Origin: Melioribacteraceae bacterium
Lineage (GTDB): Bacteria > Bacteroidota > Ignavibacteria > Ignavibacteriales > Melioribacteraceae
Reading direction: 5' to 3'
DNA: 60,124 bases
NCBI GenBank assembly: GCA_016342755.1
Contig: JAEINS010000027.1
Span: forward strand, 1 to 60,124
Position 1 is the stretch's first letter. The number at the start of each line of letters is the position of its first letter. Both the position numbers and the translations under genes were made by a program. Below the pieces are notes generated by a model. It made no database searches. It was not told where the DNA came from and was given only the letters and a program-made list of their open reading frames with translations. Below are positions 1-60,124 of the stretch, piece after piece.

Positions 1-576
1 AGAAAGCAGTAATGTTAAAACCGGATCTGTAAAACCTGAAGTAGTTTCTAAACAAGTTGTTGATCAAAATAATGTAGTTCCAAAGATTAGTACAAATGTA
101 AAAGAAAATAAAGTTGAAATAAGTCAGGCAGATATTAGGAAAAATGTAATTGTTAACGCAGGACCGGAAAAAGATATTACAAAGACTAAAGCAGAAAGCA
201 GTAATGTTAAAACCGGATCTGTAAAACCTGAAGTAGTTTCTAAACAAGTTGTTGATCAAAATAATGTAGTTCCAAAGATTAGTACAAATGTAAAAGAAAA
301 TAAAGTTGAAATAAGTCAGGCAGATATTAGGAAAAATGTAATTGTTAACGCAGGGCCGGAAAAAGATATTACAAAGACTGAAGTAGAAAGCAGTAATGTT
401 AAAACCGGATCTGTAAAACCTGAAGCAGCTTCTAAACAAGTTGTTGATCAAAATAATGTAGTTCCAAAGATTAGTACAAATGTAAAAGAAAATAAAGTTG
501 AAGTAAATCAGGCAGATATTAGGAGAAATGTGACTGTTAACACAGAGCCGGAAAAAGTTATTGTAAAGGCTGAACC
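1..576 (+). repeat. Three tandem 192-bp (64-codon) in-frame repeats inside fliK
   Basis: Copies begin at 1, 193 and 385, each opening with AGAAAGCAGTAATG. The period is exactly 192 bases, so the reading frame is kept. Copies 1 and 2 differ at only about 3 of 192 positions. Copy 3 is more diverged, especially in its last third. More copies may lie beyond the left edge. Near-identity at the DNA level suggests recent duplication or gene conversion rather than old selection on protein sequence alone. Confidence 0.95.
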
Positions 577-2017
577 AAAACTGGATGTAGAAAAAACATT
601 AAGAAGTGTTAATCAAAAAATTACTGAGCTTAATAATAATGCTGGTTTGGTGAAGCAAGAGTCTAAAAAGGCAGATTACAAAGTAGTTTTGGAAACATCG
701 GCAAACAATAATATTCAGCAAAAAGATTTACCAAAAACTGAAAAGCTATCTGATGTAATTGTTGATTCATCTCAAAAAACTAATGTTGATAAATCACAGA
801 CCGGAGCTAGTGTAAAACAGGCTGAGGTTAAGACTGAGATTGAGGTTAAGGCTGACGCAAGGAAAGAAGTTGATACAAATTTAGAAAAACCAAAGGCTGA
901 TTTAAAAGAGCAAGTGAAGATTGAAAAACCAGTTTCAGCATCAAAAGAAGTTGTGAATCAATTAAAGAATCTTGAATCAGTAAAAGTTAAGACAGATTTA
1001 AAACAACCTGAGTTAATAAAAAATAATGTCGCGGCTGAGAATAAAAATACAGAGCAGAATAAAGAAATTGAAATAAATAAAAAGTTAGATGTTATACCTG
1101 AAAAAACAAATGTAAAAGCTGGCTCAGATGAAAAGGTAATTGAAGTTAAAGAACCGGTTATAGATAAAGTTAAAACTCCAAATGTAAAATCTACTACAGA
1201 AGTAATTTTGGATAATAATAAGGTTAAATCAGTTCCTACTCCGGAAGTAAATCTTCAGAATGAAGTTGTTGAAGCTGCACAAAGAGAAAGTTTAAATGTT
1301 CATGTTAAAAAAGCTGTTAAGAATATTAGCTTTAAGGGAAACAAGGCTGAAGTAAAATCCGATAGTAAACCTTCATCGGGTAATGTTGCGTCTGTTACGG
1401 ATGAAATTAAATCTGCTATCAAAAAAAGTTCATTAACCGGCGAATCTGATAATAAAGATTCTAACCAAAAACAGCCTCAGGATAATTTCCAATTTGCTGA
1501 CCGGAAAGCGGCAAATCGTTTTGAAGAGATGACTAATATTCGGGAAGTGGTTAATAGTGAACGAATTGCGTTTGATAAAATTGAAAATTCTGCTGATACA
1601 TTAAAAACAGTTAAATCAGCAGAAGTAGTTAAAGAGATTGCAAAGTTTATTGAGAAGCAGGATAAAACTTCTTTAGTAATTAAAGTAAACCCTGAACATT
1701 TGGGAAAAGTTAAAATTGCTTTAGAAATAACAAATAAAATAGTTCGTGCAAATATTGAAGTTGAAAATGTAGCTGCAAAACAAATGCTTGAAGCTAACAT
1801 TAAAGAATTGAATGTGAATTTAAGTCAGTCTGGTACACAATTTGGTGGAGTAAATATAACTCTGGCTAATGCAGATCATAAGAATGCTAAGCATTTTACG
1901 AACAAGAAAAAGAATTCTTCCGGTTCGGATGTTGGTGACGAAAATGAAGCTAGTGGAAAAGGTGAATCGGGTAAAGTAAAAGATCTTGGTTATAATACCG
2001 TAGAATATTTAGCTTAG
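2..2017 (+). CDS. fliK: Flagellar hook-length control protein FliK (5' end outside window)
   Basis: The frame is open from the left edge of the window, so this is the 3' part (671 visible residues) of a longer gene. The C-terminal part (about bases 1650-1865) has the FliK/Flg_hook C-terminal pattern: hydrophobic beta strands around 'NPEHLGKVKIAL', then alternating 'VNITL'. This domain switches export specificity at FlhB when the hook reaches its final length. The long N-terminal part is rich in Lys, Glu, Val and Asn, looks extended, and begins with three 64-residue tandem repeats, which fits a ruler. A GTG at 530 preceded by AGGAG could be taken as a start. I reject it as the main start because the frame continues upstream through two more repeat copies. 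flgD follows 9 bases later, the usual fliK-flgD order. Confidence 0.85.
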   Translation, partial: ESSNVKTGSVKPEVVSKQVVDQNNVVPKISTNVKENKVEISQADIRKNVIVNAGPEKDITKTKAESSNVKTGSVKPEVVSKQVVDQNNVVPKISTNVKENKVEISQADIRKNVIVNAGPEKDITKTEVESSNVKTGSVKPEAASKQVVDQNNVVPKISTNVKENKVEVNQADIRRNVTVNTEPEKVIVKAEPKLDVEKTLRSVNQKITELNNNAGLVKQESKKADYKVVLETSANNNIQQKDLPKTEKLSDVIVDSSQKTNVDKSQTGASVKQAEVKTEIEVKADARKEVDTNLEKPKADLKEQVKIEKPVSASKEVVNQLKNLESVKVKTDLKQPELIKNNVAAENKNTEQNKEIEINKKLDVIPEKTNVKAGSDEKVIEVKEPVIDKVKTPNVKSTTEVILDNNKVKSVPTPEVNLQNEVVEAAQRESLNVHVKKAVKNISFKGNKAEVKSDSKPSSGNVASVTDEIKSAIKKSSLTGESDNKDSNQKQPQDNFQFADRKAANRFEEMTNIREVVNSERIAFDKIENSADTLKTVKSAEVVKEIAKFIEKQDKTSLVIKVNPEHLGKVKIALEITNKIVRANIEVENVAAKQMLEANIKELNVNLSQSGTQFGGVNITLANADHKNAKHFTNKKKNSSGSDVGDENEASGKGESGKVKDLGYNTVEYLA

Positions 2018-2026
2018 GAGGAAATA

Positions 2027-2731
2027 ATGTCAAGTACAATAGATGGATTATTTAGCGCGAATACAACGGTTCAGAATCCGGGAACGGGAAAAAGTGTTTT
2101 AGGCAAGGATGATTTTATGCATCTTATGTTAGCACAGCTTAAATATCAGGATCCTATGAATCCGATGGAAAGTGATGAATATGCTGCGCAGTTGGCTCAG
2201 TTCTCTTCACTTGAACAGTTGGAAAACCTGAATAACAGTATGACAACCAGTATTGAAGCTAACTATCAGTTAGCAAGTTCGGTTAACAATACAATGGCAT
2301 CAAATTTTATTGGTAAAGATGTTAAGTTAACCTCTACAACTATTGGATATAAAGGTCAGGAAGAGATTCAGTTAGGATATGATCTTGCCGGACAATCGAG
2401 CAAAACCACCATTAGCATTATGGATGAGAATGGTGATGTAATAAAAACAATAGAAAATTTGAGTACAAAGACAGGTTACCATAAACTTTCCTGGGATTTT
2501 ACCGATAATGCCGGTAAGAAAGTAGAAGAAGGTTCTTATCGTTTTAAAGTTGATTCACCAGGATACAATGACGAAGTAATTTATAACGATGCATTTATTG
2601 TCGGAAGTATAAAATCAATAAAGTTTACATCCGATGGAACTAAAGTATTGATAGAAGGTCAGGAGTATAATCTTAGCGAAGTAGTAGAAATAATGGACCC
2701 AGATATAACAGGAGACAATGAAGATGGCTGA
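2027..2731 (+). CDS. flgD: Flagellar hook capping/assembly protein FlgD
   Basis: This scaffold caps the growing hook so FlgE subunits can polymerise, and it is lost from the finished flagellum. The N-terminus carries the FlgD signature: 'DDFMHLMLAQLKYQDPMNP' followed by 'EYAAQLAQFSSLEQLENLN' (about residues 27-68). A Tudor/FnIII-like beta region follows, with 'ENGDVIKTIE' and 'SWDFTDNAGKKV', as in full-length FlgD. At 234 residues it is of normal size. The start has a strong AGGAGG site 5-6 bases upstream (TAGGAGGAAATAATG). It lies between fliK and the small operon protein, overlapping the latter by a few bases, so it is translationally coupled. Confidence 0.95.
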   Translation: MSSTIDGLFSANTTVQNPGTGKSVLGKDDFMHLMLAQLKYQDPMNPMESDEYAAQLAQFSSLEQLENLNNSMTTSIEANYQLASSVNNTMASNFIGKDVKLTSTTIGYKGQEEIQLGYDLAGQSSKTTISIMDENGDVIKTIENLSTKTGYHKLSWDFTDNAGKKVEEGSYRFKVDSPGYNDEVIYNDAFIVGSIKSIKFTSDGTKVLIEGQEYNLSEVVEIMDPDITGDNEDG

Positions 2732-3104
2732 TATAATTAATGGGATTAAAGTCCCCTTTATACCGATTGAAAGACCGGTAGATCAACCGTCAAAAGTAAA
2801 TAGGAAAGGTACTGATCCATTTAAGTCAGTTTTTGAAGAAGAACTGAAGAAGGTAAAATTGTCGAGTCATGCAGTTAAAAGATTGGAAACAAGAAACATC
2901 AGCTTATCGGAAACAGAAATGAATCGTTTACAGGACGCGGTAAATATGGCTGAAAACAAAGGAGCAAAGGATTCATTAGTAATGATGGACGATACAGCGT
3001 TTATAGTTAACATTCCAAACAAAACAGTTGTAACGGCATTACCGATTGAAAAGAATGGAGAAAATGTATTTACTAATATTGACAGTGTAGTTTTTGCAAA
3101 GTAA
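2724..3104 (+). CDS. Small flagellar operon protein (TIGR02530/YvyG-type)
   Basis: This matches the small protein usually found between flgD and flgE in Firmicutes and related hook operons (the 'flagellar operon protein' family). Its exact role is not established. The family pattern is visible: 'FKSVFEEELKK', then 'LSSHAVKRLETRNISL', a helix ending 'AENKGAKDSLVMMD', and beta strands 'AFIVNIPNKTVVTAL'. An earlier ATG at 2718 is possible, but GGAG at 2711-2714 sits only 3 bases from it and 9 bases from the ATG at 2724, so I chose 2724. The gene overlaps the end of flgD, which also indicates coupling. Confidence 0.8.
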   Translation: MADIINGIKVPFIPIERPVDQPSKVNRKGTDPFKSVFEEELKKVKLSSHAVKRLETRNISLSETEMNRLQDAVNMAENKGAKDSLVMMDDTAFIVNIPNKTVVTALPIEKNGENVFTNIDSVVFAK

Positions 3105-3134
3105 ATAAACAATAATAACATAAACAATAGTTAC

Positions 3135-3204
3135 GGCGGGACCTTTCAAGGACGCCTCGATTCAACCGACCGACTGACGTTGAATCACTATTAAAACTTG
3201 GAGG
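3135..3204 (+). promoter_or_regulatory. Structured flgE leader with CsrA-like GGA sites
   Basis: The 106-base space before flgE contains two adjacent inverted repeats and is richer in G+C than its surroundings. The first can fold as GGCG (3135-3138) with CGCC (3153-3156), with CCT/AGG pairing inside. The second is a perfect 8-bp stem, GATTCAAC (3159-3166) with GTTGAATC (3179-3186), loop 12. CAAGGACG (3147-3154) fits the CsrA core CANGGANG. A second GGA lies in the Shine-Dalgarno GGAGG (3200-3204), 7 bases before the flgE ATG. Two GGA sites about 50 nt apart, one over the SD, resemble the B. subtilis hag leader. The CsrA role is inference. Confidence 0.45.
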
Positions 3205-3210
3205 TATATT

Positions 3211-4851
3211 ATGTCACTTCTTAATTCACTATTCTCAGGTGTATCTGGTATTCGTAATCATCAGGCTATGATGGATAACATTGGTAATAATATTGCCAAC
3301 GTAAATACTTTAGGATACAAATCAACACGTGTAACTTTCTCAGATACTTTTAACCAGTTTGTAAGGTTTGGTAGCGATCCTACCGATAGCAATGGCGGTA
3401 CAAGTGCATTCCAGATTGGTTTAGGTATGAAAGTTAACTCAATCGATAGGAACTGGAACCAGGGTACTTTTGAAAGAACCGGTCTTGTTACCGATTTAGC
3501 CCTACAGGGCGACGCTTTATTTGCGTTAGAAAATAATGGTGAAAGATTCTACTCAAGAGCCGGATCTTTTACATTTGACTCGGATGGTAATTTGGTTAAC
3601 AACCAAAATGGTGCAACTGTCTTAGGTAAAAATGCAACTGCCGATGGAGTAATTCCTCCCGGAAATAATCTTGAGAAAATTATAGTAAACAAAAATGAAA
3701 GAATTCCTGCCGTAGCGACAACGGATATTACTTGGGCTGGAAACCTAGATAGTACTAAAACTGTAACTGCATCTGATTTATACGAGCAGAGTGGAAATAT
3801 TCGAGCTGATCGTGCAGTTGGTGAAGTTGTGCAAGAATTCAACACAATTTATAACTCGTATGGTGATGAATATAAGTTAACTACTTCTTATGAAAAAACT
3901 GGTGCTGATGCCTGGAACATGACTTATGAAATTCAAAAATTACAATCAGATGGTTCATATGGTGCAGCTGTTGTTACATCGGCAGCGGCAACTCCAATCA
4001 CATTTGTTCCAGGAACTGGTGACTTATCTTCACCAGCATCAATTCCAGATATAAGTGATAGTACTGAAAGCCTAAGTTTTACTTTAGATATTTCAAAAAT
4101 TACTCAAAATAGTGCTGCAGAAACAATTAGTTCTAATGTAGATGCTAATAGAGAGCCAACTTTGGTTGATGGTACTCTTTCTGTATTTGATTCTCTAGGT
4201 AACACTCACACATTAACCGTTCGTTTTACTAAACTTGATGAAAGTGAATGGGCGTTTAGAGCAACGGTTCCAGATGAGAGTGGAACTTTGTTAAATAATG
4301 TTGGAACAGTGTCATTTGGGATTGATGGTTCTATTACTTCGGTAGCACCTGCTACTCCAATATTAAGTTTTAATCCAACAGGTGGTGCAAGTACACAAAA
4401 TATAGAACTCGATTTTGGGTCTGGTTTTGACGGAATTACACAAACTTCATCTGATTCAGTTGTTTCAGCTTTAAGCCAGAACGGTAGTGATGCGGCAACT
4501 TTAGCGGATCTAAGTTTAGACCAGTATGGAAATATTATTGGTGTATTCTCAAACGGTAATTCCAGAAAAATGGCTCAGATTCTTTTAGCAAAATTCCCAA
4601 ACAATAGCGGTTTAACAAGTGTTGGTGATAATATGTACACAGTTGGCGCAAATGCCGGTACTCCTATTATTGGCGATCCTGGTGAGGTTACAGGTACAAC
4701 AATTCAGTCCGGTGCTTTAGAGCAATCAAACGTTGATCTTTCTGAACAGTTCACTAAAATGATTGTTGCGCAGAGAGGATTCCAGGCTAACGCCAGAGTT
4801 GTAACCGTTTCTGATCAGCTGCTTCAGGAAATAACAAACTTAGTTAGATAA
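3211..4851 (+). CDS. flgE: Flagellar hook protein FlgE
   Basis: This is the structural subunit of the hook, the universal joint outside the cell. The N-terminus has the rod/hook signature, with the heptad-rich 'NIGNNIANVNTLGYKSTRV' at residues 24-42. The C-terminus has the matching 'GALEQSNVDLSEQFTKMI' and 'QRGFQANARVV' helix. At 546 residues it is longer than the roughly 400-residue E. coli FlgE. The extra length lies in the middle, where two FlaE-like beta modules follow each other (about residues 205-294 and 320-410), both with a 'D.LG/YGDE.(K/H).LT....KT..' pattern. GGAGG lies 7 bases before the ATG. It is the last gene of its unit and is followed by a 14-bp stem hairpin. Confidence 0.95.
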   Translation: MSLLNSLFSGVSGIRNHQAMMDNIGNNIANVNTLGYKSTRVTFSDTFNQFVRFGSDPTDSNGGTSAFQIGLGMKVNSIDRNWNQGTFERTGLVTDLALQGDALFALENNGERFYSRAGSFTFDSDGNLVNNQNGATVLGKNATADGVIPPGNNLEKIIVNKNERIPAVATTDITWAGNLDSTKTVTASDLYEQSGNIRADRAVGEVVQEFNTIYNSYGDEYKLTTSYEKTGADAWNMTYEIQKLQSDGSYGAAVVTSAAATPITFVPGTGDLSSPASIPDISDSTESLSFTLDISKITQNSAAETISSNVDANREPTLVDGTLSVFDSLGNTHTLTVRFTKLDESEWAFRATVPDESGTLLNNVGTVSFGIDGSITSVAPATPILSFNPTGGASTQNIELDFGSGFDGITQTSSDSVVSALSQNGSDAATLADLSLDQYGNIIGVFSNGNSRKMAQILLAKFPNNSGLTSVGDNMYTVGANAGTPIIGDPGEVTGTTIQSGALEQSNVDLSEQFTKMIVAQRGFQANARVVTVSDQLLQEITNLVR

Positions 4852-4863
4852 TACTTAGAATTT

Positions 4864-4895
4864 CATTAACCCATGGAGTAATCCATGGGTTAATG
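4864..4895 (+). terminator. Perfect 14-bp hairpin after flgE
   Basis: Bases 4864-4877 are exactly complementary to 4882-4895 with a GTAA tetraloop (4878-4881). It starts 12 bases after the flgE stop. There is no clear T-run behind it, so it may act as an mRNA 3' stabiliser or processing end as much as an intrinsic terminator. It marks the boundary between the hook unit and the fliL unit. Confidence 0.6.
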
Positions 4896-5035
4896 ATAAT
4901 AGTCTTCTACAATCAAAATTCAAATACTATTCATCATTTGTTCAATATTAGCCAGTCTAAAATCACTCAAATCTAATTACATTCAAAAACCTCCATTTAT
5001 CGAGAAAAAATAGACTTTTTTACCTATCTAAAGAA

Positions 5036-5051
5036 TGGCATATCTCTTGAT
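5036..5051 (+). promoter_or_regulatory. Possible sigma54-like promoter upstream of fliL
   Basis: TGGCATATCTCTTGAT has TGGCA at the -24 position and TTG at -12 with the right 10-base gap, but has GA where the -12 element should have GC. It lies 37 bases before the fliL ATG, in a 236-base gap that starts a new unit. The rest of this gap is AT-rich with no other feature I can support. The site is weaker than the one at 14491. Confidence 0.3.
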
Positions 5052-5087
5052 TGTTCTGTACTGATTTTAATATTAATTGGTGAAAAA

Positions 5088-5669
5088 ATGGCAGACGAAA
5101 AAGGACAAGAAAAACCACAAGCGGAACCAGAAGTTAAATCGAGTAAAAAGGGGGGATTAAGTCCCAAAGTATTTATTATCGGAATTCCTTTATTCGTTAT
5201 TCAATTAGTGCTGGTATATTTTGTAACCGGTTACATTTATAATCAGAAACACGGACCGGTTTATGGTGATGAAGGGAATGCTCATGGAACTGCAACTGAA
5301 CATGTTGAAGAGGAGTCGGAAGAAGAGGAAGGCGGCGGTGCTCACGGTGGCGAAGGCGGCGGTGGAGTTAATAATATTGTAAGTATTGAAGATATTATAC
5401 TTAATCCGGCTGGTACAAACGGACAGGTAATTATGCTTGTTTCAGTTGGTTTTGATATGAAAAACGCCGCAATGAAAACTGCTGTTGAAGAACAGGAAGT
5501 TCTGGTAAGAGATTTAATAATTTCCACATTGGCCCAGAAAGGTTTACAGGAACTCTCGGATTATAGTTTTCGTGATTCTCTAAAAGTAGAGCTTTCACAT
5601 AAACTGGTTGAAAGGTTTGAACAGGTAGAAGTTAATCATGTGTATTTCCCAAAATATATTATTCAATAA
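5088..5669 (+). CDS. fliL: Flagellar basal body-associated protein FliL
   Basis: FliL is an inner-membrane protein that surrounds and supports the stator units at the basal body. The sequence shows a short charged cytoplasmic N-terminus, one membrane segment (about residues 28-49, 'KVFIIGIPLFVIQLVLVYFV'), then a low-complexity Glu/Gly/His linker (about residues 60-97). The periplasmic FliL domain follows: 'EDIILNPAGTNGQVIMLVSV', a helix, and 'FEQVEVNHVYFPKYIIQ' at the end. The linker is unusually acidic and Gly-rich compared with its neighbours. It is the first gene of the fliL-to-flhG unit, with only a weak GGTG ribosome site before the ATG. Confidence 0.9.
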   Translation: MADEKGQEKPQAEPEVKSSKKGGLSPKVFIIGIPLFVIQLVLVYFVTGYIYNQKHGPVYGDEGNAHGTATEHVEEESEEEEGGGAHGGEGGGGVNNIVSIEDIILNPAGTNGQVIMLVSVGFDMKNAAMKTAVEEQEVLVRDLIISTLAQKGLQELSDYSFRDSLKVELSHKLVERFEQVEVNHVYFPKYIIQ

Positions 5670-5689
5670 GTAACCGGATTTAAGAAACT

Positions 5690-6676
5690 ATGGCAGAAGT
5701 ACTATCGCAAAGTGAAATTGATGCGTTGCTTAACAACATGTCAACCGGTGAGGAGGAATCTAAACCAGAGGTTTTTGCCGATCAGGAGGTAGTTCCTTTT
5801 GATTTTAGGCTTCCGAATCGTATTTCTAAAAACCAGTTAAGAACCATACGAAATATTCATGAAAACTTTGCAGAAAGTTTTGGATCCTTTTTAATGGGTA
5901 AGCTACAGACAATTATAAATATAAATGTAATTTCTGTTGATCAGATATATTATTCTGAATATGTGTTGTCTGTTTCAAATCCGGCATGTTTATTTACTTT
6001 CGACATTAAAAATACCGATATCAAAGGTATATTAGAATTGAGTCCGGAACTGGCGTTAACTTTTGTAGACAGACTTCTTGGCGGTAACGGATTAGGAACA
6101 AAAAGTACAAAAACAATTACACCAATTGAACAGAAAGTTCTCTATTCATTAGTACAAAGAATTTTACAAAACGATTTAAGAAAATCCTGGCAGATTATTG
6201 AAGATTTTGATTTTGATATTGATAAATTTGAGCCGGATATTGATTTTGCGCAGATAACATCGCAAAGTGAAAGTGTGTTATTAATTTCTTTTGAAATATT
6301 TATTGGCGAACAATCATATTTAATGAACTTATGTTTTGCAACTTACGCGTTTGATACAGTTTTATCAAAACTAAGCAGCCAGAGTCTTTCAACAATTAGA
6401 CCTGTTAAATATGAAGGAACAACCTCAAAAGCAATTATAAGGGATCGTCTGCATGGAACAAAACTTAATGTTGCAGTAGAATTTGGGAAATCAAAAATAT
6501 CATTCCATCAATTACTTAATCTTGAATTAGGTGATATTGTATTATTAGAGAATAAAGTTGGTGATGAAGTAAGAGTTAGAATTGATCAAAAAGAAGTGTT
6601 TTACGGAGTTCCCGGAGTGGTTAATAATAGGAAAGCTGTTAAAATAACAAGTAAAGCTGAATCTAAGGAGAGATAA
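5690..6676 (+). CDS. fliM: Flagellar motor switch protein FliM
   Basis: FliM is the C-ring component that binds phosphorylated CheY and controls the rotation sense. Residues 4-16 contain the CheY-binding motif 'VLSQSEIDALLNN'. The middle domain has the FliM core 'LELSPELALTFVDRLLGGNG', and the C-terminal 80 residues form the SPOA/FliN-like fold ('LNLELGDIVLLENKVGDEVRV'). Length is normal at 328 residues. fliN starts on the next base after the fliM stop. The intact CheY motif suggests that a chemotaxis pathway acts on this motor, although no cheA or cheW lies in the window. Confidence 0.95.
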   Translation: MAEVLSQSEIDALLNNMSTGEEESKPEVFADQEVVPFDFRLPNRISKNQLRTIRNIHENFAESFGSFLMGKLQTIININVISVDQIYYSEYVLSVSNPACLFTFDIKNTDIKGILELSPELALTFVDRLLGGNGLGTKSTKTITPIEQKVLYSLVQRILQNDLRKSWQIIEDFDFDIDKFEPDIDFAQITSQSESVLLISFEIFIGEQSYLMNLCFATYAFDTVLSKLSSQSLSTIRPVKYEGTTSKAIIRDRLHGTKLNVAVEFGKSKISFHQLLNLELGDIVLLENKVGDEVRVRIDQKEVFYGVPGVVNNRKAVKITSKAESKER

Positions 6677-7141
6677 ATGGCTGATGAAAATTTAGAAAAT
6701 CAAGAAGAAAATGCTGAATCGCAAGCTGATGATATTTTAAATGAGGCTGGCGGAGGCGCACCTAGTGCTGATGACATTTTAGCTCAGGCCGAAAGTGAAG
6801 CATCGGGAGGAGGAGGCAAGATTGTTGGCAGTGTGGCTGATTTCCCCGAATTTGATGAGTCTTCTAAATCAGGCGTTTCTGGCGATGAAAAGCTGGAGTT
6901 TCTTAAAGATCTGCAGCTTAATGTTTATATTGAACTTGGCAGAACCAAGATGCAGATTAAAGATATTATGGAATTAGAACGCGGCTATGTAATTGAACTT
7001 GAAAAACTGGCAAGTGAACCTGTAGATATTTTTGTTAATAATAAAAAAATTGCCGAAGGTGAAGTTGTTGTAATTGATAAACATTTTGGTATTAGAATAA
7101 CAAATTTGGTTGAAACAGATGAACGAATAAAGGGACTTTAA
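6677..7141 (+). CDS. fliN: Flagellar motor switch protein FliN
   Basis: This is a C-ring subunit with a SPOA domain in the C-terminal half ('LNVYIELGRTKMQIKDIMEL', then 'VDIFVNNKKIAEGEVVVIDK' and 'FGIRITNLV'). The N-terminal 60 residues are acidic and low in complexity, and contain two short copies of an 'ADDIL..A' motif (about residues 17-25 and 31-39). These recall the EIDALL-type peptide at the start of FliM, but whether they bind anything is not known. The ATG follows fliM directly and a GGAGAT site precedes it within the fliM end, so the two are coupled. Confidence 0.93.
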   Translation: MADENLENQEENAESQADDILNEAGGGAPSADDILAQAESEASGGGGKIVGSVADFPEFDESSKSGVSGDEKLEFLKDLQLNVYIELGRTKMQIKDIMELERGYVIELEKLASEPVDIFVNNKKIAEGEVVVIDKHFGIRITNLVETDERIKGL

Positions 7142-7201
7142 AACCTTTATTCGCGTTTCAATAATCTGATGGGCTGCCGTTAAAATAATCGAAGGAAAAT
7201 A

Positions 7202-7543
7202 ATGAGTTACTGGGACATTGCAAATATATTTATAGTATTACTGATTCTTTTAGGAGTTATGTATGCATTGTTATATTTGATGAAAAGATTTTTATATCCA
7301 TCGGGTACAAAGACAAACGGACAGTTTAATATAAATGTTCTTTCAACTCAGATGTTAATGCCAAAAAGATTTCTTTCCATTGTTAAAGTTAAAGATAAAA
7401 TTTATTTACTTGGTATAAGTGAACAGTCTATTAATATGATTGATAAACTTGATGATGACGGTTCTTTTGAAGATGCAAATAATAAGCAGTTGCCGGGTGC
7501 AAACTTTTTTAATGTATTTAAAAAGTCGCTAGGTAAACAATGA
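7202..7543 (+). CDS. fliO: Flagellar protein FliO
   Basis: FliO is a small membrane protein that helps assemble the FliP ring of the export gate. It has one N-terminal membrane segment (about residues 7-28), a basic stretch ('LMKRFLYPSG'), and a short cytoplasmic domain with the FliO pattern 'INVLSTQMLMPKRFLSIVKV..KIYLLGISE' spread over residues 42-80. The 113-residue length fits. AAGGAAA precedes the ATG at proper distance. It overlaps fliP by ATGA, and its position directly before fliP supports the call. Confidence 0.85.
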   Translation: MSYWDIANIFIVLLILLGVMYALLYLMKRFLYPSGTKTNGQFNINVLSTQMLMPKRFLSIVKVKDKIYLLGISEQSINMIDKLDDDGSFEDANNKQLPGANFFNVFKKSLGKQ

Positions 7544-8304
7544 AAAAAGGACTAATTATATTAGGTTTAATTTCATTGTTTCTGCTGAATAGTGAATCAG
7601 TTTTTGCACAGCAAACTAAATCATTGCCGCTGCCAAAGATTGGTATTGATGTTGGTACATCCGATAATCCGGAAGACCTAACAGTTACACTGCAGCTTCT
7701 TTTACTAATGACAATCCTTTCGTTAGCTCCTTCAATTTTAATTATGACAACAGCTTACTTAAGAATTATTATTTCATTCCATTTTCTTAAACAGGCCTTA
7801 GGTACAATGCAGATGCCGCCAAATCAGTTATTGGCCGGTGTAGCACTGTTTATTACATTTTTTGTTATGGCGCCAACCTGGGAACAGGTAAATGAAAACG
7901 CTTTGCAGCCTTACTTAAATAAAGAGATTTCGGCAGATTCCGCTTATACAACTGGTATTAAGCCGGTTAGAGAGTTTATGTTTAAATCGGTACGCGATGA
8001 AGATTTAGCTTTATTTATTACTTTTGCAGAAATAACCCAGCCCCAAACAAGAACGGAATTACCCACGTACATTCTTATTCCGGCATACGTATTAGGCGAA
8101 CTAAGAGCTGGTTTTATAATAGGATTTTTTCTGTTTGTACCATTTCTTATGATCGATATGATTGTATCTAGTATCTTAATGTCGATGGGTATGATGATGC
8201 TTCCGCCAATGATGATATCGCTGCCGTTTAAAATACTGCTGTTTATACTTGTTGATGGATGGAATCTGATAGTTGGTTCATTAGTTAGGAGTTTTGGAGC
8301 ATGA
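7540..8304 (+). CDS. fliP: Flagellar export gate protein FliP
   Basis: FliP forms the core pore of the flagellar type III export gate in the inner membrane. The first 23 residues look like a cleavable signal peptide ending 'SESVFAQ', as is usual for FliP. Family signatures are clear: 'SLAPSILIMTTAYLRIIISF' near residue 63, 'QMPPNQLLAGVALFITFF', and near the C-terminus 'IIGFFLFVPFLMIDMIVSSI' followed by 'SMGMMMLPPMMISLPFKI'. The 254-residue length is typical. Overlaps of 4 bases with fliO and fliQ show translational coupling. Confidence 0.97.
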   Translation: MKKGLIILGLISLFLLNSESVFAQQTKSLPLPKIGIDVGTSDNPEDLTVTLQLLLLMTILSLAPSILIMTTAYLRIIISFHFLKQALGTMQMPPNQLLAGVALFITFFVMAPTWEQVNENALQPYLNKEISADSAYTTGIKPVREFMFKSVRDEDLALFITFAEITQPQTRTELPTYILIPAYVLGELRAGFIIGFFLFVPFLMIDMIVSSILMSMGMMMLPPMMISLPFKILLFILVDGWNLIVGSLVRSFGA

Positions 8305-8570
8305 ATTTAGATTTAGTTATAACTTTAATGACTGATGTATTTTACACAGTATTAATAATATTATTGCCTGTATTGGGAGTATCATTGGTATTTGGTGTTT
8401 TACTTTCAATTTTTCAGGCCGCAACTTCAATTCAGGAAATGACACTTACATTTGTACCTAAAATAATAATAACCGCAATTGCAATAATTATAATGCTGCC
8501 TTTCATGGCACAGAAGATGATCGCTTTCACGCATAAAATTTTTAATATGTTTGTGACGCTATTGCAATGA
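8301..8570 (+). CDS. fliQ: Flagellar export gate protein FliQ
   Basis: FliQ is a two-helix membrane protein that packs around the FliP/FliR helix. The two hydrophobic segments (about residues 14-38 and 52-72) flank the family motif 'SIFQAATSIQEMTLTFVPKI'. At 89 residues it has the exact family length. It overlaps both fliP and fliR by 4 bases (ATGA), the usual P-Q-R order. Confidence 0.96.
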   Translation: MNLDLVITLMTDVFYTVLIILLPVLGVSLVFGVLLSIFQAATSIQEMTLTFVPKIIITAIAIIIMLPFMAQKMIAFTHKIFNMFVTLLQ

Positions 8571-9343
8571 CCGAAATATTAATAACAGAATTTATAACAG
8601 GTATACTGATTTTTATGAGAATTGGAGCTATGGTTTTTACTGCTCCTGTTCTAAGTAACCGGGCTATCCCAACAATTCCCAAACTGGCTGTTTCTCTTTT
8701 AATAACCTATATTGTCCTGCACATGGTTGATGATTTTGCTTACAATTATGAAGACGGATTAATTCCCCTGGCAATTATTGGTTTTAAAGAAATGCTTACC
8801 GGAATTATAATGGGATTTATGTTAAACTTTTCATTTTACGCAATTTCTTACGCAGGTATGTTAATTGGTTTTGATATTGGTCTGGGTGCCGCAATGGGTT
8901 TTGATCCGGCATCAGAATCGAATACAAATATAATCGGGCAGGTTTTTTCCACAATGGCATTTCTAATTTTTTTACTGATTAACGGACATCATTACGTAAT
9001 TAGGGGATTAGGTTATTCATTTAATATTATTCCCATAGGATTTTATACTGTAAATAAGCCGGTTGTTGATCTGCTTGTTAATTATGCCGGGGGCATCTTT
9101 ATAATTGCCGTAAAAATTGCTTCCCCAATTATGGTCTCTTTCTTTTTAATGCATATAGCCGCGGGTATTATTGCAAGAGTTAGTCCGCAAATGAACGTGT
9201 TTTTTGTATTGCAGCCCTTAAAAATGGGATTAGGATTTTTTCTATTAGTAGCCGTAATTCCAATTTACGTTTATGCGTTTAAGGAAATATTAAATGGATA
9301 CGAAGAAAAATTATATCAGCTAATTAAGGCAATGAGTTTATAA
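8567..9343 (+). CDS. fliR: Flagellar export gate protein FliR
   Basis: FliR is a polytopic inner-membrane protein that completes the FliP5Q4R1 export gate. It has about five to six hydrophobic segments, an early 'FMRIGAMVFTAPVLSNRAIP', the 'KEMLTGIIMGFMLNFSFYA' region, and 'IGFDIGLGAAMGFDPASES', all typical of FliR. Its length of 258 residues is normal. flhB starts on the base after its stop. Confidence 0.96.
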   Translation: MTEILITEFITGILIFMRIGAMVFTAPVLSNRAIPTIPKLAVSLLITYIVLHMVDDFAYNYEDGLIPLAIIGFKEMLTGIIMGFMLNFSFYAISYAGMLIGFDIGLGAAMGFDPASESNTNIIGQVFSTMAFLIFLLINGHHYVIRGLGYSFNIIPIGFYTVNKPVVDLLVNYAGGIFIIAVKIASPIMVSFFLMHIAAGIIARVSPQMNVFFVLQPLKMGLGFFLLVAVIPIYVYAFKEILNGYEEKLYQLIKAMSL

Positions 9344-10429
9344 ATGGCAAAAGAGTCAGAAGGCCAGGAGAAGTCCGAACAGCCTACCGGGAAAAAGGTT
9401 AGTGATAGCCGCGAAAAAGGTCAGGTTGCAAAAAGTATGGAGATAAATTCCCTTGCCATTTTTGGGTCGGGACTTATTTTGCTTTTTATGTATAAAAATT
9501 TTATTGGCGGTAAACTTTCCGGACTTGCTGAATATATTTTTAGCTCACTCGATACTTTAGACATTACATTAAGTTTAAGTCAAATGTACATCGAAAAAGG
9601 TTTTGCGTATATTTTAGTTACACTTGCCCCGTTTTTTATTGGTCTTGTCCTGGTTGCGTTAGCAACCGGTTATGGTCAAACCGGATTTATGATTACCCCA
9701 AAGGCTTTAGCACCCAAACTAGACAGATTTAATCCAATATCGGGGATGAAAAATAAATTCTTTTCTACACAGCCTCTGGTAGAAATGATTAAATCCGTTT
9801 TTAAAGTTATAGTAATAGGTGCATTTGCGTATTGGGAACTTCAGGATGCTGTTGTTAATTCACTTGGACTTGTAAACTACACGGTTTCAGAAATAGTTTT
9901 ATTCATGATTGATACTGCTCTTAACTTTCTTTGGAAAGTAGCATTAATTTATCTTGTTTTAGCGATAGCCGATTTTATATATCAGAGGCGTAAACATACA
10001 AGTGATTTAATGATGACCAAACAAGAGGTTAAAGAAGAATCAAAACAGACCGAAGGTGATCCTCAGTTAAAAGGACATATAAAAGGTAAACAACTTGCTA
10101 TGGCGCGTAATAGAATGATGAAAGAAGTGCCTAAAGCTGATGTTGTAATTACAAACCCTACTCACTATGCGGTTGCGCTAAAATATAATGTTGGCAACAA
10201 TGGCGCACCAAAAGTTATAGCCAAAGGAGTAGATGCGGTAGCACAGAGAATTAAGAAACTTGCGGTTGAAAATAACGTTCCGCTGCACGAAGACAGACAG
10301 TTGGCTAGAGCTTTATACAAAATCTGTAATATTGGTGATGAAATACCCGAAAATCTTTATCAGGCTGTGGCACAAATTTTGGCTTATGTATTTAAACAAA
10401 AAAGAGCCAAAAAGAAAAGTATTGTTTAA
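9344..10429 (+). CDS. flhB: Flagellar export switch protein FlhB
   Basis: FlhB switches the export apparatus from rod/hook to filament substrates after autocleavage. The N-terminus is 'EKSEQPTGKKVSDSREKGQV', the classic FlhB opening. Four membrane helices follow, then the cytoplasmic domain with the autocleavage motif N271-P272-T273-H274 ('VITNPTHYAVALKY') and 'GVDAVAQRIKKLAVENNVPL'. Length is 361 residues. It is the partner of the FliK protein at the left edge; both are intact in the parts visible, so the specificity switch should work as in other bacteria. Confidence 0.97.
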   Translation: MAKESEGQEKSEQPTGKKVSDSREKGQVAKSMEINSLAIFGSGLILLFMYKNFIGGKLSGLAEYIFSSLDTLDITLSLSQMYIEKGFAYILVTLAPFFIGLVLVALATGYGQTGFMITPKALAPKLDRFNPISGMKNKFFSTQPLVEMIKSVFKVIVIGAFAYWELQDAVVNSLGLVNYTVSEIVLFMIDTALNFLWKVALIYLVLAIADFIYQRRKHTSDLMMTKQEVKEESKQTEGDPQLKGHIKGKQLAMARNRMMKEVPKADVVITNPTHYAVALKYNVGNNGAPKVIAKGVDAVAQRIKKLAVENNVPLHEDRQLARALYKICNIGDEIPENLYQAVAQILAYVFKQKRAKKKSIV

Positions 10430-10432
10430 ATA

Positions 10433-12481
10433 ATGAAAAGACTTTCACAATATTCGGATGTAATTTTTGCAATTGGAATAATCCTAATGCTGGGTTTAAT
10501 GATTATTCCGTTACCTCCATTTTTTCTTGATTTTCTATTAGCGTTAAATATTACATTTGCTGTATTAGTTTTAATAGTTTCACTTTATATAAATTCACCT
10601 CTCGATATTTCCGTATTCCCGGGTTTACTGCTTATTTTAACGTTATTCCGGTTAGCGCTTAATATCAGTTCAACCAGATTAATTCTTTTAGACGGATATG
10701 CCGGACAGGTAATAGAAACATTTGGTTCATTTGTGGTAGGCGGCAGTTTTGTAGTAGGATTCATAATTTTCTTAATTCTTGTAATAATTCAGTTTATAGT
10801 TATTGTTAAAGGTTCTGGCAGAATCTCGGAAGTAGCCGCAAGGTTTACTCTGGATGCTATGCCGGGTAAGCAGATGGCAATTGATGCTGACTTAAACAGC
10901 GGATTAATAAATGAAGATGAGGCAAGAAAACGGAGAAGTGATATTGCCCGCGAAGCTGAATTTTATGGATCGATGGATGGTGCAAGTAAGTTTGTAAAGG
11001 GAGATGCAATTGCCGGTATTTTAATAAATACTATTAATATTCTTGGCGGAATTATAATTGGTGTTGCCCAAAGAGATTTGAGTTTAGGAGACGCACTTCA
11101 GACTTATACAATTTTAACAATTGGTGACGGACTTGTTTCTCAGGTTCCCGCTCTTTTAATTGCAACTTCTGCCGGTATGGTTGTTACAAAAAGTGCTGCT
11201 GGTCTTTCGATGGATAGCCAGATGCGGTTACAGCTTTTTTCAAATCCAAGGGTTTTGGGAACTGTTGCCGGTGCGGTATTTTTAATTGCGCTTATACCCG
11301 GAATGCCTACTATTCCTTTTCTGGTTTTAGGAATTTCTTTAAGTACGGCATCTTTTTTCTTAAATAAAAAAAGGAAAGAAGATGAATTAATGGGATCAGG
11401 TTCGGGCGAAGAAGAACCTGTTTCGGAAGAAACAACCGAAGAAAAGGTTGAAGAGTATTTGCAGGTGGATCCTATTGAAGTTGAAATTGGATATGGATTA
11501 ATTTCATTGGTTGATGAAACCCAGGGCGGAAATCTGTTTCAGAAAATATCGTCTACAAGAAAATATATTGCTTTAGAATATGGTATTCTTGTTCCGCCTG
11601 TCAGGGTTAGAGATAATCTGCAATTAAATCCCAATGAATATATTATAAAGATTAAAGGAAATATTGTAGCGCATTTTGAGATTTACCCCGATAGATACTG
11701 TGCTATGAATCCCGGAGCTGTGGAAGAAGAATTAAGCGGTCTGCCTACAAAAGATCCGGCATTTAATCTTGACGCGTTCTGGATTTCTGAAAATGAAAAA
11801 GATAAAGCGGAAATGTTAGGATACACTGTTGTAGATAGTATTTCGGTTCTATCAACTCATTTACAGGAAACAATTAAGAAAAACTTTGATAAAATTATTT
11901 CAAGACAATCAGTAAAACAGCTTTTAGAAAACCTTAAAAAAGAATATCCTGCTGTAATTGAAGATATTAATCCCGATACTCTTCCTCTTGGTACAATTCA
12001 AAAAGTGCTGCAGAGTTTATTAAGAGAACAAATTCCGGTTAAAGATCTGGTTCAGATTCTTGAATCGTTAATAGATTACTCTAAAGTTACTACAAATGTG
12101 GATGTATTAAACGAATATGTAAGACATTCGTTAGCCGATACAATTTCCAATTTATTTAAAGATCATAATGGAGTTATTCACGCTGTTGCTTTGGGCGAAA
12201 GACTAGAAAACTTTATTACTGACGCGCTTTCAAAACAGAAAGAAGCAGTTCAGACTTTAGGACTTACGCCGGATATGTTAACTCATTTAAATGAAAATAT
12301 AGATTCGCAAATTGAATATTTCCGTTCATTAGGTTATCATCCTGTGTTTATAACTTCGGCCACAATAAGACCATATTTTTATAGATTGATAAATACAACG
12401 TTCCCAGATGTTTCTGTCCTTTCTTATACGGAACTTCCTGCTAGTGTAGAAATTGAATTTATTGGGAAATTAGAGGTTTAA
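10433..12481 (+). CDS. flhA: Flagellar export gate protein FlhA
   Basis: FlhA is the largest export gate component, with an N-terminal membrane part and a C-terminal cytoplasmic ring that docks export chaperones. About eight membrane segments occupy residues 10-315. The FHIPEP family signature is present as 'EVAARFTLDAMPGKQMAIDA', followed by 'INEDEARKRRSDIARE'. An acidic linker (about residues 322-345) leads to the soluble domain. The 682-residue length is standard. There is only a short gap and no good ribosome site after flhB, so it probably relies on coupling. Confidence 0.97.
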   Translation: MKRLSQYSDVIFAIGIILMLGLMIIPLPPFFLDFLLALNITFAVLVLIVSLYINSPLDISVFPGLLLILTLFRLALNISSTRLILLDGYAGQVIETFGSFVVGGSFVVGFIIFLILVIIQFIVIVKGSGRISEVAARFTLDAMPGKQMAIDADLNSGLINEDEARKRRSDIAREAEFYGSMDGASKFVKGDAIAGILINTINILGGIIIGVAQRDLSLGDALQTYTILTIGDGLVSQVPALLIATSAGMVVTKSAAGLSMDSQMRLQLFSNPRVLGTVAGAVFLIALIPGMPTIPFLVLGISLSTASFFLNKKRKEDELMGSGSGEEEPVSEETTEEKVEEYLQVDPIEVEIGYGLISLVDETQGGNLFQKISSTRKYIALEYGILVPPVRVRDNLQLNPNEYIIKIKGNIVAHFEIYPDRYCAMNPGAVEEELSGLPTKDPAFNLDAFWISENEKDKAEMLGYTVVDSISVLSTHLQETIKKNFDKIISRQSVKQLLENLKKEYPAVIEDINPDTLPLGTIQKVLQSLLREQIPVKDLVQILESLIDYSKVTTNVDVLNEYVRHSLADTISNLFKDHNGVIHAVALGERLENFITDALSKQKEAVQTLGLTPDMLTHLNENIDSQIEYFRSLGYHPVFITSATIRPYFYRLINTTFPDVSVLSYTELPASVEIEFIGKLEV

Positions 12482-12482
12482 G

Positions 12483-13598
12483 ATGCAGATTAAAAAGTAT
12501 TTAGCGCCTACTTTAAAGGAAGCTATTAGTAAGATGAAAGATCAGCTTGGTGAAGAAGCTATTGTACTTAGTACAAGGGTTCTTGAAGGTGACGCACGTC
12601 TTGGTCTGAAAAAAATGTTCGAAATTACAGCCGGTTCAGACGAAAATCTGCCGGATAATCTTTATTCAAAAAATACTGAACCAATTGTAGATGACTCAAT
12701 AAATTTTGATAACGAATTAGCAAAATTATCAGAAAGAATTTTTAAATCGAAAAGTGATACTACACCGGATATATTTAAAAAAATTGACGAAGTACGAAAA
12801 TCGAAAAATCTAAATTTAGATTTGAACGAAATTAAAGATCTGCTTATTCAAAGGGATGTTGATGAATTTAATGTTAGAAAAATATTATCGCAGCTAGAAC
12901 GTTATAAGGCGTTTCTTAATGATGAAAATATTGATAATTATGTTGTTTCTACCATTGCATCCATGATACCGACTGAAAAATTTGAGTTTAGTAAAAACAG
13001 CAGACCTCATGTAATTTCGCTTGTTGGTCCAACCGGAGTAGGAAAAACTACTTGTATTGCAAAATTAGCCGTTATTTCTAAGATTCTTCATAATCTGGAT
13101 ATCGGGCTTATTTCAATTGATACATACAGACTTGGAGCTTTAGATCAGTTGAAAATATTTTCTGAGGTTAGTGATATAGAATTTCTTGTTGCTTACGATC
13201 CGGCTGACGTAAAAAGCGGCATGGAAAAATTTAAGAAAAAAGATTTAGTGTTTATCGATACAGTTGGCAGAAGTCAGAAAAATATTACTCATTTAGAAGA
13301 AATTAAAAAGTTTACCAGTTCTGTAAAAGTAGACGAAACTTATTTAGTCTTAAATACAACCGTAACTTCAAAGACAATGATTGATGTTGCGGAAAAATTT
13401 AAAGTGTTAAATTATACAGGACTTGTGTTCTCAAAATTAGATGAAGCAGTCTCATTTGGAAATATCCTGACCGTAGCCTCAAAATTTAATACGCCAATTA
13501 AATATTTAACAAACGGACAAGTAATTCCGGATGATATAGTTTCGGCAGATCCTGAGTTTATTGCAAACTTAATTTATTCAGGTAAGGTCTCTCAATGA
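12483..13598 (+). CDS. flhF: Flagellar SRP-like GTPase FlhF
   Basis: FlhF is a GTPase of the SRP/FtsY type that sets flagellum position and number together with FlhG. The N-terminus 'MQIKKYLAPTLKEAISKMKDQLGEEAIVLSTR' (written across residues 1-32) is the FlhF-specific B domain opening. The NG domain has the P-loop 'GPTGVGKTT' at residues 182-190, the 'ISIDTYRLGALDQLK' element, 'FIDTVGRS' at G3 (Val where most have Ala) and 'FSKLDEA' at G4. At 371 residues it has a short linker. It overlaps flhG by 4 bases. Confidence 0.95.
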   Translation: MQIKKYLAPTLKEAISKMKDQLGEEAIVLSTRVLEGDARLGLKKMFEITAGSDENLPDNLYSKNTEPIVDDSINFDNELAKLSERIFKSKSDTTPDIFKKIDEVRKSKNLNLDLNEIKDLLIQRDVDEFNVRKILSQLERYKAFLNDENIDNYVVSTIASMIPTEKFEFSKNSRPHVISLVGPTGVGKTTCIAKLAVISKILHNLDIGLISIDTYRLGALDQLKIFSEVSDIEFLVAYDPADVKSGMEKFKKKDLVFIDTVGRSQKNITHLEEIKKFTSSVKVDETYLVLNTTVTSKTMIDVAEKFKVLNYTGLVFSKLDEAVSFGNILTVASKFNTPIKYLTNGQVIPDDIVSADPEFIANLIYSGKVSQ

Positions 13599-14422
13599 TA
13601 GGTCAGGCTGAAAGAGTTTATCAGCTTAACAGAGGATACGGATTAAGCATTTCCTCTTCAAAAAGCTGTCCTTATATTGCCTTTACTTCCGGCAAGGGAG
13701 GAACGGGAAAATCTTTCTGCGCCCTTAATATTGCTTATAATTTAGCGGATTTAGGGAAAAAGGTTTTGTTAATAGATCTTGATTTCAATCTTTCAAATAT
13801 TCATCTAATGATGGATGTTTTACCTAGTGCAACTCTTGCAAATGTATTGAATCAAAATAGGACAATTGAAGAAACTGTTCATCATATTGAGTCTAATTTA
13901 GATCTGATTTTTGGCGATTCTGGGAATCTGGACTTATCAATTTCTCTGGATGATATAAAATCATTTTTTAATAAACTTAACGGGATTAGCAAACAATACG
14001 ATGTTGTCTTATTTGATGCCGGTTCCGGAGCCGGAGATGAAATTTTAGAGGTTTTATCTATAATGGATGAAATTATTATAGTAACAACGCCGGAGCCAAC
14101 TTCGGTTATGGATGCTTATGTTGTTGCTAAACTGTTAAAACAAAAGAAGATAAAAATTTCGATGTCTGTAATAGTTAATAAATGTCCAAATTTAGCCGAC
14201 GGAGAAACCGCATTTCAAAATTTAAAAAACGCGGTAACTCATTTTTTGAAGGAAGAAATAGATCATCTGGGAAGCCTTCAATTTTCATCCGATGCTTTAA
14301 AATCTATAATGGATCAGCGCCCGCTTTTTTCATTTCAAAAGGACTCAGAACTAATTGATCAACTGGGTAAATTATCGGCAAAAATTGCGAAAAACAAACA
14401 AATGGTCAATAATAACCATTGA
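13595..14422 (+). CDS. flhG: Flagellar number regulator FlhG (MinD-like ATPase)
   Basis: FlhG (FleN, YlxH) is a MinD/ParA-type ATPase that works with FlhF. The deviant Walker A motif 'SGKGGTGKS' is at residues 32-40, followed by 'LLIDLDFNLSNIHLMMDV' and the switch element 'DVVLFDAGSGAG'. The N-terminal stretch 'QAERVYQLNRGYG' resembles the DQAxxLR-like motif with which FlhG stimulates FlhF GTPase activity, although it is not an exact match. Length is 275 residues. It is the last gene of the fliL unit; a sigma54-type promoter starts the next unit 69 bases downstream. Confidence 0.92.
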   Translation: MIGQAERVYQLNRGYGLSISSSKSCPYIAFTSGKGGTGKSFCALNIAYNLADLGKKVLLIDLDFNLSNIHLMMDVLPSATLANVLNQNRTIEETVHHIESNLDLIFGDSGNLDLSISLDDIKSFFNKLNGISKQYDVVLFDAGSGAGDEILEVLSIMDEIIIVTTPEPTSVMDAYVVAKLLKQKKIKISMSVIVNKCPNLADGETAFQNLKNAVTHFLKEEIDHLGSLQFSSDALKSIMDQRPLFSFQKDSELIDQLGKLSAKIAKNKQMVNNNH

Positions 14423-14490
14423 CATTTGTGCAAAAATTAGTACCTTCCTAAATAAATTCAAATTAATTAAGAATCTTCCACAATTATTTA

Positions 14491-14506
14491 TGGTATGTTC
14501 TTTGCA
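14491..14506 (+). promoter_or_regulatory. Sigma54-type promoter driving the fliA unit
   Basis: TGGTATGTTCTTTGCA matches the sigma54 consensus TGGCACG-N4-TTGCW at all but two positions. It keeps the essential GG (14492-14493) and GC (14504-14505) separated by exactly 10 bases. Transcription would start about 12 bases downstream, near 14517, just before AGGAGG (14519-14524) and the GTG at 14529. It lies in the only real gap (106 bases) between flhG and the long downstream operon. The consensus is established knowledge; its use here is inferred. Confidence 0.7.
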
Positions 14507-14528
14507 TGTAGTTGACAAAGGAGGATTT

Positions 14529-14765
14529 GTGAACAAGATTATTCTGAACTTTGGCTTATTGGTTTTCTGCATTGCCGTAATAGTTTTTGCACAGCAGGAT
14601 ATAAGTATTTTAGATATAATACTAAAATCGTTTGTTGTGTTTTTTGCAGTTACAATGATGATCGGAATTTTAGTTCTTGTATTCATAAAAACCATTAATA
14701 AAGCCGCTATTGAAAAAGGAAAAAAACTAGAAGATAATATATTGGGAAATAGTGAAAATGAGTAA
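14529..14765 (+). CDS. Small membrane protein of unknown function upstream of fliA
   Basis: I do not recognise this protein. It has 78 residues, with two hydrophobic segments (about residues 4-20 and 27-52) and a charged C-terminal tail ('KTINKAAIEKGKKLEDN'). The GTG at 14529 has an excellent AGGAGG 4 bases before it, so I prefer it over the frame's earlier ATG at 14355, which would overlap the end of flhG and place the sigma54 promoter inside the gene. It is the first gene after that promoter and overlaps fliA, so it probably belongs to flagellar regulation or assembly. It could also be simply a translated leader that couples fliA. Confidence 0.65.
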   Translation: MNKIILNFGLLVFCIAVIVFAQQDISILDIILKSFVVFFAVTMMIGILVLVFIKTINKAAIEKGKKLEDNILGNSENE

Positions 14766-15381
14766 TACTACCCTATGGGCTCAATATAAAAAGAAGCCCG
14801 ATACCAACACCAAAAAACAGATAATGGTTAATTATACCAATCTTGTTCATTATGTAATTCATCATTCAAAATTTATAAACCTTAACATAGTTGATGAAAG
14901 AGATTATTTTCAGTTCGGCGTTGAAGGTTTAAGCGAAGCTATTGACAGATTTGATCCTGATTACGGAACCAAATTTGAAACTTACGCAATTCAGAGAATT
15001 AGAGGAAAAATAATTGATGAGTTACGTAAATTACAGATTAAACCACGTTCACAAAATACCGAAGATAAGGTTAGCTTTAGAAACATATCGCTGGATTCAT
15101 CTTATGACGGTGAGGAAGGTTATTCGCTAAATGAAGTAATTCCGTCTGATGGAAAAACTCCGGATGAGCTGGTTCATAAAGACGAGCAGAAAGAAATTTT
15201 AGTAAGATGTATTAAAAATCTTCCGGAACGCGACCGCACAGTAATAGCTTTATATTATTATGAAAATTTAAATTACAATGAGATATCGGAAATATTGGAT
15301 ATTACTATTTCAAGAGTTTCACAAATTCACTCCAAAATTATTAAAGAACTAAAACAGAAAATCACTCAGACTTATGAATAA
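14758..15381 (+). CDS. fliA: Flagellar sigma factor FliA (sigma28), lacking domain 3
   Basis: FliA directs RNA polymerase to late flagellar promoters. Region 2 is clear ('DYFQFGVEGLSEAIDRFDP' and 'FETYAIQRIRGKIIDELRK'), and so is region 4 ('LPERDRTVIALYYYENLNY', 'ISRVSQIHSKIIKELK'). Between them, where E. coli FliA has about 50 residues of domain 3 after the 'PRS' motif, this protein goes from 'IKPRSQNTEDKVSF' almost directly to 'ISLDSSYDGEEGYSL'. It is therefore only 207 residues instead of about 240. Start codons are GTG 14752 or ATG 14758; I chose the ATG. It overlaps the small membrane protein before it and the HDOD gene after it. Confidence 0.9.
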   Translation: MSNTTLWAQYKKKPDTNTKKQIMVNYTNLVHYVIHHSKFINLNIVDERDYFQFGVEGLSEAIDRFDPDYGTKFETYAIQRIRGKIIDELRKLQIKPRSQNTEDKVSFRNISLDSSYDGEEGYSLNEVIPSDGKTPDELVHKDEQKEILVRCIKNLPERDRTVIALYYYENLNYNEISEILDITISRVSQIHSKIIKELKQKITQTYE

Positions 15382-16255
15382 TTTTACTTCTGAAAATAGT
15401 GTTAAGCAAAAGGAAAAGGTTGAACGTAAATTATCAAACGTTTATAATCTTCCCTCGCTTCCATTAATAATTTTAGAAGTAGGCAGATTAATTGAAGATC
15501 CTAAAACCAATGCTTCGCAGCTTGGTAAAGTTATAAGCAAAGATCAGGGATTAGTAACAAAAATTTTAACTGTTGCAAATTCGCCTTTGTACGGCATTCC
15601 AAGAAAAGTATCTACAATTGATTTTGCAATCGTAATATTGGGTTTTAGTCATATAAAAAATATTGTTGTTGCTCTTACAATGATGGATACATTAAAAACT
15701 TCTGGTACCGAAAAATTTTCGCAAAGAAAGTTTTGGCTTCATTCTTTAATGACTGCAACTGCCGCAAAAAAAATAGCGGATGATCTTGGATTTTCCGCAA
15801 CCGGTGAAATTTTTACCATGGGTCTTCTACACGATTTAGGAATACCGGTTATTTATAAATATTTTCCCAAAGAATATGCTGAAATTGTTAAAGCTGTTAA
15901 AAATGACGGCTTAACTTATGCCGAAGCAGAAAATGATGTTTTAGGTATTAACCATCAGGAAATTGGTGCTTATTTATTAGAACAATGGAACTTACCTTCC
16001 AATTTATCTAAAGTTGTTGAGATGCATCATAATCCGTCTAGCGAACAGAATTTCAGTAAATTTGTATCTTTAACACATTTAGCCGATTATATGACAAACA
16101 AACTTAAAACCGGTGAATTTGAATGGGATAAAGATTTAGCAATTGATAACAGAATTATTGATACTTTAAATATGGGTGACACAGAGTATCTTGAAAATTT
16201 TATTATGAGTTATGAACAAATTTTTAAATCGCAAATAGAATCATTAAATATATAA
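15374..16255 (+). CDS. HDOD domain signalling protein 1
   Basis: HDOD proteins are HD-fold domains, usually without phosphohydrolase activity, that occur in bacterial signalling and motility control. Diagnostic stretches are 'VYNLPSLPLIILEVGRLIED' at the start, 'VISKDQGLVTKILTVANSPL', 'VSTIDFAIVILGF' and, later, 'TMGLLHDLGIPVI'. The single HDOD domain fills nearly all 293 residues and no effector domain is attached. It overlaps fliA by 8 bases and is followed by a paralogue 17 bases later. The target is not known; the position right after fliA suggests a role in flagellar expression or assembly. Confidence 0.85.
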   Translation: MNNFTSENSVKQKEKVERKLSNVYNLPSLPLIILEVGRLIEDPKTNASQLGKVISKDQGLVTKILTVANSPLYGIPRKVSTIDFAIVILGFSHIKNIVVALTMMDTLKTSGTEKFSQRKFWLHSLMTATAAKKIADDLGFSATGEIFTMGLLHDLGIPVIYKYFPKEYAEIVKAVKNDGLTYAEAENDVLGINHQEIGAYLLEQWNLPSNLSKVVEMHHNPSSEQNFSKFVSLTHLADYMTNKLKTGEFEWDKDLAIDNRIIDTLNMGDTEYLENFIMSYEQIFKSQIESLNI

Positions 16256-16272
16256 CTAATTTAGTTGAGAAC

Positions 16273-17142
16273 ATGGACGATAAAATACTTCAAGAAAAAC
16301 GCGAAAAGACAGCATTAGTTTTAACTAATGTTTACAACTTACCATCTATGTCTGCAATTATGATGGAAGTTTCCAGATTACTGGATGATCCTTCTACAAA
16401 TACCGATAAGCTTAGTAAGATGATAGGTAAAGATCAGGGTCTGTCTACAAAAATTCTTTCAATTGCAAATTCTCCTTTATATGGTTTGCCAAGAAAAGTA
16501 TCAACAATTGATTTTGCAATTTTGATAATCGGATTTCAGGATATCAAAAATATTGTTATTGCACTTTCTATGATTGATTCTTTCAAAAACAAATCAGATA
16601 AAAATCTTAATCAGGAAGAGTTTTGGAAACACTCAATTATTACCGGAAACGCGGCAAAAAGAATTGCCGAAGATCTTGGCTTTAGAATTGGCGGCGAAGC
16701 TTTTGTGGCCGGATTATTGCATGATCTTGGTATACCGGTAATTCACAAATATTTCCATTCAAGTTTCTTAGAAATTATTGAAGCAGTAAATGAAGGCGGC
16801 ATATTTCTTGAAGCAGAATTTAATACGTTAGGAATGACACATGCTGAAATAGGAAGATTTTTAGCGGCAAAATGGAATTTACCGGCACCTTTAGTTGATG
16901 CGGTTATTCATCATCATGATCCGGGAAAATCGGAAGAAAACGAAGTTCTTACAGCAGTTGTTCATTTAGCTGATTATATGACTCAGTTTTTGGAGCTTGG
17001 CGCATTTTATTGGGATAGTACAAATAAACTTGACCCTGCGGTTCTTGAAATATTAAAATTTGAAAATGAAGAAGCAGTGAACGAATTCATGGAAAAATAT
17101 AGAGAATTATTTACTAAAGAATTAGAAGCCATTAGGTTATAA
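16273..17142 (+). CDS. HDOD domain signalling protein 2 (tandem paralogue)
   Basis: This 289-residue protein has the same architecture as the gene before it, and the two align without gaps over most of their length. For example 'ANSPLYGLPRKVSTIDFAI' here equals 'ANSPLYGIPRKVSTIDFAI' there, and both share 'LLHDLGIPVI' and the following His-rich 'HHHDPG/HHNPSS' site. It retains an HD pair but lacks the GYP motif of c-di-GMP phosphodiesterases. The pair looks like a gene duplication old enough for DNA divergence. Two copies in tandem could form a heterodimer or have split targets; that is inference. Confidence 0.85.
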   Translation: MDDKILQEKREKTALVLTNVYNLPSMSAIMMEVSRLLDDPSTNTDKLSKMIGKDQGLSTKILSIANSPLYGLPRKVSTIDFAILIIGFQDIKNIVIALSMIDSFKNKSDKNLNQEEFWKHSIITGNAAKRIAEDLGFRIGGEAFVAGLLHDLGIPVIHKYFHSSFLEIIEAVNEGGIFLEAEFNTLGMTHAEIGRFLAAKWNLPAPLVDAVIHHHDPGKSEENEVLTAVVHLADYMTQFLELGAFYWDSTNKLDPAVLEILKFENEEAVNEFMEKYRELFTKELEAIRL

Positions 17143-17143
17143 A

Positions 17144-18457
17144 TTGATACTTCATAAAGAAAATACAAATAGTTACGAACCTTTTTACAAGTTACTTCAG
17201 GATTATAAAAACATTTCTGAAACTGGTGAACAGGAACTTATATTAGTTACCAATCCTGAAAAACATGACGGAATTAATCTTGTTGAAAAATACTCGCACA
17301 TGTTTCAGAATTTAATTTCATTCGAAAATGAAGTTAGAAGTATTTCTTCGCCGTCGCAATTAGCAGAAAAATTAAAACTGTCTTTAAAACGGATTCTTCC
17401 TGTTAAAGATGCTTCTCTTCTGTTTTTTGATGAATCTTTGGTTTCTCTTAAAGCTATTGGCGCAATTGAAAATGATTTACCCGATAGAATGAATCATTAT
17501 TATAAAGAAGGAATTCTGAATATTCTGTTTGAAGGTGAAAAGTCGATGATTTTACCTGAATTAAACAGTTATAATTCCGATGGCGCAAAACTGAATTATA
17601 TTATTTTTCCGTTTTTCGAAAACACAAAGAAAAAAGGTTTGCTTTGTATTTTATCATCTATTGTTCAGAAAAATTTCAACAATCTGGATAGACAAATTAT
17701 CCAGGTTCTGTTAAATGTTGCTTTAGCAAAAATTGATAAACTTTTTCTTAGAAGTAAACTTAATAGTACAATAGAAGAATTACAGACTTATCAGGCAAAA
17801 CTTTCAAATGATTTTAGACTTGCCGCAATTGGCGAATTAACCGAAGGAATTATAGAAGATATTTCAACTCCGCTGCAGGTTATTATGAGTAATGTTGATT
17901 TAATTGATGTATCTGACGATGACCAGACTGAGGTTAAAAAAATTAAACAGCAGGTTCGTAAAATAAATTCATCTATGAACAGACTTGTAAAGTTTTCAAA
18001 TCTTAATCAGAAGAATATTAAAATACAGCCATGTAATTTTAATAATGTATTAAACGAGTATTATAACCTTGTTAAATCAACTTTAGAAAGTGTTAATTTA
18101 GAATTTGTTTTAGATTTTGATGAAGACTTGCCGTCCATATTAAGTCATCCAAATTATATATTCCAAATATTAACTAACGTTATAGGGCTTATAAAAACTA
18201 ACTCAAAAGGTAACGGCGGCATTATTATACAGACACGCTATATTTCTGATGATGTAGTTTTAAAACTAGTTTCAACAGCCGAACTTAAATCCTATTCAAA
18301 ATTATTAAAAAATGATTCTAAGAATAGTGATTTGAATATTAAGATTATTGAAAGCCTTATGAATAAACATGAAGGTTCTTTTGAAGTAGAATCATTTCAA
18401 GGCGGCGGTTCAACAATTACTCTTAAGTTTCCTCTTAAAAGGAAGATTAGAAAATGA
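17144..18457 (+). CDS. GAF-type histidine kinase homologue with degenerate catalytic sites
   Basis: The layout is that of a soluble sensor kinase: a GAF-like sensor (about residues 60-205), a coiled coil, a DHp-like two-helix segment (225-290) and a GHKL-like ATPase remnant (300-430). The key residues are missing. In the H-box 'GELTEGIIEDISTPLQVIM' the phospho-accepting His is Glu238. The N-box Asn is not evident in 'FQILTNVIGLIKTNS', and no DxGxG G1 box follows; only the final 'GGGSTITLKFPL' resembles the family end. It is therefore probably a pseudokinase acting by binding. It starts with TTG 1 base after the HDOD gene and overlaps the next gene, inside the flagellar operon. Confidence 0.75.
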   Translation: MILHKENTNSYEPFYKLLQDYKNISETGEQELILVTNPEKHDGINLVEKYSHMFQNLISFENEVRSISSPSQLAEKLKLSLKRILPVKDASLLFFDESLVSLKAIGAIENDLPDRMNHYYKEGILNILFEGEKSMILPELNSYNSDGAKLNYIIFPFFENTKKKGLLCILSSIVQKNFNNLDRQIIQVLLNVALAKIDKLFLRSKLNSTIEELQTYQAKLSNDFRLAAIGELTEGIIEDISTPLQVIMSNVDLIDVSDDDQTEVKKIKQQVRKINSSMNRLVKFSNLNQKNIKIQPCNFNNVLNEYYNLVKSTLESVNLEFVLDFDEDLPSILSHPNYIFQILTNVIGLIKTNSKGNGGIIIQTRYISDDVVLKLVSTAELKSYSKLLKNDSKNSDLNIKIIESLMNKHEGSFEVESFQGGGSTITLKFPLKRKIRK

Positions 18458-18999
18458 AATTGAAAGTTCTAATATTAATTATTCTTATTTCTTTTGGTTC
18501 TGCTTTTGCACAAAAAATAGTACCCGGAAATAAAAATGATGTTAATATAAGATCTTATGTTGATAAACAGATTAAAGATGCTGAGAATAAAAATAGCGAT
18601 AAGAAAGTAAGTGTAAATAAAGCTAAAAAAGAATCGGCAATAATTAGTAAAGTATCAATCAATAATTTTTTAGTAAATAACAAAAGTTCATTATTAAAAG
18701 CCTTCTTCTTATTCGATGCATCAATATTGGCAGCAATTGTTATTTTTTGGAGAAGAAGAAATCAAAAAATCAAAGCGTATAAATCTTCAATGGTTTCCGA
18801 TAATATTCAATTAATTAGAGAAGAGAAAATTGGTTTAGAGTATTCTAAAAAAAGCAATAAAAGAAGATCTAAATTATTTGGGAAAGGTTCTTTTAAAGTA
18901 GAAAGCGGAGAATCTATAACCAGACTCGCGAAAAAACTATCCATTTCAAAAGGTGAAGTTCATCTTGCCGCAAAGATGAAAATGTTAGCCAACAGTTAA
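18454..18999 (+). CDS. Membrane protein with C-terminal helix-turn-helix-like motif (SwrB-like)
   Basis: This 181-residue protein has an N-terminal hydrophobic segment that looks like a signal peptide ('LILIILISFGSAFAQ'), a polar stretch, and a second membrane segment (about residues 70-92) followed by basic residues 'WRRRNQKIKAYK'. Its C-terminal tail, 'SITRLAKKLSISKGEVHLAA', resembles the last part of SwrB/DUF6115 proteins ('LGISKGEVELLL'-type). SwrB of B. subtilis lies after sigD and helps activate the export apparatus. The same relative place (after fliA, inside the operon) supports the comparison, but overall identity is low. The call is tentative. Confidence 0.5.
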   Translation: MKLKVLILIILISFGSAFAQKIVPGNKNDVNIRSYVDKQIKDAENKNSDKKVSVNKAKKESAIISKVSINNFLVNNKSSLLKAFFLFDASILAAIVIFWRRRNQKIKAYKSSMVSDNIQLIREEKIGLEYSKKSNKRRSKLFGKGSFKVESGESITRLAKKLSISKGEVHLAAKMKMLANS

Positions 19000-19000
19000 A

Positions 19001-20170
19001 ATGATTAACAGCGTAATGCATAATGTTTTCTTTAGTTCTGAAAACGTAAGAGTTAAAAGTCAGGGTAAAATTGAACTCCGTCCGCAAACAAATTCCATTG
19101 TATTATTAAACATTTTAGATAAAAGCCTTAAGAATTTCCGGTTATTAATTAATGGAAGCGTATTTCAGGCAGAACTTCCCATAAAGGCCGAAACTGGTGA
19201 TGTAGTGCTTGCAAAGGTTTTAAGTCAGAAACCATTAGTACTGGAATTAGCTAATCTTTTAAATCCCAAATTACTTACAAACACTGTTTATAACGATATA
19301 CTAAGCAAATTATCTATAAATGCTTCTGCTACTGCCAAAGAAGTTGTTAAAGAACTTATATCTGAAAAGAAGCCTTTGGTTAAAGGCAAAATGGAACGAA
19401 TCATTAATTACATAGATTCTAACAAGCTGAATCATGATGATTTACAGATCAATTTTTTAATTAACTTTTTTTGGCATTCGTCTGATAATTCTGAAGAAAT
19501 GCTGGAAAGACTTAACGATATATTTGATATAACTTTTACCAGGCTTGCAAGTAAGATATATGAATACACAATATTAGCCAATCGATTATATCCAACCAAC
19601 TCTTTCACACAAAAACTAAATAATGTCTTTGTATTTGATTACAAAAAATTTGAAATAGATAAAGATGATTTGCCCGTGAAAAATAAATCGGAAGCTATTC
19701 CAGAATTATTTGCTTTGCTGGAACTGACTGACAGCTTATTACCACACGAGAAAAAGGAACTAAAGCAGCTTTTACTAAAGTATATATTACAGAAATCAAT
19801 TTACCAGTATTATAATTTTCATCCGGAATTCACAATATTAAAACTTCCAAAAGAATTTCATCTAACACTTTTTAAGACAGAAATAAAACACTCTTACGGA
19901 GGTGAAGTAATAATAGCGTTATTGCTTAATTTAATGACTCCGAAATATGGAAGCATAATATTTAAGGGCAATTATTCGATGTTCAGATTAAACGGAGAAA
20001 TTTTATCTGACATAAATTCTATTGGACAAATAGATAAAATTATAAAAAAAATGAATGAAGAAATATCGGAAGAACTTGATATCGATTCAAAAATTTTCAC
20101 ATCCTTATTAAAAGAAAATATAGCTGTTGAAGATATAGGCAAAACCGGCAATATCAATTTTATGGCATAG
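19001..20170 (+). CDS. Putative second FliK-like hook-length/flagellar protein
   Basis: I see no clear full-length match. The N-terminus has a beta-rich region ('FRLLINGSVFQAELPIKAE', 'GDVVLAKVLSQKPLVLEL') like the N-terminal domain of some FliK proteins. The C-terminal 120 residues ('FTILKLPKEFHLTLF', 'GGEVIIALLLNLMTPKYGSI', 'MFRLNGEILSDI') follow the strand-loop-strand pattern of the FliK C-terminal domain. The central part is helical. At 389 residues it lacks the Lys/Glu-rich ruler of the fliK at the window's left edge. Its place before flgF-flgG fits a flagellar role. Confidence 0.45.
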   Translation: MINSVMHNVFFSSENVRVKSQGKIELRPQTNSIVLLNILDKSLKNFRLLINGSVFQAELPIKAETGDVVLAKVLSQKPLVLELANLLNPKLLTNTVYNDILSKLSINASATAKEVVKELISEKKPLVKGKMERIINYIDSNKLNHDDLQINFLINFFWHSSDNSEEMLERLNDIFDITFTRLASKIYEYTILANRLYPTNSFTQKLNNVFVFDYKKFEIDKDDLPVKNKSEAIPELFALLELTDSLLPHEKKELKQLLLKYILQKSIYQYYNFHPEFTILKLPKEFHLTLFKTEIKHSYGGEVIIALLLNLMTPKYGSIIFKGNYSMFRLNGEILSDINSIGQIDKIIKKMNEEISEELDIDSKIFTSLLKENIAVEDIGKTGNINFMA

Positions 20171-20181
20171 TATTAGTTAAC

Positions 20182-20403
20182 ATGAATAAGCAACAAATAT
20201 TAAATATTATTCGGAGAGAAGCAGAATCGGAAGGATTGATTTCGGCCGGTGATAAGTTAGTTAAAGATGCTTTAAGACTAATGTTTAATAAGCAGGCTGT
20301 ACCTGTTAAGATGAATAACATTACAGCTTATGTTATCAAAAATATTATGAAAGTTGGAACCGGGGACAAAGATGATAAAAGGTCTATATCAGGCAGCAAG
20401 TAA
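20182..20403 (+). CDS. Small protein of unknown function before flgF
   Basis: This 73-residue ORF starts with ATG 12 bases after the preceding gene and overlaps flgF by 32 bases. It is helical and charged ('QQILNIIRREAESEG', 'LVKDALRLMFNK'), with no signal peptide and no motif I recognise. It is not an FlhB C-terminal paralogue, since NPTH is missing, and does not look like FlgM. Tight packing within the operon is the main reason to believe it is real. Confidence 0.5.
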   Translation: MNKQQILNIIRREAESEGLISAGDKLVKDALRLMFNKQAVPVKMNNITAYVIKNIMKVGTGDKDDKRSISGSK

Positions 20404-21079
20404 TTTAATAGCCAAGCAAAAGAACATTGACATTACCGCAAACAATCTTGCCAATATAAATACAACCGGATTCAAAAGGGAAGTCCCTTTTTCTGAAGTA
20501 ATGGCACGCCTGGATAAACAGCCGGCAAAACAAATTACAGATTTAAGCAAAGGAAGTTTTGTTAAGACTTCTAACACGTTTGATCTTGCAATTTCCGGCG
20601 ATGCTTTTTTTATGGTTAAATCGGAAAACGGAACTGAGCTTACTTCTAATGGAAATTTTAAAGTTGATGATGAAGGATTTTTATCTGATGCGAATGGCAA
20701 CAGGGTAATGGGAGTAAACGGAGAGATAGATTTAACAGAAGCTTTTCTTGGGAAGCAAAAAACATTAGAAATTAATAAAGAAGGTGAGATAAAACTCGAT
20801 AATGAGATTATCAATAAACTATTAATTGGGAAAATAGATGATTCACTAAAAATGACAAGAGTTTCAGGACAGAATTTTGCGTTTACTGAAGGCGGTTATA
20901 CAGAAGCCGGAGTTGATGAGTATGAAATTAATCAAGGATACCTTGAGGAATCGAACATAAATCCTGTTATTGAAATGAAAAACATGATCCAGATAGAAAA
21001 GGATTTCGAGGCTACTAAAAAGATGATTGGATACATGGATCAGTTGATGGCAATGAATAAAGAAATTGGAAGAATATAA
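20372..21079 (+). CDS. flgF: Flagellar basal body rod protein FlgF
   Basis: FlgF is a proximal rod subunit. The N-terminal rod motif is intact ('NIDITANNLANINTTGFKRE', residues 19-38), and the C-terminal partner helix is 'QGYLEESNINPVIEMKNMIQ'. The 235-residue length suits FlgF, and the paralogous FlgG follows. Starting at the ATG 20372 gives the expected N-terminus 'MIKGLYQAASNLIAKQ'; the longer TTG-initiated form would add six odd residues. The order flgF-flgG-flgA-flgH-flgI confirms the call over FlgG or FlgE. Confidence 0.88.
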   Translation: MIKGLYQAASNLIAKQKNIDITANNLANINTTGFKREVPFSEVMARLDKQPAKQITDLSKGSFVKTSNTFDLAISGDAFFMVKSENGTELTSNGNFKVDDEGFLSDANGNRVMGVNGEIDLTEAFLGKQKTLEINKEGEIKLDNEIINKLLIGKIDDSLKMTRVSGQNFAFTEGGYTEAGVDEYEINQGYLEESNINPVIEMKNMIQIEKDFEATKKMIGYMDQLMAMNKEIGRI

Positions 21080-21093
21080 AGAGGAGATACATT

Positions 21094-21891
21094 ATGCCAG
21101 ATACAGCCTTAAACGCAGCAGCTTCGGGTTTATATGCACAGCAAGTTAATATTAAAACAATTGCTAACAATATTGCTAACATAAACACTACAAGCTTTAA
21201 AAAGAACAGAGCCGAATTTAAAGACCTTATGTATCAGGATATTTCAACTAATCCGGAAAACAGCGATATACCGGGGTTCGTGGAAGATTCGGACTCTACA
21301 ATACAAGTTGGTACTGGTGTTAAGCCAACTTCCACTCAAAAAATATTTACGCAGGGTAATTTACAACAGACCGGACAAAAATTAGATATGGCAATTCATG
21401 GCGACGGATTTTTTCAGCTAAGAAATGCGGATGGTAATTATGTTTACTCACGTGATGGTTCGTTTAAACTATCAGCCGATGGGTCTGTTGTTTCATCGGG
21501 CGGACACTTATTAGAACCTGGTTTCACAGTTAACGCGGATGTTCTTAGCATAGAAATGACAACCGATGGAACTGTAAGCGCGATTGGAACAGACGGACAA
21601 AAAGTTGACATAGGAAATATTGAACTTGTAAAGTTTGTAAACCCCGGCGGATTAAAAGCACTTGGTAATAATCTTTATTCAGAAACGGAACAATCAGGAA
21701 TTCCATTAATAGGAACTCCGGGTTCAGAAGGTTTTGGAGAAGTCCATCAAGGATATCTTGAATCATCAAACGTAGATATAGTTGAAGAAATGATGAACAT
21801 GATTACCGCGCAAAGAGCATACGAGATAAATTCTAAAACTGTTAAAACTGTTGATGATATGATGACGATGGCAAATAATCTGAAGCAATAA
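21094..21891 (+). CDS. flgG: Flagellar distal rod protein FlgG
   Basis: FlgG forms the distal rod that crosses the periplasm. It starts 'PDTALNAAASGLYAQQ' and carries the rod motif 'IANNIANINTTSFKKNRAEF'. The FlgG-specific 'FKDLMYQDI' follows, then 'VGTGVKPTSTQKIFTQGNLQ' and the C-terminal 'HQGYLESSNVDIVEEMMNMI' with 'QRAYEINSKTV'. The length of 265 residues is typical. It has a good AGAGGAG site 8 bases before the ATG, better than most genes in this operon, in line with high demand for this protein. Confidence 0.96.
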   Translation: MPDTALNAAASGLYAQQVNIKTIANNIANINTTSFKKNRAEFKDLMYQDISTNPENSDIPGFVEDSDSTIQVGTGVKPTSTQKIFTQGNLQQTGQKLDMAIHGDGFFQLRNADGNYVYSRDGSFKLSADGSVVSSGGHLLEPGFTVNADVLSIEMTTDGTVSAIGTDGQKVDIGNIELVKFVNPGGLKALGNNLYSETEQSGIPLIGTPGSEGFGEVHQGYLESSNVDIVEEMMNMITAQRAYEINSKTVKTVDDMMTMANNLKQ

Positions 21892-21904
21892 CTAAGGATT
21901 AACA

Positions 21905-22564
21905 ATGGTATCAATTATAATAGCCATATTATTTATGTTTGGTTTATCAGAATCATTTCAAGATAATTTGGATGCTTATTTAAATAATCATTTAAGTGAG
22001 TATTCAAAATATTCATACGAAATTATTACCCTTCCAAATAATATATCAAACTTGAATGACGGAATAGATTTGGATAAATCCAGAGAGTACAAGTTAAATA
22101 ATGGTTATATGTATATACCTGTTCATATACAGCCTAAAAATGGAAAAGGAACTAATGGATATATTACTCTAAAACTTAAGTTATATAAAGAAGTATTAGT
22201 TTCTATAAACGAAATTGAACGTGGCATAGAATTAGCGGAATCAGATTTCATAAAAGTTTATAAAGATGTTACACAGCTAAGAGTTGAAGCAGTTTATACA
22301 ACAGAATATTTAAGCGATAAAAGAACAAAGGTTAAAATTTCAAAAGGTCAGGTTCTTTCAAAAAATGCATTTGAACAAATTCCGGTAATAAGAATCGGTG
22401 ATAAAATTACTGCTTATATAAAAAAAGGAACGGTTGAAATTTCGATGGATGTTAAAGCAAAACAAGACGGTTACAGAAATAAGATTATTAGAGTTCTCTC
22501 GGATGAAAACAGAATTTATAAAGCAAAAGTTGAAAGTTCTAAAAAAGTTTTAATAGTTGAGTAA
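21905..22564 (+). CDS. flgA: P-ring assembly chaperone FlgA
   Basis: FlgA is a periplasmic chaperone for P-ring formation around the rod. A hydrophobic N-terminus serves as a short signal. The C-terminal two-thirds have the SAF-like FlgA pattern: 'INEIERGIELAESDF', 'GQVLSKNAFEQIPVIRIGD' and the final 'KIIRVLSDENRIYKAKVES' (FlgA ends 'vrN..sgk...g.V'). The 219-residue length agrees. It stands directly before flgH and flgI, which need it. Confidence 0.88.
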   Translation: MVSIIIAILFMFGLSESFQDNLDAYLNNHLSEYSKYSYEIITLPNNISNLNDGIDLDKSREYKLNNGYMYIPVHIQPKNGKGTNGYITLKLKLYKEVLVSINEIERGIELAESDFIKVYKDVTQLRVEAVYTTEYLSDKRTKVKISKGQVLSKNAFEQIPVIRIGDKITAYIKKGTVEISMDVKAKQDGYRNKIIRVLSDENRIYKAKVESSKKVLIVE

Positions 22565-22567
22565 AAT

Positions 22568-23146
22568 ATGAAAAAGATAAAAATTTTAATTCTATTAATA
22601 ATATTACCAATAATAATTTCTGCTCAGGACATGAGACAGAACGCGTTTCAATCGTTGTTCTCGGATTATAAAGCAAGCAGAATAGGAGATGCTGTAACAA
22701 TACTGGTTGTTGAATCTTCGCAGGCTTCTAATCAGGCTTCCAAAAGAACAGACAATGAAAGTGATGTCGGATTTAATCTTTCGGGTACAATGGACGGAGA
22801 ACCAATGCTGCCGAAGATGGATTTTGATGTTGGCTCCAGAGATAATTTTGAAGGCAGCGGAGTTACAAGATCTCAGGGAATGGTAAAAACAAAATTAAGT
22901 GCCAGAATTGATTCGGTATTAGCTAATGGTGATTTAAGAATTATTGGCAGCCGCAAAATAACTATCAATGGCGAAGAACAAATGATCCAGATAAAAGGTA
23001 TTGTTAGAACCGGTGATATTAAACATGATAACTCAGTTTACTCTTACAACATTTCTGATATGGAAATTGTTTTTGAAGGTAAAGGTGATATTGAAGACGC
23101 ACAGAGTCCCGGATTCTTAAGTAAAATTTTCCATTGGATTTTTTAG
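22568..23146 (+). CDS. flgH: Flagellar L-ring protein FlgH, apparently not a lipoprotein
   Basis: FlgH forms the outer-membrane bushing around the rod. The family core is present: 'RIGDAVTILVVESSQASNQA', 'KTKLSARIDSVLANGDLRI' and 'NGEEQMIQIKGIVRTGDI', ending 'YNISDMEIVFEGKGDIEDAQ'. The signal peptide ends '...IISAQDM' without a lipobox Cys, while most FlgH proteins are lipoproteins. At 192 residues it is slightly short. It overlaps flgI only if the latter's TTG is used. A true outer membrane is implied by this gene and flgI. Confidence 0.93.
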   Translation: MKKIKILILLIILPIIISAQDMRQNAFQSLFSDYKASRIGDAVTILVVESSQASNQASKRTDNESDVGFNLSGTMDGEPMLPKMDFDVGSRDNFEGSGVTRSQGMVKTKLSARIDSVLANGDLRIIGSRKITINGEEQMIQIKGIVRTGDIKHDNSVYSYNISDMEIVFEGKGDIEDAQSPGFLSKIFHWIF

Positions 23147-23154
23147 GTATTAAT

Positions 23155-24246
23155 ATGAAAAAAGTTTTATTAATTATAATTCTCTTGATATTTACCTCTG
23201 CTTCTCAAGCACAGAGAATTAAAGATATATCATACTTTAAAGGTGTTCAGTCGGAAATGCTTATTAGTTATGGTCTTGTTGTAGGTCTTGCCGGTTCAGG
23301 TGATAGCCATAGATCTTCTTTTACAGTTCAGTCAGTAGTAAGTATGTTAAAGCGATTTGGAATTACAGCTCCCGAAACCAATCTTAGAACCAGAAATGTT
23401 GCAGCGGTAATGATAACTGCCAGAGTTAATAATCTGCTTAAACCTGGTGCCGAGTTTGATGTAACAGTTTCTTCAGCAGGCGATGCAACAAGTTTAATGG
23501 GCGGAACACTTTTAATGACTCCGCTTTCAGCAAAAGACGGAACAGTGATTGCAAGATGCCAGGGTCCAATCTCGGTTGGCGGGTACGATATAAACACAGC
23601 ATCCGGCGGCAGACTAGCCCGAAACCATGCTGCCACGGGAAGAATTCCGTCCGGAGGAATTTTAGAAAAAGAATTAGAGGCTATATCATTAGTCGGCAGC
23701 GAAGTTAGTGTAATACTTAAACATCCTGATTTCACAACGGCAAACAATGTAGCAGTAGCAATAAATACGGCAATAGGTGATGAAACCGCCATTGCAGAAG
23801 GAGCTGCGGAAATAAAAATTACAGTGCCGCAGGACAGACAAGATAATTTTGCAGCCTTTTTAGCTGCTATAGAAGCCATTGAAGTTGAATATGATTACAT
23901 AGCAAAAGTGGTATTAAATGAGAGAACCGGAACTGTTGTAGCCGGTGAAAAAGTAAAAATACAGCCAGTTACAATTTCTCATGGAAGCTTAAACATTAGT
24001 ATTAAATCATTTCCTATTATATCGCAGCCAAACGCATTTGCAGAAGGCGAAACAACCTTGTTTAATAATTTAGTTCCTACTGTTTCCGAGGAAGGAGCAA
24101 ACGCAGTTTCTATACAAGGAGCTTCCAATGTTCAGGAAGTTGCAGCCGCGTTAAATTCCTTACAGATTTCTCCAAGAGATATAATAGCTATTTTCCAAGC
24201 ATTAAAAGAAGCTGGTGCATTATCAGCAGAATTGGTGATAATATAA
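23155..24246 (+). CDS. flgI: Flagellar P-ring protein FlgI
   Basis: FlgI is the periplasmic peptidoglycan ring of the basal body. A signal peptide ('VLLIIILLIFTSASQAQ') precedes 'RIKDISYFKGVQSEMLISYG' and 'GLVVGLAGSGDS', the FlgI opening. The C-terminus has 'LNERTGTVVAGEKVKIQPVT' and 'LNSLQISPRDIIAIFQALKE', both diagnostic. The ATG at 23155 gives the expected signal peptide; a TTG 21 bases upstream would add seven residues inside flgH. Length is 363 residues. The antisense frame over this gene is an artefact of its codon use. Confidence 0.96.
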   Translation: MKKVLLIIILLIFTSASQAQRIKDISYFKGVQSEMLISYGLVVGLAGSGDSHRSSFTVQSVVSMLKRFGITAPETNLRTRNVAAVMITARVNNLLKPGAEFDVTVSSAGDATSLMGGTLLMTPLSAKDGTVIARCQGPISVGGYDINTASGGRLARNHAATGRIPSGGILEKELEAISLVGSEVSVILKHPDFTTANNVAVAINTAIGDETAIAEGAAEIKITVPQDRQDNFAAFLAAIEAIEVEYDYIAKVVLNERTGTVVAGEKVKIQPVTISHGSLNISIKSFPIISQPNAFAEGETTLFNNLVPTVSEEGANAVSIQGASNVQEVAAALNSLQISPRDIIAIFQALKEAGALSAELVII

Positions 24247-24247
24247 A

Positions 24248-25078
24248 ATGCCTGATGTAAATTTAAATATAACCAACCCAAATAAACATATAAGTGAAAC
24301 CTTTAAGATTAAAGGCGATTATTCATCGGACGAAAAACAGAAACTTCAAAAAAGCGCAAGAGATTTTGAAAGTTTACTAACTTCGTTAATGATGAAAAGT
24401 ATGACTAAATCCGCCGGTGGTTTATTTGGTGAAAATAATTATGGTGGTGATATTCTTGATACGGTATTCGAAGAAAAGATTGCAAGTTACATGACCGAAA
24501 GTAAAGGATTAGGAGTGGCTGATATGATCTATAAAAACATTACCGGTGAAGAGCTTCCAGATTTGATGAAGTTAAATAGTAAAGAAATTAATTTTGCAGA
24601 ATTCAAATTTGCAAAAAGAGAAATACCAAAGTTAAATAAGTCTGAAAATGATTATCCCACAATAAAGCCCAGCAGTAAAGCAGTAGACAGGCTTAAAGAT
24701 TATGAGGATATTATTGATAAGGCTTCTGAGAAATATGGAGTTGATAAAAATATTATTAAGTCGATAATACTTACAGAAAGTGCGGCAAATCCAAAAGCCA
24801 TTTCAACAGCCCGGGCAAAGGGTTTAATGCAGTTAATGGATTCAACAGCCAGAGATATGGGTGTAAATGATGCTTTTAATCCGGAAGAAAATATTTTTGG
24901 CGGCACTAAATATTTTGCAAAAATGCATCAGCAATATAAAGGGGATACTAAACTGGCACTTGCTGCATATAATGCGGGTCCTGGAAATGTTGCTAAATAC
25001 GATGGTGTTCCGCCTTTTAACGAAACTAAGAATTATATAGCCAGAGTTTTTGGGTATTTAAATAATATGGAAGAGTAA
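24248..25078 (+). CDS. flgJ: FlgJ-type protein: rod-binding domain fused to lytic transglycosylase
   Basis: FlgJ opens the peptidoglycan and caps the growing rod. Residues about 28-100 form the rod-binding domain ('ARDFESLLTSLMMKSM', 'GGDILDTVFEEKIASYM'). After a linker, residues 155-275 are an SLT transglycosylase domain, with the catalytic Glu177 in 'SIILTESAANPKAIS', 'ARAKGLMQLMDSTARDMGV' and 'LALAAYNAGPGNVAKYDG'. E. coli FlgJ carries a glucosaminidase instead, so this is the alternative fusion. There is no signal peptide, so export probably goes through the flagellar apparatus. Confidence 0.92.
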   Translation: MPDVNLNITNPNKHISETFKIKGDYSSDEKQKLQKSARDFESLLTSLMMKSMTKSAGGLFGENNYGGDILDTVFEEKIASYMTESKGLGVADMIYKNITGEELPDLMKLNSKEINFAEFKFAKREIPKLNKSENDYPTIKPSSKAVDRLKDYEDIIDKASEKYGVDKNIIKSIILTESAANPKAISTARAKGLMQLMDSTARDMGVNDAFNPEENIFGGTKYFAKMHQQYKGDTKLALAAYNAGPGNVAKYDGVPPFNETKNYIARVFGYLNNMEE

Positions 25079-25079
25079 A

Positions 25080-25535
25080 ATGGTACTAGAAAAATTATTT
25101 GAAACTTTAGAAGTTGAGAAGAAGAATCTTCAAAAACTTAAATCAGTAGCTGAAAGAAAGCAGGTAATCTTAGTAAGCTCTGATAGAGAAAAGCTGGAAG
25201 AATGTACTCTGGAAGAAGAAAGATATATTCTTAATGTTAGAAAAGATGAAGCACTGAGAATAAAGATTATTCATGAGTTTTATTTGCAGCTTGGATTAAA
25301 AAGAAACAGTCCTAAATTATCTTTATTGGCAAATTGTTTAAAAGGAAAAGTTGAAGAAACTGTAATTACTTTGTTATCATCGTATGAAAAAGATATAAAG
25401 TCTCTGGTTCTAGAGATATCAATGTTAAATCATAGAAACCTTTTCTTAATTCAGCACTCCAGAAATTTTATTACCGAAACAATAAATATTTTGTTGAAAA
25501 ATAAAAAGAAAGCCCTTTTAGATAGAAGAGTATAA
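25080..25535 (+). CDS. flgN: FlgN-like export chaperone for FlgK and FlgL
   Basis: FlgN keeps the hook-filament junction proteins export-competent. This 151-residue protein is almost all alpha helix, starts one base after flgJ and lies just before flgK and flgL. It matches the FlgN pattern, with an N-terminal helix 'LFETLEVEKKNLQKLKSVAE', then 'KQVILVSSDREKLEE', and a C-terminal long helix 'ISMLNHRNLFLIQHSRNFI'. Sequence conservation in this family is low, so context weighs heavily. Confidence 0.8.
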   Translation: MVLEKLFETLEVEKKNLQKLKSVAERKQVILVSSDREKLEECTLEEERYILNVRKDEALRIKIIHEFYLQLGLKRNSPKLSLLANCLKGKVEETVITLLSSYEKDIKSLVLEISMLNHRNLFLIQHSRNFITETINILLKNKKKALLDRRV

Positions 25536-25537
25536 CT

Positions 25538-26896
25538 ATGAGTATTAATAAATTATTAGATGTTGCCGGCAGAAGTTTGTTTACATATCAGAAAGCACTG
25601 AATGTAACTTCGAATAATATAGTGAATGCGAATAATCCAAATTATTCTAAACGGAGAATTACTATGAGTCAGGTTGCACCTGATCATAGGTTTGGATTAG
25701 GAATTGGTTCCGGAGTAGAGATCTCTGATATTGCACGGGTACGAAATGAACTTACGGATAAACAGATAATTGGCTATAACCATGAATACAGCTATAATAA
25801 CAGATACTCTGAACTTTTAACTCAGGTAGAGCAGCTATATTCTGAGCCGTCGGATTTAGGTGTTTCTAATTTAATGAATGAGTTTTTTAATTCGTGGGAA
25901 GAACTGGCGGTAAATCCTTCTTCAACAGCTTTAAGAAATAATGTAATTAATAGTGCCCAGAAATTTTCATCTAAAGTAAATAGTATTTATGACGGTTATG
26001 AAGTTATTAAAACTGATGTGAAAAAAGAAGCTGAGCAGACTGTTAGCGAAATGAACAATCACATTATGAATATATACAATTTAAATCGTGAAATATATAA
26101 AGCCACAGCAGTTAACAGAAATGCAAACGATTTATTGGATGAAAGAGCGGCTACACTTGAAGAATTAAGTAAACTCGCTAACATTTCTGTAACTTATGAC
26201 GATAATAATGTAGCAAATGTATCAATTGGCGGTTCGTTTGCTGTTGACAGAGTTCATGCGGAAAAATATCTTCTTGCAGAAGAAGATGGTAAGCTAAAAA
26301 TTAAGCCGCACGAAGAATCAGGTGCTATAATGGTTAACAGCGGAAAAATTTCTGCATTGAATGATATATTTTCCAAGAAAATTACAGAGCATAAAGCTTT
26401 GTTAGATAATTTAGCAACAACTGTTATGGATGAAGTAAACAGTATTCATAGTAGCGGGTATTCGCTTCATGAACCACCGGTTACCGGAATAGATTTCTTC
26501 TCGGGTTATGAGCATGGAAAACTTTTTATAAATGAAGATATACTTGCCGACCCAAGATATATAGCTGTATCAGCCGATCAGACAGACGGCAATGGAGAAT
26601 TTGCAAGTGCTATTGGAGCTCTTAAAGATAGAGATACAATGGACGGTTTAACTTTTGAAAGTAAATATTCTGATTTTATTAGCGGAATGGCAAGTGAAAT
26701 TGTACAGCATGATCAGCAAGGACAATCGCTTGGATTAGTTCTTGACCAGTTATCTTTAACTAAGGCCGAGTATTCCGGTGTTTCTACAGATGAAGAAATG
26801 GTTAATGTAATAAAGTTTCAAAGATCATATAATGCTTCAGCAAAATTAATTCAGGTTGCTGATGAATTATTTCAAACAATAATAAATATGGTTTAA
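25538..26896 (+). CDS. flgK: Hook-filament junction protein FlgK (HAP1)
   Basis: FlgK joins hook and filament. The N-terminus 'LLDVAGRSLFTYQKALNVTS', 'NNIVNANNPNYSKRRITMSQ' is diagnostic, with 'NDLLDERAATLEELSKLANI' near residue 200. The C-terminus 'EEMVNVIKFQRSYNASAKLI', 'VADELFQTIINMV' forms the paired coiled coil. At 452 residues it is shorter than the enteric version (about 550), with a reduced middle region. It is followed 2 bases later by flgL. Confidence 0.95.
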   Translation: MSINKLLDVAGRSLFTYQKALNVTSNNIVNANNPNYSKRRITMSQVAPDHRFGLGIGSGVEISDIARVRNELTDKQIIGYNHEYSYNNRYSELLTQVEQLYSEPSDLGVSNLMNEFFNSWEELAVNPSSTALRNNVINSAQKFSSKVNSIYDGYEVIKTDVKKEAEQTVSEMNNHIMNIYNLNREIYKATAVNRNANDLLDERAATLEELSKLANISVTYDDNNVANVSIGGSFAVDRVHAEKYLLAEEDGKLKIKPHEESGAIMVNSGKISALNDIFSKKITEHKALLDNLATTVMDEVNSIHSSGYSLHEPPVTGIDFFSGYEHGKLFINEDILADPRYIAVSADQTDGNGEFASAIGALKDRDTMDGLTFESKYSDFISGMASEIVQHDQQGQSLGLVLDQLSLTKAEYSGVSTDEEMVNVIKFQRSYNASAKLIQVADELFQTIINMV

Positions 26897-26898
26897 TA

Positions 26899-28149
26899 AT
26901 GAGAGTAACCGATTTATCAATTCAGCAGACATATCTAACAAATTATCAGAAGAATAAAAGAACTTTACAAAATATTCAGCAACAGATAACAACACAAAGT
27001 AAAGTTAATACACCTTCCGATAATCCTTTAGCAAATTCAAAAATATTGCGCTTTGGTAATCAGTTAGGAAATTTTAATACTTATAAAAATAATATAAATA
27101 CATCAATTGGATTTGTTCAGAATACTTTGCTGCCTATGGAAGGCATGCAAAATGAAATGAATAAAGTAATAATAGATTTAACGTCTATGAATAATGCTGT
27201 TGTAGATGATAAACTTGATATATATGCACAGAACCTGGATTTAACATTAGCAACTTTATTAGACTTTGCAAATGCCGAGTATGACGGCAGATATGTTTTT
27301 GGGGGAAACGATAGCTCCTCTAAACCGTTCGATTACAATGCGGCAGGTGATAAGGTAGAAGCTAAATTACCCAATATTGGCGGAGAGCATCTTGCCAGAA
27401 TTTCAAAAAACAGCTCTCAAAAAATTAATATTACCGGCCAGGAAATGTTTCAGTCTGTTTATGAACAGAGAGGAAATCTGGATTCTACTTCGGCAATTGG
27501 ATCGGTGGATACAAGTAACGAAACAATTCTTGATGCCGATGGAAATGAATATACCTTAACATATAACTATACAAAAACTGCTGCAAACACTTATGATTTT
27601 AGTTATGATATTACAGATTCAACCGCGGCTTCAGTTGGTTCGGGAACCGTAAACGATCTGGTTTTTAATCCCGCATCTTCCAAATTAACTAGTATAAATG
27701 GCGGTAATCCTGAAGAAATAGAAATAAATATACCTGGAAACAAAATTGAGTTTCAATTTGATTTGACTAATATTAAAGAGAATACTAACCCGACTAATTT
27801 AAATTTAAATAAGAATCAGGATGCTGATATTTTTAATATTTTAATTTCTATGAAAAATAAATTAAACAATGGGGAGCGTCCTAACGATAATCAAGTTAAG
27901 ATGGTAAATAATTTTATGAATCATCTAACAAATAAAATGTCTGAGGTTGGAAATATTAGTAACAAACTTTTGGATGCAGCTGAATTAATTGATTCACAAA
28001 GATTAGCGGTACAGGAATATATGTCTATAGAAAAAGATGTTGATATGGCCGAGGCAATTATCGAATTAGAAACAAGTCAGCATAGTTTGGATATAAATTA
28101 TAAAATATCGAGTATGATATTGCCATCATCACTTTTGGATTACTTATGA
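26899..28149 (+). CDS. flgL: Hook-filament junction protein FlgL (HAP3) with FlaE-like insert
   Basis: FlgL is the second junction protein and has flagellin-like ends: 'RVTDLSIQQTYLTNYQKNKR' with 'INTPSDNPLANSK'-like residues near 37-48, and C-terminal 'AEAIIELETSQHSLDINYKI'. At 416 residues it is longer than the usual 300. The excess is a central domain (about residues 205-292) whose pattern, 'DADGNEYTLTYNYTKTAANT...FSYDI', closely follows the FlaE-like module in this organism's FlgE ('YGDEYKLTTSYEKTGADAW'). It overlaps motA by 4 bases. Confidence 0.93.
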   Translation: MRVTDLSIQQTYLTNYQKNKRTLQNIQQQITTQSKVNTPSDNPLANSKILRFGNQLGNFNTYKNNINTSIGFVQNTLLPMEGMQNEMNKVIIDLTSMNNAVVDDKLDIYAQNLDLTLATLLDFANAEYDGRYVFGGNDSSSKPFDYNAAGDKVEAKLPNIGGEHLARISKNSSQKINITGQEMFQSVYEQRGNLDSTSAIGSVDTSNETILDADGNEYTLTYNYTKTAANTYDFSYDITDSTAASVGSGTVNDLVFNPASSKLTSINGGNPEEIEINIPGNKIEFQFDLTNIKENTNPTNLNLNKNQDADIFNILISMKNKLNNGERPNDNQVKMVNNFMNHLTNKMSEVGNISNKLLDAAELIDSQRLAVQEYMSIEKDVDMAEAIIELETSQHSLDINYKISSMILPSSLLDYL

Positions 28150-28925
28150 TAAATAAGCTTGGTGGATTTAGCGGATTATTTTTAGGACTTGCAGCAATAT
28201 TTGGAGCCTTTTTTCTTGAAGGCGGATCAGCAAAAACGCTTTTTTTAACTGCTCCGCTTTTAATTGTTTTTGGAGGTACTTTTGCTGCAACTATAATTGG
28301 ATTTGGATGGGATAAATTTTCAAGGATTTTAGAGTTAAGCAGAATGGCTTATTTTCCAAGAAATTATGATCTTAAAAAACTAATTCTCACATTTGTAGAT
28401 TTATCAATAGTAGGCAGGCAAGAAGGATTTTTAGCTTTAGAAAAACAATTAGATGAAATGGAATATAACTTTCCCAAAAAAATGATTCGTTTTTTATTGG
28501 ATGGTCACGACTCAGAAGCTTTAGAAAATATTGCTTATACTGAGATAAACGCAATGCAGGACAGACATTTTTCAAATATTTCTCTTTTTTCTAAAATGGG
28601 AGGTTACGCGCCAACAATGGGTATTATTGGAACTGTAATGGGTTTAATAATGACTTTAGCAAATGTGGGTGCGGATCCAAACGAGTTAATAAGAAATATT
28701 GCAACAGCATTTATAGCAACTTTATGGGGGATATTGTCGGCAAATTTAATTTGGTTACCCATTGCTGATAGATTAAAACAATGTCACATAGAAGAGAAAT
28801 ATATGATGGAGATTACTTTGGAGGGGGTTTTGGTTCTACAAAGTGGAGAGATTCCGTCAATAATCAAGATGAGACTGATCAGTATGTTGTCTCAAAGAGA
28901 TCAAGAAGAACTAATAAAACGATAA
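28146..28925 (+). CDS. motA: Flagellar stator protein MotA, first copy (short PomA-like type)
   Basis: MotA forms the ion channel ring of the stator. Four membrane helices are visible. Family elements: 'LIVFGGTFAATIIGF', 'ARQEGFLALEKQLDEM'-like (with Gly-Arg-Gln), 'GGYAPTMGIIGTVMGLIMTL' and 'IATAFIATLWGILSANLIWL'. It ends 'ITLEGVLVLQSGEIPSIIKM' as in MotA and PomA. At 259 residues it belongs to the shorter PomA/B. subtilis type, unlike the second MotA at 30992. Its last 145 bases overlap the annotated start of motB. Confidence 0.93.
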   Translation: MINKLGGFSGLFLGLAAIFGAFFLEGGSAKTLFLTAPLLIVFGGTFAATIIGFGWDKFSRILELSRMAYFPRNYDLKKLILTFVDLSIVGRQEGFLALEKQLDEMEYNFPKKMIRFLLDGHDSEALENIAYTEINAMQDRHFSNISLFSKMGGYAPTMGIIGTVMGLIMTLANVGADPNELIRNIATAFIATLWGILSANLIWLPIADRLKQCHIEEKYMMEITLEGVLVLQSGEIPSIIKMRLISMLSQRDQEELIKR

Positions 28926-29605
28926 GAGCTGATAGTCCTGAAAAGGATGAACAGCATGATAAAGACAGATATTTATTAACTTATGCTGATCTTATTACAC
29001 TTTTATTAGGTCTTTTTATTCTGCTGTATGCAACTTCTAGTATTGATAATGAAAAATACCAGGAAATGCAATCGGCATTTGGAAATCTGTTTGGTGTTCA
29101 AAATAAATTAAAAGAACTACCAAAAGAAGGATTTATAATTACAAAGGAAAATGTTTTTCCTATAAACAGGACAAAAAATATTTTGCAGAGTTTAATTGAT
29201 TCAAGTAACTTATCGCAAAGCATTAATTTAACTTATAATGATAGAGGAATTACAATAAGTATTTTGGAAGATATAATTTTTAGTTCGGGTGAAGCTGAAT
29301 TAAAAACTGAATCTCAAAGACTGCTTAAAGATCTTGCAAAAATTATAAAAGAATTACCAAACGAAGTCAGAATAGAAGGACATACAGATAATTTGCCAAT
29401 AAATAGTACAAGATATCCATCAAACTGGCATTTATCAGTAGAAAGAGCAACAAATACAGCATATTATTTAATGGAAAATGAAGGTATAGATCCGGCAAAA
29501 GTTTCAATTGTAGGATTCTCATCCTACAAACCACTAGCAAGTAATAGCACACCGGAAGGACGTGCTATGAATAGAAGAGTTGATATAGTAATCTTAAAAC
29601 AATAA
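28781..29605 (+). CDS. motB: Flagellar stator protein MotB, first copy
   Basis: MotB anchors the stator to peptidoglycan. A single membrane helix begins at about residue 65 ('YLLTYADLITLLLGLF') with the ion-binding Asp70, followed by a plug and linker. The OmpA-like domain has 'VRIEGHTDNLPINS', 'LSVERATNTAYYLMENEGI' and 'GRAMNRRVDIVIL'. The only ATG, GTG or TTG in frame before the helix is at 28781, inside motA. The N-terminal 48 codons therefore overlap motA in another frame, an unusually long overlap of 145 bases. A non-canonical start nearer the motA stop is the alternative. Confidence 0.88.
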   Translation: MSHRREIYDGDYFGGGFGSTKWRDSVNNQDETDQYVVSKRSRRTNKTIRADSPEKDEQHDKDRYLLTYADLITLLLGLFILLYATSSIDNEKYQEMQSAFGNLFGVQNKLKELPKEGFIITKENVFPINRTKNILQSLIDSSNLSQSINLTYNDRGITISILEDIIFSSGEAELKTESQRLLKDLAKIIKELPNEVRIEGHTDNLPINSTRYPSNWHLSVERATNTAYYLMENEGIDPAKVSIVGFSSYKPLASNSTPEGRAMNRRVDIVILKQ

Positions 29606-29614
29606 AGAAGAGTT

Positions 29615-29998
29615 ATGAAAATTAGAACACAACAATTTGGTGAAATTGAATTCGAAGAAGAAAAAATAATCGAATTTAAAGACGGAGTTCTTGGTTTCGA
29701 AAATTTAACAAAATTCCTTTTGTTAACTGAAGAAAATAGCATATTTTTCTGGTTAACATCTATAGAGGAACCGGAAATTGTTTTCCCATTATTTCCTGTT
29801 AGTATTTTAATGGAAGAATATCCTGAAAAAGAAAATTTTGAAGCTTTTGGGATTGTGAGACTGGATAAGGAAATTAAAAATATAACTATTAATTTAAAAG
29901 GTCCGGTTTATATCAGTCAGGAACAAAAGCGCGGATATCAAAAAATAATCGATAGTGATAAATACGTAATCGATTATCAATTGTTTGTTGAAAATTAA
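29615..29998 (+). CDS. fliW: Flagellar assembly factor FliW
   Basis: FliW binds flagellin and, when released, binds and blocks CsrA, so it couples export to translation of flagellin mRNA. Signatures are 'FGEIEFEEEKIIEFKDGVLG', 'WLTSIEEPEIVFPLFPVSIL' and 'ITINLKGPVYISQEQKRGYQ'. Length is 127 residues. It lies directly before csrA (10 bases), the standard partner pair. The coupling of the two genes implies CsrA control of at least one flagellar mRNA. Confidence 0.96.
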   Translation: MKIRTQQFGEIEFEEEKIIEFKDGVLGFENLTKFLLLTEENSIFFWLTSIEEPEIVFPLFPVSILMEEYPEKENFEAFGIVRLDKEIKNITINLKGPVYISQEQKRGYQKIIDSDKYVIDYQLFVEN

Positions 29999-30008
29999 GA
30001 GTAAGTTT

Positions 30009-30260
30009 ATGCTTGTACTAAAAAGAAAACAAAACGAAAAAATAAGAATCGGTTCAGACATAGTTGTTAACATTATTTCTGTTTCAGATCATCAGGTTAA
30101 AATAGGAATTGATGCTCCTGATGATGTGAAAATTTTAAGGGAAGAAATTTACGAAAAACTTAAAATTCATGCTGTTGAATCAAGTCAGCAGAGTAAAGAA
30201 ATAAATATTAAAGAACTTTCTAGTCTGGATCTGAATAAAATTAATAAGAAAAATCAGTGA
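30009..30260 (+). CDS. csrA: Translational regulator CsrA
   Basis: CsrA is a small dimeric RNA-binding protein that represses translation by binding GGA motifs near ribosome sites. The core is complete: 'MLVLKRKQNEKIRIGSDIVV', 'VKIGIDAPDDVKILREEIYE'. The ATG at 30009 gives the exact family N-terminus; the earlier TTG at 29985 is inside fliW and is rejected. At 83 residues it has a C-terminal extension of the kind required for FliW contact. A likely target is the flgE leader at 3135-3204, as well as a flagellin gene outside the window. Confidence 0.95.
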   Translation: MLVLKRKQNEKIRIGSDIVVNIISVSDHQVKIGIDAPDDVKILREEIYEKLKIHAVESSQQSKEINIKELSSLDLNKINKKNQ

Positions 30261-30982
30261 TAGATAATAATAAAAAAATTAAAATACTTGTAGTTGATGA
30301 TTCCGATATAATACAGGAATCGTTAAAAAACTTATTTGAAAACTACAGTTTTGAAGTCTATATTTGTGCTGATGGTCTCGAAGGAATTAAAGTAGCTACA
30401 GAAATGCAGCCCGATTTAATTTTTCTCGATTTAATGATGCCTAATCTGGACGGCATTAAAATGCTTCAGGTTAAAAAAGTTATAAAGGATATTGAAGCTA
30501 TTCCTGTAGTAGTAATTAGCGCAAATACTGCCAGAAGAAATGTTTTAGCGGCAATGGAAGCCGGAGCGGATAAAGTAATTTCTAAACCGATTAAAAAAGA
30601 AATTGTAATAAAATGTGTTAACGAGATTTTAGGAACTGATTTTCATTCAAATCATACCGGAGTTGGAACAAATATTAGCCGCGATGAAAATAATGAGATA
30701 AAAGATAAACTGGTTGAGTTCTTTCTAAATTCGTTTCCCGCAAAAAAACATAAAATTATGCTTGCTCTCAGATCAAAGGATCAGGCAATATTAAAGAATG
30801 TAGTACACGAGATTAAAGGTGCCGGTGGAACTATGGGGTACCCAAAACTTACAGAACTGAGTGCTGAAATACATGACCGTGAAATTAATTCTGCTACTGA
30901 TTGGGCATTTACAGAATTTAAAGTAAATGAAATTTCGCAGTTAGTGATGCAAATAGAAGAAAATTTTAAAAACAAAAAATAG
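30257..30982 (+). CDS. Response regulator receiver fused to HPt domain
   Basis: A receiver domain (residues about 8-125) with phospho-acceptor Asp58 in 'LIFLDLMMPNLDG' and the conserved 'SKPIKKE' Lys is followed by an HPt domain with His184 in 'NVVHEIKGAGGTMGYPKL'. The protein can thus receive a phosphoryl group and pass it on within one chain, as an intermediate in a phosphorelay. There is no DNA-binding output. The start is GTG, overlapping the csrA stop by 4 bases. It precedes the second stator pair. Its partners may be the other receivers and the PAS kinase downstream. Confidence 0.88.
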   Translation: MIDNNKKIKILVVDDSDIIQESLKNLFENYSFEVYICADGLEGIKVATEMQPDLIFLDLMMPNLDGIKMLQVKKVIKDIEAIPVVVISANTARRNVLAAMEAGADKVISKPIKKEIVIKCVNEILGTDFHSNHTGVGTNISRDENNEIKDKLVEFFLNSFPAKKHKIMLALRSKDQAILKNVVHEIKGAGGTMGYPKLTELSAEIHDREINSATDWAFTEFKVNEISQLVMQIEENFKNKK

Positions 30983-30991
30983 ACAAAAGAT

Positions 30992-31843
30992 ATGTTTATA
31001 ATAATTGGTGCTGTGGTAGTATTAGCTAGTATGATGGGCGGTTTTATGATGGCTGGTGGACAGCCTGCTGTACTTCTTCAATGGTCAGAATTTATAGTAA
31101 TTGGTGGTGTCGGATTTGGTGCTTTAATGATAATGGTTCCAATGCCCACTATTGTTAAGATTTTTGGATATATACCTAAGGCTATGGGGCATAAACATGT
31201 TCATACACATGATAATCTTGATTTATTAAAGGCATTTTATGAGCTCTTTTTATTAGCTCAAAGAGATGGTCTTCTCGCAATTGAAAAGCATATCGAAAAA
31301 CCTGAAGCTAGTGATATATTTTCTAAAAGCCCTATATTAATTGCAAATACATCTGCTGTAACATATGTTTGTGATACTTTAAAAGTTATGCTCTCAGGAG
31401 GTGTTCCTCCTCATGAAGTAGAAGCACTAATGGATATTGAAATTGAAACATATGAAGCTGAACATATGGCTAATGCCCATTTAGTTGCCAAAGTTGGAGA
31501 TGGCTTTCCGGCAATTGGTATTGTTGCGGCTGTTCTTGGTATTATTATTACAATGGGTAGTATTAATGATGGTGCCGAAGCTGTTGGGCATCACGTTGCA
31601 GCTGCTCTGGTTGGAACTTTTCTTGGAATTTTATTATCGTATGGATTTGTTGGTCCTTTAGCTACAAATATTGAACATATGATTTTAGATAATGTCAGGT
31701 TTATGGAAACTATTAAATCTTGTGTTATAGCTTATGCAAAAGGAAACCCTCCAATTGTAGCTGTAGAAATAGGAAGAAGAACGTTGTTTTCTGATTCTAG
31801 ACCAAGTTTTGGTGAATTAGAAGCATACTTGAGAGGTAAATAA
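30992..31843 (+). CDS. motA: Flagellar stator protein MotA, second copy (long type)
   Basis: This 283-residue MotA is of the longer E. coli type: it begins 'FIIIGAVVVLASMMGGFMMA' with 'GGQPAVLLQWSEFIVIGG' and has 'PKAMGHKHVHTHDNLDLLKA' at residues 63-82. It also has 'ANTSAVTYVCDTLKVMLSGG', 'VGDGFPAIGIVAAVLGIIIT' and 'HHVAAALVGTFLGILLSYGF'. It is clearly distinct from the first MotA at 28146. It is joined end to end with its own MotB. Two stator types on one motor are known in some bacteria, where one is H+ and the other Na+ driven. Confidence 0.93.
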   Translation: MFIIIGAVVVLASMMGGFMMAGGQPAVLLQWSEFIVIGGVGFGALMIMVPMPTIVKIFGYIPKAMGHKHVHTHDNLDLLKAFYELFLLAQRDGLLAIEKHIEKPEASDIFSKSPILIANTSAVTYVCDTLKVMLSGGVPPHEVEALMDIEIETYEAEHMANAHLVAKVGDGFPAIGIVAAVLGIIITMGSINDGAEAVGHHVAAALVGTFLGILLSYGFVGPLATNIEHMILDNVRFMETIKSCVIAYAKGNPPIVAVEIGRRTLFSDSRPSFGELEAYLRGK

Positions 31844-32649
31844 TGGCTGATGGATCAGAAGCTGGCGGCGGCGAAGAGCCGATAATAATAAAAAAAGGGA
31901 AAAAAGGAGGAGATGCTCCTCATGGTGGTGCATGGAAAGTTGCTTATGCTGATTTTGTTACTGCTATGATGGCACTTTTTATTGTGCTTTGGATTTTAGG
32001 TCAGAGTGAAGAAGTTAAACAAAGTGTTTCGGGCTATTTCCAGGATCCAATTGGGTTTAAAGCCGGTGGCGGTAAGAGTATTATAGATATTGGCAGCGGA
32101 AAAGATAAAGGTAAATATGATACTCCGCCCGGAGGAGAAGCTACGGAAGAAGATATAAAAGCTCTTGAAACAAAAAGATTATCCCAAATGGGTAACGATA
32201 TTAAAGAAAGTTTATCAAAAAGTGCTGAATTCCAAAATATAGCGGCACAAGTTGAATTTGAAGTTGTTGATGAAGGCTTAAGAATAGAAATTATGGATTC
32301 ACAAAGCGATGCGTTTTTCCAAATTGGTACTGCTGAATTAAGAGGGGGTGCTGATAAAATGCTGGGATTAATTGGAGCTGAACTAGGAAAGCTAAACAAT
32401 AAAATAGCAGTTGAAGGTCATACAGATGCCAGACCATTTCCCGGCGGTGCGTATGGATATTCAAATTATGAACTAAGCTGTGATAGAGCCAATGCGGCAA
32501 GACGTTCATTGTTAAAAGGTGGTTTAAACGTTTTGCAGATAGAAGAAATAAAAGGGTGGGCTGATAAAAGACTTAGGATGCCGCAGGATCCTAATAATGT
32601 AATTAACAGAAGAATTAGTATAATTGTTAAATATTCAGAAAACCTATGA
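31843..32649 (+). CDS. motB: Flagellar stator protein MotB, second copy
   Basis: The N-terminal basic tail has 'IIIKKGKKGGDAPHGGAWKV', then the membrane helix with Asp37 in 'YADFVTAMMALFIVLWI', close to E. coli MotB. The OmpA-like domain is 'NKIAVEGHTDARPF' with 'SNYELSCDRANAARRSLLKG' and 'NRRISIIVKY'. Length is 268 residues. It shares its first base with the motA stop. Together with the preceding MotA it forms the second stator. The ion used cannot be told from this sequence alone. Confidence 0.93.
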   Translation: MADGSEAGGGEEPIIIKKGKKGGDAPHGGAWKVAYADFVTAMMALFIVLWILGQSEEVKQSVSGYFQDPIGFKAGGGKSIIDIGSGKDKGKYDTPPGGEATEEDIKALETKRLSQMGNDIKESLSKSAEFQNIAAQVEFEVVDEGLRIEIMDSQSDAFFQIGTAELRGGADKMLGLIGAELGKLNNKIAVEGHTDARPFPGGAYGYSNYELSCDRANAARRSLLKGGLNVLQIEEIKGWADKRLRMPQDPNNVINRRISIIVKYSENL

Positions 32650-33044
32650 TGACTCAAAAAATATTAATAGTAGAAGACGATCCTTTTACACAGCAGTTTT
32701 ACACTTATTTGTTTAGTAAAACTGATTATGAAATTATCCAGACAGAAGACGGGGATAAAATTTTACAAATCCTTGATGAAGAGGAAATTACCCTGATTAT
32801 AATGGATATTAACCTTACAAATACGTACTGGGAAGACGAAAAAGTTGACGGTGTATTTATTTCGAAATTTCTAAAAAATAACGAAAGCTATGCAAATATT
32901 CCCATTCTTTTAGTAACTGCTTATCAGAAAAAAACAGGCACTAAAGATATATTTGAAGAAAGTTGTGCCGACGAGTATATTGTAAAACCAATTACAGACT
33001 TTAATGAATTATTGGGCAAAATAAAACAGTTAATAAATGAATAA
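32646..33044 (+). CDS. Stand-alone receiver domain protein
   Basis: This is a single receiver domain of 132 residues with acceptor Asp54 in 'LIIMDINLTNTYW', acidic pair 'EDD' near the start, and Lys in 'YIVKPITDF'. The beta3-alpha3 loop is longer than usual ('NLTNTYWEDEKVDG'), as in some atypical receivers. It is not a clear CheY, since the loop differs. It overlaps motB2 by 4 bases and the next receiver gene by 8. Its likely role is as a diffusible phosphoryl carrier or motor ligand; this is inference. Confidence 0.85.
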   Translation: MMTQKILIVEDDPFTQQFYTYLFSKTDYEIIQTEDGDKILQILDEEEITLIIMDINLTNTYWEDEKVDGVFISKFLKNNESYANIPILLVTAYQKKTGTKDIFEESCADEYIVKPITDFNELLGKIKQLINE

Positions 33045-33714
33045 TGATATTAAAAAAGATAAAGTCCTTATAGTTGAAGATGAGGAAGATACAAGATTTA
33101 TTCTTGAACGTCTTCTTATGAAAAACAACTACGAAGTAAGATCTGCCGAAAACGGAGTTGAAGCTCTAAAACTGCTTGAGAATTTTTTCCCAAAAGTAAT
33201 TGTTGCCGACTGGACAATGCCACAAATGGACGGATTACAATTTTGTGATATTCTAAAAGAACAGGAAAAATATAAACTAATATATTTTATTGTTCTTACG
33301 GCCAGAGCATCATTAAAAGACAGAGTAACAGGACTTGATGTTGGTGCTGATGATTTTCTTGTAAAACCAGTTGAAAACCAGGAATTGCTTGCGAGAATCA
33401 GATCCGGAATAAGAATTCATAATCTTCAGAACGAACTAAAAAGTATTGAGCATAATAAAGCCATAATTGAGCTGGCTTGTACAATTGGTCATCAGTTAAA
33501 TAATCCGTTATCAAGTTTAACAATGTCTTTAAAAAGTCTTGAATCGGAGTTTACCGAAGAGCAGCTTAAAAGTTATGAAGAAGACTTTTATGTAATTAAT
33601 GAGTCAATTGCCAGAATAACCAAACACGTTGATGCGTTAAAAAAATTACAAAATCCTGAAGTAATAGATTACGCCCGGGATAATAAAATGATTAACCTCG
33701 ATAATAATTCTTAA
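33037..33714 (+). CDS. Receiver domain fused to DHp (histidine phosphotransfer) domain without ATPase
   Basis: The receiver (residues 8-128) has Asp58 in 'KVIVADWTMPQMDG' and Lys in 'DDFLVKPVENQ'. A helix then leads to an H-box, 'ACTIGHQLNNPLSSL', with His152. The second DHp helix follows to residue 205, and the protein ends at 225 without any N-, G1- or G2-box, so no ATPase domain. It could dimerise and carry phosphate like Spo0B or ChpT, or be phosphorylated in trans by a kinase core. The next gene begins 42 bases later. Confidence 0.85.
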   Translation: MNNDIKKDKVLIVEDEEDTRFILERLLMKNNYEVRSAENGVEALKLLENFFPKVIVADWTMPQMDGLQFCDILKEQEKYKLIYFIVLTARASLKDRVTGLDVGADDFLVKPVENQELLARIRSGIRIHNLQNELKSIEHNKAIIELACTIGHQLNNPLSSLTMSLKSLESEFTEEQLKSYEEDFYVINESIARITKHVDALKKLQNPEVIDYARDNKMINLDNNS

Positions 33715-33756
33715 CTTTTCGCTTCAACTTTCGATAATTAGTTGAGGTGAAATGAA

Positions 33757-34416
33757 TTGTTAAACGGAATTGTAAATATTAAGACAGATCGGGATTTTGT
33801 AGATCAGAAAAAAGTTTCTGGTTCAAAGAAATTTTTAAATAGGGCTTACAATAACGATTCTTTGGTGAAAGACTCAGTTGTTTTTTCACCCGGAGCAATT
33901 TATTTATCGAAATTAAATTGGAACTTAAAAGAAATCAATTTTGTTTCTGAAGATAAATTTCACTTCGATTTTTTTATTGGTGATATAGAATTTGTAACCG
34001 AGGTAGATCTTTTAAATTTTTATGCTGAATCGCGGCAAAAATATAAGTTAGCCAGACAAATTGAAGAAAATGAAAGTTCCTTAAAAATATTTATAGAACT
34101 ATCGGCTAACAAAATTATTAAACTTGATGACTTGAAAACTAAGCCTATTGAACTAGATTCATTAAATTTTCTATTTAATAGAATTTATGACATGAGGATT
34201 AATTCCAGTATTAATAAGTTTGATGAATTTGTTAATCAAAATATTGCAAGTGATATTTCGTCTGAAATTTTTGATGAGTTAGATTTTATAAACAATGCTA
34301 TTTATAATTTTTTAACAAAAATGGGTAAGTTTACATTTATTAAAAATTATAAATTTGCAAATATAAATGCTTCTCCAATAACAATAGAAAGGATTCTGGC
34401 TTTTAATGCTAAATAA
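33757..34416 (+). CDS. Protein of unknown function between signalling genes
   Basis: I do not recognise this 219-residue protein. It is soluble, mixed alpha/beta, rich in Asn, Lys, Ile and Phe, with a centre like 'FHFDFFIGDIEFVTEVDLLN' and a C-terminal helical half. The start is a TTG with GAGGTGA ending 6 bases before it; the nearby ATG at 33752 runs into a stop after three codons. It overlaps the following PAS kinase by 11 bases, so it is probably part of the same signalling set. No domain or catalytic motif is visible. Confidence 0.6.
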   Translation: MLNGIVNIKTDRDFVDQKKVSGSKKFLNRAYNNDSLVKDSVVFSPGAIYLSKLNWNLKEINFVSEDKFHFDFFIGDIEFVTEVDLLNFYAESRQKYKLARQIEENESSLKIFIELSANKIIKLDDLKTKPIELDSLNFLFNRIYDMRINSSINKFDEFVNQNIASDISSEIFDELDFINNAIYNFLTKMGKFTFIKNYKFANINASPITIERILAFNAK

Positions 34417-36283
34417 GATGTTCGATAATGAAATGTTCAGCCCGAAGTCTTTTTCTTCGCTGCGAGAGTTTAAGTCACTCGAAGAACTTCCAAATACCAA
34501 ACCTTTGGCTCTTGTTGATATTGAAGGAAATATTAAGTTCTCTAATAAATCTTTTGAGAACGCTTTAAAACTTACCGATGGCGATAATTTTTCGAAGCTA
34601 AAATCTGATCCCGACCTTACATCTCTGGTAAGTGAACTTTCGCATAGTAAATACTCAAGTTTCCATACAGAATTTATTGTTTATGATTCTGATAATAAAG
34701 TTTATCATGAGCATTATCTGGATATTGAACGGGTTTTAATAAATTTAAAAGAATTTTTCGTAGTTATATTTACTTCATCAAAGGTTTTTGATAGAATTGA
34801 AAATAGGCTGAACAATTTACACGATGCGTTAGAATATGGAAATGTTCCGGTTATAATAACAGATAATGAAGGGATTATAAACTATATCTCGAAATCATTC
34901 GAGGAAATTACCGGCTTAAACATCGAAAATCTGTATCAGAATCCTATTACTGAAGCGATGAAAAATTTCTTCTCAGAGGATGATATTTTTGTTCTTGAAG
35001 AAGCTATTAAAGAGAATAAAGGATTTGTGAAACTAATTTCCGATCTTTCTGAAAATGGAGAAATTTGGTTTAAGGAAGTAAAATTAAATCCGGTTCAGAA
35101 AAGTGAAGACGAAGAAGTTAGTTTTATTTTAACTGCTCACGATATTACCAGTCATATTCTTAAAAATAGAATATTCAGGAAATCGGAACAGCGGCAAAGA
35201 TCTATTATAAATAATATATCCGATTTACTTTTAATTATTCGCGAAGAAGATAATAATTATATTTTAGAAAACGCAAACGATAATTTCTATAACGATTTTG
35301 ATATTCCAAAAGAAACAGCAATAGAAAATTTAATAAATGAATTTTTACCTGAGGAACTTTACGATTTATTTGCAGAGTCAATTCAAAAGTTTTCTGAAAA
35401 TGAAAGCTGTATAAGATTTAGCTTTTCCGATAGAAGTTTAAAACGCGAATTTCTTTGTAAATTGACTAAAACAAGTGATCCTTACAATAATAATAAACTG
35501 TATATTTTAAGTTTAGCCGATATTACAGAACAATTATTAAGTGAAGAAAAACTTAAAAAAGCTTTTGAAAAAGAGACACAGCTTAATAAACTTAAAACCG
35601 CGTTTTTAGCAAATATGTCTCATGAAATAAGAACTCCTTTAAATGCTATTGTTGGATATTCCGATTTACTTGAGGATGAAATTGAAGATGGTGAAAAAGA
35701 ATCGCTTCAAGAATTAGCCGGATTTTTAAAAGACGGTGTTAAACGACTTCTAAAACTTGTTGATAATATTGTTGAAGTTTCAATCTTGGAATCTGGCGAA
35801 CAAACATTTGACCTTGAAAAATTTAACATTAATTACCTTGTTCATAATTTTTATGAAGCCTCGTATTCAATTGTAAGTAGAAATAATCTTCAATATTTAA
35901 TTGAGCTGGAAGAAAAACCTTCGTATATAAATATTGATGAGTTAAAATTCCGTAAAATAATGGATATGCTTGTTGATAATTCTGTTAAGTATAATAAATC
36001 CGGCGGTAAAGTTATTCTTAGAACTGAAACTGTTGGCGATTTTGTTTCGATTGAAATACATGATACAGGAATTGGGATTGAAGATCATAAAATAAAAGAA
36101 ATTTTAGAGCCTTTTGCACAGCAGGAAGAAGAAGGTTACAGAAGAAATTATGAAGGTGCCGGTTTAGGTTTAACAATTGCTTTTAAATTAACTGAACAAT
36201 TGAATGGAATGCTGAATATTAAAAGCAAGGCAAATGAATGGACTTCAATATATTTAACATTTCCTATTTTAAAAATGCAGTAA
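34406..36283 (+). CDS. Cytoplasmic PAS-domain sensor histidine kinase
   Basis: This 625-residue protein has three PAS-like segments (about 20-125, 145-255 and 270-385). The second is the clearest ('VPVIITDNEGIINYISKSFE', 'EITGL'). A complete kinase core follows: H-box His406 in 'FLANMSHEIRTPLNAIVGYS', N-box 'MLVDNSVKYNKSGG', G1 'IHDTGIGIED', F-box 'LEPFAQQEE', G2 'GAGLGLTIA'. No membrane segment is present. It has no receiver of its own, so it may feed the separate receivers upstream. It is the last gene of the motility block; the next gene is 94 bases away. Confidence 0.9.
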   Translation: MLNKMFDNEMFSPKSFSSLREFKSLEELPNTKPLALVDIEGNIKFSNKSFENALKLTDGDNFSKLKSDPDLTSLVSELSHSKYSSFHTEFIVYDSDNKVYHEHYLDIERVLINLKEFFVVIFTSSKVFDRIENRLNNLHDALEYGNVPVIITDNEGIINYISKSFEEITGLNIENLYQNPITEAMKNFFSEDDIFVLEEAIKENKGFVKLISDLSENGEIWFKEVKLNPVQKSEDEEVSFILTAHDITSHILKNRIFRKSEQRQRSIINNISDLLLIIREEDNNYILENANDNFYNDFDIPKETAIENLINEFLPEELYDLFAESIQKFSENESCIRFSFSDRSLKREFLCKLTKTSDPYNNNKLYILSLADITEQLLSEEKLKKAFEKETQLNKLKTAFLANMSHEIRTPLNAIVGYSDLLEDEIEDGEKESLQELAGFLKDGVKRLLKLVDNIVEVSILESGEQTFDLEKFNINYLVHNFYEASYSIVSRNNLQYLIELEEKPSYINIDELKFRKIMDMLVDNSVKYNKSGGKVILRTETVGDFVSIEIHDTGIGIEDHKIKEILEPFAQQEEEGYRRNYEGAGLGLTIAFKLTEQLNGMLNIKSKANEWTSIYLTFPILKMQ

Positions 36284-36377
36284 ATGCCCTTTTTATAATA
36301 ATTTAAGTTGAAAAAATACTCCGGATTAATGTAACTTTAGAGTCGCTATAACATTTGATAATTTAAGTGGCTACTCT

Positions 36378-37238
36378 ATGAGAAGAAAAAACATTCTGTT
36401 CTGGATACTTGCAATTTTAATAACTGTTGCAAGTGCGTTTTATCAGAAAATGACTGGACCAACCTATCCTGTAAAAGGAGAAATTCAACTTAACAGTAAT
36501 ACAATTCAATACAAACTTTATACGTCACATGGCGGTGACGAAAATCATTTAGTTAAAATTAGTGTCCCAAATAAATCTATTGCAGGTACTCTTTTTTGGA
36601 AGAGATATAAAACTAATGATGAATATATAGTGGTTCCAATGGAAAATATTGCCAGCGAACTTTCCGCTATTCTTCCCCATCAGCCTCCTGCGGGCAAACT
36701 TCAATATTATGTTAAACTAAATGATAATGGCAATGAAGTAAGCATTAGTGCCGGAGAGCCTATTATAATTAGGTTTAAAGGTGCGGTTCCCACTGGTATA
36801 TTAATTATACATGTTATTACAATATTTGGAGCAATGCTACTTTCAACCAGAACCGGATTTGAAGCTCTTAGAAAAGAAAAAAATCTTAAAAAACTAACTT
36901 ACTGGACTATGGGCTTTTTGATTATTGGCGGACTTATTTTTGGACCAATAGTTCAGAAGTATGCTTTTGGAGCTTACTGGACAGGCTTTCCTTATGGAAC
37001 TGATTTAACAGACAACAAAACTCTTATAGCTTTTATTGGATGGCTATTTGCGTTTGTTGCTGTAATTAAAAGTAAACAGGAAAAAGTGTGGATTATTTTT
37101 GCCGCAATTTTAATGTTTGTTATTTTTATAATTCCGCATAGTATGATGGGTTCCGAATTAGATTATAATAAACTTGATAAAGTAAAAACTAAAATAGAAA
37201 GTGCAGATAATAAAACTGATTCATTAACAATTCAATAA
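36378..37238 (+). CDS. Membrane protein of unknown function next to TPPII-like protease
   Basis: This 286-residue protein has an N-terminal hydrophobic anchor (residues 6-22), a periplasmic beta-rich domain of about 110 residues ('YKLYTSHGGDENHLVKISVP', 'LFWKRYKTND', 'YYVKLNDNGNE'), and then four membrane helices (about 138-155, 174-194, 212-229, 234-252). I do not know its function. It stands 11 bases before the peptidase and probably shares its operon. ATG is preceded by no strong ribosome site. Confidence 0.7.
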   Translation: MRRKNILFWILAILITVASAFYQKMTGPTYPVKGEIQLNSNTIQYKLYTSHGGDENHLVKISVPNKSIAGTLFWKRYKTNDEYIVVPMENIASELSAILPHQPPAGKLQYYVKLNDNGNEVSISAGEPIIIRFKGAVPTGILIIHVITIFGAMLLSTRTGFEALRKEKNLKKLTYWTMGFLIIGGLIFGPIVQKYAFGAYWTGFPYGTDLTDNKTLIAFIGWLFAFVAVIKSKQEKVWIIFAAILMFVIFIIPHSMMGSELDYNKLDKVKTKIESADNKTDSLTIQ

Positions 37239-37249
37239 ATAGGTGACTT

Positions 37250-40063
37250 ATGATGCTCAAAAAACTAATTATGTTTTTATTGCTCTCTTCAATGGTATTG
37301 ATTGCCCAGGAAGATATGCAAACATTTTTATCATTAAAGAATACTAACGTTGCAAAATTTCTGGAAAAACATCCGGAGTACGATGGACGTGGAACTATTG
37401 TTTACATTTTTGATACCGGGGTTGACCAGGGTATAGACGGCTTAAAATACCTTCCCGACGGAAAAGTAAAAGTAGTTGATGTTCAGGATTTTACGGGACA
37501 AGGCGATATTGAAATTTTTGAAGCTGATATTGATGAAATTGATTACAAGGATAAAGAAGATGTTCCTTGTTTTGTAAATGAGGAAAAAGGCTATATGGTT
37601 GCCGGTGCAAAAAATTTATCACTTAAATCAACTAATGATGAATATTTTATCGGGTTACTTCCTGAAGAATTATGGAAAAATTCTGGCTCCGGTGTTCATG
37701 ACTTAAATGGAAATGGAACAGAAGACGATAAATTTTTCTTTGTTACTTTTGAAACAGAACAAGATGGTGAGAAATTTTGGGTGCTTTATTTAGATAACGA
37801 TTTTAACGGTGATCTGTCTGATAATGAAGCTTTAAGAAATTACAACGAAAAGCAGCAGACTTTTGTAATCCCGAATGAAGAAAAATTACCTCAGCTTCAT
37901 TTAGGTCTAAATATTTTCCCAGCCGAAAAAAGAGTGAATTTTCATTTTGATGATGGTGCTCATGGTACACATTGTGCGGGTATAGTTGGCGCGTACAAAA
38001 TTGGTGAGGGTAGTTTAAATGGAGTTGCTCCTGGAGCTAACATTGGAAGCTGTAAACTTGGCAACAATAATTTTGCCGGTGGTGCAACAGTTTCAGAAAG
38101 TATGAAAAAATGTTTTTTGTATGTAGATAAAGTTTCAAAAGAAAGAAAAGAACCTATCATTGTTAATATGAGTTTTGGTATTGGCTCCGAGATTGAAGCT
38201 AATTCTGATATTGAAAAATTCATTGACGATTTAGTAAAGAAAAATCCGTACATATATTTATGTACATCAAACGGAAATGAAGGTCCCGGTATATCAACAT
38301 CCGGCTTACCTTCCGCATCGCCATATATATTTGCTTCGGGAGCGGTTCTTGCTAAAGAAGTTGCGGCAGACGATTATGGCTGTGCTTTAGATAATGATGT
38401 TATTTTATATTTCAGTTCAAGAGGCGGTGAAGTAGCAAAACCTGATGTTATTTCTCCAGGAGCATGTACATCAACAGTTCCAAATTTTACCGGACGCGAT
38501 ATTTTCTGGGGAACCAGTATGGCTTCTCCTTATACTGCGGGTGTAGTCTCATTATTATTAAGTGCTGCGCAAGCTGAATTCCCTGAAACAAAAATTCCTT
38601 CATTGTTCCTTTATAAAGCGATTCGCGAAAGCGCGACTTTCTGGAAACAATATGATCATGTTGATCAGGGTGCAGGATACATAAATGTAGATGCAGCATG
38701 GGAATTACTAAAGAAATATATTAAAGCCGGTGAACTTAAAAATTTTGAAACTTATACAGTTACGGCAGATTCTCCTAATATGCCTAATGGAACCGCATCA
38801 AGCTTATATATAAGAAATGGTTCTTTTATTAAAGATACTGATGAATTTACATTCAGAATTAAAAGAGATAATTTCATTGATAAGAAAAAATTCTATAGAA
38901 CGTATAAAATAGTTAGTGACGCGGAATGGTTAAAGCCAATTCAAAAAAATATATACCTAAGAAATGATCAGTCAAATTCAATTGCGGTTAAAATTGATAA
39001 ATCAAAATTAAGCTGCGATGGATTTAACAATGCAAAAATTAAAGTGTATAGAAAAGGAACTAACATTCTGGAATTTGAAATGATGGCCACAGTTGTTATG
39101 CCTGCGCAGTTTAGTAATTGCAACAACTATAGTGCCGAATGGTGCGAAAAAACCGCACCGGGAATGTTCAAACGTCATTTCATAAATATCCCGGGCGGAG
39201 CAACTTCAATGAAAGTTACTCTTGCTTCAAAAAAAGGATTATATGCAAATTCCCGTTATATGCTTCATAATGCAGATGGAATTCAGTTTGCTGGTTCCGG
39301 AGTTTTAACTGACGGTAATAAAATTGAGAACTACTATTACGATCTGACACCAGGTGTTTATGAATTAGTGACAACTGGTTTCTTTAGAGCAAAAGATACT
39401 TCTCATTATACACTTTCAGTTGAGTTCGAAGGAATTGAAAGAATTGGTGAAGGTTCTCTTTGTCCAAAAAATAATAGCTTAGTTGTTATTAACAGATTTA
39501 ATCAGGCAAAAACATTTTCATTAGAAGGAAAGATCCAGGGTTATAAAAAAAATCACGTTGTAGAACTTGATGGTAAAGATGTTTATAAATTGCCGTTTAA
39601 GTTTAACAAAGGTGAATCTACAAAATTATTTAATGTGTCCCTTAGCAAAGAAGATTATAGTAAAACAACTGACTTTGCAATTGATATTTATAACAGCAAA
39701 GGAAAATCAGTTAGACAAGGTGGTTTATCATCTCATGAAACAACCATTTCTATTACTGCTAATGGTAATCCTGATTCAACCGAATATACTTTAGTATTGA
39801 GACCGGCATTTGCAAATGCTCCTTCGAATATGAGAATTTTTATTGAGGAGAAAACTGGTTTTAATAACATGGAGAAATTCAATGTTAAAGGTATTGGAAG
39901 AAGAGGTACAAAATTTTATCCTTCTATACCTGTAAAATTAGAATGTGAAATTAAAAAACCGGAAACTGCGTATCCAGAAGGCACAAATCCTTATGGTAAA
40001 GTATATTTCAAAAATAGTGATGGTGACACAGTTTATCAGTTACCTATAGATTTTAAATTTTAA
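37250..40063 (+). CDS. Secreted S8 serine protease of the tripeptidyl-peptidase II type
   Basis: A signal peptide (about residues 1-20) precedes a subtilisin-type domain with catalytic Asp55 in 'YIFDTGVDQG', His238 in 'AHGTHCAGIVGAY' and Ser423 in 'WGTSMASPYTAG'. The roughly 180-residue insert between Asp and His, and wording such as 'DTGVDQGIDGLKYLPDGKVK', are as in tripeptidyl-peptidase II. A large C-terminal beta-sandwich region (residues 480-937) also fits the TPPII layout. TPPII removes tripeptides from free N-termini; secretion here suggests digestion of external peptides. An OPT transporter follows 11 bases later. Confidence 0.85.
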   Translation: MMLKKLIMFLLLSSMVLIAQEDMQTFLSLKNTNVAKFLEKHPEYDGRGTIVYIFDTGVDQGIDGLKYLPDGKVKVVDVQDFTGQGDIEIFEADIDEIDYKDKEDVPCFVNEEKGYMVAGAKNLSLKSTNDEYFIGLLPEELWKNSGSGVHDLNGNGTEDDKFFFVTFETEQDGEKFWVLYLDNDFNGDLSDNEALRNYNEKQQTFVIPNEEKLPQLHLGLNIFPAEKRVNFHFDDGAHGTHCAGIVGAYKIGEGSLNGVAPGANIGSCKLGNNNFAGGATVSESMKKCFLYVDKVSKERKEPIIVNMSFGIGSEIEANSDIEKFIDDLVKKNPYIYLCTSNGNEGPGISTSGLPSASPYIFASGAVLAKEVAADDYGCALDNDVILYFSSRGGEVAKPDVISPGACTSTVPNFTGRDIFWGTSMASPYTAGVVSLLLSAAQAEFPETKIPSLFLYKAIRESATFWKQYDHVDQGAGYINVDAAWELLKKYIKAGELKNFETYTVTADSPNMPNGTASSLYIRNGSFIKDTDEFTFRIKRDNFIDKKKFYRTYKIVSDAEWLKPIQKNIYLRNDQSNSIAVKIDKSKLSCDGFNNAKIKVYRKGTNILEFEMMATVVMPAQFSNCNNYSAEWCEKTAPGMFKRHFINIPGGATSMKVTLASKKGLYANSRYMLHNADGIQFAGSGVLTDGNKIENYYYDLTPGVYELVTTGFFRAKDTSHYTLSVEFEGIERIGEGSLCPKNNSLVVINRFNQAKTFSLEGKIQGYKKNHVVELDGKDVYKLPFKFNKGESTKLFNVSLSKEDYSKTTDFAIDIYNSKGKSVRQGGLSSHETTISITANGNPDSTEYTLVLRPAFANAPSNMRIFIEEKTGFNNMEKFNVKGIGRRGTKFYPSIPVKLECEIKKPETAYPEGTNPYGKVYFKNSDGDTVYQLPIDFKF

Positions 40064-40074
40064 GGAGTTTATGA

Positions 40075-42075
40075 ATGAATAATTCTGAAAATAATAAGCC
40101 AGTCGGAATACCGGAAAACGCATATAGAGAACTGAAGCCTGGTGAAAAGTATGTTCCTGTAATGTCTCCAATGGAAAATGTTCCAGAAGTAAATATATGG
40201 TCTGTTGCCTGGGGACTTTTAATGGCTGTTCTATTCTCTGGCGCGGCAGCTTATTTAGGCTTAAAAATAGGTCAGGTTTTTGAAGCAGCTATTCCTATTG
40301 CTATTATAGCTGTAGGTGTTTCAACCGTAGCAAAAAGAAGTAAAGCTCTTGGCGAAAATATAATCATTCAATCTATTGGATCTACTTCCGGCTCTGTAGT
40401 TGCCGGTGCAATCTTTACAATTCCCGCATTATATATACTTGAACTTGAGGTCCAATTTTTTCAGGTATTTATGGCCTCGATACTGGGCGGATTTCTCGGG
40501 ATTTTATTTTTAATTCCGTTCAGAAAATATTTTGTTGCCGAAATGCACGGTAAATTTCCTTTCCCGGAAGCTACTGCAACCACTGAAGTTTTAGTAGCTG
40601 GTGAAAAGGGAAGCGGGCAGGCGAAAGTATTAGTTATAGCCGGACTTATAGGCGGTATCTACGATTTTATGATTGCTACATTTAGCGCATGGACCGAAGA
40701 AGTTTCAACAAGAATAATTGGCATTGGAGAAAAAGTTGCAACTGATTTTAAATTATTGTTCAAAGTAAATATTGGCGCAGCTGTAATGGGACTTGGATAC
40801 ATAATTGGTCTTAAATATGCAGCTATAATTGCCGCTGGTTCATTCTTAGCATGGTATGTTTTTATTCCTGTGTTTGCTTATTTGGGCGATTTTATTACAA
40901 TGCCAATCGGTGCCGGAGTAACCACTTTAATTAAAGATATGTCGGCAGAACAAATATTCTTCAACTATGTTCGTCATATTGGTATTGGCGGAATTGCAAT
41001 GGCCGGATTGATTGGAATTATTAAATCATCAGGAATTATTAAATCAGCTTTTGTACTTGGGTATAATGAAATATTTGGAAAGAAACATGAAAGCGGTTCA
41101 GCACTGCGGACAAACCGTGATCTTTCTATGGGAATAATTGCGGCTGGTATTCTGGCTGTTGCAGTTGTAATATTTATTTTCTTCATGTTTGGAGTAGTTC
41201 ATAATATTGGGCATGCGTTTATCGGACTAGCGATTGTATTGATAATTTCATTCTTATTTACAACTGTCGCGGCAAATGCAATTGCTATAGTAGGCAGTAA
41301 TCCCGTTTCTGGCATGACTTTAATGACATTGATCTTGTCATCAGTAGTTTTAGTTTCCGTTGGTCTTAGTGGCCCGGCAGGAATGGTTTCAGCTTTAATA
41401 ATTGGTGGTGTTGTCTGTACAGCATTATCTGTTGCCGGTGCCTTTATTACTGACTTAAAAGTTGGTTATTGGTTAGGAGCTTCACCGTATAAACAAGAAA
41501 AGTGGAAGTTCTTAGGAACCGCATTATCAGCTGTTACGGTAGCCGGTGTTATCCTTATCTTAAATGATACTTACGGATTTGTAGGCCCTGATGCTCTTGT
41601 TGCTCCTCAGGCAAACGCAATGGCAGCTGTATTAAAACCTTTAATGTCTAATCAGCCTGCACCATGGATGCTGTATATTGCCGGAGCTTTAATGGCACTA
41701 CTGTTAAACATGATTGGAATACCGGCATTAGCATTTGCGTTAGGTGTTTATTTACCATTGGAACTTAATACTCCGGTTTTAATAGGTGGTATGATTGCGC
41801 ACTTTGTTTCTACCAGAAGTAAAGATGAACAATTAAATAAAGCCAGACGTGAAAGAGGAACATTGATTGCATCGGGATTTATTGCCGGTGGAGCGTTGTT
41901 AGGAGTAATTTCAGCACTTATTAAATTTGTTCAAAATTCTATGGGAGCACCCGACTGGGCTATTGAAGGCTGGGCAGACTCTCATGGTGCCGAAGTATTA
42001 GGATTAGTTATGTTTATAGGAATCTGTATCTACATGATATGGGATTCTATGAAAGCGAAAAAAGAAGATATATAA
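40075..42075 (+). CDS. OPT family oligopeptide transporter
   Basis: This is a 666-residue polytopic membrane protein with about 15 hydrophobic segments. OPT family stretches are visible: 'AWGLLMAVLFSGAAAYLGLK', 'PIAIIAVGVSTVAKRS', 'HGKFPFPEATATTEVLVAGE' (the conserved FP.a.A....l), and 'AVYGA'-like loops later. It probably brings short peptides into the cell. AAGGAG precedes the ATG. It is the last gene before a strong terminator and shares the operon with the tripeptidyl-peptidase-like protein, so peptide release and uptake are coupled. Confidence 0.92.
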   Translation: MNNSENNKPVGIPENAYRELKPGEKYVPVMSPMENVPEVNIWSVAWGLLMAVLFSGAAAYLGLKIGQVFEAAIPIAIIAVGVSTVAKRSKALGENIIIQSIGSTSGSVVAGAIFTIPALYILELEVQFFQVFMASILGGFLGILFLIPFRKYFVAEMHGKFPFPEATATTEVLVAGEKGSGQAKVLVIAGLIGGIYDFMIATFSAWTEEVSTRIIGIGEKVATDFKLLFKVNIGAAVMGLGYIIGLKYAAIIAAGSFLAWYVFIPVFAYLGDFITMPIGAGVTTLIKDMSAEQIFFNYVRHIGIGGIAMAGLIGIIKSSGIIKSAFVLGYNEIFGKKHESGSALRTNRDLSMGIIAAGILAVAVVIFIFFMFGVVHNIGHAFIGLAIVLIISFLFTTVAANAIAIVGSNPVSGMTLMTLILSSVVLVSVGLSGPAGMVSALIIGGVVCTALSVAGAFITDLKVGYWLGASPYKQEKWKFLGTALSAVTVAGVILILNDTYGFVGPDALVAPQANAMAAVLKPLMSNQPAPWMLYIAGALMALLLNMIGIPALAFALGVYLPLELNTPVLIGGMIAHFVSTRSKDEQLNKARRERGTLIASGFIAGGALLGVISALIKFVQNSMGAPDWAIEGWADSHGAEVLGLVMFIGICIYMIWDSMKAKKEDI

Positions 42076-42095
42076 GTTAATTTGATAAATTTCTT

Positions 42096-42126
42096 AAGCC
42101 CTGCTGTTTACAGTCAGGGCTTTTTT
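42096..42126 (+). terminator. Rho-independent terminator after the OPT gene
   Basis: AAGCCCTG (42096-42103) pairs with CAGGGCTT (42115-42122), and the inner CTGT/ACAG extends the stem. A run of T (42121-42126) follows. It closes the operon of membrane protein, protease and transporter. Confidence 0.85.
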
Positions 42127-42149
42127 ATTATTTAATTTTGGAGTTTAAA

Positions 42150-43280
42150 TTGACGCCAACTGAAGCAAGAAAAATATATCCATATTTGAAAACCGGGAAA
42201 GTATATTTTAATCATGCAGCAATTAGTCCAATCTCTACTTATGTAAAAGAAAAAATAGATAAATACATTTATGTTAGAAGTGAAACTGAGATAGAAAGTT
42301 TTTTTGAATTTCTTCCTACAATTGACTCAGCACGTTCCAGATTAGCCTCTTTATTAAATACAAATTCAGATAGAATTGCTTTTCAGGATAATGTTTCAAA
42401 CGGATTAAATTTATTAGCGCAATCGCTGGAATGGGAAAAAGGGGACAGAATAATTCTGAACAATATAGAATTTCCTTCAAACATTTATCCTTTTCTAAAC
42501 TTGGAACGTAAAGGTGTTGAAATAGATTTTGTACAAGCAAAAAATGGTGTTATTGAAATTGATGATATCAAAAAACTAATTACACCAAGAACAAAGTTAT
42601 TGTCCATTAGTCAGGTGCAGTTCTTAACCGGTTATAGAGCCAATCTGACTGCAATTGGCGAATTATGCAATAAACATGATATTATTTTTTCTGTCGATAC
42701 AATTCAGGGAGCCGGTGTTAGAAAAATTGATGTGCAAGAATCTAAAATTGATTATGTAGCTGGTGGAAGTCATAAATGGCTGATGGGACTTCAGGGGACA
42801 GGATATATTTATGTTTCAGAAGAATTGCAGTCCAGAATGAATCCTGCCTATGTGGGCTGGCTTTCTGTTGATGATGACTGGAATTTACTAGATTATAAGT
42901 TGGAATTTAAGGACACTGCTTTAAGATTTGAGAATGGAACAAAAAGTTTGATTGGAGTTACTGCTGTTGAAGCATCTCTGGATTTAATGGGTCAGGTTGG
43001 ATTTGATGTAATTGAGAGACAGATAGTTTCTAACTCAGAATATTTAATAAATAGACTTGATGAATTGGGTTTAAATCCAATTATGAAAAATGTTAGTTCG
43101 GAAAATCTTTCGGGGATTGTAAGTTTTAAACCAAACGAAGCTGATATTTTGTTTAATAAACTAGGCGAAAAAAATATTGTTTGTGCCTTACGTGAAGGGA
43201 TGATAAGGTTCTCACCCCATTATTACAACACAAAAGAAGAAATAGAATTAGTAATCTCAGAATTAAAAGATATGATTTAA
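42150..43280 (+). CDS. Class V PLP-dependent aminotransferase/cysteine desulfurase-like protein
   Basis: This fold type I PLP enzyme has the Lys in 'VAGGSHKWLMGLQGTGYIYV' (Schiff-base Lys) and the cofactor-holding 'SVDTIQGAGVRKIDV'. It begins 'TPTEARKIYPYLKTGKVYFN' and 'HAAISPIS', as in the class V group that includes kynureninase-like and isopenicillin-N epimerase-like enzymes. The substrate is unknown. The true start is probably the TTG at 42150, six bases after GGAG (42140-42143), because an in-frame TTG at 42138 overlaps that site. It has no Cys loop like the true desulfurase at 51685. Confidence 0.82.
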   Translation: MTPTEARKIYPYLKTGKVYFNHAAISPISTYVKEKIDKYIYVRSETEIESFFEFLPTIDSARSRLASLLNTNSDRIAFQDNVSNGLNLLAQSLEWEKGDRIILNNIEFPSNIYPFLNLERKGVEIDFVQAKNGVIEIDDIKKLITPRTKLLSISQVQFLTGYRANLTAIGELCNKHDIIFSVDTIQGAGVRKIDVQESKIDYVAGGSHKWLMGLQGTGYIYVSEELQSRMNPAYVGWLSVDDDWNLLDYKLEFKDTALRFENGTKSLIGVTAVEASLDLMGQVGFDVIERQIVSNSEYLINRLDELGLNPIMKNVSSENLSGIVSFKPNEADILFNKLGEKNIVCALREGMIRFSPHYYNTKEEIELVISELKDMI

Positions 43281-43285
43281 TGCGG

Positions 43286-43305
43286 GGATCAGGCATGCCT
43301 GATCC
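43286..43305. terminator. 20-bp perfect palindrome between convergent genes
   Basis: The 20 bases GGATCAGGCATGCCTGATCC are an exact palindrome, 5 bases after the aminotransferase stop and 10 before the end of the exchanger gene on the other strand. A T6 run (43309-43314) follows on the plus strand, so it can serve as an intrinsic terminator for the plus gene. Its core AGGCATGCCT also occurs in the longer palindrome at 53685, which suggests a repeated element. Confidence 0.65.
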
Positions 43306-43315
43306 AAATTTTTTA

Positions 43316-44245
43316 TTACATGTTAACAAGAATATCAAATGACCATCGGAATAACGCAATCAGAATTAAAATTATTCCTTCAGTTCTAGTTAATTTCCAT
43401 CCTGTTCTAATCATTACCATTAAAACAGCTAACGCACCAAACATTAAAAATAGACTGTTGTATTCTGTCTGACTTATTTCTAACGGGCTCAATATTCCGG
43501 CCATTCCTAAAACGCCTAACATATTAAATAGATCACTTCCAATTAAATTACCTGCCGATATACCATGTTTCCCTTTTGCAATGGCAACAATGGATGTAGC
43601 AAGCTCGGGTGCTGATGTACCAGAAGCAACAATAGTGATTCCTATAAACCATTTTGAAAGACCAAAATGCAGAGCAATTTCTTCGGCAGCGTCAACAAAA
43701 TAGCTTCCGCTAATTATTACAGTAGCGGCTCCAGCCAGTAATAACGGTATATCCGTCCATTTAAAAAGACCTTCAGGAACATCTTCTTCTAAAGGTTCCT
43801 TATGTCTGAATAAAACAACAATGTAAATTACCAGAATAGAAAAAAGAATTATTCCCTCAATTTGAGATAATCGGAAATCGGAGAAAAAAACTATAAGCAG
43901 TAAAGCAGTTATCACCAGAAGAAAGCCGTCTCTGTATAAGATAAGTTTAGTAGTTTTAATTGTAGTAAAGATTATTACAATGCCTAAAATAATCCCAAGA
44001 TTAAAAATATTGGAGCCTACAATATTGCCCAGGGAAATTTCTGAACTTCCCTTAAGTGCGGCGGATATTGTAACAACAAATTCCGGTGCCGAGGTTGCAA
44101 TTGCTACAATAGTAAGTCCGATAACTAAATCGGACAAACCCATTTTTTTTGCAATTCTGGAAGCTGAATCAACTACCCAGAGAGCACCGGCCCAAAGTCC
44201 GCCAATACAGGCAATTATAATTAGGATATTTAAATAAACAGACAT
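43316..44245 (-). CDS. Calcium/sodium antiporter family protein
   Basis: This 309-residue membrane protein has about ten hydrophobic segments in two inverted halves. Each half carries the cation-binding alpha repeat: 'ATSAPEFVVTISAALKG' with 'GNIVGSNIFNLGIILG', and 'GTSAPELATSIVAIAKG' with 'GNLIGSDLFNMLGVLG'. This is the K+-independent Ca2+/Na+ exchanger (YrbG-type) signature. It exports Ca2+ or related cations in exchange for Na+ or H+. It sits on the minus strand downstream of the small unknown gene, after that gene's terminator. Confidence 0.92.
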   Translation of the reverse strand: MSVYLNILIIIACIGGLWAGALWVVDSASRIAKKMGLSDLVIGLTIVAIATSAPEFVVTISAALKGSSEISLGNIVGSNIFNLGIILGIVIIFTTIKTTKLILYRDGFLLVITALLLIVFFSDFRLSQIEGIILFSILVIYIVVLFRHKEPLEEDVPEGLFKWTDIPLLLAGAATVIISGSYFVDAAEEIALHFGLSKWFIGITIVASGTSAPELATSIVAIAKGKHGISAGNLIGSDLFNMLGVLGMAGILSPLEISQTEYNSLFLMFGALAVLMVMIRTGWKLTRTEGIILILIALFRWSFDILVNM

Positions 44246-44265
44246 ACTCAGTCTTTCATTTTATA

Positions 44266-44299
44266 ATAAAAAAGCAGAGGTAGAAAATCTGCCTCTGCT
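44266..44299 (-). terminator. Rho-independent terminator on the minus strand
   Basis: A 12-bp stem (44273-44284 with 44288-44299, one G-U pair) and a 3-base loop are followed, in minus-strand direction, by a T-run (complement of 44267-44272). It ends transcription of the 72-residue protein gene and separates it from the exchanger gene. Confidence 0.8.
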
Positions 44300-44325
44300 C
44301 AAATAAATTTTATAAACTTTATAAT

Positions 44326-44544
44326 CTATTTGTTAGGATTATAGGTAAGTTCAATTTTAATGTGAAGATCAGCACCGCTGAACATACTGTATTTAACATC
44401 GTTAACATTACATTTATAGTCTTCACCAACAATTTCGCTAACAACCTTTGCTATACCGTTTTCAAGATCACCTATACTAACAGATTTTAATTTGTTCTGC
44501 AATAATTTATCCACGTCCAATGCATTATCTTTTTCGTCTGCCAT
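44326..44544 (-). CDS. Small acidic protein of unknown function
   Basis: This 72-residue protein has a helical N-terminal half ('VDKLLQNKLKSVSIGDLENG', 'IAKVVSEIV') and a beta-like C-terminal half ('NVNDVKYSMFSGADLHIKIE'). It lacks Cys clusters and membrane segments. AAGGAG lies 8 bases before the ATG on the minus strand and a terminator follows, so the gene is well defined. I do not recognise the family. Confidence 0.65.
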   Translation of the reverse strand: MADEKDNALDVDKLLQNKLKSVSIGDLENGIAKVVSEIVGEDYKCNVNDVKYSMFSGADLHIKIELTYNPNK

Positions 44545-44657
44545 AATAAAACTCCTTAATTTCTCTAAACTGTGGTCTTTAGACGTTAAACATTTTTAAA
44601 TGTTCAACTGATAATAATACTATAATTTTATTTTTTCAATAATATGAATATCTTTAA

Positions 44658-46004
44658 TTATTTCCTAATTATAGCCAATAATTCTTCAGTTTTTGTTTTC
44701 ATTAATTCTTTATCGCCTTTGGTTTCTACGTTAAGTCTTAATAAAGGTTCTGTATTACTCATTCTAATATTAAATCTCCAATCAGAATACTCAACACTTA
44801 AACCGTCTACATAATCAATTCTACCATCAGTATATAAAGATTCTATCTCATCTATTTTAGCAGCAGGATCTTTAAGGGTTGTATTAATTTCGCCTGAACA
44901 CGGATAAGCTTCAATCATTTCATTTACTAATTCTGAAAGCGATTTGTTTTCATCGGACATTAACTGAGGAATCAATAAAAATGGAATCATTCCGCTGTCT
45001 GAATAATTATTGTCGCGGAAATAATGATGAGCCGACATTTCGCCGCCGTAAACTGAGTTTACTTCACGCATTTTTTCTTTAATGAAAGCATGACCGCTTT
45101 TCGATTCAACAGCAACTCCGCCGGCTTTTTTAACTTCGTCAAGAGTATTCCAGGTTAATCTTGGATCATGAACAATGTTTTCGCCAGGATATTTTTTTAG
45201 AATTGATTTTGCCAGAATTCCAACAATGTAATAACCTTCAATAAAGTTTCCATTTTCGTCGAAGAAGAAACAACGGTCATAATCGCCATCCCATGCTACA
45301 CCAAGATCAGCATTGTGTTTTTTTATCGCGTCTATAGTTGGTTTTCTGTTTTCCGGGAGTAATGGATTTGGAACTCCGTTAGGAAAGTCTGAATCCGGAT
45401 TATGAAAAACTTTTATCATTTCAATTGGAAGATCACTTTCAATAGCGTCCAAAGCCGGACCAACACATCCGTTACCCGCATTAACAACCACTTTAAAAGG
45501 CTTCATTGTTTCTTTATTGTAGAATTTTTTAAGGCTGGAAATAAATTCGTTCATTATATCAACGTTAGTTACAGAACCTTTTGTTTCCGCAACTTCTCCA
45601 AGATTACCCTTTAATATCATTTGTTCTACATCTTTAAGACCCGATTCATAACCCATAGGAACTGATCCGCGTTTAACAAATTTAAGTCCGTTGTATTCTG
45701 GAGGATTATGACTTGCTGTAATCATTATTCCGCCGTCAGCATCAAAATGAGGAGTTCCAAAGTAGATCATTTCAGTACCGCACAAACCTAAATCAACTAC
45801 ATCAGCACCGGCTTCAATTAAGCCTTTGGTTAATGCATCAGAGATTTCAACTGATGATTTTCGTATATCATGACCAATTACAACTTTTTTACATTTAAGC
45901 AATGTAACATAAGCTCTGCCTATTTTATAAGCTATGTCAGTATTTAGTTCACTTGGAACCTTTCCTCTAATATCGTAGGCTTTAAAACCGGGTATTGTGT
46001 TCAT
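44658..46004 (-). CDS. manB: Phosphomannomutase/phosphoglucomutase
   Basis: This enzyme interconverts hexose-6-phosphate and hexose-1-phosphate for GDP-mannose and other sugar nucleotides. The phosphoserine loop 'GIMITASHNPPEYNG' (Ser98), the Mg2+ loop 'WDGDYDRCFFFD', the sugar-binding 'GGEMSAHHYFRDN' and the phosphate-binding 'RMSNTEPLLRLNVE' occur in the correct order. The 448-residue length and the 'EMSAHHYF' form suit the CpsG/ManB branch. AGGAG precedes its ATG on the minus strand. It shares no operon with the neighbours. Confidence 0.93.
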   Translation of the reverse strand: MNTIPGFKAYDIRGKVPSELNTDIAYKIGRAYVTLLKCKKVVIGHDIRKSSVEISDALTKGLIEAGADVVDLGLCGTEMIYFGTPHFDADGGIMITASHNPPEYNGLKFVKRGSVPMGYESGLKDVEQMILKGNLGEVAETKGSVTNVDIMNEFISSLKKFYNKETMKPFKVVVNAGNGCVGPALDAIESDLPIEMIKVFHNPDSDFPNGVPNPLLPENRKPTIDAIKKHNADLGVAWDGDYDRCFFFDENGNFIEGYYIVGILAKSILKKYPGENIVHDPRLTWNTLDEVKKAGGVAVESKSGHAFIKEKMREVNSVYGGEMSAHHYFRDNNYSDSGMIPFLLIPQLMSDENKSLSELVNEMIEAYPCSGEINTTLKDPAAKIDEIESLYTDGRIDYVDGLSVEYSDWRFNIRMSNTEPLLRLNVETKGDKELMKTKTEELLAIIRK

Positions 46005-46143
46005 TTTATTAAACTCCTCGTGTCAATATGAAAAATTTCAATTGTCTAAAATAAGTCTTGATCAAAGAAATAACAAGAAACTATTAATAGGGGAGAATAA
46101 ATTGAGTATTTTTTTTTACATAGAATAAGTAGTAAACTGTTTC

Positions 46144-46151
46144 TATGTTTG
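46144..46151 (+). promoter_or_regulatory. Possible Bacteroidota-type -7 promoter element
   Basis: TATGTTTG fits the TAnnTTTG -7 element of Bacteroidota main sigma promoters. It lies 15 bases before AGGAGG (46166-46171). No TTTG stands at the usual upstream distance; only a T-rich run at 46109-46117. It is therefore tentative, but it fits a short leader for the following zinc-ribbon gene. Confidence 0.3.
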
Positions 46152-46176
46152 TACGTTAGTTTATTAGGAGGTTATT

Positions 46177-46485
46177 ATAGAACCAAATTATACCGGCGGA
46201 AAAAGGTTTGTTCAATGTAGTAATAGTGATTGTCAGTTAATTTTTGAAATGGATTCGGCAATTATTAAGAATGAAAGTGAATTACTCTGTTCTTCGTGCA
46301 AAGAGATGTTACAAGTTTCGCATATGGTTCAATGTTCATGCTGTAATTCAATTGTTAACTTTATTAAAGCCGATCCAAGTGAAGATCCCATTGTATTTCA
46401 TGTTGTAAAATGTTCTAATTGTCACGGTTCCATTGAAGACGAAATTAACATTCAGCCATCCTACTTTCCTGAAGCATTTGTTTAA
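46177..46485 (+). CDS. Zinc-ribbon protein, apparently with a non-canonical (ATA/ATT) start
   Basis: The first ATG in this frame (46249) lies inside the protein: upstream, the frame continues back to a TAG at 46165 and encodes 'EPNYTGGKRFVQCSNSDC', which completes a first Cys pair. Right after that TAG is AGGAGG (46166-46171), and the codons beyond are GTT, ATT (46174) and ATA (46177). With no ATG, GTG or TTG available, ATA at 5 bases' spacing or ATT at 2 bases is the best start. The protein has Cys pairs in 'CSNSDC', 'CSSC', 'CSCC' and 'CSNC', so it should bind zinc. Its function is unknown. A terminator follows. Confidence 0.6.
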   Translation: MEPNYTGGKRFVQCSNSDCQLIFEMDSAIIKNESELLCSSCKEMLQVSHMVQCSCCNSIVNFIKADPSEDPIVFHVVKCSNCHGSIEDEINIQPSYFPEAFV

Positions 46486-46514
46486 AAAGTGATATTTTAA
46501 TTATCACTTTTTTT
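46484..46514 (+). terminator. Rho-independent terminator after the zinc-ribbon gene
   Basis: An 11-bp stem (46484-46494 with 46502-46512) with a 7-base loop overlaps the stop codon and ends in a T7 run. It separates this gene from the S46 peptidase gene. Confidence 0.85.
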
Positions 46515-46603
46515 ATACTCCTCCCTTTACTTTTAAGGCACAAAATCTGATTTTGCACGTCTAAAATCTGTTATAAAAATTTATTCAAAAAATAGGTGTA
46601 AGT

Positions 46604-48841
46604 ATGAAGAAATATTTTCCAAAGAGAAATATTATTCTCTTAATAGCGCCATTGCTATTATTTATCTCAGCATGTTCCAGTACCCCGCAATTAGTAGAAA
46701 AAAATGAAGTAAGCTTTTTTAATCCCGATACAGTACAGTCTACAAAGTTTGATATTGGGAAAATGTGGACTTTTGAAGATGCTCCGGTAGATTATTTTAA
46801 CGAAACTTATAACTTCAAACCTTCAGAAGAATGGTTGGAAGATGTTCGTATGTCAGCATTAAAATTTGCTAACTGGTGTTCAGCATCATTTGTTTCTGGT
46901 GACGGACTTATTATGACAAACCACCACTGTATTGAAATGGTGAGTATGGCAATTCAGCAGGAAGGTGAGAATATTAGGGCAAATGGTTTCTACGCTCCAA
47001 CTTTGGAAGATGAAAGAAAAGTGCCTGGTGTTTTTATTGAACAATTAGCTTTTATTGAAGATGTAACTTCAGAAGTTGTTGAAGCAATTGAATCCGGTAA
47101 AACAAACGAAGAAAAGCTTGCTAACAAAGCTGCTAAAATTAAAGAATTAAGAGAGCAGTATTCGGAAGATACCGGATTGATTTGTAGAGTAACTGAATTA
47201 TATAACGGTGGAAAATATTCACTATATGGATATAGAAAATATGAAGATGTTAGAGCCGTATTTTTTGCAGAAGCAAACATAGGGCTTTACGGTGGCGATC
47301 CTGATAACTTTACGTATCCAAGATATAACTCCGATTTCGCTTTTTTACGTGTTTATGATGAAGATGGAAAACCTCTACAAACAGATCATTTTTTCAAGTT
47401 CAACTTAAAAGGTGTTCAGTTTGATGAGCCAATTTTTGTAGTTGGGAATCCAGGTTCTACAGACAGATTGAAAACTGTTTCTCAACTTGAGTATATGCGT
47501 GATATTAGATATCCTAATATGGATAAATTATTAGCAGGCGCACAAAAAATATATCAAGAATTAAGTATAGAAGTTCCTTCGAAAAAAGATACTTATGAAC
47601 AAACAATGTTCTTTATTTCAAATTCTGCTAAAGTTTATAGAAATCTTTTGAAAGGTCTTCGCGATCCGTATTTAATGGCAAGAAAAAAAGATTTCGAAAG
47701 TAAATTTAAAGCTTCAGTTTTGGCTAGTCCAAAATTGAAAGCTAAATATGGACACATCTGGGAAGGAATTGCTTCTGCTAATGCTGAATTAAAAACTATT
47801 GGAAATGAATTAAATGCATTTAGAATAAATCCAAGACTTTCTCCTAAATATGTAACAATAGCTCAAGAATTGGTAAAGTTTGCAGAAAAACTGCAATTAC
47901 CAGAGCCCGAAAGAGCCGATGAATACAAAGGAGAACAGCTTCAGGAAACTATTGATGCTTTATTCCCAACAGATTTCGAGAAATTAGAAGAAGACAAAAA
48001 ATTAGCTCTTTTTGCTGAATTGTTTGAGTTAAACTTAGGTGCAGAAAATCTATTATACAAGAAAATGTTTGCTTCTAACAAAGCTGGTGAGGCAGCAAAA
48101 TATGCATTGAATAATTCTAAGATTTCTACAAAAGATGGCCTTGTGAAATTAGCAAAAGCCGGATCGGAAGCAATTTTATCTTCTAACGATCCGTTTATTC
48201 AATTTATTCTAGGAACAAAAGATGAATTAGCTGGTTTGGAAAAAACGGCTAAAGAAATAGGACAAACCGAAGAAGTTTTAGAAGATGAATTAGGGAAGGC
48301 TTTATACGCAGTTTATGGCGCTACAATTCCGCCGGATGCAACCTTTACACTAAGAATTAGCGATGGTTTATTGCAAGGATATTCTTACAATGGAACAGTT
48401 GCTCCTGCTAAAACAACTTTCTACGGTTTATATGATCGTTATTATTCTCATAATAAAAAGGCTCCGTGGGATTTACCGGAAAAATGGATAAAGCCATCAC
48501 CGGAATTTGATTTATCAACACCTTATAACTTTGTTTCTACTTGCGATATTACAGGCGGCAGCTCAGGAAGTCCTGTTATCAATAAGAATAAAGAGATTAT
48601 CGGTTTAGCGTTTGATGGTAATATTGAAAGTCTTCCGGGTAGTTTTATTTTTACAACTGAAGCGAATAGAATGGTTTCTGTTACTTCAGAAGGTATGGTT
48701 GAAATTTTAGCCGATATATACGGTGCTAAGAGAATCAGTGAAGAATTAAAAGCTGGTAAAATTGTTGAAGTTGAATGTTGTACAACTGAAATTGAAAAAA
48801 CTCCTTGCAAAGAAGCTGAATGCAAAGAAGATAAAAAGTAG
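46604..48841 (+). CDS. S46 family dipeptidyl-peptidase (DPP7-like lipoprotein)
   Basis: This 745-residue protein begins with a lipoprotein signal (Cys24 in 'LLLFISACSS'). The chymotrypsin-like S46 fold shows 'NWCSASFVSGDGLIMTNHHC' with the catalytic His, and the nucleophile Ser in 'ITGGSSGSPVINK'. These enzymes remove dipeptides from peptides at the cell surface and are typical of Bacteroidota. The Gly in 'IGLAFDGNIESL' stands where DPP11 enzymes have Arg, which points to the DPP7 type preferring hydrophobic residues; that specificity call is inference. It complements the TPPII-like protease and the OPT transporter upstream. Confidence 0.9.
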   Translation: MKKYFPKRNIILLIAPLLLFISACSSTPQLVEKNEVSFFNPDTVQSTKFDIGKMWTFEDAPVDYFNETYNFKPSEEWLEDVRMSALKFANWCSASFVSGDGLIMTNHHCIEMVSMAIQQEGENIRANGFYAPTLEDERKVPGVFIEQLAFIEDVTSEVVEAIESGKTNEEKLANKAAKIKELREQYSEDTGLICRVTELYNGGKYSLYGYRKYEDVRAVFFAEANIGLYGGDPDNFTYPRYNSDFAFLRVYDEDGKPLQTDHFFKFNLKGVQFDEPIFVVGNPGSTDRLKTVSQLEYMRDIRYPNMDKLLAGAQKIYQELSIEVPSKKDTYEQTMFFISNSAKVYRNLLKGLRDPYLMARKKDFESKFKASVLASPKLKAKYGHIWEGIASANAELKTIGNELNAFRINPRLSPKYVTIAQELVKFAEKLQLPEPERADEYKGEQLQETIDALFPTDFEKLEEDKKLALFAELFELNLGAENLLYKKMFASNKAGEAAKYALNNSKISTKDGLVKLAKAGSEAILSSNDPFIQFILGTKDELAGLEKTAKEIGQTEEVLEDELGKALYAVYGATIPPDATFTLRISDGLLQGYSYNGTVAPAKTTFYGLYDRYYSHNKKAPWDLPEKWIKPSPEFDLSTPYNFVSTCDITGGSSGSPVINKNKEIIGLAFDGNIESLPGSFIFTTEANRMVSVTSEGMVEILADIYGAKRISEELKAGKIVEVECCTTEIEKTPCKEAECKEDKK

Positions 48842-48853
48842 TTTGAATTATTT

Positions 48854-48889
48854 AAAGATGGCATCTATTTAAAAGATGTCATCTTTTTT
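48854..48889 (+). terminator. Rho-independent terminator after the S46 peptidase gene
   Basis: A 13-bp stem with one G-U pair (48854-48866 with 48874-48886), a 7-base loop and a T-run. It starts 12 bases after the stop codon. Confidence 0.8.
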
Positions 48890-48964
48890 ATTATTGGCTT
48901 CTAATCTCAGTTGTTTCCAATCAATTACAATATTATCTTTAACACTCCAAATTACAGGATTAGG

Positions 48965-49675
48965 ATGAGTGAATTAAATATTCTATTAATAACCGCTGCC
49001 TCAGTTGGATTTTTCCACACACTGTTTGGTCCCGATCATTACATTCCGTTTATTGTTATGGCTAAAGCAAGAAAATGGAGTTTAATTAAAACTTCATGGG
49101 TTACATTTTTATGCGGAATCGGGCACGTATTAGGATCAATAGTTCTTGGATTTATTGGTATTGCGGTTGGTGTTGCAATAGGAAATATTGAAGCCATTGA
49201 ATCTTTTAGAGGTGATATAGCCGGATGGGCGTTAGCAAGTTTTGGGTTTGTCTATTTAATTTGGGGAATTAGAAAGGCAATAAAAAACAAACCGCATACA
49301 CATTTTCATGATCATAGTGACGGCGAAGTTCACACACACGAACATATGCACAGAGACGAACATACACATGTTCATGAAAAAGATTCAAACACAAATATTA
49401 CACCATGGATATTATTTACAATATTTGTGTTTGGTCCATGCGAAGCTTTGATCCCGATTTTAATGTATCCCGCGGCAAACGTAGGAACAATGGGAGTTAT
49501 TGCCGTTGTTGCAGTATTTGCGCTTACCACTATTTTAACAATGATGTCTATTGTATTAACAGCAAGTTTTGGATTAAACTTTTTGCCAATGGGTAAACTG
49601 GATAGATATAGTCACTCACTTGCGGGAGCTATAATTTTAATTAGCGGACTTTCGATGACCGTATTGGGACTTTAA
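48965..49675 (+). CDS. NicO/RcnA-like metal transporter with His-rich loop
   Basis: This 236-residue protein has about six membrane segments. Its first carries 'FFHTLFGPDHYIPFIVMAKA', like the 'H..GPDH' motif of nickel/cobalt transporters of the NicO family. A cytoplasmic loop (about residues 110-140) holds some fourteen His residues among Asp and Glu ('HTHFHDHSDG', 'HTHEHMHRDEHTHVHE'), typical of RcnA. Later 'FGPCEALIPILMYPAA' matches the second conserved region. ATG 48965 has AGGAT-type sequence before it; an upstream ATG would add 18 non-hydrophobic residues. The ion and direction are not certain. Confidence 0.75.
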   Translation: MSELNILLITAASVGFFHTLFGPDHYIPFIVMAKARKWSLIKTSWVTFLCGIGHVLGSIVLGFIGIAVGVAIGNIEAIESFRGDIAGWALASFGFVYLIWGIRKAIKNKPHTHFHDHSDGEVHTHEHMHRDEHTHVHEKDSNTNITPWILFTIFVFGPCEALIPILMYPAANVGTMGVIAVVAVFALTTILTMMSIVLTASFGLNFLPMGKLDRYSHSLAGAIILISGLSMTVLGL

Positions 49676-49681
49676 TTATTT

Positions 49682-50110
49682 ATGAAACTAAACCTTAAAT
49701 ATGAAAGTCTTCTAAAGTATTTTCTCTTCCTTATTGCATTTCAGTCTTTGGCAATAGGATTATTTCTAATGTTTTTTCCGCCTGAGCTAATGAGACTTTT
49801 AGGTTTCCCAATTATCTTTGAAAACTTTTTTAAAGTTCAGGGCGGAGTATTTCATTTGATTATGGTTGCGGCTTACGTAATGGCCTCAGCAGATCCGTGT
49901 AAAAACAGTATAATGGTGGTGTTTTCAATTATAACAAAAGTTACATCAGTTATCTTCTTAGTTATTTATTTCTTTTTTGTATCACAGTATTGGATTTTTA
50001 TCGTGGCTTTATTTGGCGAGATAGCAATTAGTTCAATGCTAATATTTCTATTCTTTAAGTTTAAAAAAGAGTTAAAGTCCTCCAAAGTAGTTGCCATGCA
50101 CAAAGATTAA
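49682..50110 (+). CDS. Small four-helix membrane protein of unknown function
   Basis: This 142-residue protein begins 6 bases after the metal transporter and has four membrane segments (about residues 12-30, 45-66, 75-97 and 102-124). A conserved-looking loop is 'FKVQGGVFHLIMVAAYVMA'. No motif for metal or substrate is evident. Its position suggests co-transcription with the transporter. Confidence 0.6.
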   Translation: MKLNLKYESLLKYFLFLIAFQSLAIGLFLMFFPPELMRLLGFPIIFENFFKVQGGVFHLIMVAAYVMASADPCKNSIMVVFSIITKVTSVIFLVIYFFFVSQYWIFIVALFGEIAISSMLIFLFFKFKKELKSSKVVAMHKD

Positions 50111-50157
50111 ATTATAACCGATATTACATTCTTGTCATCCCGGACAGAAGATCTTTG

Positions 50158-51306
50158 TTATTTCCCTTTATAAATATCCAGCAACATTTTTGCCGCACTA
50201 GTCGGGAGAATTTTTTCAGAAAGAATTTTCGCTTTTAATGCCGGGAACTGAGATTTAACATTTTCGTTATTATAAAACTGTTCCTTAAGTTCTTCCTCAA
50301 TCATATTAAAAACCCATTCTATAGTCTGATCTTTTCTGCGTTTATCAAATACACTTGAATCCATAACAATTTTTTCGAATTTTTTAATAACATCCCAAAG
50401 TTCAGAAATTCCTTTCCCGGTTAACGCAGAGCATGTATAAGCTTCAGTTTTCCAGCCTCCGGTTGCGGGCGATAAATAATGAAGCGCGTTTGAATAATCA
50501 GCCGCAGAAATTTTTGCTTTTGTTTCGTTATCGCCGTCAGCTTTGTTAACAACCAAAGCATCAGCAATCTCTATAACTCCTTTTTTAATTCCCTGTAATT
50601 CGTCTCCGGCTCCGGCAATCATTACTAATAGGAAAAAATCTACCATCGAGCGGACTGTAATTTCACTTTGTCCAACCCCTACAGTTTCAATTAAGATTAC
50701 ATCATATCCGGCAGCCTCGCAAACCAGCATAGTTTCACGGCTTTTTCTTGTTACGCCGCCAAGTGTTCCGCTTGAAGGGGAAGGACGAATAAAACAATCT
50801 TTTTCGCGCGATAATTTCTCCATTCTTGTTTTATCACCAAGGATACTGCCTTTAGTTACAGATGAACTCGGATCGACTGCCAGAACGGCAACTTTATAAC
50901 CTAGTGATATTAAGTACATACCAAGAGCTTCAATCATTGTACTCTTACCAGCTCCGGGAACACCGGTTATACCTATTCTTAACGATTTACCGGCGTGAGG
51001 AAGCAGTTGTTGTAATACTTTCTGGGCGGTCTTATTATGAATTTCAGAATTACTTTCAATTAATGTGATTGTCCTGGCTAAAAGAGTTCTGTCATTTTCT
51101 AAAACTCCTTTAACATAATCATCAATATTTAGCATGGGTCTTTTTTTTACTAATGAATTAGTTTTATTTACGGAAGTTTTTTTCGTACTTAACCCATCAT
51201 GTCCGCCTTCAACACCTTTAACAATGCGTATCGCAAATTCTTCGCCAGCGTTTTCAGGATGCCAATCTGGTCTATATGAGTTTGATTTATCGTTTTCTTT
51301 AGTCAT
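50158..51306 (-). CDS. meaB: Methylmalonyl-CoA mutase-associated GTPase MeaB
   Basis: MeaB is a G3E-type P-loop GTPase that loads and protects the B12 cofactor of methylmalonyl-CoA mutase. The P-loop 'GITGVPGAGKSTMIEALG' (from residue 112), 'VLAVDPSSSVTKGSILGDKT' and 'VILIETVGVGQSE' are diagnostic, and the specificity motif is 'ALVVNKADGDNE'. The protein has about 55 extra N-terminal residues ('RPDWHPENAGEEFAIRIVKG'), a feature I associate with Bacteroidota homologues. The mutase genes lie on the same strand 2.4 kb upstream, separated by a desulfurase. Confidence 0.95.
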   Translation of the reverse strand: MTKENDKSNSYRPDWHPENAGEEFAIRIVKGVEGGHDGLSTKKTSVNKTNSLVKKRPMLNIDDYVKGVLENDRTLLARTITLIESNSEIHNKTAQKVLQQLLPHAGKSLRIGITGVPGAGKSTMIEALGMYLISLGYKVAVLAVDPSSSVTKGSILGDKTRMEKLSREKDCFIRPSPSSGTLGGVTRKSRETMLVCEAAGYDVILIETVGVGQSEITVRSMVDFFLLVMIAGAGDELQGIKKGVIEIADALVVNKADGDNETKAKISAADYSNALHYLSPATGGWKTEAYTCSALTGKGISELWDVIKKFEKIVMDSSVFDKRRKDQTIEWVFNMIEEELKEQFYNNENVKSQFPALKAKILSEKILPTSAAKMLLDIYKGK

Positions 51307-51684
51307 TACATATTATCATTTTTTGTAAAAACAAAAATAATTTAATTTGGTGAATTATAACAGAGGAGAAACAGATTATTTCTTGAATTATGTAGTTGTA
51401 AAATTTGGCGAATACTGGTAGCTGGTTGTTGTAGATTGTAATGCTTGAGCCGGAATCTATTTTCTAAATTATGGATTCTGGTTAAATACTTGCCGGAAAG
51501 AAAGTGAAATTATCTGTCCACAAACTCACAAATTATTATGTTTGCAGATCAGTTTCAAAAAAATGACTACGTGAGTCATCTCGAACATCTTTTCGTGAGA
51601 GATCTTAATCTGAGAATGTAGATTTCTCCTCACGCTGTTCGTTCGAAATGACAGAATTTAAATTTTGAAATAGTCTCTAAGTAG
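51307..51684. other. 378-base intergenic region
   Basis: This lies between meaB and the cysteine desulfurase gene, both on the minus strand. The part next to meaB should hold its promoter; I could not identify one with confidence. The stretch 51360-51560 has no ORF and no recognisable structure. The part 51563-51652 holds inverted-repeat elements described separately. Confidence 0.7.
51563..51652. repeat. GTCAT-ended palindromic repeat element
   Basis: ATGACT (51563-51568) pairs with AGTCAT (51574-51579). From 51575 to 51652, a 78-base unit has near-perfect 12-base inverted ends: GTCATCTCGAAC at the left, and GTTCGAAATGAC at the right. Inside is a second imperfect stem around GTGAGAGATCT and AGATTTCTCCTCAC. 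The wording 'GTCATTTCGAACGAA...AGATTTCTC...' is reminiscent of intergenic repeat families spread in Bacteroidota genomes. It has no coding capacity. Confidence 0.65.
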
Positions 51685-52821
51685 TTATTTCCTTTTTATA
51701 AATTCTCCAATTAACATAACAGCTCTATCAATTTCTTCTTCTTTTGTTGTTCTTCCAAAAGAAAATCTTATGGTTCCTTCTGCAAATTCAATCGGGACAT
51801 TCATTTGTTTTAATACATTAGAAATTTGAACTTCTTTGCTATTACAGGCTGATCCAGGTGAAGCTGCAATTTGTGGAATCTGTGATAACATGTAATAAGC
51901 GGAAATATCCTTAAACCCAATGTTTGAAGTATTTGGTAATCTATTTTCTGGATGTCCATTTACTCTAACATTTTTACATGATTCGAGAACCCCTTTTTCA
52001 AATCGATTTCTCATCTTTAACATGTGGGAAGAATATTCATTAAGATTATTTTTTACAAGCTCTGCTGCTTTACCTAATCCGGCTATCTCAAGAATATTTT
52101 CCGTTCCAGGCCTTAATCCTCTTTCGTGACCAGCGCCCTGCATAAGATTCGATACTTTGGTTCCGATTTTGATGTATAAAACTCCGACACCCTTAGGGGC
52201 ATAAAACTTATGTCCAGCAACTGATAACAGATCAACACCTAATTCCTTAACATCAATTTTTACTTTACCAATTGACTGTGCACAATCGGTATGAAAAATT
52301 ACTTTGTGTCTTTTAGCAATTTCTGATATCTCTTCAATTGGTTGTGAGGTTCCAACTTCATTATTTGAATGCATTATTGTAATAAGAATTGTTTCTGGTT
52401 TTATGGCATCTTCAACATCTTTAGGATTTACCCTCCCATATTGATCTACCGGAATAATTGTAATTTCAAAGTCTTTTGATTCAAGATATTTACACACATT
52501 AAGAACAGCCGGATGCTCAACAGTGCTTGTTATGATGTGATTTCCCTTTGAAATATTTGCCTCAGCAATTCCTTTTATAGCCAGATTATTTGCTTCAGTT
52601 CCGCCGCTTGTGAAGATAATTTCTTCCGCAGAACAGTTTAACATATCAGCAACACTTTTTCTCGCTTTTACAATTTCTTCTTTAGCTCTAACACCGAAAT
52701 AATGTGAGCTTGAAGGATTTCCAAAATAATCTGTTAAAAATGGTTTCATATATTCAGCAACTTCCGGAGCAATTGGGGTTGTTGCGTTGTAGTCGAGGTA
52801 AATTGGTAATTTTTCTTTCAT
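51685..52821 (-). CDS. Cysteine desulfurase (NifS/IscS family)
   Basis: This PLP enzyme takes sulfur from cysteine for Fe-S cluster or thiolation pathways. It starts 'PIYLDYNATTPIAPEVAEYM', with 'FTSGGTEANNLAIKG' (cofactor site), 'HTDCAQSIGKVKIDV', the Schiff-base Lys in 'SVAGHKFYAPKGVGVLYIK', and 'AGHERGLRPGTENILEIAGL'. The reactive Cys is in 'SPGSACNSKE'. Its 378-residue length and the Cys loop suit the NifS/IscS-type rather than SufS. No iscU or other Fe-S genes are near. Confidence 0.93.
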   Translation of the reverse strand: MKEKLPIYLDYNATTPIAPEVAEYMKPFLTDYFGNPSSSHYFGVRAKEEIVKARKSVADMLNCSAEEIIFTSGGTEANNLAIKGIAEANISKGNHIITSTVEHPAVLNVCKYLESKDFEITIIPVDQYGRVNPKDVEDAIKPETILITIMHSNNEVGTSQPIEEISEIAKRHKVIFHTDCAQSIGKVKIDVKELGVDLLSVAGHKFYAPKGVGVLYIKIGTKVSNLMQGAGHERGLRPGTENILEIAGLGKAAELVKNNLNEYSSHMLKMRNRFEKGVLESCKNVRVNGHPENRLPNTSNIGFKDISAYYMLSQIPQIAASPGSACNSKEVQISNVLKQMNVPIEFAEGTIRFSFGRTTKEEEIDRAVMLIGEFIKRK

Positions 52822-52961
52822 TAAAACTAAACAGTTTATTTTTTATTAATTGTTAATATAATCTATAATATCCTCAAAAACATATTCTTGGATTAAAACA
52901 ATATCGTTTGAATAAATAATTCACTAAATTCTAAATTCATTTAACAAGAAAGGAAAAAATT

Positions 52962-53480
52962 ATGGAATGGCGAAAACTTATAAAAGATGAACTAGAAGCC
53001 GTTTACCCAACTACTGAAAAATTAATGGATATGGTTGATTCAGATAAACTTGACTGGAAACCATCAAATGAGAATAACTGGATGACGGTTGCACAACTAT
53101 TAAAACATCTTTCAGAATCATGCGGTGCTGCCTTTAAAGGTTTTGTTACTGGCGATTGGGGATTTCCTGAGGGATTTGATCCAAGTACAATTTCTCCAGA
53201 AGAGATGATGCCACCTGCAGAAAAAATGGGAAAGGTGGAATCTGTTGAAGAAGCAAAAAAACTTTTAGCTACTGATAAACAATTAGCATTTGATATATTA
53301 GCAGAATGTAGTGATGACCGTCTTGAAAATGAGATTTCAAAGGCATTCTGGGATGAAGCCGAACCTGTACTTGGTTATAGACTATTAGAAATGGTTGATC
53401 ATATAAAACAACATAAAGGGCAATTATTTTATTATTTGAAATTGATTGGGAAACCCGTTAATACTGGCGATTTGTGGTAA
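52962..53480 (+). CDS. DinB-like four-helix protein
   Basis: This 172-residue protein has the DinB/YfiT-type four-helix bundle pattern: 'MTVAQLLKHLSESCGAAFKG' near residue 40 and 'LLEMVDHIKQHKGQLFYYL' near residue 142. The His residues of these two stretches (one in the first, two in the second) form the usual metal triad. DinB-superfamily proteins include thiol-S-transferases using bacillithiol and damage-induced proteins; the exact role here is unknown. AAGGAAA precedes the ATG. It is a single gene facing the mutase operon. Confidence 0.8.
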   Translation: MEWRKLIKDELEAVYPTTEKLMDMVDSDKLDWKPSNENNWMTVAQLLKHLSESCGAAFKGFVTGDWGFPEGFDPSTISPEEMMPPAEKMGKVESVEEAKKLLATDKQLAFDILAECSDDRLENEISKAFWDEAEPVLGYRLLEMVDHIKQHKGQLFYYLKLIGKPVNTGDLW

Positions 53481-53496
53481 TAGGATAATAAAAGGT

Positions 53497-53599
53497 GTCA
53501 TCCCGAGTATTGCTATTTTCATTTTGATAAAATAGTAATATATCGAGGGAGGTTGTGCACTTCGATAAGTTTCGACGAGTTGGAACTACTCAGTATGAC
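53497..53599. repeat. Intergenic repeat element with GTCAT...ATGAC ends
   Basis: Starting GTCATCCCGAG and ending CAGTATGAC, this 103-base stretch holds a long imperfect hairpin (TATTGCTATTTT around 53508-53519 with AAAATAGTAATA around 53530-53541), then 'TTCGATAAGTTTCGACGAG'-like repeat text. Another short copy, 'TTCTCGACAAGCTCGAAC', follows near 53618-53635. It resembles the element at 51563 in design and lies in a gap without genes. Confidence 0.55.
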
Positions 53600-53684
53600 C
53601 AAAAACTTTTAATCTAGTTCTCGACAAGCTCGAACTGACAAGATGGCTTTTTAAGTGTAAATATTTCTAGGAGTGATAATTTAA

Positions 53685-53712
53685 GTAGAGACGAGGCATG
53701 CCTCGTCTCTAC
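53685..53712. repeat. 28-bp perfect palindrome (REP-like hairpin)
   Basis: Bases 53685-53712 form an exact palindrome with outer arm GTAGAGACGAGGCA and its complement TGCCTCGTCTCTAC. The core AGGCATGCCT is shared with the 20-bp palindrome at 43286. It lies 8 bases beyond the end of mutB (minus strand), so it could also end or protect that transcript. Such GTAGAGAC...GTCTCTAC palindromes occur repeatedly in several bacterial genomes. Confidence 0.75.
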
Positions 53713-53719
53713 AAAATGT

Positions 53720-55897
53720 TTAAGCAAAACGCTTATTTATTTCTTCCATTATTTTCTTTCCTGCTAATGGTATCTGAGTACCAGGTCCAAAAATAGCGGC
53801 AGCACCTTGTTCGTATAAATAATCATAATCTTGTGCTGGTATAACACCACCACAAATTACAACTATATCTTCACGACCAAGTTTTTTTAATTCATCAATC
53901 AATTGAGGAAGTAATGTTTTGTGACCGGCAGCTAATGAGCTCATACCAACACAATGAACATCGTTTTCAACAGCCTGACGAGCAGTTTCTTCAGGAGTTT
54001 GGAATAATGGTCCCATGTCAACATCAAATCCCATATCAGCATAAGCAGTTGCAACAACCTTCGCACCACGGTCATGTCCGTCTTGTCCCATTTTAGCAAT
54101 CATAATTCTAGGACGGCGACCTTCTTTTTCCGCAAAATCATCAGTTTGTTTTCTTACTTGCTCAACCATATTTTCATCATCCTTATATTCACTGCTATAA
54201 ACACCAGAAATAGATCTAATAACCGCCTGATATCTTCCGCTTACTTTTTCAACCGCGTCAGAAATTTCACCTAATGATGCTCTTACTTTTGCCGCTTTAA
54301 CAGCTAAATCTAAAAGATTACCATCTTTAGATTCAGCGCATTTTGTAATAGCTTCTAAAGCAGATTGTACATCAGCTTCATTTCTGTTAGCTTTAAGAAC
54401 TTGTAAACGTTTGATCTGGGAAATTCTTACTGCTGTATTATCTATATCCAGAATTTCAATTGGATCTTCTTTTTCAAGACGATATTTATTAGTACCAACT
54501 ATGGTCTCGCGTCCAGAGTCAATTCTAGCCTGTTTTCTTGCCGCAGCTTCTTCAATTCTCATTTTAGGAATACCAGCTTCAATAGCTTTTGTCATTCCGC
54601 CAAGTTCTTCAATTTCAAGAATGTGTTCCCATCCTTTTTTAAGTAATTGCTGAACTAAAGACTCTACATAATAAGAACCAGCCCATGGATCAATTACATT
54701 ACAAATGTTAGTTTCATCCTGAAGATAAAGCTGAGTATTACGCGCAATACGGGCTGAGAAATCAGTAGGCAAAGCTATAGCTTCATCTAACGCGTTTGTG
54801 TGTAACGATTGTGTATGACCTAATGTAGCACTCATTGCTTCAATACAAGTTCTGGCAACATTGTTAAAAGGATCCTGTTCAGTTAAACTCCAACCGGAAG
54901 TTTGCGAGTGAGTTCTAAGCGACATTGACTTAGGATTTTTAGGGTTGAACTGTTTAATAAGTTTTGCCCAGATTAAACGGGCAGCTCTTAATTTAGCAAC
55001 TTCCATAAAGTAGTTCATGCCTTCGGCCCAGAAGAAAGAAAGTCGCGGAGCAAAAGCATCAACATCTAAACCAGCGTTAATACCGGTTTTTACATATTCT
55101 AAACCGTCAGCAAGTGTGTAAGCCATTTCAAGATCGGCAGTCGCACCGGCTTCCTGCATATGATAGCCGGAAATACTGATACTATTGAACTTAGGCATTT
55201 TCTGGGATGTATATTCAAATATATCCGCTATAATCTTCATTGATTGTGCTGGCGGATAAATATATGTATTACGAACCATATACTCTTTAAGAATATCATT
55301 CTGGATTGTACCTGCAAGCAGATCCATACTAACACCTTGTTCTTCAGCAGCAACAATGTAGAAAGCAAGTATAGGAAGTACCGCACCGTTCATTGTCATT
55401 GATACTGACATCTTATCCAATGGTATTCCGTCGAAAAGAATTTTCATATCTTCAATTGAATCAATTGCGACACCGGCTTTACCAACATCACCAAAAACTC
55501 TGGGATGATCAGAATCATATCCACGGTGAGTTGCAAGATCGAAGGCAACTGAAAGACCTTTCTGACCGGCGGCTAAGTTTCTTCTATAGAAGGCATTACT
55601 TTCTTCGGCAGTTGAAAAACCAGCGTATTGACGTACTGTCCATGGTCTCATAACATACATTGTACTGTAAGGGCCTCGTAAAAAGGGAGCAATACCAGAC
55701 ATGTAATCCAGGTGATCGCTTTTTTCTAAATCTTTTTTAGTATACAATGGTTTAACATCAATTTTTTCCATTGTTTCCCAAATAAACTCGTGGGCTTTTT
55801 TACCAGTTTCAGCTTCAAACTTATTGGCCCAGTCTTCTAAAGAGGTTTTACCCGTCTCCAGATTTAACTCTATATCTTTAAAATTCGGCTTTTTCAT
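53720..55897 (-). CDS. mutB: Methylmalonyl-CoA mutase, catalytic large subunit
   Basis: This enzyme interconverts succinyl-CoA and (R)-methylmalonyl-CoA using adenosylcobalamin. The N-terminal TIM-barrel has '[20 protein letters not shown]' and '[14 protein letters not shown]', which contact CoA, and '[20 protein letters not shown]'. The B12-binding domain has the cobalt-ligating His608 in '[11 protein letters not shown]' (DxHxxG intact). Length is 725 residues. It begins directly after the mutA stop, so the two are coupled. Together with MeaB this makes a propionate/succinate branch, useful for odd-chain or branched amino-acid breakdown. Confidence 0.96.
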
Positions 55898-58072
55898 TTA
55901 TTTTAAAGCTCCTATCTTTGTCAATAATTTTGATACTATCTGATAAACATCTGCACCCATGAAAATGAACTCATCAACACCCGATGCCTTGTGTGCTTCA
56001 ATCTGATCCTTTGGATATCCGGCTAATATGACTGTTATATCTGCATCAGCGTCCTTAATTCCTTTTGTTAGAGAAGGAACTATTTCAGGGTAAACATCGT
56101 CTGTTGAACAGATACAAACTGCTTTAGCACCAGATTCAGCGGCAGCTTTGGCAGCATCTTCAGCTTTTTCAAATCCGTTAGAATAAATTACTTCGAATCC
56201 GCCGACTTCAAAAAATCCTCTTGAAAAATCAGCACGGGCTTTGTGTTGCTTTAATGGTCCCATGTTTGCTAAGAATATCTTAGGCATGTTTCCATTTTCA
56301 GCTTTATATCTATTTGATGCGTCTCTTAACTCTTCGAATAATTCAGCAGCACGGTGGATTTTTAACGGAGTTAATTCAATTGAATGTTCGGCAGTTGCTC
56401 TTATTGCTTTTGAGATTTCGCCAAGTGTCGCGCCATCAAGAATTGCCTGGGCACCAATGTTTATGGAGTCTTCAGAGACAGCAGTAACTAATTGTCCTAA
56501 TTCTTCAAGAATTTTTACATCGGTTTCTTTACCTTGCGATACTCTAAACTTTTGAAGATACTTAGCACGTTTGTTATATATAGCCTGGTTATCTACTTTG
56601 TTACCTTCAAGTTTTGTTTCGGCAACGTTAGCGTACATGTTAATTCCAACCATTTTGTCTTTACGCTTTGAAAGATTTTTCTTTTTAGCTTCAACAACTT
56701 TATCAATTTCTTCTTGAATAAATCCAGATTTAAGAGTTTCTAAAATTCCGCCTTTTTCTTCAACGGTCTGGAATTGTTTCCAAGTCTCTTTACAAACTTC
56801 ATTTGTTAAGCTTTCTATATAATAAGAACCGCCGGCCGGATCAATTAATTGATTAAGATGAGATTCTTCCTTCAATAATAACTGAACGTTACGGGCAATT
56901 CTTCTTGAGAATTCATCCGGGATACCAAACAATTCATCAAAATTATTTGTATGCAAACTATCAACACCGCCAACAACGGCCGAAAAAGCTTCTGTGGTTG
57001 TTCTTAGCATGTTTACATAAGGGTCATATTCAGTTTGTGAATAAGTAGAAGTTCTAGCATGAATAGTGATTTTCTGTGCTTCCGAATCACCGCCAAAAGC
57101 TTCAACAATTTTTGCCCATAATAATTTAGCCGCTCTTAACTTTGCAATTTCCATAAAATAGAAAGTCCCAATTCCAAAAGTAAATCTTACACTTTTGGCA
57201 GCAACGTTAATATCTAATCCGCGTTCTGTCATTTGTTCAAGATACTCTGCCGCAGTTGCTAAAGCAAAAGCCAGTTCCTGAACCGCACTTGCACCGGCGT
57301 TATGATAAGGTAATCCGCTAACACCAATTGTTTTTATAGCGGCATTATTTTTATCTACCCATTCTGTAACACATTTCATCTTATTGTATGCAAATTCGCA
57401 AGTGATAGGAAGTGAACCTTCGGTAGCTAAATATCCAATCGGGTCACATTCAACACTACCCTTCACAGAAGAAATAGTTTTACCATTCTTTTTAAGATAT
57501 GCATTTAATAAAGCCATTATTGGAAGAGAAGAAAAACCAGCCTCAATAAAAAGGGGATGTTTATCTAAATCAATTCCTTCCAACGCACGTTCTAAACTTT
57601 TTAATCCGGAAATAGAAACACCATCAGTACCAACTTCTTCAACTTTTGCATAATCAGCATCAAGTCCAAGTTTTGTAGGTTTATCTAATTTCATATTAAT
57701 TGCAGTCTGACCTCTGCTTAAATCTCTTTTTAGAGCCTCGTTAAAATCTTCGGCCAAACCGTAAGGAAGTTCCTGAGCAACTTCCCATGAATTACCTAAA
57801 TAACCCGAAGCTTTTGTTCCGCGGACATATTCGTTAAATCCGGGAGTATTTTGTAAGTGAGGTATATCTTTAATATCGTTTTGCGTGTAGATTGGCTGAA
57901 GGGTTATTCCTTCGTAAGTTTTTGTAAGTAATTTCTTATCGAAAGGAGCACCTTTCAGATCAGCTATAACTTTCTCTTTCCACTCATCATAAGTAGGAGG
58001 AGTGAAATCATCACGCAGATTCAAATCTCTGTCGAGCTTCATATCCGCATTTGTTTTATTATCTTCTGACAT
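55898..58072 (-). CDS. mutA: Methylmalonyl-CoA mutase, small non-catalytic subunit
   Basis: This is the paralogous subunit that pairs with MutB. The barrel domain is recognisable ('LQPIYTQNDIKDIPHLQNTP', 'GQTAINMKLDKPT', 'IHARTSTYSQTEYDPYVNML'). In the C-terminal B12 domain the DxHxxG motif is replaced by 'MGPLKQHKARADF', so it cannot hold cobalt, as expected of MutA. Length is 724 residues. AGGAG lies 10-14 bases before the ATG on the minus strand. It is the first gene of the minus-strand operon and faces the epimerase-like gene. Confidence 0.94.
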   Translation of the reverse strand: MSEDNKTNADMKLDRDLNLRDDFTPPTYDEWKEKVIADLKGAPFDKKLLTKTYEGITLQPIYTQNDIKDIPHLQNTPGFNEYVRGTKASGYLGNSWEVAQELPYGLAEDFNEALKRDLSRGQTAINMKLDKPTKLGLDADYAKVEEVGTDGVSISGLKSLERALEGIDLDKHPLFIEAGFSSLPIMALLNAYLKKNGKTISSVKGSVECDPIGYLATEGSLPITCEFAYNKMKCVTEWVDKNNAAIKTIGVSGLPYHNAGASAVQELAFALATAAEYLEQMTERGLDINVAAKSVRFTFGIGTFYFMEIAKLRAAKLLWAKIVEAFGGDSEAQKITIHARTSTYSQTEYDPYVNMLRTTTEAFSAVVGGVDSLHTNNFDELFGIPDEFSRRIARNVQLLLKEESHLNQLIDPAGGSYYIESLTNEVCKETWKQFQTVEEKGGILETLKSGFIQEEIDKVVEAKKKNLSKRKDKMVGINMYANVAETKLEGNKVDNQAIYNKRAKYLQKFRVSQGKETDVKILEELGQLVTAVSEDSINIGAQAILDGATLGEISKAIRATAEHSIELTPLKIHRAAELFEELRDASNRYKAENGNMPKIFLANMGPLKQHKARADFSRGFFEVGGFEVIYSNGFEKAEDAAKAAAESGAKAVCICSTDDVYPEIVPSLTKGIKDADADITVILAGYPKDQIEAHKASGVDEFIFMGADVYQIVSKLLTKIGALK

Positions 58073-58138
58073 ATTTTATAACTCCTGTTATAATGTTTAT
58101 TCTTTTGAAAATATTAAAAAATCTAACCTTTTAAATTA

Positions 58139-58170
58139 GTAAAAATTTCTCGAAAAGGGTAAAAATTTCT
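58139..58170. promoter_or_regulatory. Direct repeat in the divergent mutA / epimerase-like gene promoter region
   Basis: GTAAAAATTTCT occurs twice (58139-58150 and 58159-58170), 20 bases apart, so on the same face of the helix. It lies within the 177-base space between two divergent genes. Two spaced copies are typical of an operator bound by a dimer or two dimers. No regulator gene is next to it. In an AT-rich gap, chance cannot be excluded. Confidence 0.35.
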
Positions 58171-58249
58171 TTTTTGATTCGGGAATTATCTATTTTTAAC
58201 TGGTACAGTTTATGTAATACGATCTGTTTTGCAATAAATTAGGATTAAA

Positions 58250-60034
58250 ATGAAAAAGATTCTTCTGCTATTATTAATGTTTGCATCGCTCGTATTTGGA
58301 CAATACCAGCCTAAATCTCAATACTTAATTAATTCTGATAAAATGATTGGATATGTAGATAGCTGTGCAGCGTTTTGGGTAAAAGTTTATGACAGTCCCT
58401 ACGGTGGTTTTTTTACGGATGTTTCTAGAAATGGCGGTAGATATAATGATAACAAATCGATGTTGAGCCAAAGCAGGAATGTATATGGATTAACAAGAGC
58501 TTTCATGATGACTGGGAATGAAGAATATTTTGATCTGGCTGATGAAGCAATTAAATGGATGTATAAAAACGCATGGGATAATAATAATGGCGGTTGGTAC
58601 AGTTCTATGTCAAGAACCGGATCGCCTTACGGATCTACAAATAACAAAAGCGCATTCGATCAGCATTATGCCTTACTTGGAATTAGAGCTATTTATGAGG
58701 TAACTGACGATCAAGACCATTTAGACTGGCTGAATAAAGCTTATGATCAAAATGAAAATCTTTGGGATGATAATAATCAAAATTTCGGCTATTATGATGC
58801 TGTGTCTTATAACTGGAATAACAAGAGTGGTAAGAGTTTTAACGCTACTGTTGATGCTTTAACTACACATCTAATGCACATGTACATGATGTTTGGTGAT
58901 CAAAAATATTTGGATAGAATTGAAAAAGTCTGTGATAATATGCAAACACATTTAGTCGGTTCTATGAAAAGTCAGACAATAGGATTTGCAGAAGAGTATG
59001 ATACAGACTGGGGAATTATTTCCGGTGAAACAATGACGATAATGGGACACGTATTAAAAACTTCCTGGTGTTTAGGAAGAGCATATCAATTTACAAAAGA
59101 TGATTCCTATTTAGCGGATGCAAAACTTTTAGCAGACGAGGTTCTGGAAAAAGGTTATGATCATAAAAATGGCGGGCCTTACAAAGATTATAATAGATTA
59201 ACCGGGCAAATGCTTATGTGGGGAAATCCTGATACCGCAAAAGCCTGGTGGCAAATGGAACAGGCTGTTAACGCCGGATTGGAGCTTTATTACTTAACAA
59301 AAGAAGATAAGTACCTGCAAATGGCTGATGAAACATTAGATTTTTTTATGAAGTATTTTGTTGATCATACCTATGGAGATGTTTATGAAAACCGTACAAA
59401 GTACGGAGCCGAAACATGGGGAACAACAAAAGGCGGCGGCGGTAAAGCCGGATATCACTCAATAGAATTAGGCTACTTAACGTATGTTTATAATAAATTA
59501 TATCTTAAAAAAGAACCGGCAAAATTATTTTATAAATTCAAATCCCAAAGTGAAGAAAGGGTAGTAAAATTAACGCCATTGGAGTTTGGACTTGAGGATT
59601 TAGTAATTAAATCGGTTGTTCTGAATGATGCGGTTTATACAGCTTTTAATTCATCCGAAAGGGAAATTACAATCCCGGCAAATACAGATGCTCTTTGCGA
59701 AGTAATATTTAGTTCAGAAACTGAAACAGCAATTGAGTTTGCTGATAATGAAATTCCGGCAGAATTTGAGCTAAAACAAAATTATCCAAATCCATTTAAT
59801 CCGGCAACAGTTATTGAATACACAATTCCCGCAGGTAACGGATATGCCAGCTTGGTACAACTTAAGATTTTTGATATACTTGGAAATGAAGTTTCTACTC
59901 TGGTAAACGAGCTTAAGGCAGCCGGTAATTATAAAGTGAAATTTGAGGGAAATAACTTATCAAGCGGAGTTTATTTTTATCAATTAAAAGCGGGCAGTTT
60001 TAATCAGGTTAAACGAATGATGTTTTTGAAATAA
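58250..60034 (+). CDS. Secreted epimerase-like (alpha/alpha)6-barrel protein with type IX sorting tail
   Basis: A signal peptide ('ILLLLLMFASLVFGQ') leads to a domain of helical repeats (about residues 25-430) like N-acylglucosamine 2-epimerase/cellobiose epimerase: 'SQSRNVYGLTRAFMMTGNEE', 'NNKSAFDQHYALLGIRAIYE', 'DALTTHLMHMYMMFGD', 'YFMKYFVDHTYGDVYENRT'. Residues about 505-594 are a type IX secretion sorting module ('ELKQNYPNPFNPATVIEYTI', 'KIFDILGNEVSTLV', 'SSGVYFYQLKAG'). It is therefore probably exported to the cell surface and may act on sugars or glycans there; activity is not certain. Confidence 0.85.
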   Translation: MKKILLLLLMFASLVFGQYQPKSQYLINSDKMIGYVDSCAAFWVKVYDSPYGGFFTDVSRNGGRYNDNKSMLSQSRNVYGLTRAFMMTGNEEYFDLADEAIKWMYKNAWDNNNGGWYSSMSRTGSPYGSTNNKSAFDQHYALLGIRAIYEVTDDQDHLDWLNKAYDQNENLWDDNNQNFGYYDAVSYNWNNKSGKSFNATVDALTTHLMHMYMMFGDQKYLDRIEKVCDNMQTHLVGSMKSQTIGFAEEYDTDWGIISGETMTIMGHVLKTSWCLGRAYQFTKDDSYLADAKLLADEVLEKGYDHKNGGPYKDYNRLTGQMLMWGNPDTAKAWWQMEQAVNAGLELYYLTKEDKYLQMADETLDFFMKYFVDHTYGDVYENRTKYGAETWGTTKGGGGKAGYHSIELGYLTYVYNKLYLKKEPAKLFYKFKSQSEERVVKLTPLEFGLEDLVIKSVVLNDAVYTAFNSSEREITIPANTDALCEVIFSSETETAIEFADNEIPAEFELKQNYPNPFNPATVIEYTIPAGNGYASLVQLKIFDILGNEVSTLVNELKAAGNYKVKFEGNNLSSGVYFYQLKAGSFNQVKRMMFLK

Positions 60035-60124
60035 GTCTGAATTTTTAATTGAGACTGTAAATTATTTTGTGTAAACGTTATTTTGTAATTTTATAAGAAC
60101 GGCATCAGCCGATCTTCAAATCTA

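Follow-up and report, generated by a model that had tools for sequence, protein, structure and literature searches.

A candidate flagellum-linked phosphorelay encoded together with a second stator in Ignavibacteriales

Gene layout of the locus

The window is the whole stretch of DNA that was analysed, 60,124 nt from Melioribacteraceae bacterium (assembly GCA_016342755.1, contig JAEINS010000027.1), and the genes described here lie on its forward strand. The first stator is encoded by the channel gene motA1 (28146..28925), assigned by Pfam MotA_ExbB (90.7 bits) and gene order, and by the anchor gene motB1 (28781..29605; Pfam MotB_plug and OmpA), which is given as the longest ORF and may in truth start later. 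These genes are followed by fliW (29615..29998; Pfam FliW, 77.4 bits) and csrA (30009..30260; Pfam CsrA, 71.6 bits on 30015-30257, with the ATG at 30009 picked by eye). The end of csrA overlaps by 4 bases the gene for REC-HPt (30257..30982), a receiver (D58) joined to an HPt domain (H184), with 84.9 bits for Pfam Response_reg and 30.9 bits for Hpt (cut-off 24.6).

A second MotA/MotB pair (30992-32649) sits between REC-HPt and the lone REC. It consists of the channel gene motA2 (30992..31843), of the NCBIfam TIGR03818 type (321.5 bits, cut-off 303.8), and the anchor gene motB2 (31843..32649; Pfam MotB_plug and OmpA). Downstream lie the lone REC (32646..33044; Pfam Response_reg), with D54 and an extended loop that follows the strand of the phospho-Asp, and REC-DHp (33037..33714; Pfam Response_reg and HisKA), which combines a receiver (D58), a DHp hairpin (H152) and a conserved C-terminal tail. 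A 219-aa protein (33757..34416) and a PAS histidine kinase (34406..36283; Pfam PAS, HisKA and HATPase_c) with H406 and ATP boxes complete the set.

Successive genes between csrA and the kinase are spaced by -4, 9, -1, -4, -8, 42 and -11 bases, in this order. Scans yielded 70 promoter-like sites (64.8 expected) and 9 terminator-like sites (5.2 expected) and were uninformative. A pseudo-kinase (at 17144) is also present in this flagellar cluster.

An earlier note on this DNA had named a REC-HPt, a lone REC, a REC-DHp without ATPase domain (His152) and a PAS kinase without receiver. Pfam confirmed these components and the alignment confirmed His152, and the protein between REC-DHp and the kinase, described there as unknown, indeed matched no family in Pfam or NCBIfam. 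The list of operon parts was nevertheless incomplete, as the second MotA/MotB pair was missing from it.

Active sites of the components

Duplicate loci (L021, L022, L032) and a partial kinase (L025) were dropped before alignment. REC-HPt carries both residues expected for phosphotransfer, the receiver Asp in 29/29 sequences and the HPt His in all 28 sequences with letters at this position. For the lone REC, no family besides Response_reg exceeded the Pfam cut-off. Its phospho-Asp (D54) is found in 32/32 aligned sequences, and the long loop pointed out in the earlier note was seen by eye in all 32, window included. The best match among solved structures was DivK (E 2.5e-14), while the best CheY entry reached 2.7e-8.

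The PAS kinase (HisKA 60.8 bits, HATPase_c 74.2 bits) has the phospho-His, the acidic residue at H+1 and the ATP boxes of a HisKA histidine kinase. In an alignment of 32 sequences, which includes two doubtful orthologues (L048 and L058), the phospho-His is present in 31 and Glu at H+1 in 32; the ATP-box residues listed are present in 32/32, except for a second N-box residue.

The model of the 219-aa protein (pLDDT 73.5, pTM 0.70) has a low-confidence N-terminus followed by a beta sheet and helices. A Foldseek search with it gave no match at E <= 0.001. VIA placed p32/C1QBP on top (Z 4.8, rmsd 4.7, 100 aligned residues), in a Z range that the tool calls common. Three solved structures matched in a profile search with an E limit of 1, and the lowest E value was 0.01.

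REC-DHp is 225 aa long, and its HisKA score of 27.1 bits is barely above the cut-off (26.9), with no HATPase match. Among members of this group, a receiver and a HisKA match were obtained in 12/12 at E up to 0.1 and no HATPase family was listed. The AlphaFold model (mean pLDDT 80.7, pTM 0.63; residues 91-105 below 50) consists of the receiver, a long helix (114-171), a further helix (181-202) and a C-terminal strand pair of moderate confidence; about 23 residues follow the DHp and an ATPase domain is absent. The 50 Foldseek matches listed for this model are matches to receiver domains, nearly all aligned over the receiver part only. The DHp half alone gave no kinase among solved structures, only four rows with E values of 0.28 or worse.

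The His (H152 in the window) is invariant in 36/36 aligned sequences, and the receiver Asp is likewise kept throughout. The residue at H+1 is non-acidic in 34/36, and H+4 is Asn, a phosphatase residue, in 36/36. One gap in two receiver columns of this alignment is due to L038, whose REC-DHp is a shortened ORF. For four HisKA proteins, the acid after the His is reported to be essential to the kinase reaction and dispensable for the phosphatase reaction, whereas Thr or Asn at H+4 is required for phosphatase activity only (PMC3510030). REC-DHp has the Thr-or-Asn signature of a HisKA phosphatase. Since it has no ATPase domain and mostly lacks the acid after the His, it should be unable to phosphorylate itself and is almost certainly not an autokinase. 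An invariant His152 should, on the other hand, be more than a pure phosphatase needs.

REC-DHp lacks the CA domain that follows the DHp in Rec-controlled histidine kinases of the LvrB type. With DHp proteins of the Spo0B/ChpT/PhyT type it shares a conserved His in the absence of a functional kinase domain, but not a retained, degenerate CA-like domain. Because a CA-like domain is absent, we place REC-DHp as working like this type, not as a member of it.

Occurrence in relatives and co-variation

The survey covered 38 genomes, the genome of the window and 37 relatives, which are Ignavibacteriales as judged by the named relatives. An orthologue of REC-DHp was found in 27 of the 29 genomes with FlhA and in none of the 9 without it, the window's genome counted (Fisher p 3.4e-7, shared ancestry ignored). 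In the loci fetched from the 26 remaining genomes with this orthologue, BLAST detected REC-HPt in 23, motA2 in 24, motB2 in 24, the 219-aa protein in 23 and the kinase in 22 (at least 50% coverage and at least 30% identity; 35% and 22% for the 219-aa protein). A separate lone REC is counted in 24/26, not 26, because the entries of G004 and G025 match other receiver genes. The TIGR03818 MotA has matches in 28/38 genomes (27 over the cut-off), namely the 27 with REC-DHp and G018, which has the 219-aa protein and the kinase.

The same gene order is mostly kept, and its recurrence in three families within Ignavibacteriales makes the arrangement more than chance. REC-DHp or the pair of 219-aa protein and kinase lies outside the operon in G022, G024, G026 and G030; in the four f2 genomes with a split set, the 219-aa protein and the kinase are still adjacent. 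The G013 locus has the 219-aa protein and no kinase match, and the G002 and G034 loci have divergent kinases only (26% and 28%). G025 is missing the lone REC and has Ile in place of the kinase phospho-His, while REC-HPt, REC-DHp and MotA2B2 are retained. In G004 (88% complete), REC-DHp is present and the kinase retains the phospho-His; as this genome has no adjoining lone REC and no 219-aa protein, not every part of the relay is required. The co-occurrence with FlhA, the conserved order and the intact active sites give good support to the view of a flagellum-linked signalling set.

REC-DHp is not confined to flagella. A paralogue occurs in 36/38 genomes (E up to 1e-30), with or without flagella, and adjoins a kinase gene in 29/30 loci read. 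As this paralogue is widespread and kinase-adjacent, flagellar REC-DHp seems to be a specialised form of a more general module. Outside the order, homologues were found in 7/296 genomes of the phylum (E up to 1e-45, 37-38% identical), and in BLAST of 43 window genes their neighbours were limited to kinase-like genes and a single gene resembling ParA/MinD. Across the REC-DHp family without ATPase domain, the His, the Asp and a Pro of the tail are each present in 73/73 aligned sequences.

Co-variation beyond that of neighbouring genes was explored for 21 pairs in taxa with all eleven genes. The two runs used 21 and 19 of 36 rows; L046, with a split REC-HPt, was excluded from both, and L048 and L058, with doubtful kinases, also from the second. 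REC-HPt and the kinase gave the strongest value (0.73, P 0.0005; 19 taxa). Lower values were obtained with 19 taxa for REC-DHp and the 219-aa protein (0.39, P 0.0015), the 219-aa protein and the kinase (0.39, P 0.0030) and REC-DHp and the kinase (0.37, P 0.0075). MotB2 and the lone REC gave 0.41 (P 0.0025; 19 taxa) and 0.30 (P 0.0225; 21 taxa), and no clear link was seen for MotA2. The Bonferroni limit of 0.0024 was passed in both runs only by REC-HPt/kinase and REC-DHp/219-aa protein.

Proposed pathway and alternative readings

The analysis shows which genes are present, their active-site residues and conservation, their association with flagella and the loss of the acid; from these we infer every phosphotransfer step, the direction of flow and the target. 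The components probably form one dedicated pathway. The PAS kinase, regulated together with the 219-aa protein encoded next to it, would autophosphorylate on H406 and phosphorylate the receiver of REC-HPt, whose HPt histidine would in turn phosphorylate the lone REC as the diffusible output; the chances that flow takes this route are about even. The DHp of REC-DHp, switched by its own receiver, would remove phosphate from the lone REC or pass it on, and REC-DHp would thereby determine how long the signal lasts, in a role similar to that of CheZ towards CheY. The phosphorylated lone REC would most likely act on a non-transcriptional target, either the motor or the MotA2/MotB2 stator. Such a target is plausible from gene position, the presence of MotA2 in the same genomes and the weak co-variation of the lone REC with MotB2, and we regard it as possible though doubtful. 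As a whole, a flagellum-dedicated phosphorelay made with the second stator and working alongside it falls just short of an even chance.

One point against the proposed pathway is that the motor is already served by a canonical input, and another is that among solved structures the lone REC is closer to DivK than to CheY. On contig 4 of the window's genome, near other flagellar genes, lies a CheR/CheY/CheZ-like/CheA/CheB set together with a histidine kinase adjoining an NtrC-type regulator. Most of these genes were named by eye from translations, the histidine kinase and the CheZ-like protein (30.3 bits, just below the cut-off of 30.7) by Pfam and CheA by its own match search. CheA matches were found in 28/38 genomes; among the 27 genomes with REC-DHp, they are missing from G020 and G025. 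A relay that replaces chemotaxis was accordingly rejected.

The absence of a DNA-binding output, which the earlier note had stressed, holds within the gene set. However, the kinase/NtrC-type pair and the che set near other flagellar genes make an unlinked DNA-binding partner possible. The relay could thus control flagellar gene expression and not the motor, with the lone REC or REC-HPt feeding such a regulator or the FliW-CsrA translation switch, a reading we consider rather unlikely. The NtrC-type regulator is paired with a kinase encoded next to it, and the set lacks an output domain. On the other hand, fliW and csrA directly precede the relay genes, and the end of csrA is no more than 35 bases away from the start of REC-HPt in 28/28 loci measured (overlapping in 18), although spacing to motA2 and motB2 is equally tight. 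In one further background, the lone REC and the 219-aa protein co-vary with CsrA (0.44 each, P 0.0005), a result that favours FliW-CsrA over the stator.

We think it unlikely that the proteins are parallel parts, with the kinase serving REC-HPt only, CheA or another kinase serving the lone REC and a third partner for REC-DHp. The 102 receiver-domain matches in the window's genome are consistent with this, as are the weak co-variation of the lone REC with REC-DHp (0.29, P 0.04 with 19 taxa; 0.19, P 0.13 with 21 taxa), the retention of REC-DHp and kinase in G004 and, in G022 and G030, the location of REC-DHp on a different contig from the 219-aa protein and the kinase. The gene order conserved across three families, the joint loss of the lone REC and the kinase His in G025 and the kinase genes beside paralogous REC-DHp argue for a single relay instead. 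We judge it very improbable that REC-DHp, instead of working between receivers as a transferase or phosphatase, is an allosteric partner to the PAS kinase, for instance in a heterodimer with H152 phosphorylated in trans by the kinase. The invariance of H152 despite the absent CA and the co-variation of REC-DHp with the kinase and the 219-aa protein would fit such a partner, but the DHp stretches of the two proteins in the window are unlike by eye.

Spo0B and ChpT retain a degenerate ATPase domain, and PhyT has no receiver in front. The relay proposed here also recalls the DivK-DivL-CckA-ChpT network, as the lone REC matches DivK best and a pseudo-kinase lies in the flagellar cluster, but the resemblance is one of parts only. 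Compared to PhyT and its like, REC-DHp has the CA wholly absent, a receiver fused in front and a flagellar gene cluster as its setting. Compared to LvrB (Rec-DHp-CA), it lacks the CA, and the autophosphorylation acid is missing in nearly all flagellar sequences.

The earlier note had called a relay ending at the motor or stators undescribed. No description of this gene set was found among the matches listed in the open-access literature, but its elements have precedents. Relays through kinase-dead DHp proteins have been published for PhyT, which retains a degenerate ATPase domain (PMC5898713), and PhyK/MrrA (PMC5964349). According to the cited passages, these systems and Spo0B or ChpT share with REC-DHp a conserved-His DHp without kinase action, a single-domain receiver partner (SdrG, MrrA; Spo0F) and a multi-gene relay (PMC5898713, PMC5964349), while LvrB-type kinases share the succession of receiver, helical linker and DHp (PMC13269768). 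In Xanthomonas campestris, the non-chemotaxis kinase HpaS acts on the single-domain regulator VemR, which binds FliM; a kinase outside chemotaxis and a lone regulator are the likeness, and no HPt or DHp intermediate is described in the cited passages (PMC7036368). In Caulobacter, the CheY-like Cle proteins likewise adjust the flagellar motor; they are reportedly tied to c-di-GMP, and the cited passages do not mention a linked relay (PMC5677366).

If the relay is real, Ignavibacteriales, here mostly metagenome genomes, would gain a dedicated phosphorelay beside chemotaxis. The analysis also delimits a family of REC-DHp proteins that lack an ATPase domain altogether, and its flagellar branch, in which the kinase residue is mostly lost and the phosphatase residue kept, offers a clear and cheap prediction for the use of a bare DHp. 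It is conceivable, though we hold it to be improbable, that the terminal lone receiver acts directly on MotB2/MotA2 and chooses or gates the second stator, while a kinase-dead DHp under receiver control takes CheZ's place, as a second phospho-input on torque, not on the switch, and ancestral to flagellated Ignavibacteriales. If the target is the stator, two-component signalling would be linked to torque and not to switching.

Gene set and layout

In the window, motA1, motB1, fliW and csrA are followed in order by the genes for REC-HPt (30257–30982), the second stator pair motA2 (30992–31843) and motB2 (31843–32649), a lone REC (32646–33044), REC-DHp, a receiver with a DHp hairpin and no ATPase domain (33037–33714), a 219-aa protein (33757–34416) and a PAS kinase (34406–36283). 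The domain assignments of the earlier note, including His152 of REC-DHp, were found to be correct. Its list of relay parts also stands, but left out motA2/motB2 in the middle of the set.

Between csrA and the kinase, successive genes in the window are spaced by −4, 9, −1, −4, −8, 42 and −11 bases, and the corresponding medians over 27–31 loci are −1, 9, 1, −4, −4, 53 and −1 bases. The spacing in the window suggests that csrA through the kinase form a single transcription unit. A scan for promoters and terminators yielded counts near chance level, which carry no weight as evidence. The longest ORF of motB1 overlaps motA1 out of frame by 145 bases (28781–28925), as is similarly observed in many relatives; this overlap may be a mere product of a mis-called motB1 start.

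Among 296 genomes drawn from the phylum, the 219-aa protein gave 20 clear matches, that of the own genome counted, all within the order Ignavibacteriales, and one weak match outside it (E 9.5e-4). In the predicted model, residues 1–41 have low confidence, yet contain conserved positions, and the remainder forms a beta sheet with helices, for which no confident fold match was found. The adjoining kinase gene suggests that the protein may be a kinase regulator.

Active sites and the REC-DHp family

In aligned orthologues, window sequence included, the receiver phospho-Asp is invariant in REC-HPt (29 sequences), lone REC (32) and REC-DHp (36). The HPt His is found in all 28 sequences having letters at that position; the PAS kinase has its phospho-His in 31 of 32 and Glu at the following position (H+1) in 32 of 32. 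REC-DHp retains its phospho-His in 36/36 sequences, with Lys (14), Gln (13), Asn (6), Glu (2) or Arg (1) at H+1 and Asn at H+4 in all 36. According to Willett and Kirby (PMC3510030), in four HisKA proteins the acid after the His is required for kinase, not phosphatase, activity, Gln at H+1 abolishes the kinase activity of CrdS, and Thr/Asn at H+4 is required for phosphatase activity only. By these rules, most flagellar REC-DHp proteins have lost the kinase residue along with the kinase domain, and all have kept the phosphatase residue and the His.

The genome encodes a second REC-DHp on contig 7 (L104:4579-5247) of 222 aa, which is 32% identical to the flagellar one. Its gene overlaps that of a hybrid kinase of HAMP-GAF type that ends in a receiver domain; a lone receiver gene flanks this kinase gene on the far side. 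Homologues of this paralogue occur in 36 of 38 genomes (28/29 with the flagellum marker FlhA, 8/9 without; Fisher p 0.42), the weakest being those of G031 (42%) and G020 (partial). In 29 of the 30 loci read (L124-L153), the gene immediately upstream encodes a kinase. Pfam did not call the DHp in the two paralogues scanned; the aligned phospho-His is present in 30/30. REC-DHp homologues were also found in seven genomes outside the order. All 73 aligned family sequences share the His, the Asp and a Pro in the tail; a tail Tyr is found in 71 of them and a Met in 66. Glu at H+1 is present in 22/30 paralogues and 7/7 sequences from outside the order, but only in 2/36 flagellar REC-DHp, and H+4 is Gln in 30/30 paralogues (Asn in the flagellar copies). 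In one FastTree run, the flagellar proteins clustered with a local support of only 0.65 and the paralogues with 1.0.

Occurrence and co-variation

Relatives were searched in a set of 38 genomes, including the own genome (4.73 Mb, 56 contigs). A REC-DHp orthologue was found in 27 of them (E 2.8e-74 or better; best of the next genome 5.4e-34). FlhA is present in 29 genomes and absent from members of two families. All 27 carriers have FlhA and none of the nine genomes lacking FlhA carries the orthologue (Fisher p 3.4e-7, with shared ancestry ignored). G031 and G018 have FlhA but no orthologue; G018, which is 68% complete, nevertheless has the 219-aa protein and kinase. A MotA match of the NCBIfam type of MotA2 (TIGR03818) occurs in 28 of the 29 FlhA genomes, G031 being the exception; 27 matches are over cut-off, and the G020 copy is cut by a contig end. 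Twelve named loci with REC-DHp identities of 61–75% belong to metagenome-derived genomes, which carry the labels Ignavibacteria, Ignavibacteriales, Melioribacter(aceae) or Bacteroidetes.

For the 26 carriers besides the own genome, BLAST on the retrieved loci yielded REC-HPt in 23, motA2 and motB2 in 24 each, REC-DHp in 26, the 219-aa protein in 23 and the kinase in 22; a separate lone REC is present in 24. The misses of REC-HPt and motA2 (G004, G020, G021) are at contig ends, with motA2 present elsewhere in G004 and G021. Profile searches added the 219-aa protein for G011, and both this protein and the kinase for G026. No kinase was recognisable in the G013 locus, and merely divergent ones in those of G002 and G034. 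The set is split in four genomes of one family, in all of which the 219-aa protein and kinase remain adjacent. In G004 (L054:1-1850), REC-DHp and a retained kinase lie close together, with no lone REC within the 709 bases preceding REC-DHp; a profile search found the 219-aa protein neither between the two genes nor elsewhere. G025 (L061) lacks the lone REC, its adjacent kinase has Ile at the phospho-His position, and no CheA match was found in the genome. In G008 (L046:6199-6930), a frame change immediately past the receiver interrupts REC-HPt, with the HPt continuing in another frame; the change may be real or a sequencing error. Two contigs of D96SM.bin.9 (L030 and L031) each carry REC, REC-DHp, the 219-aa protein and kinase, representing a duplicate set or a mixed bin.

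Co-variation was explored by comparing pairwise distances corrected for the trend of csrA, fliW, motA1 and motB1, for 21 pairs in related taxa, with 21 taxa and with 19 after removal of two doubtful kinases. The leading pairs with 21 taxa were REC-HPt/kinase (0.64, P 0.0015; 19 taxa: 0.73, P 0.0005), 219-aa protein/kinase (0.45, P 0.0005; 0.39, P 0.0030) and REC-DHp/219-aa protein (0.42, P 0.0005; 0.39, P 0.0015). MotB2/lone REC reached 0.30 (P 0.0225) and 0.41 (P 0.0025), respectively, and REC-DHp/kinase 0.37 (P 0.0075) with 19 taxa. With an alternative background, the lone REC and the 219-aa protein also co-vary with CsrA (0.44 each, P 0.0005), which counts against a reading in which the relay serves the stators only.

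Proposed relay and flagellar setting

The earlier note proposed a dispersed phosphorelay, perhaps acting on the motor or stators. From the parts visible in the sequence, we infer its flow and target as follows. Phosphate would pass from H406 of the PAS kinase to the REC-HPt receiver, then to H184 of the HPt and on to the lone REC, which among solved structures is closer to DivK than to any CheY entry. Under the control of its own receiver, REC-DHp would dephosphorylate the lone REC or shuttle its phosphate, and the lone REC would act on the flagellum without transcription.

None of the open-access literature matches listed covers this gene set. Related ideas are already in print; close ones concern PhyT (PMC5898713), MrrA/PhyK (PMC5964349), LvrB (PMC13269768), HpaS-VemR-FliM (PMC7036368), HmrABCX (PMC11481889), Cle (PMC5677366) and McvR, which is reported not to bind FliM (PMC8995066).

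The flagellar cluster also encodes a conserved pseudo-histidine kinase (17144–18457), preceded by the genes of a FliA-like sigma factor and of two HDOD proteins. Its phospho-His position, assigned by eye, holds Glu in 13, Gln in one and His in one of 15 aligned sequences, and the N and G1 boxes are apparently lost. It is possibly a further relay partner. Between it and a rod gene lie two poorly conserved proteins (18454–18999 and 19001–20170) with no Pfam match over cut-off and no NCBIfam match.

Contig 4 of the genome carries CheA, an HK and a CheZ-like protein whose Pfam score falls just short of the cut-off. Named by eye on the same contig are CheR, CheB, two CheY-like receivers, an NtrC-type regulator and more flagellar genes. 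FliM begins with MAEVLSQSEIDALL, a CheY-binding motif. Canonical control of the motor is thus already present, so that the relay would be one more input.
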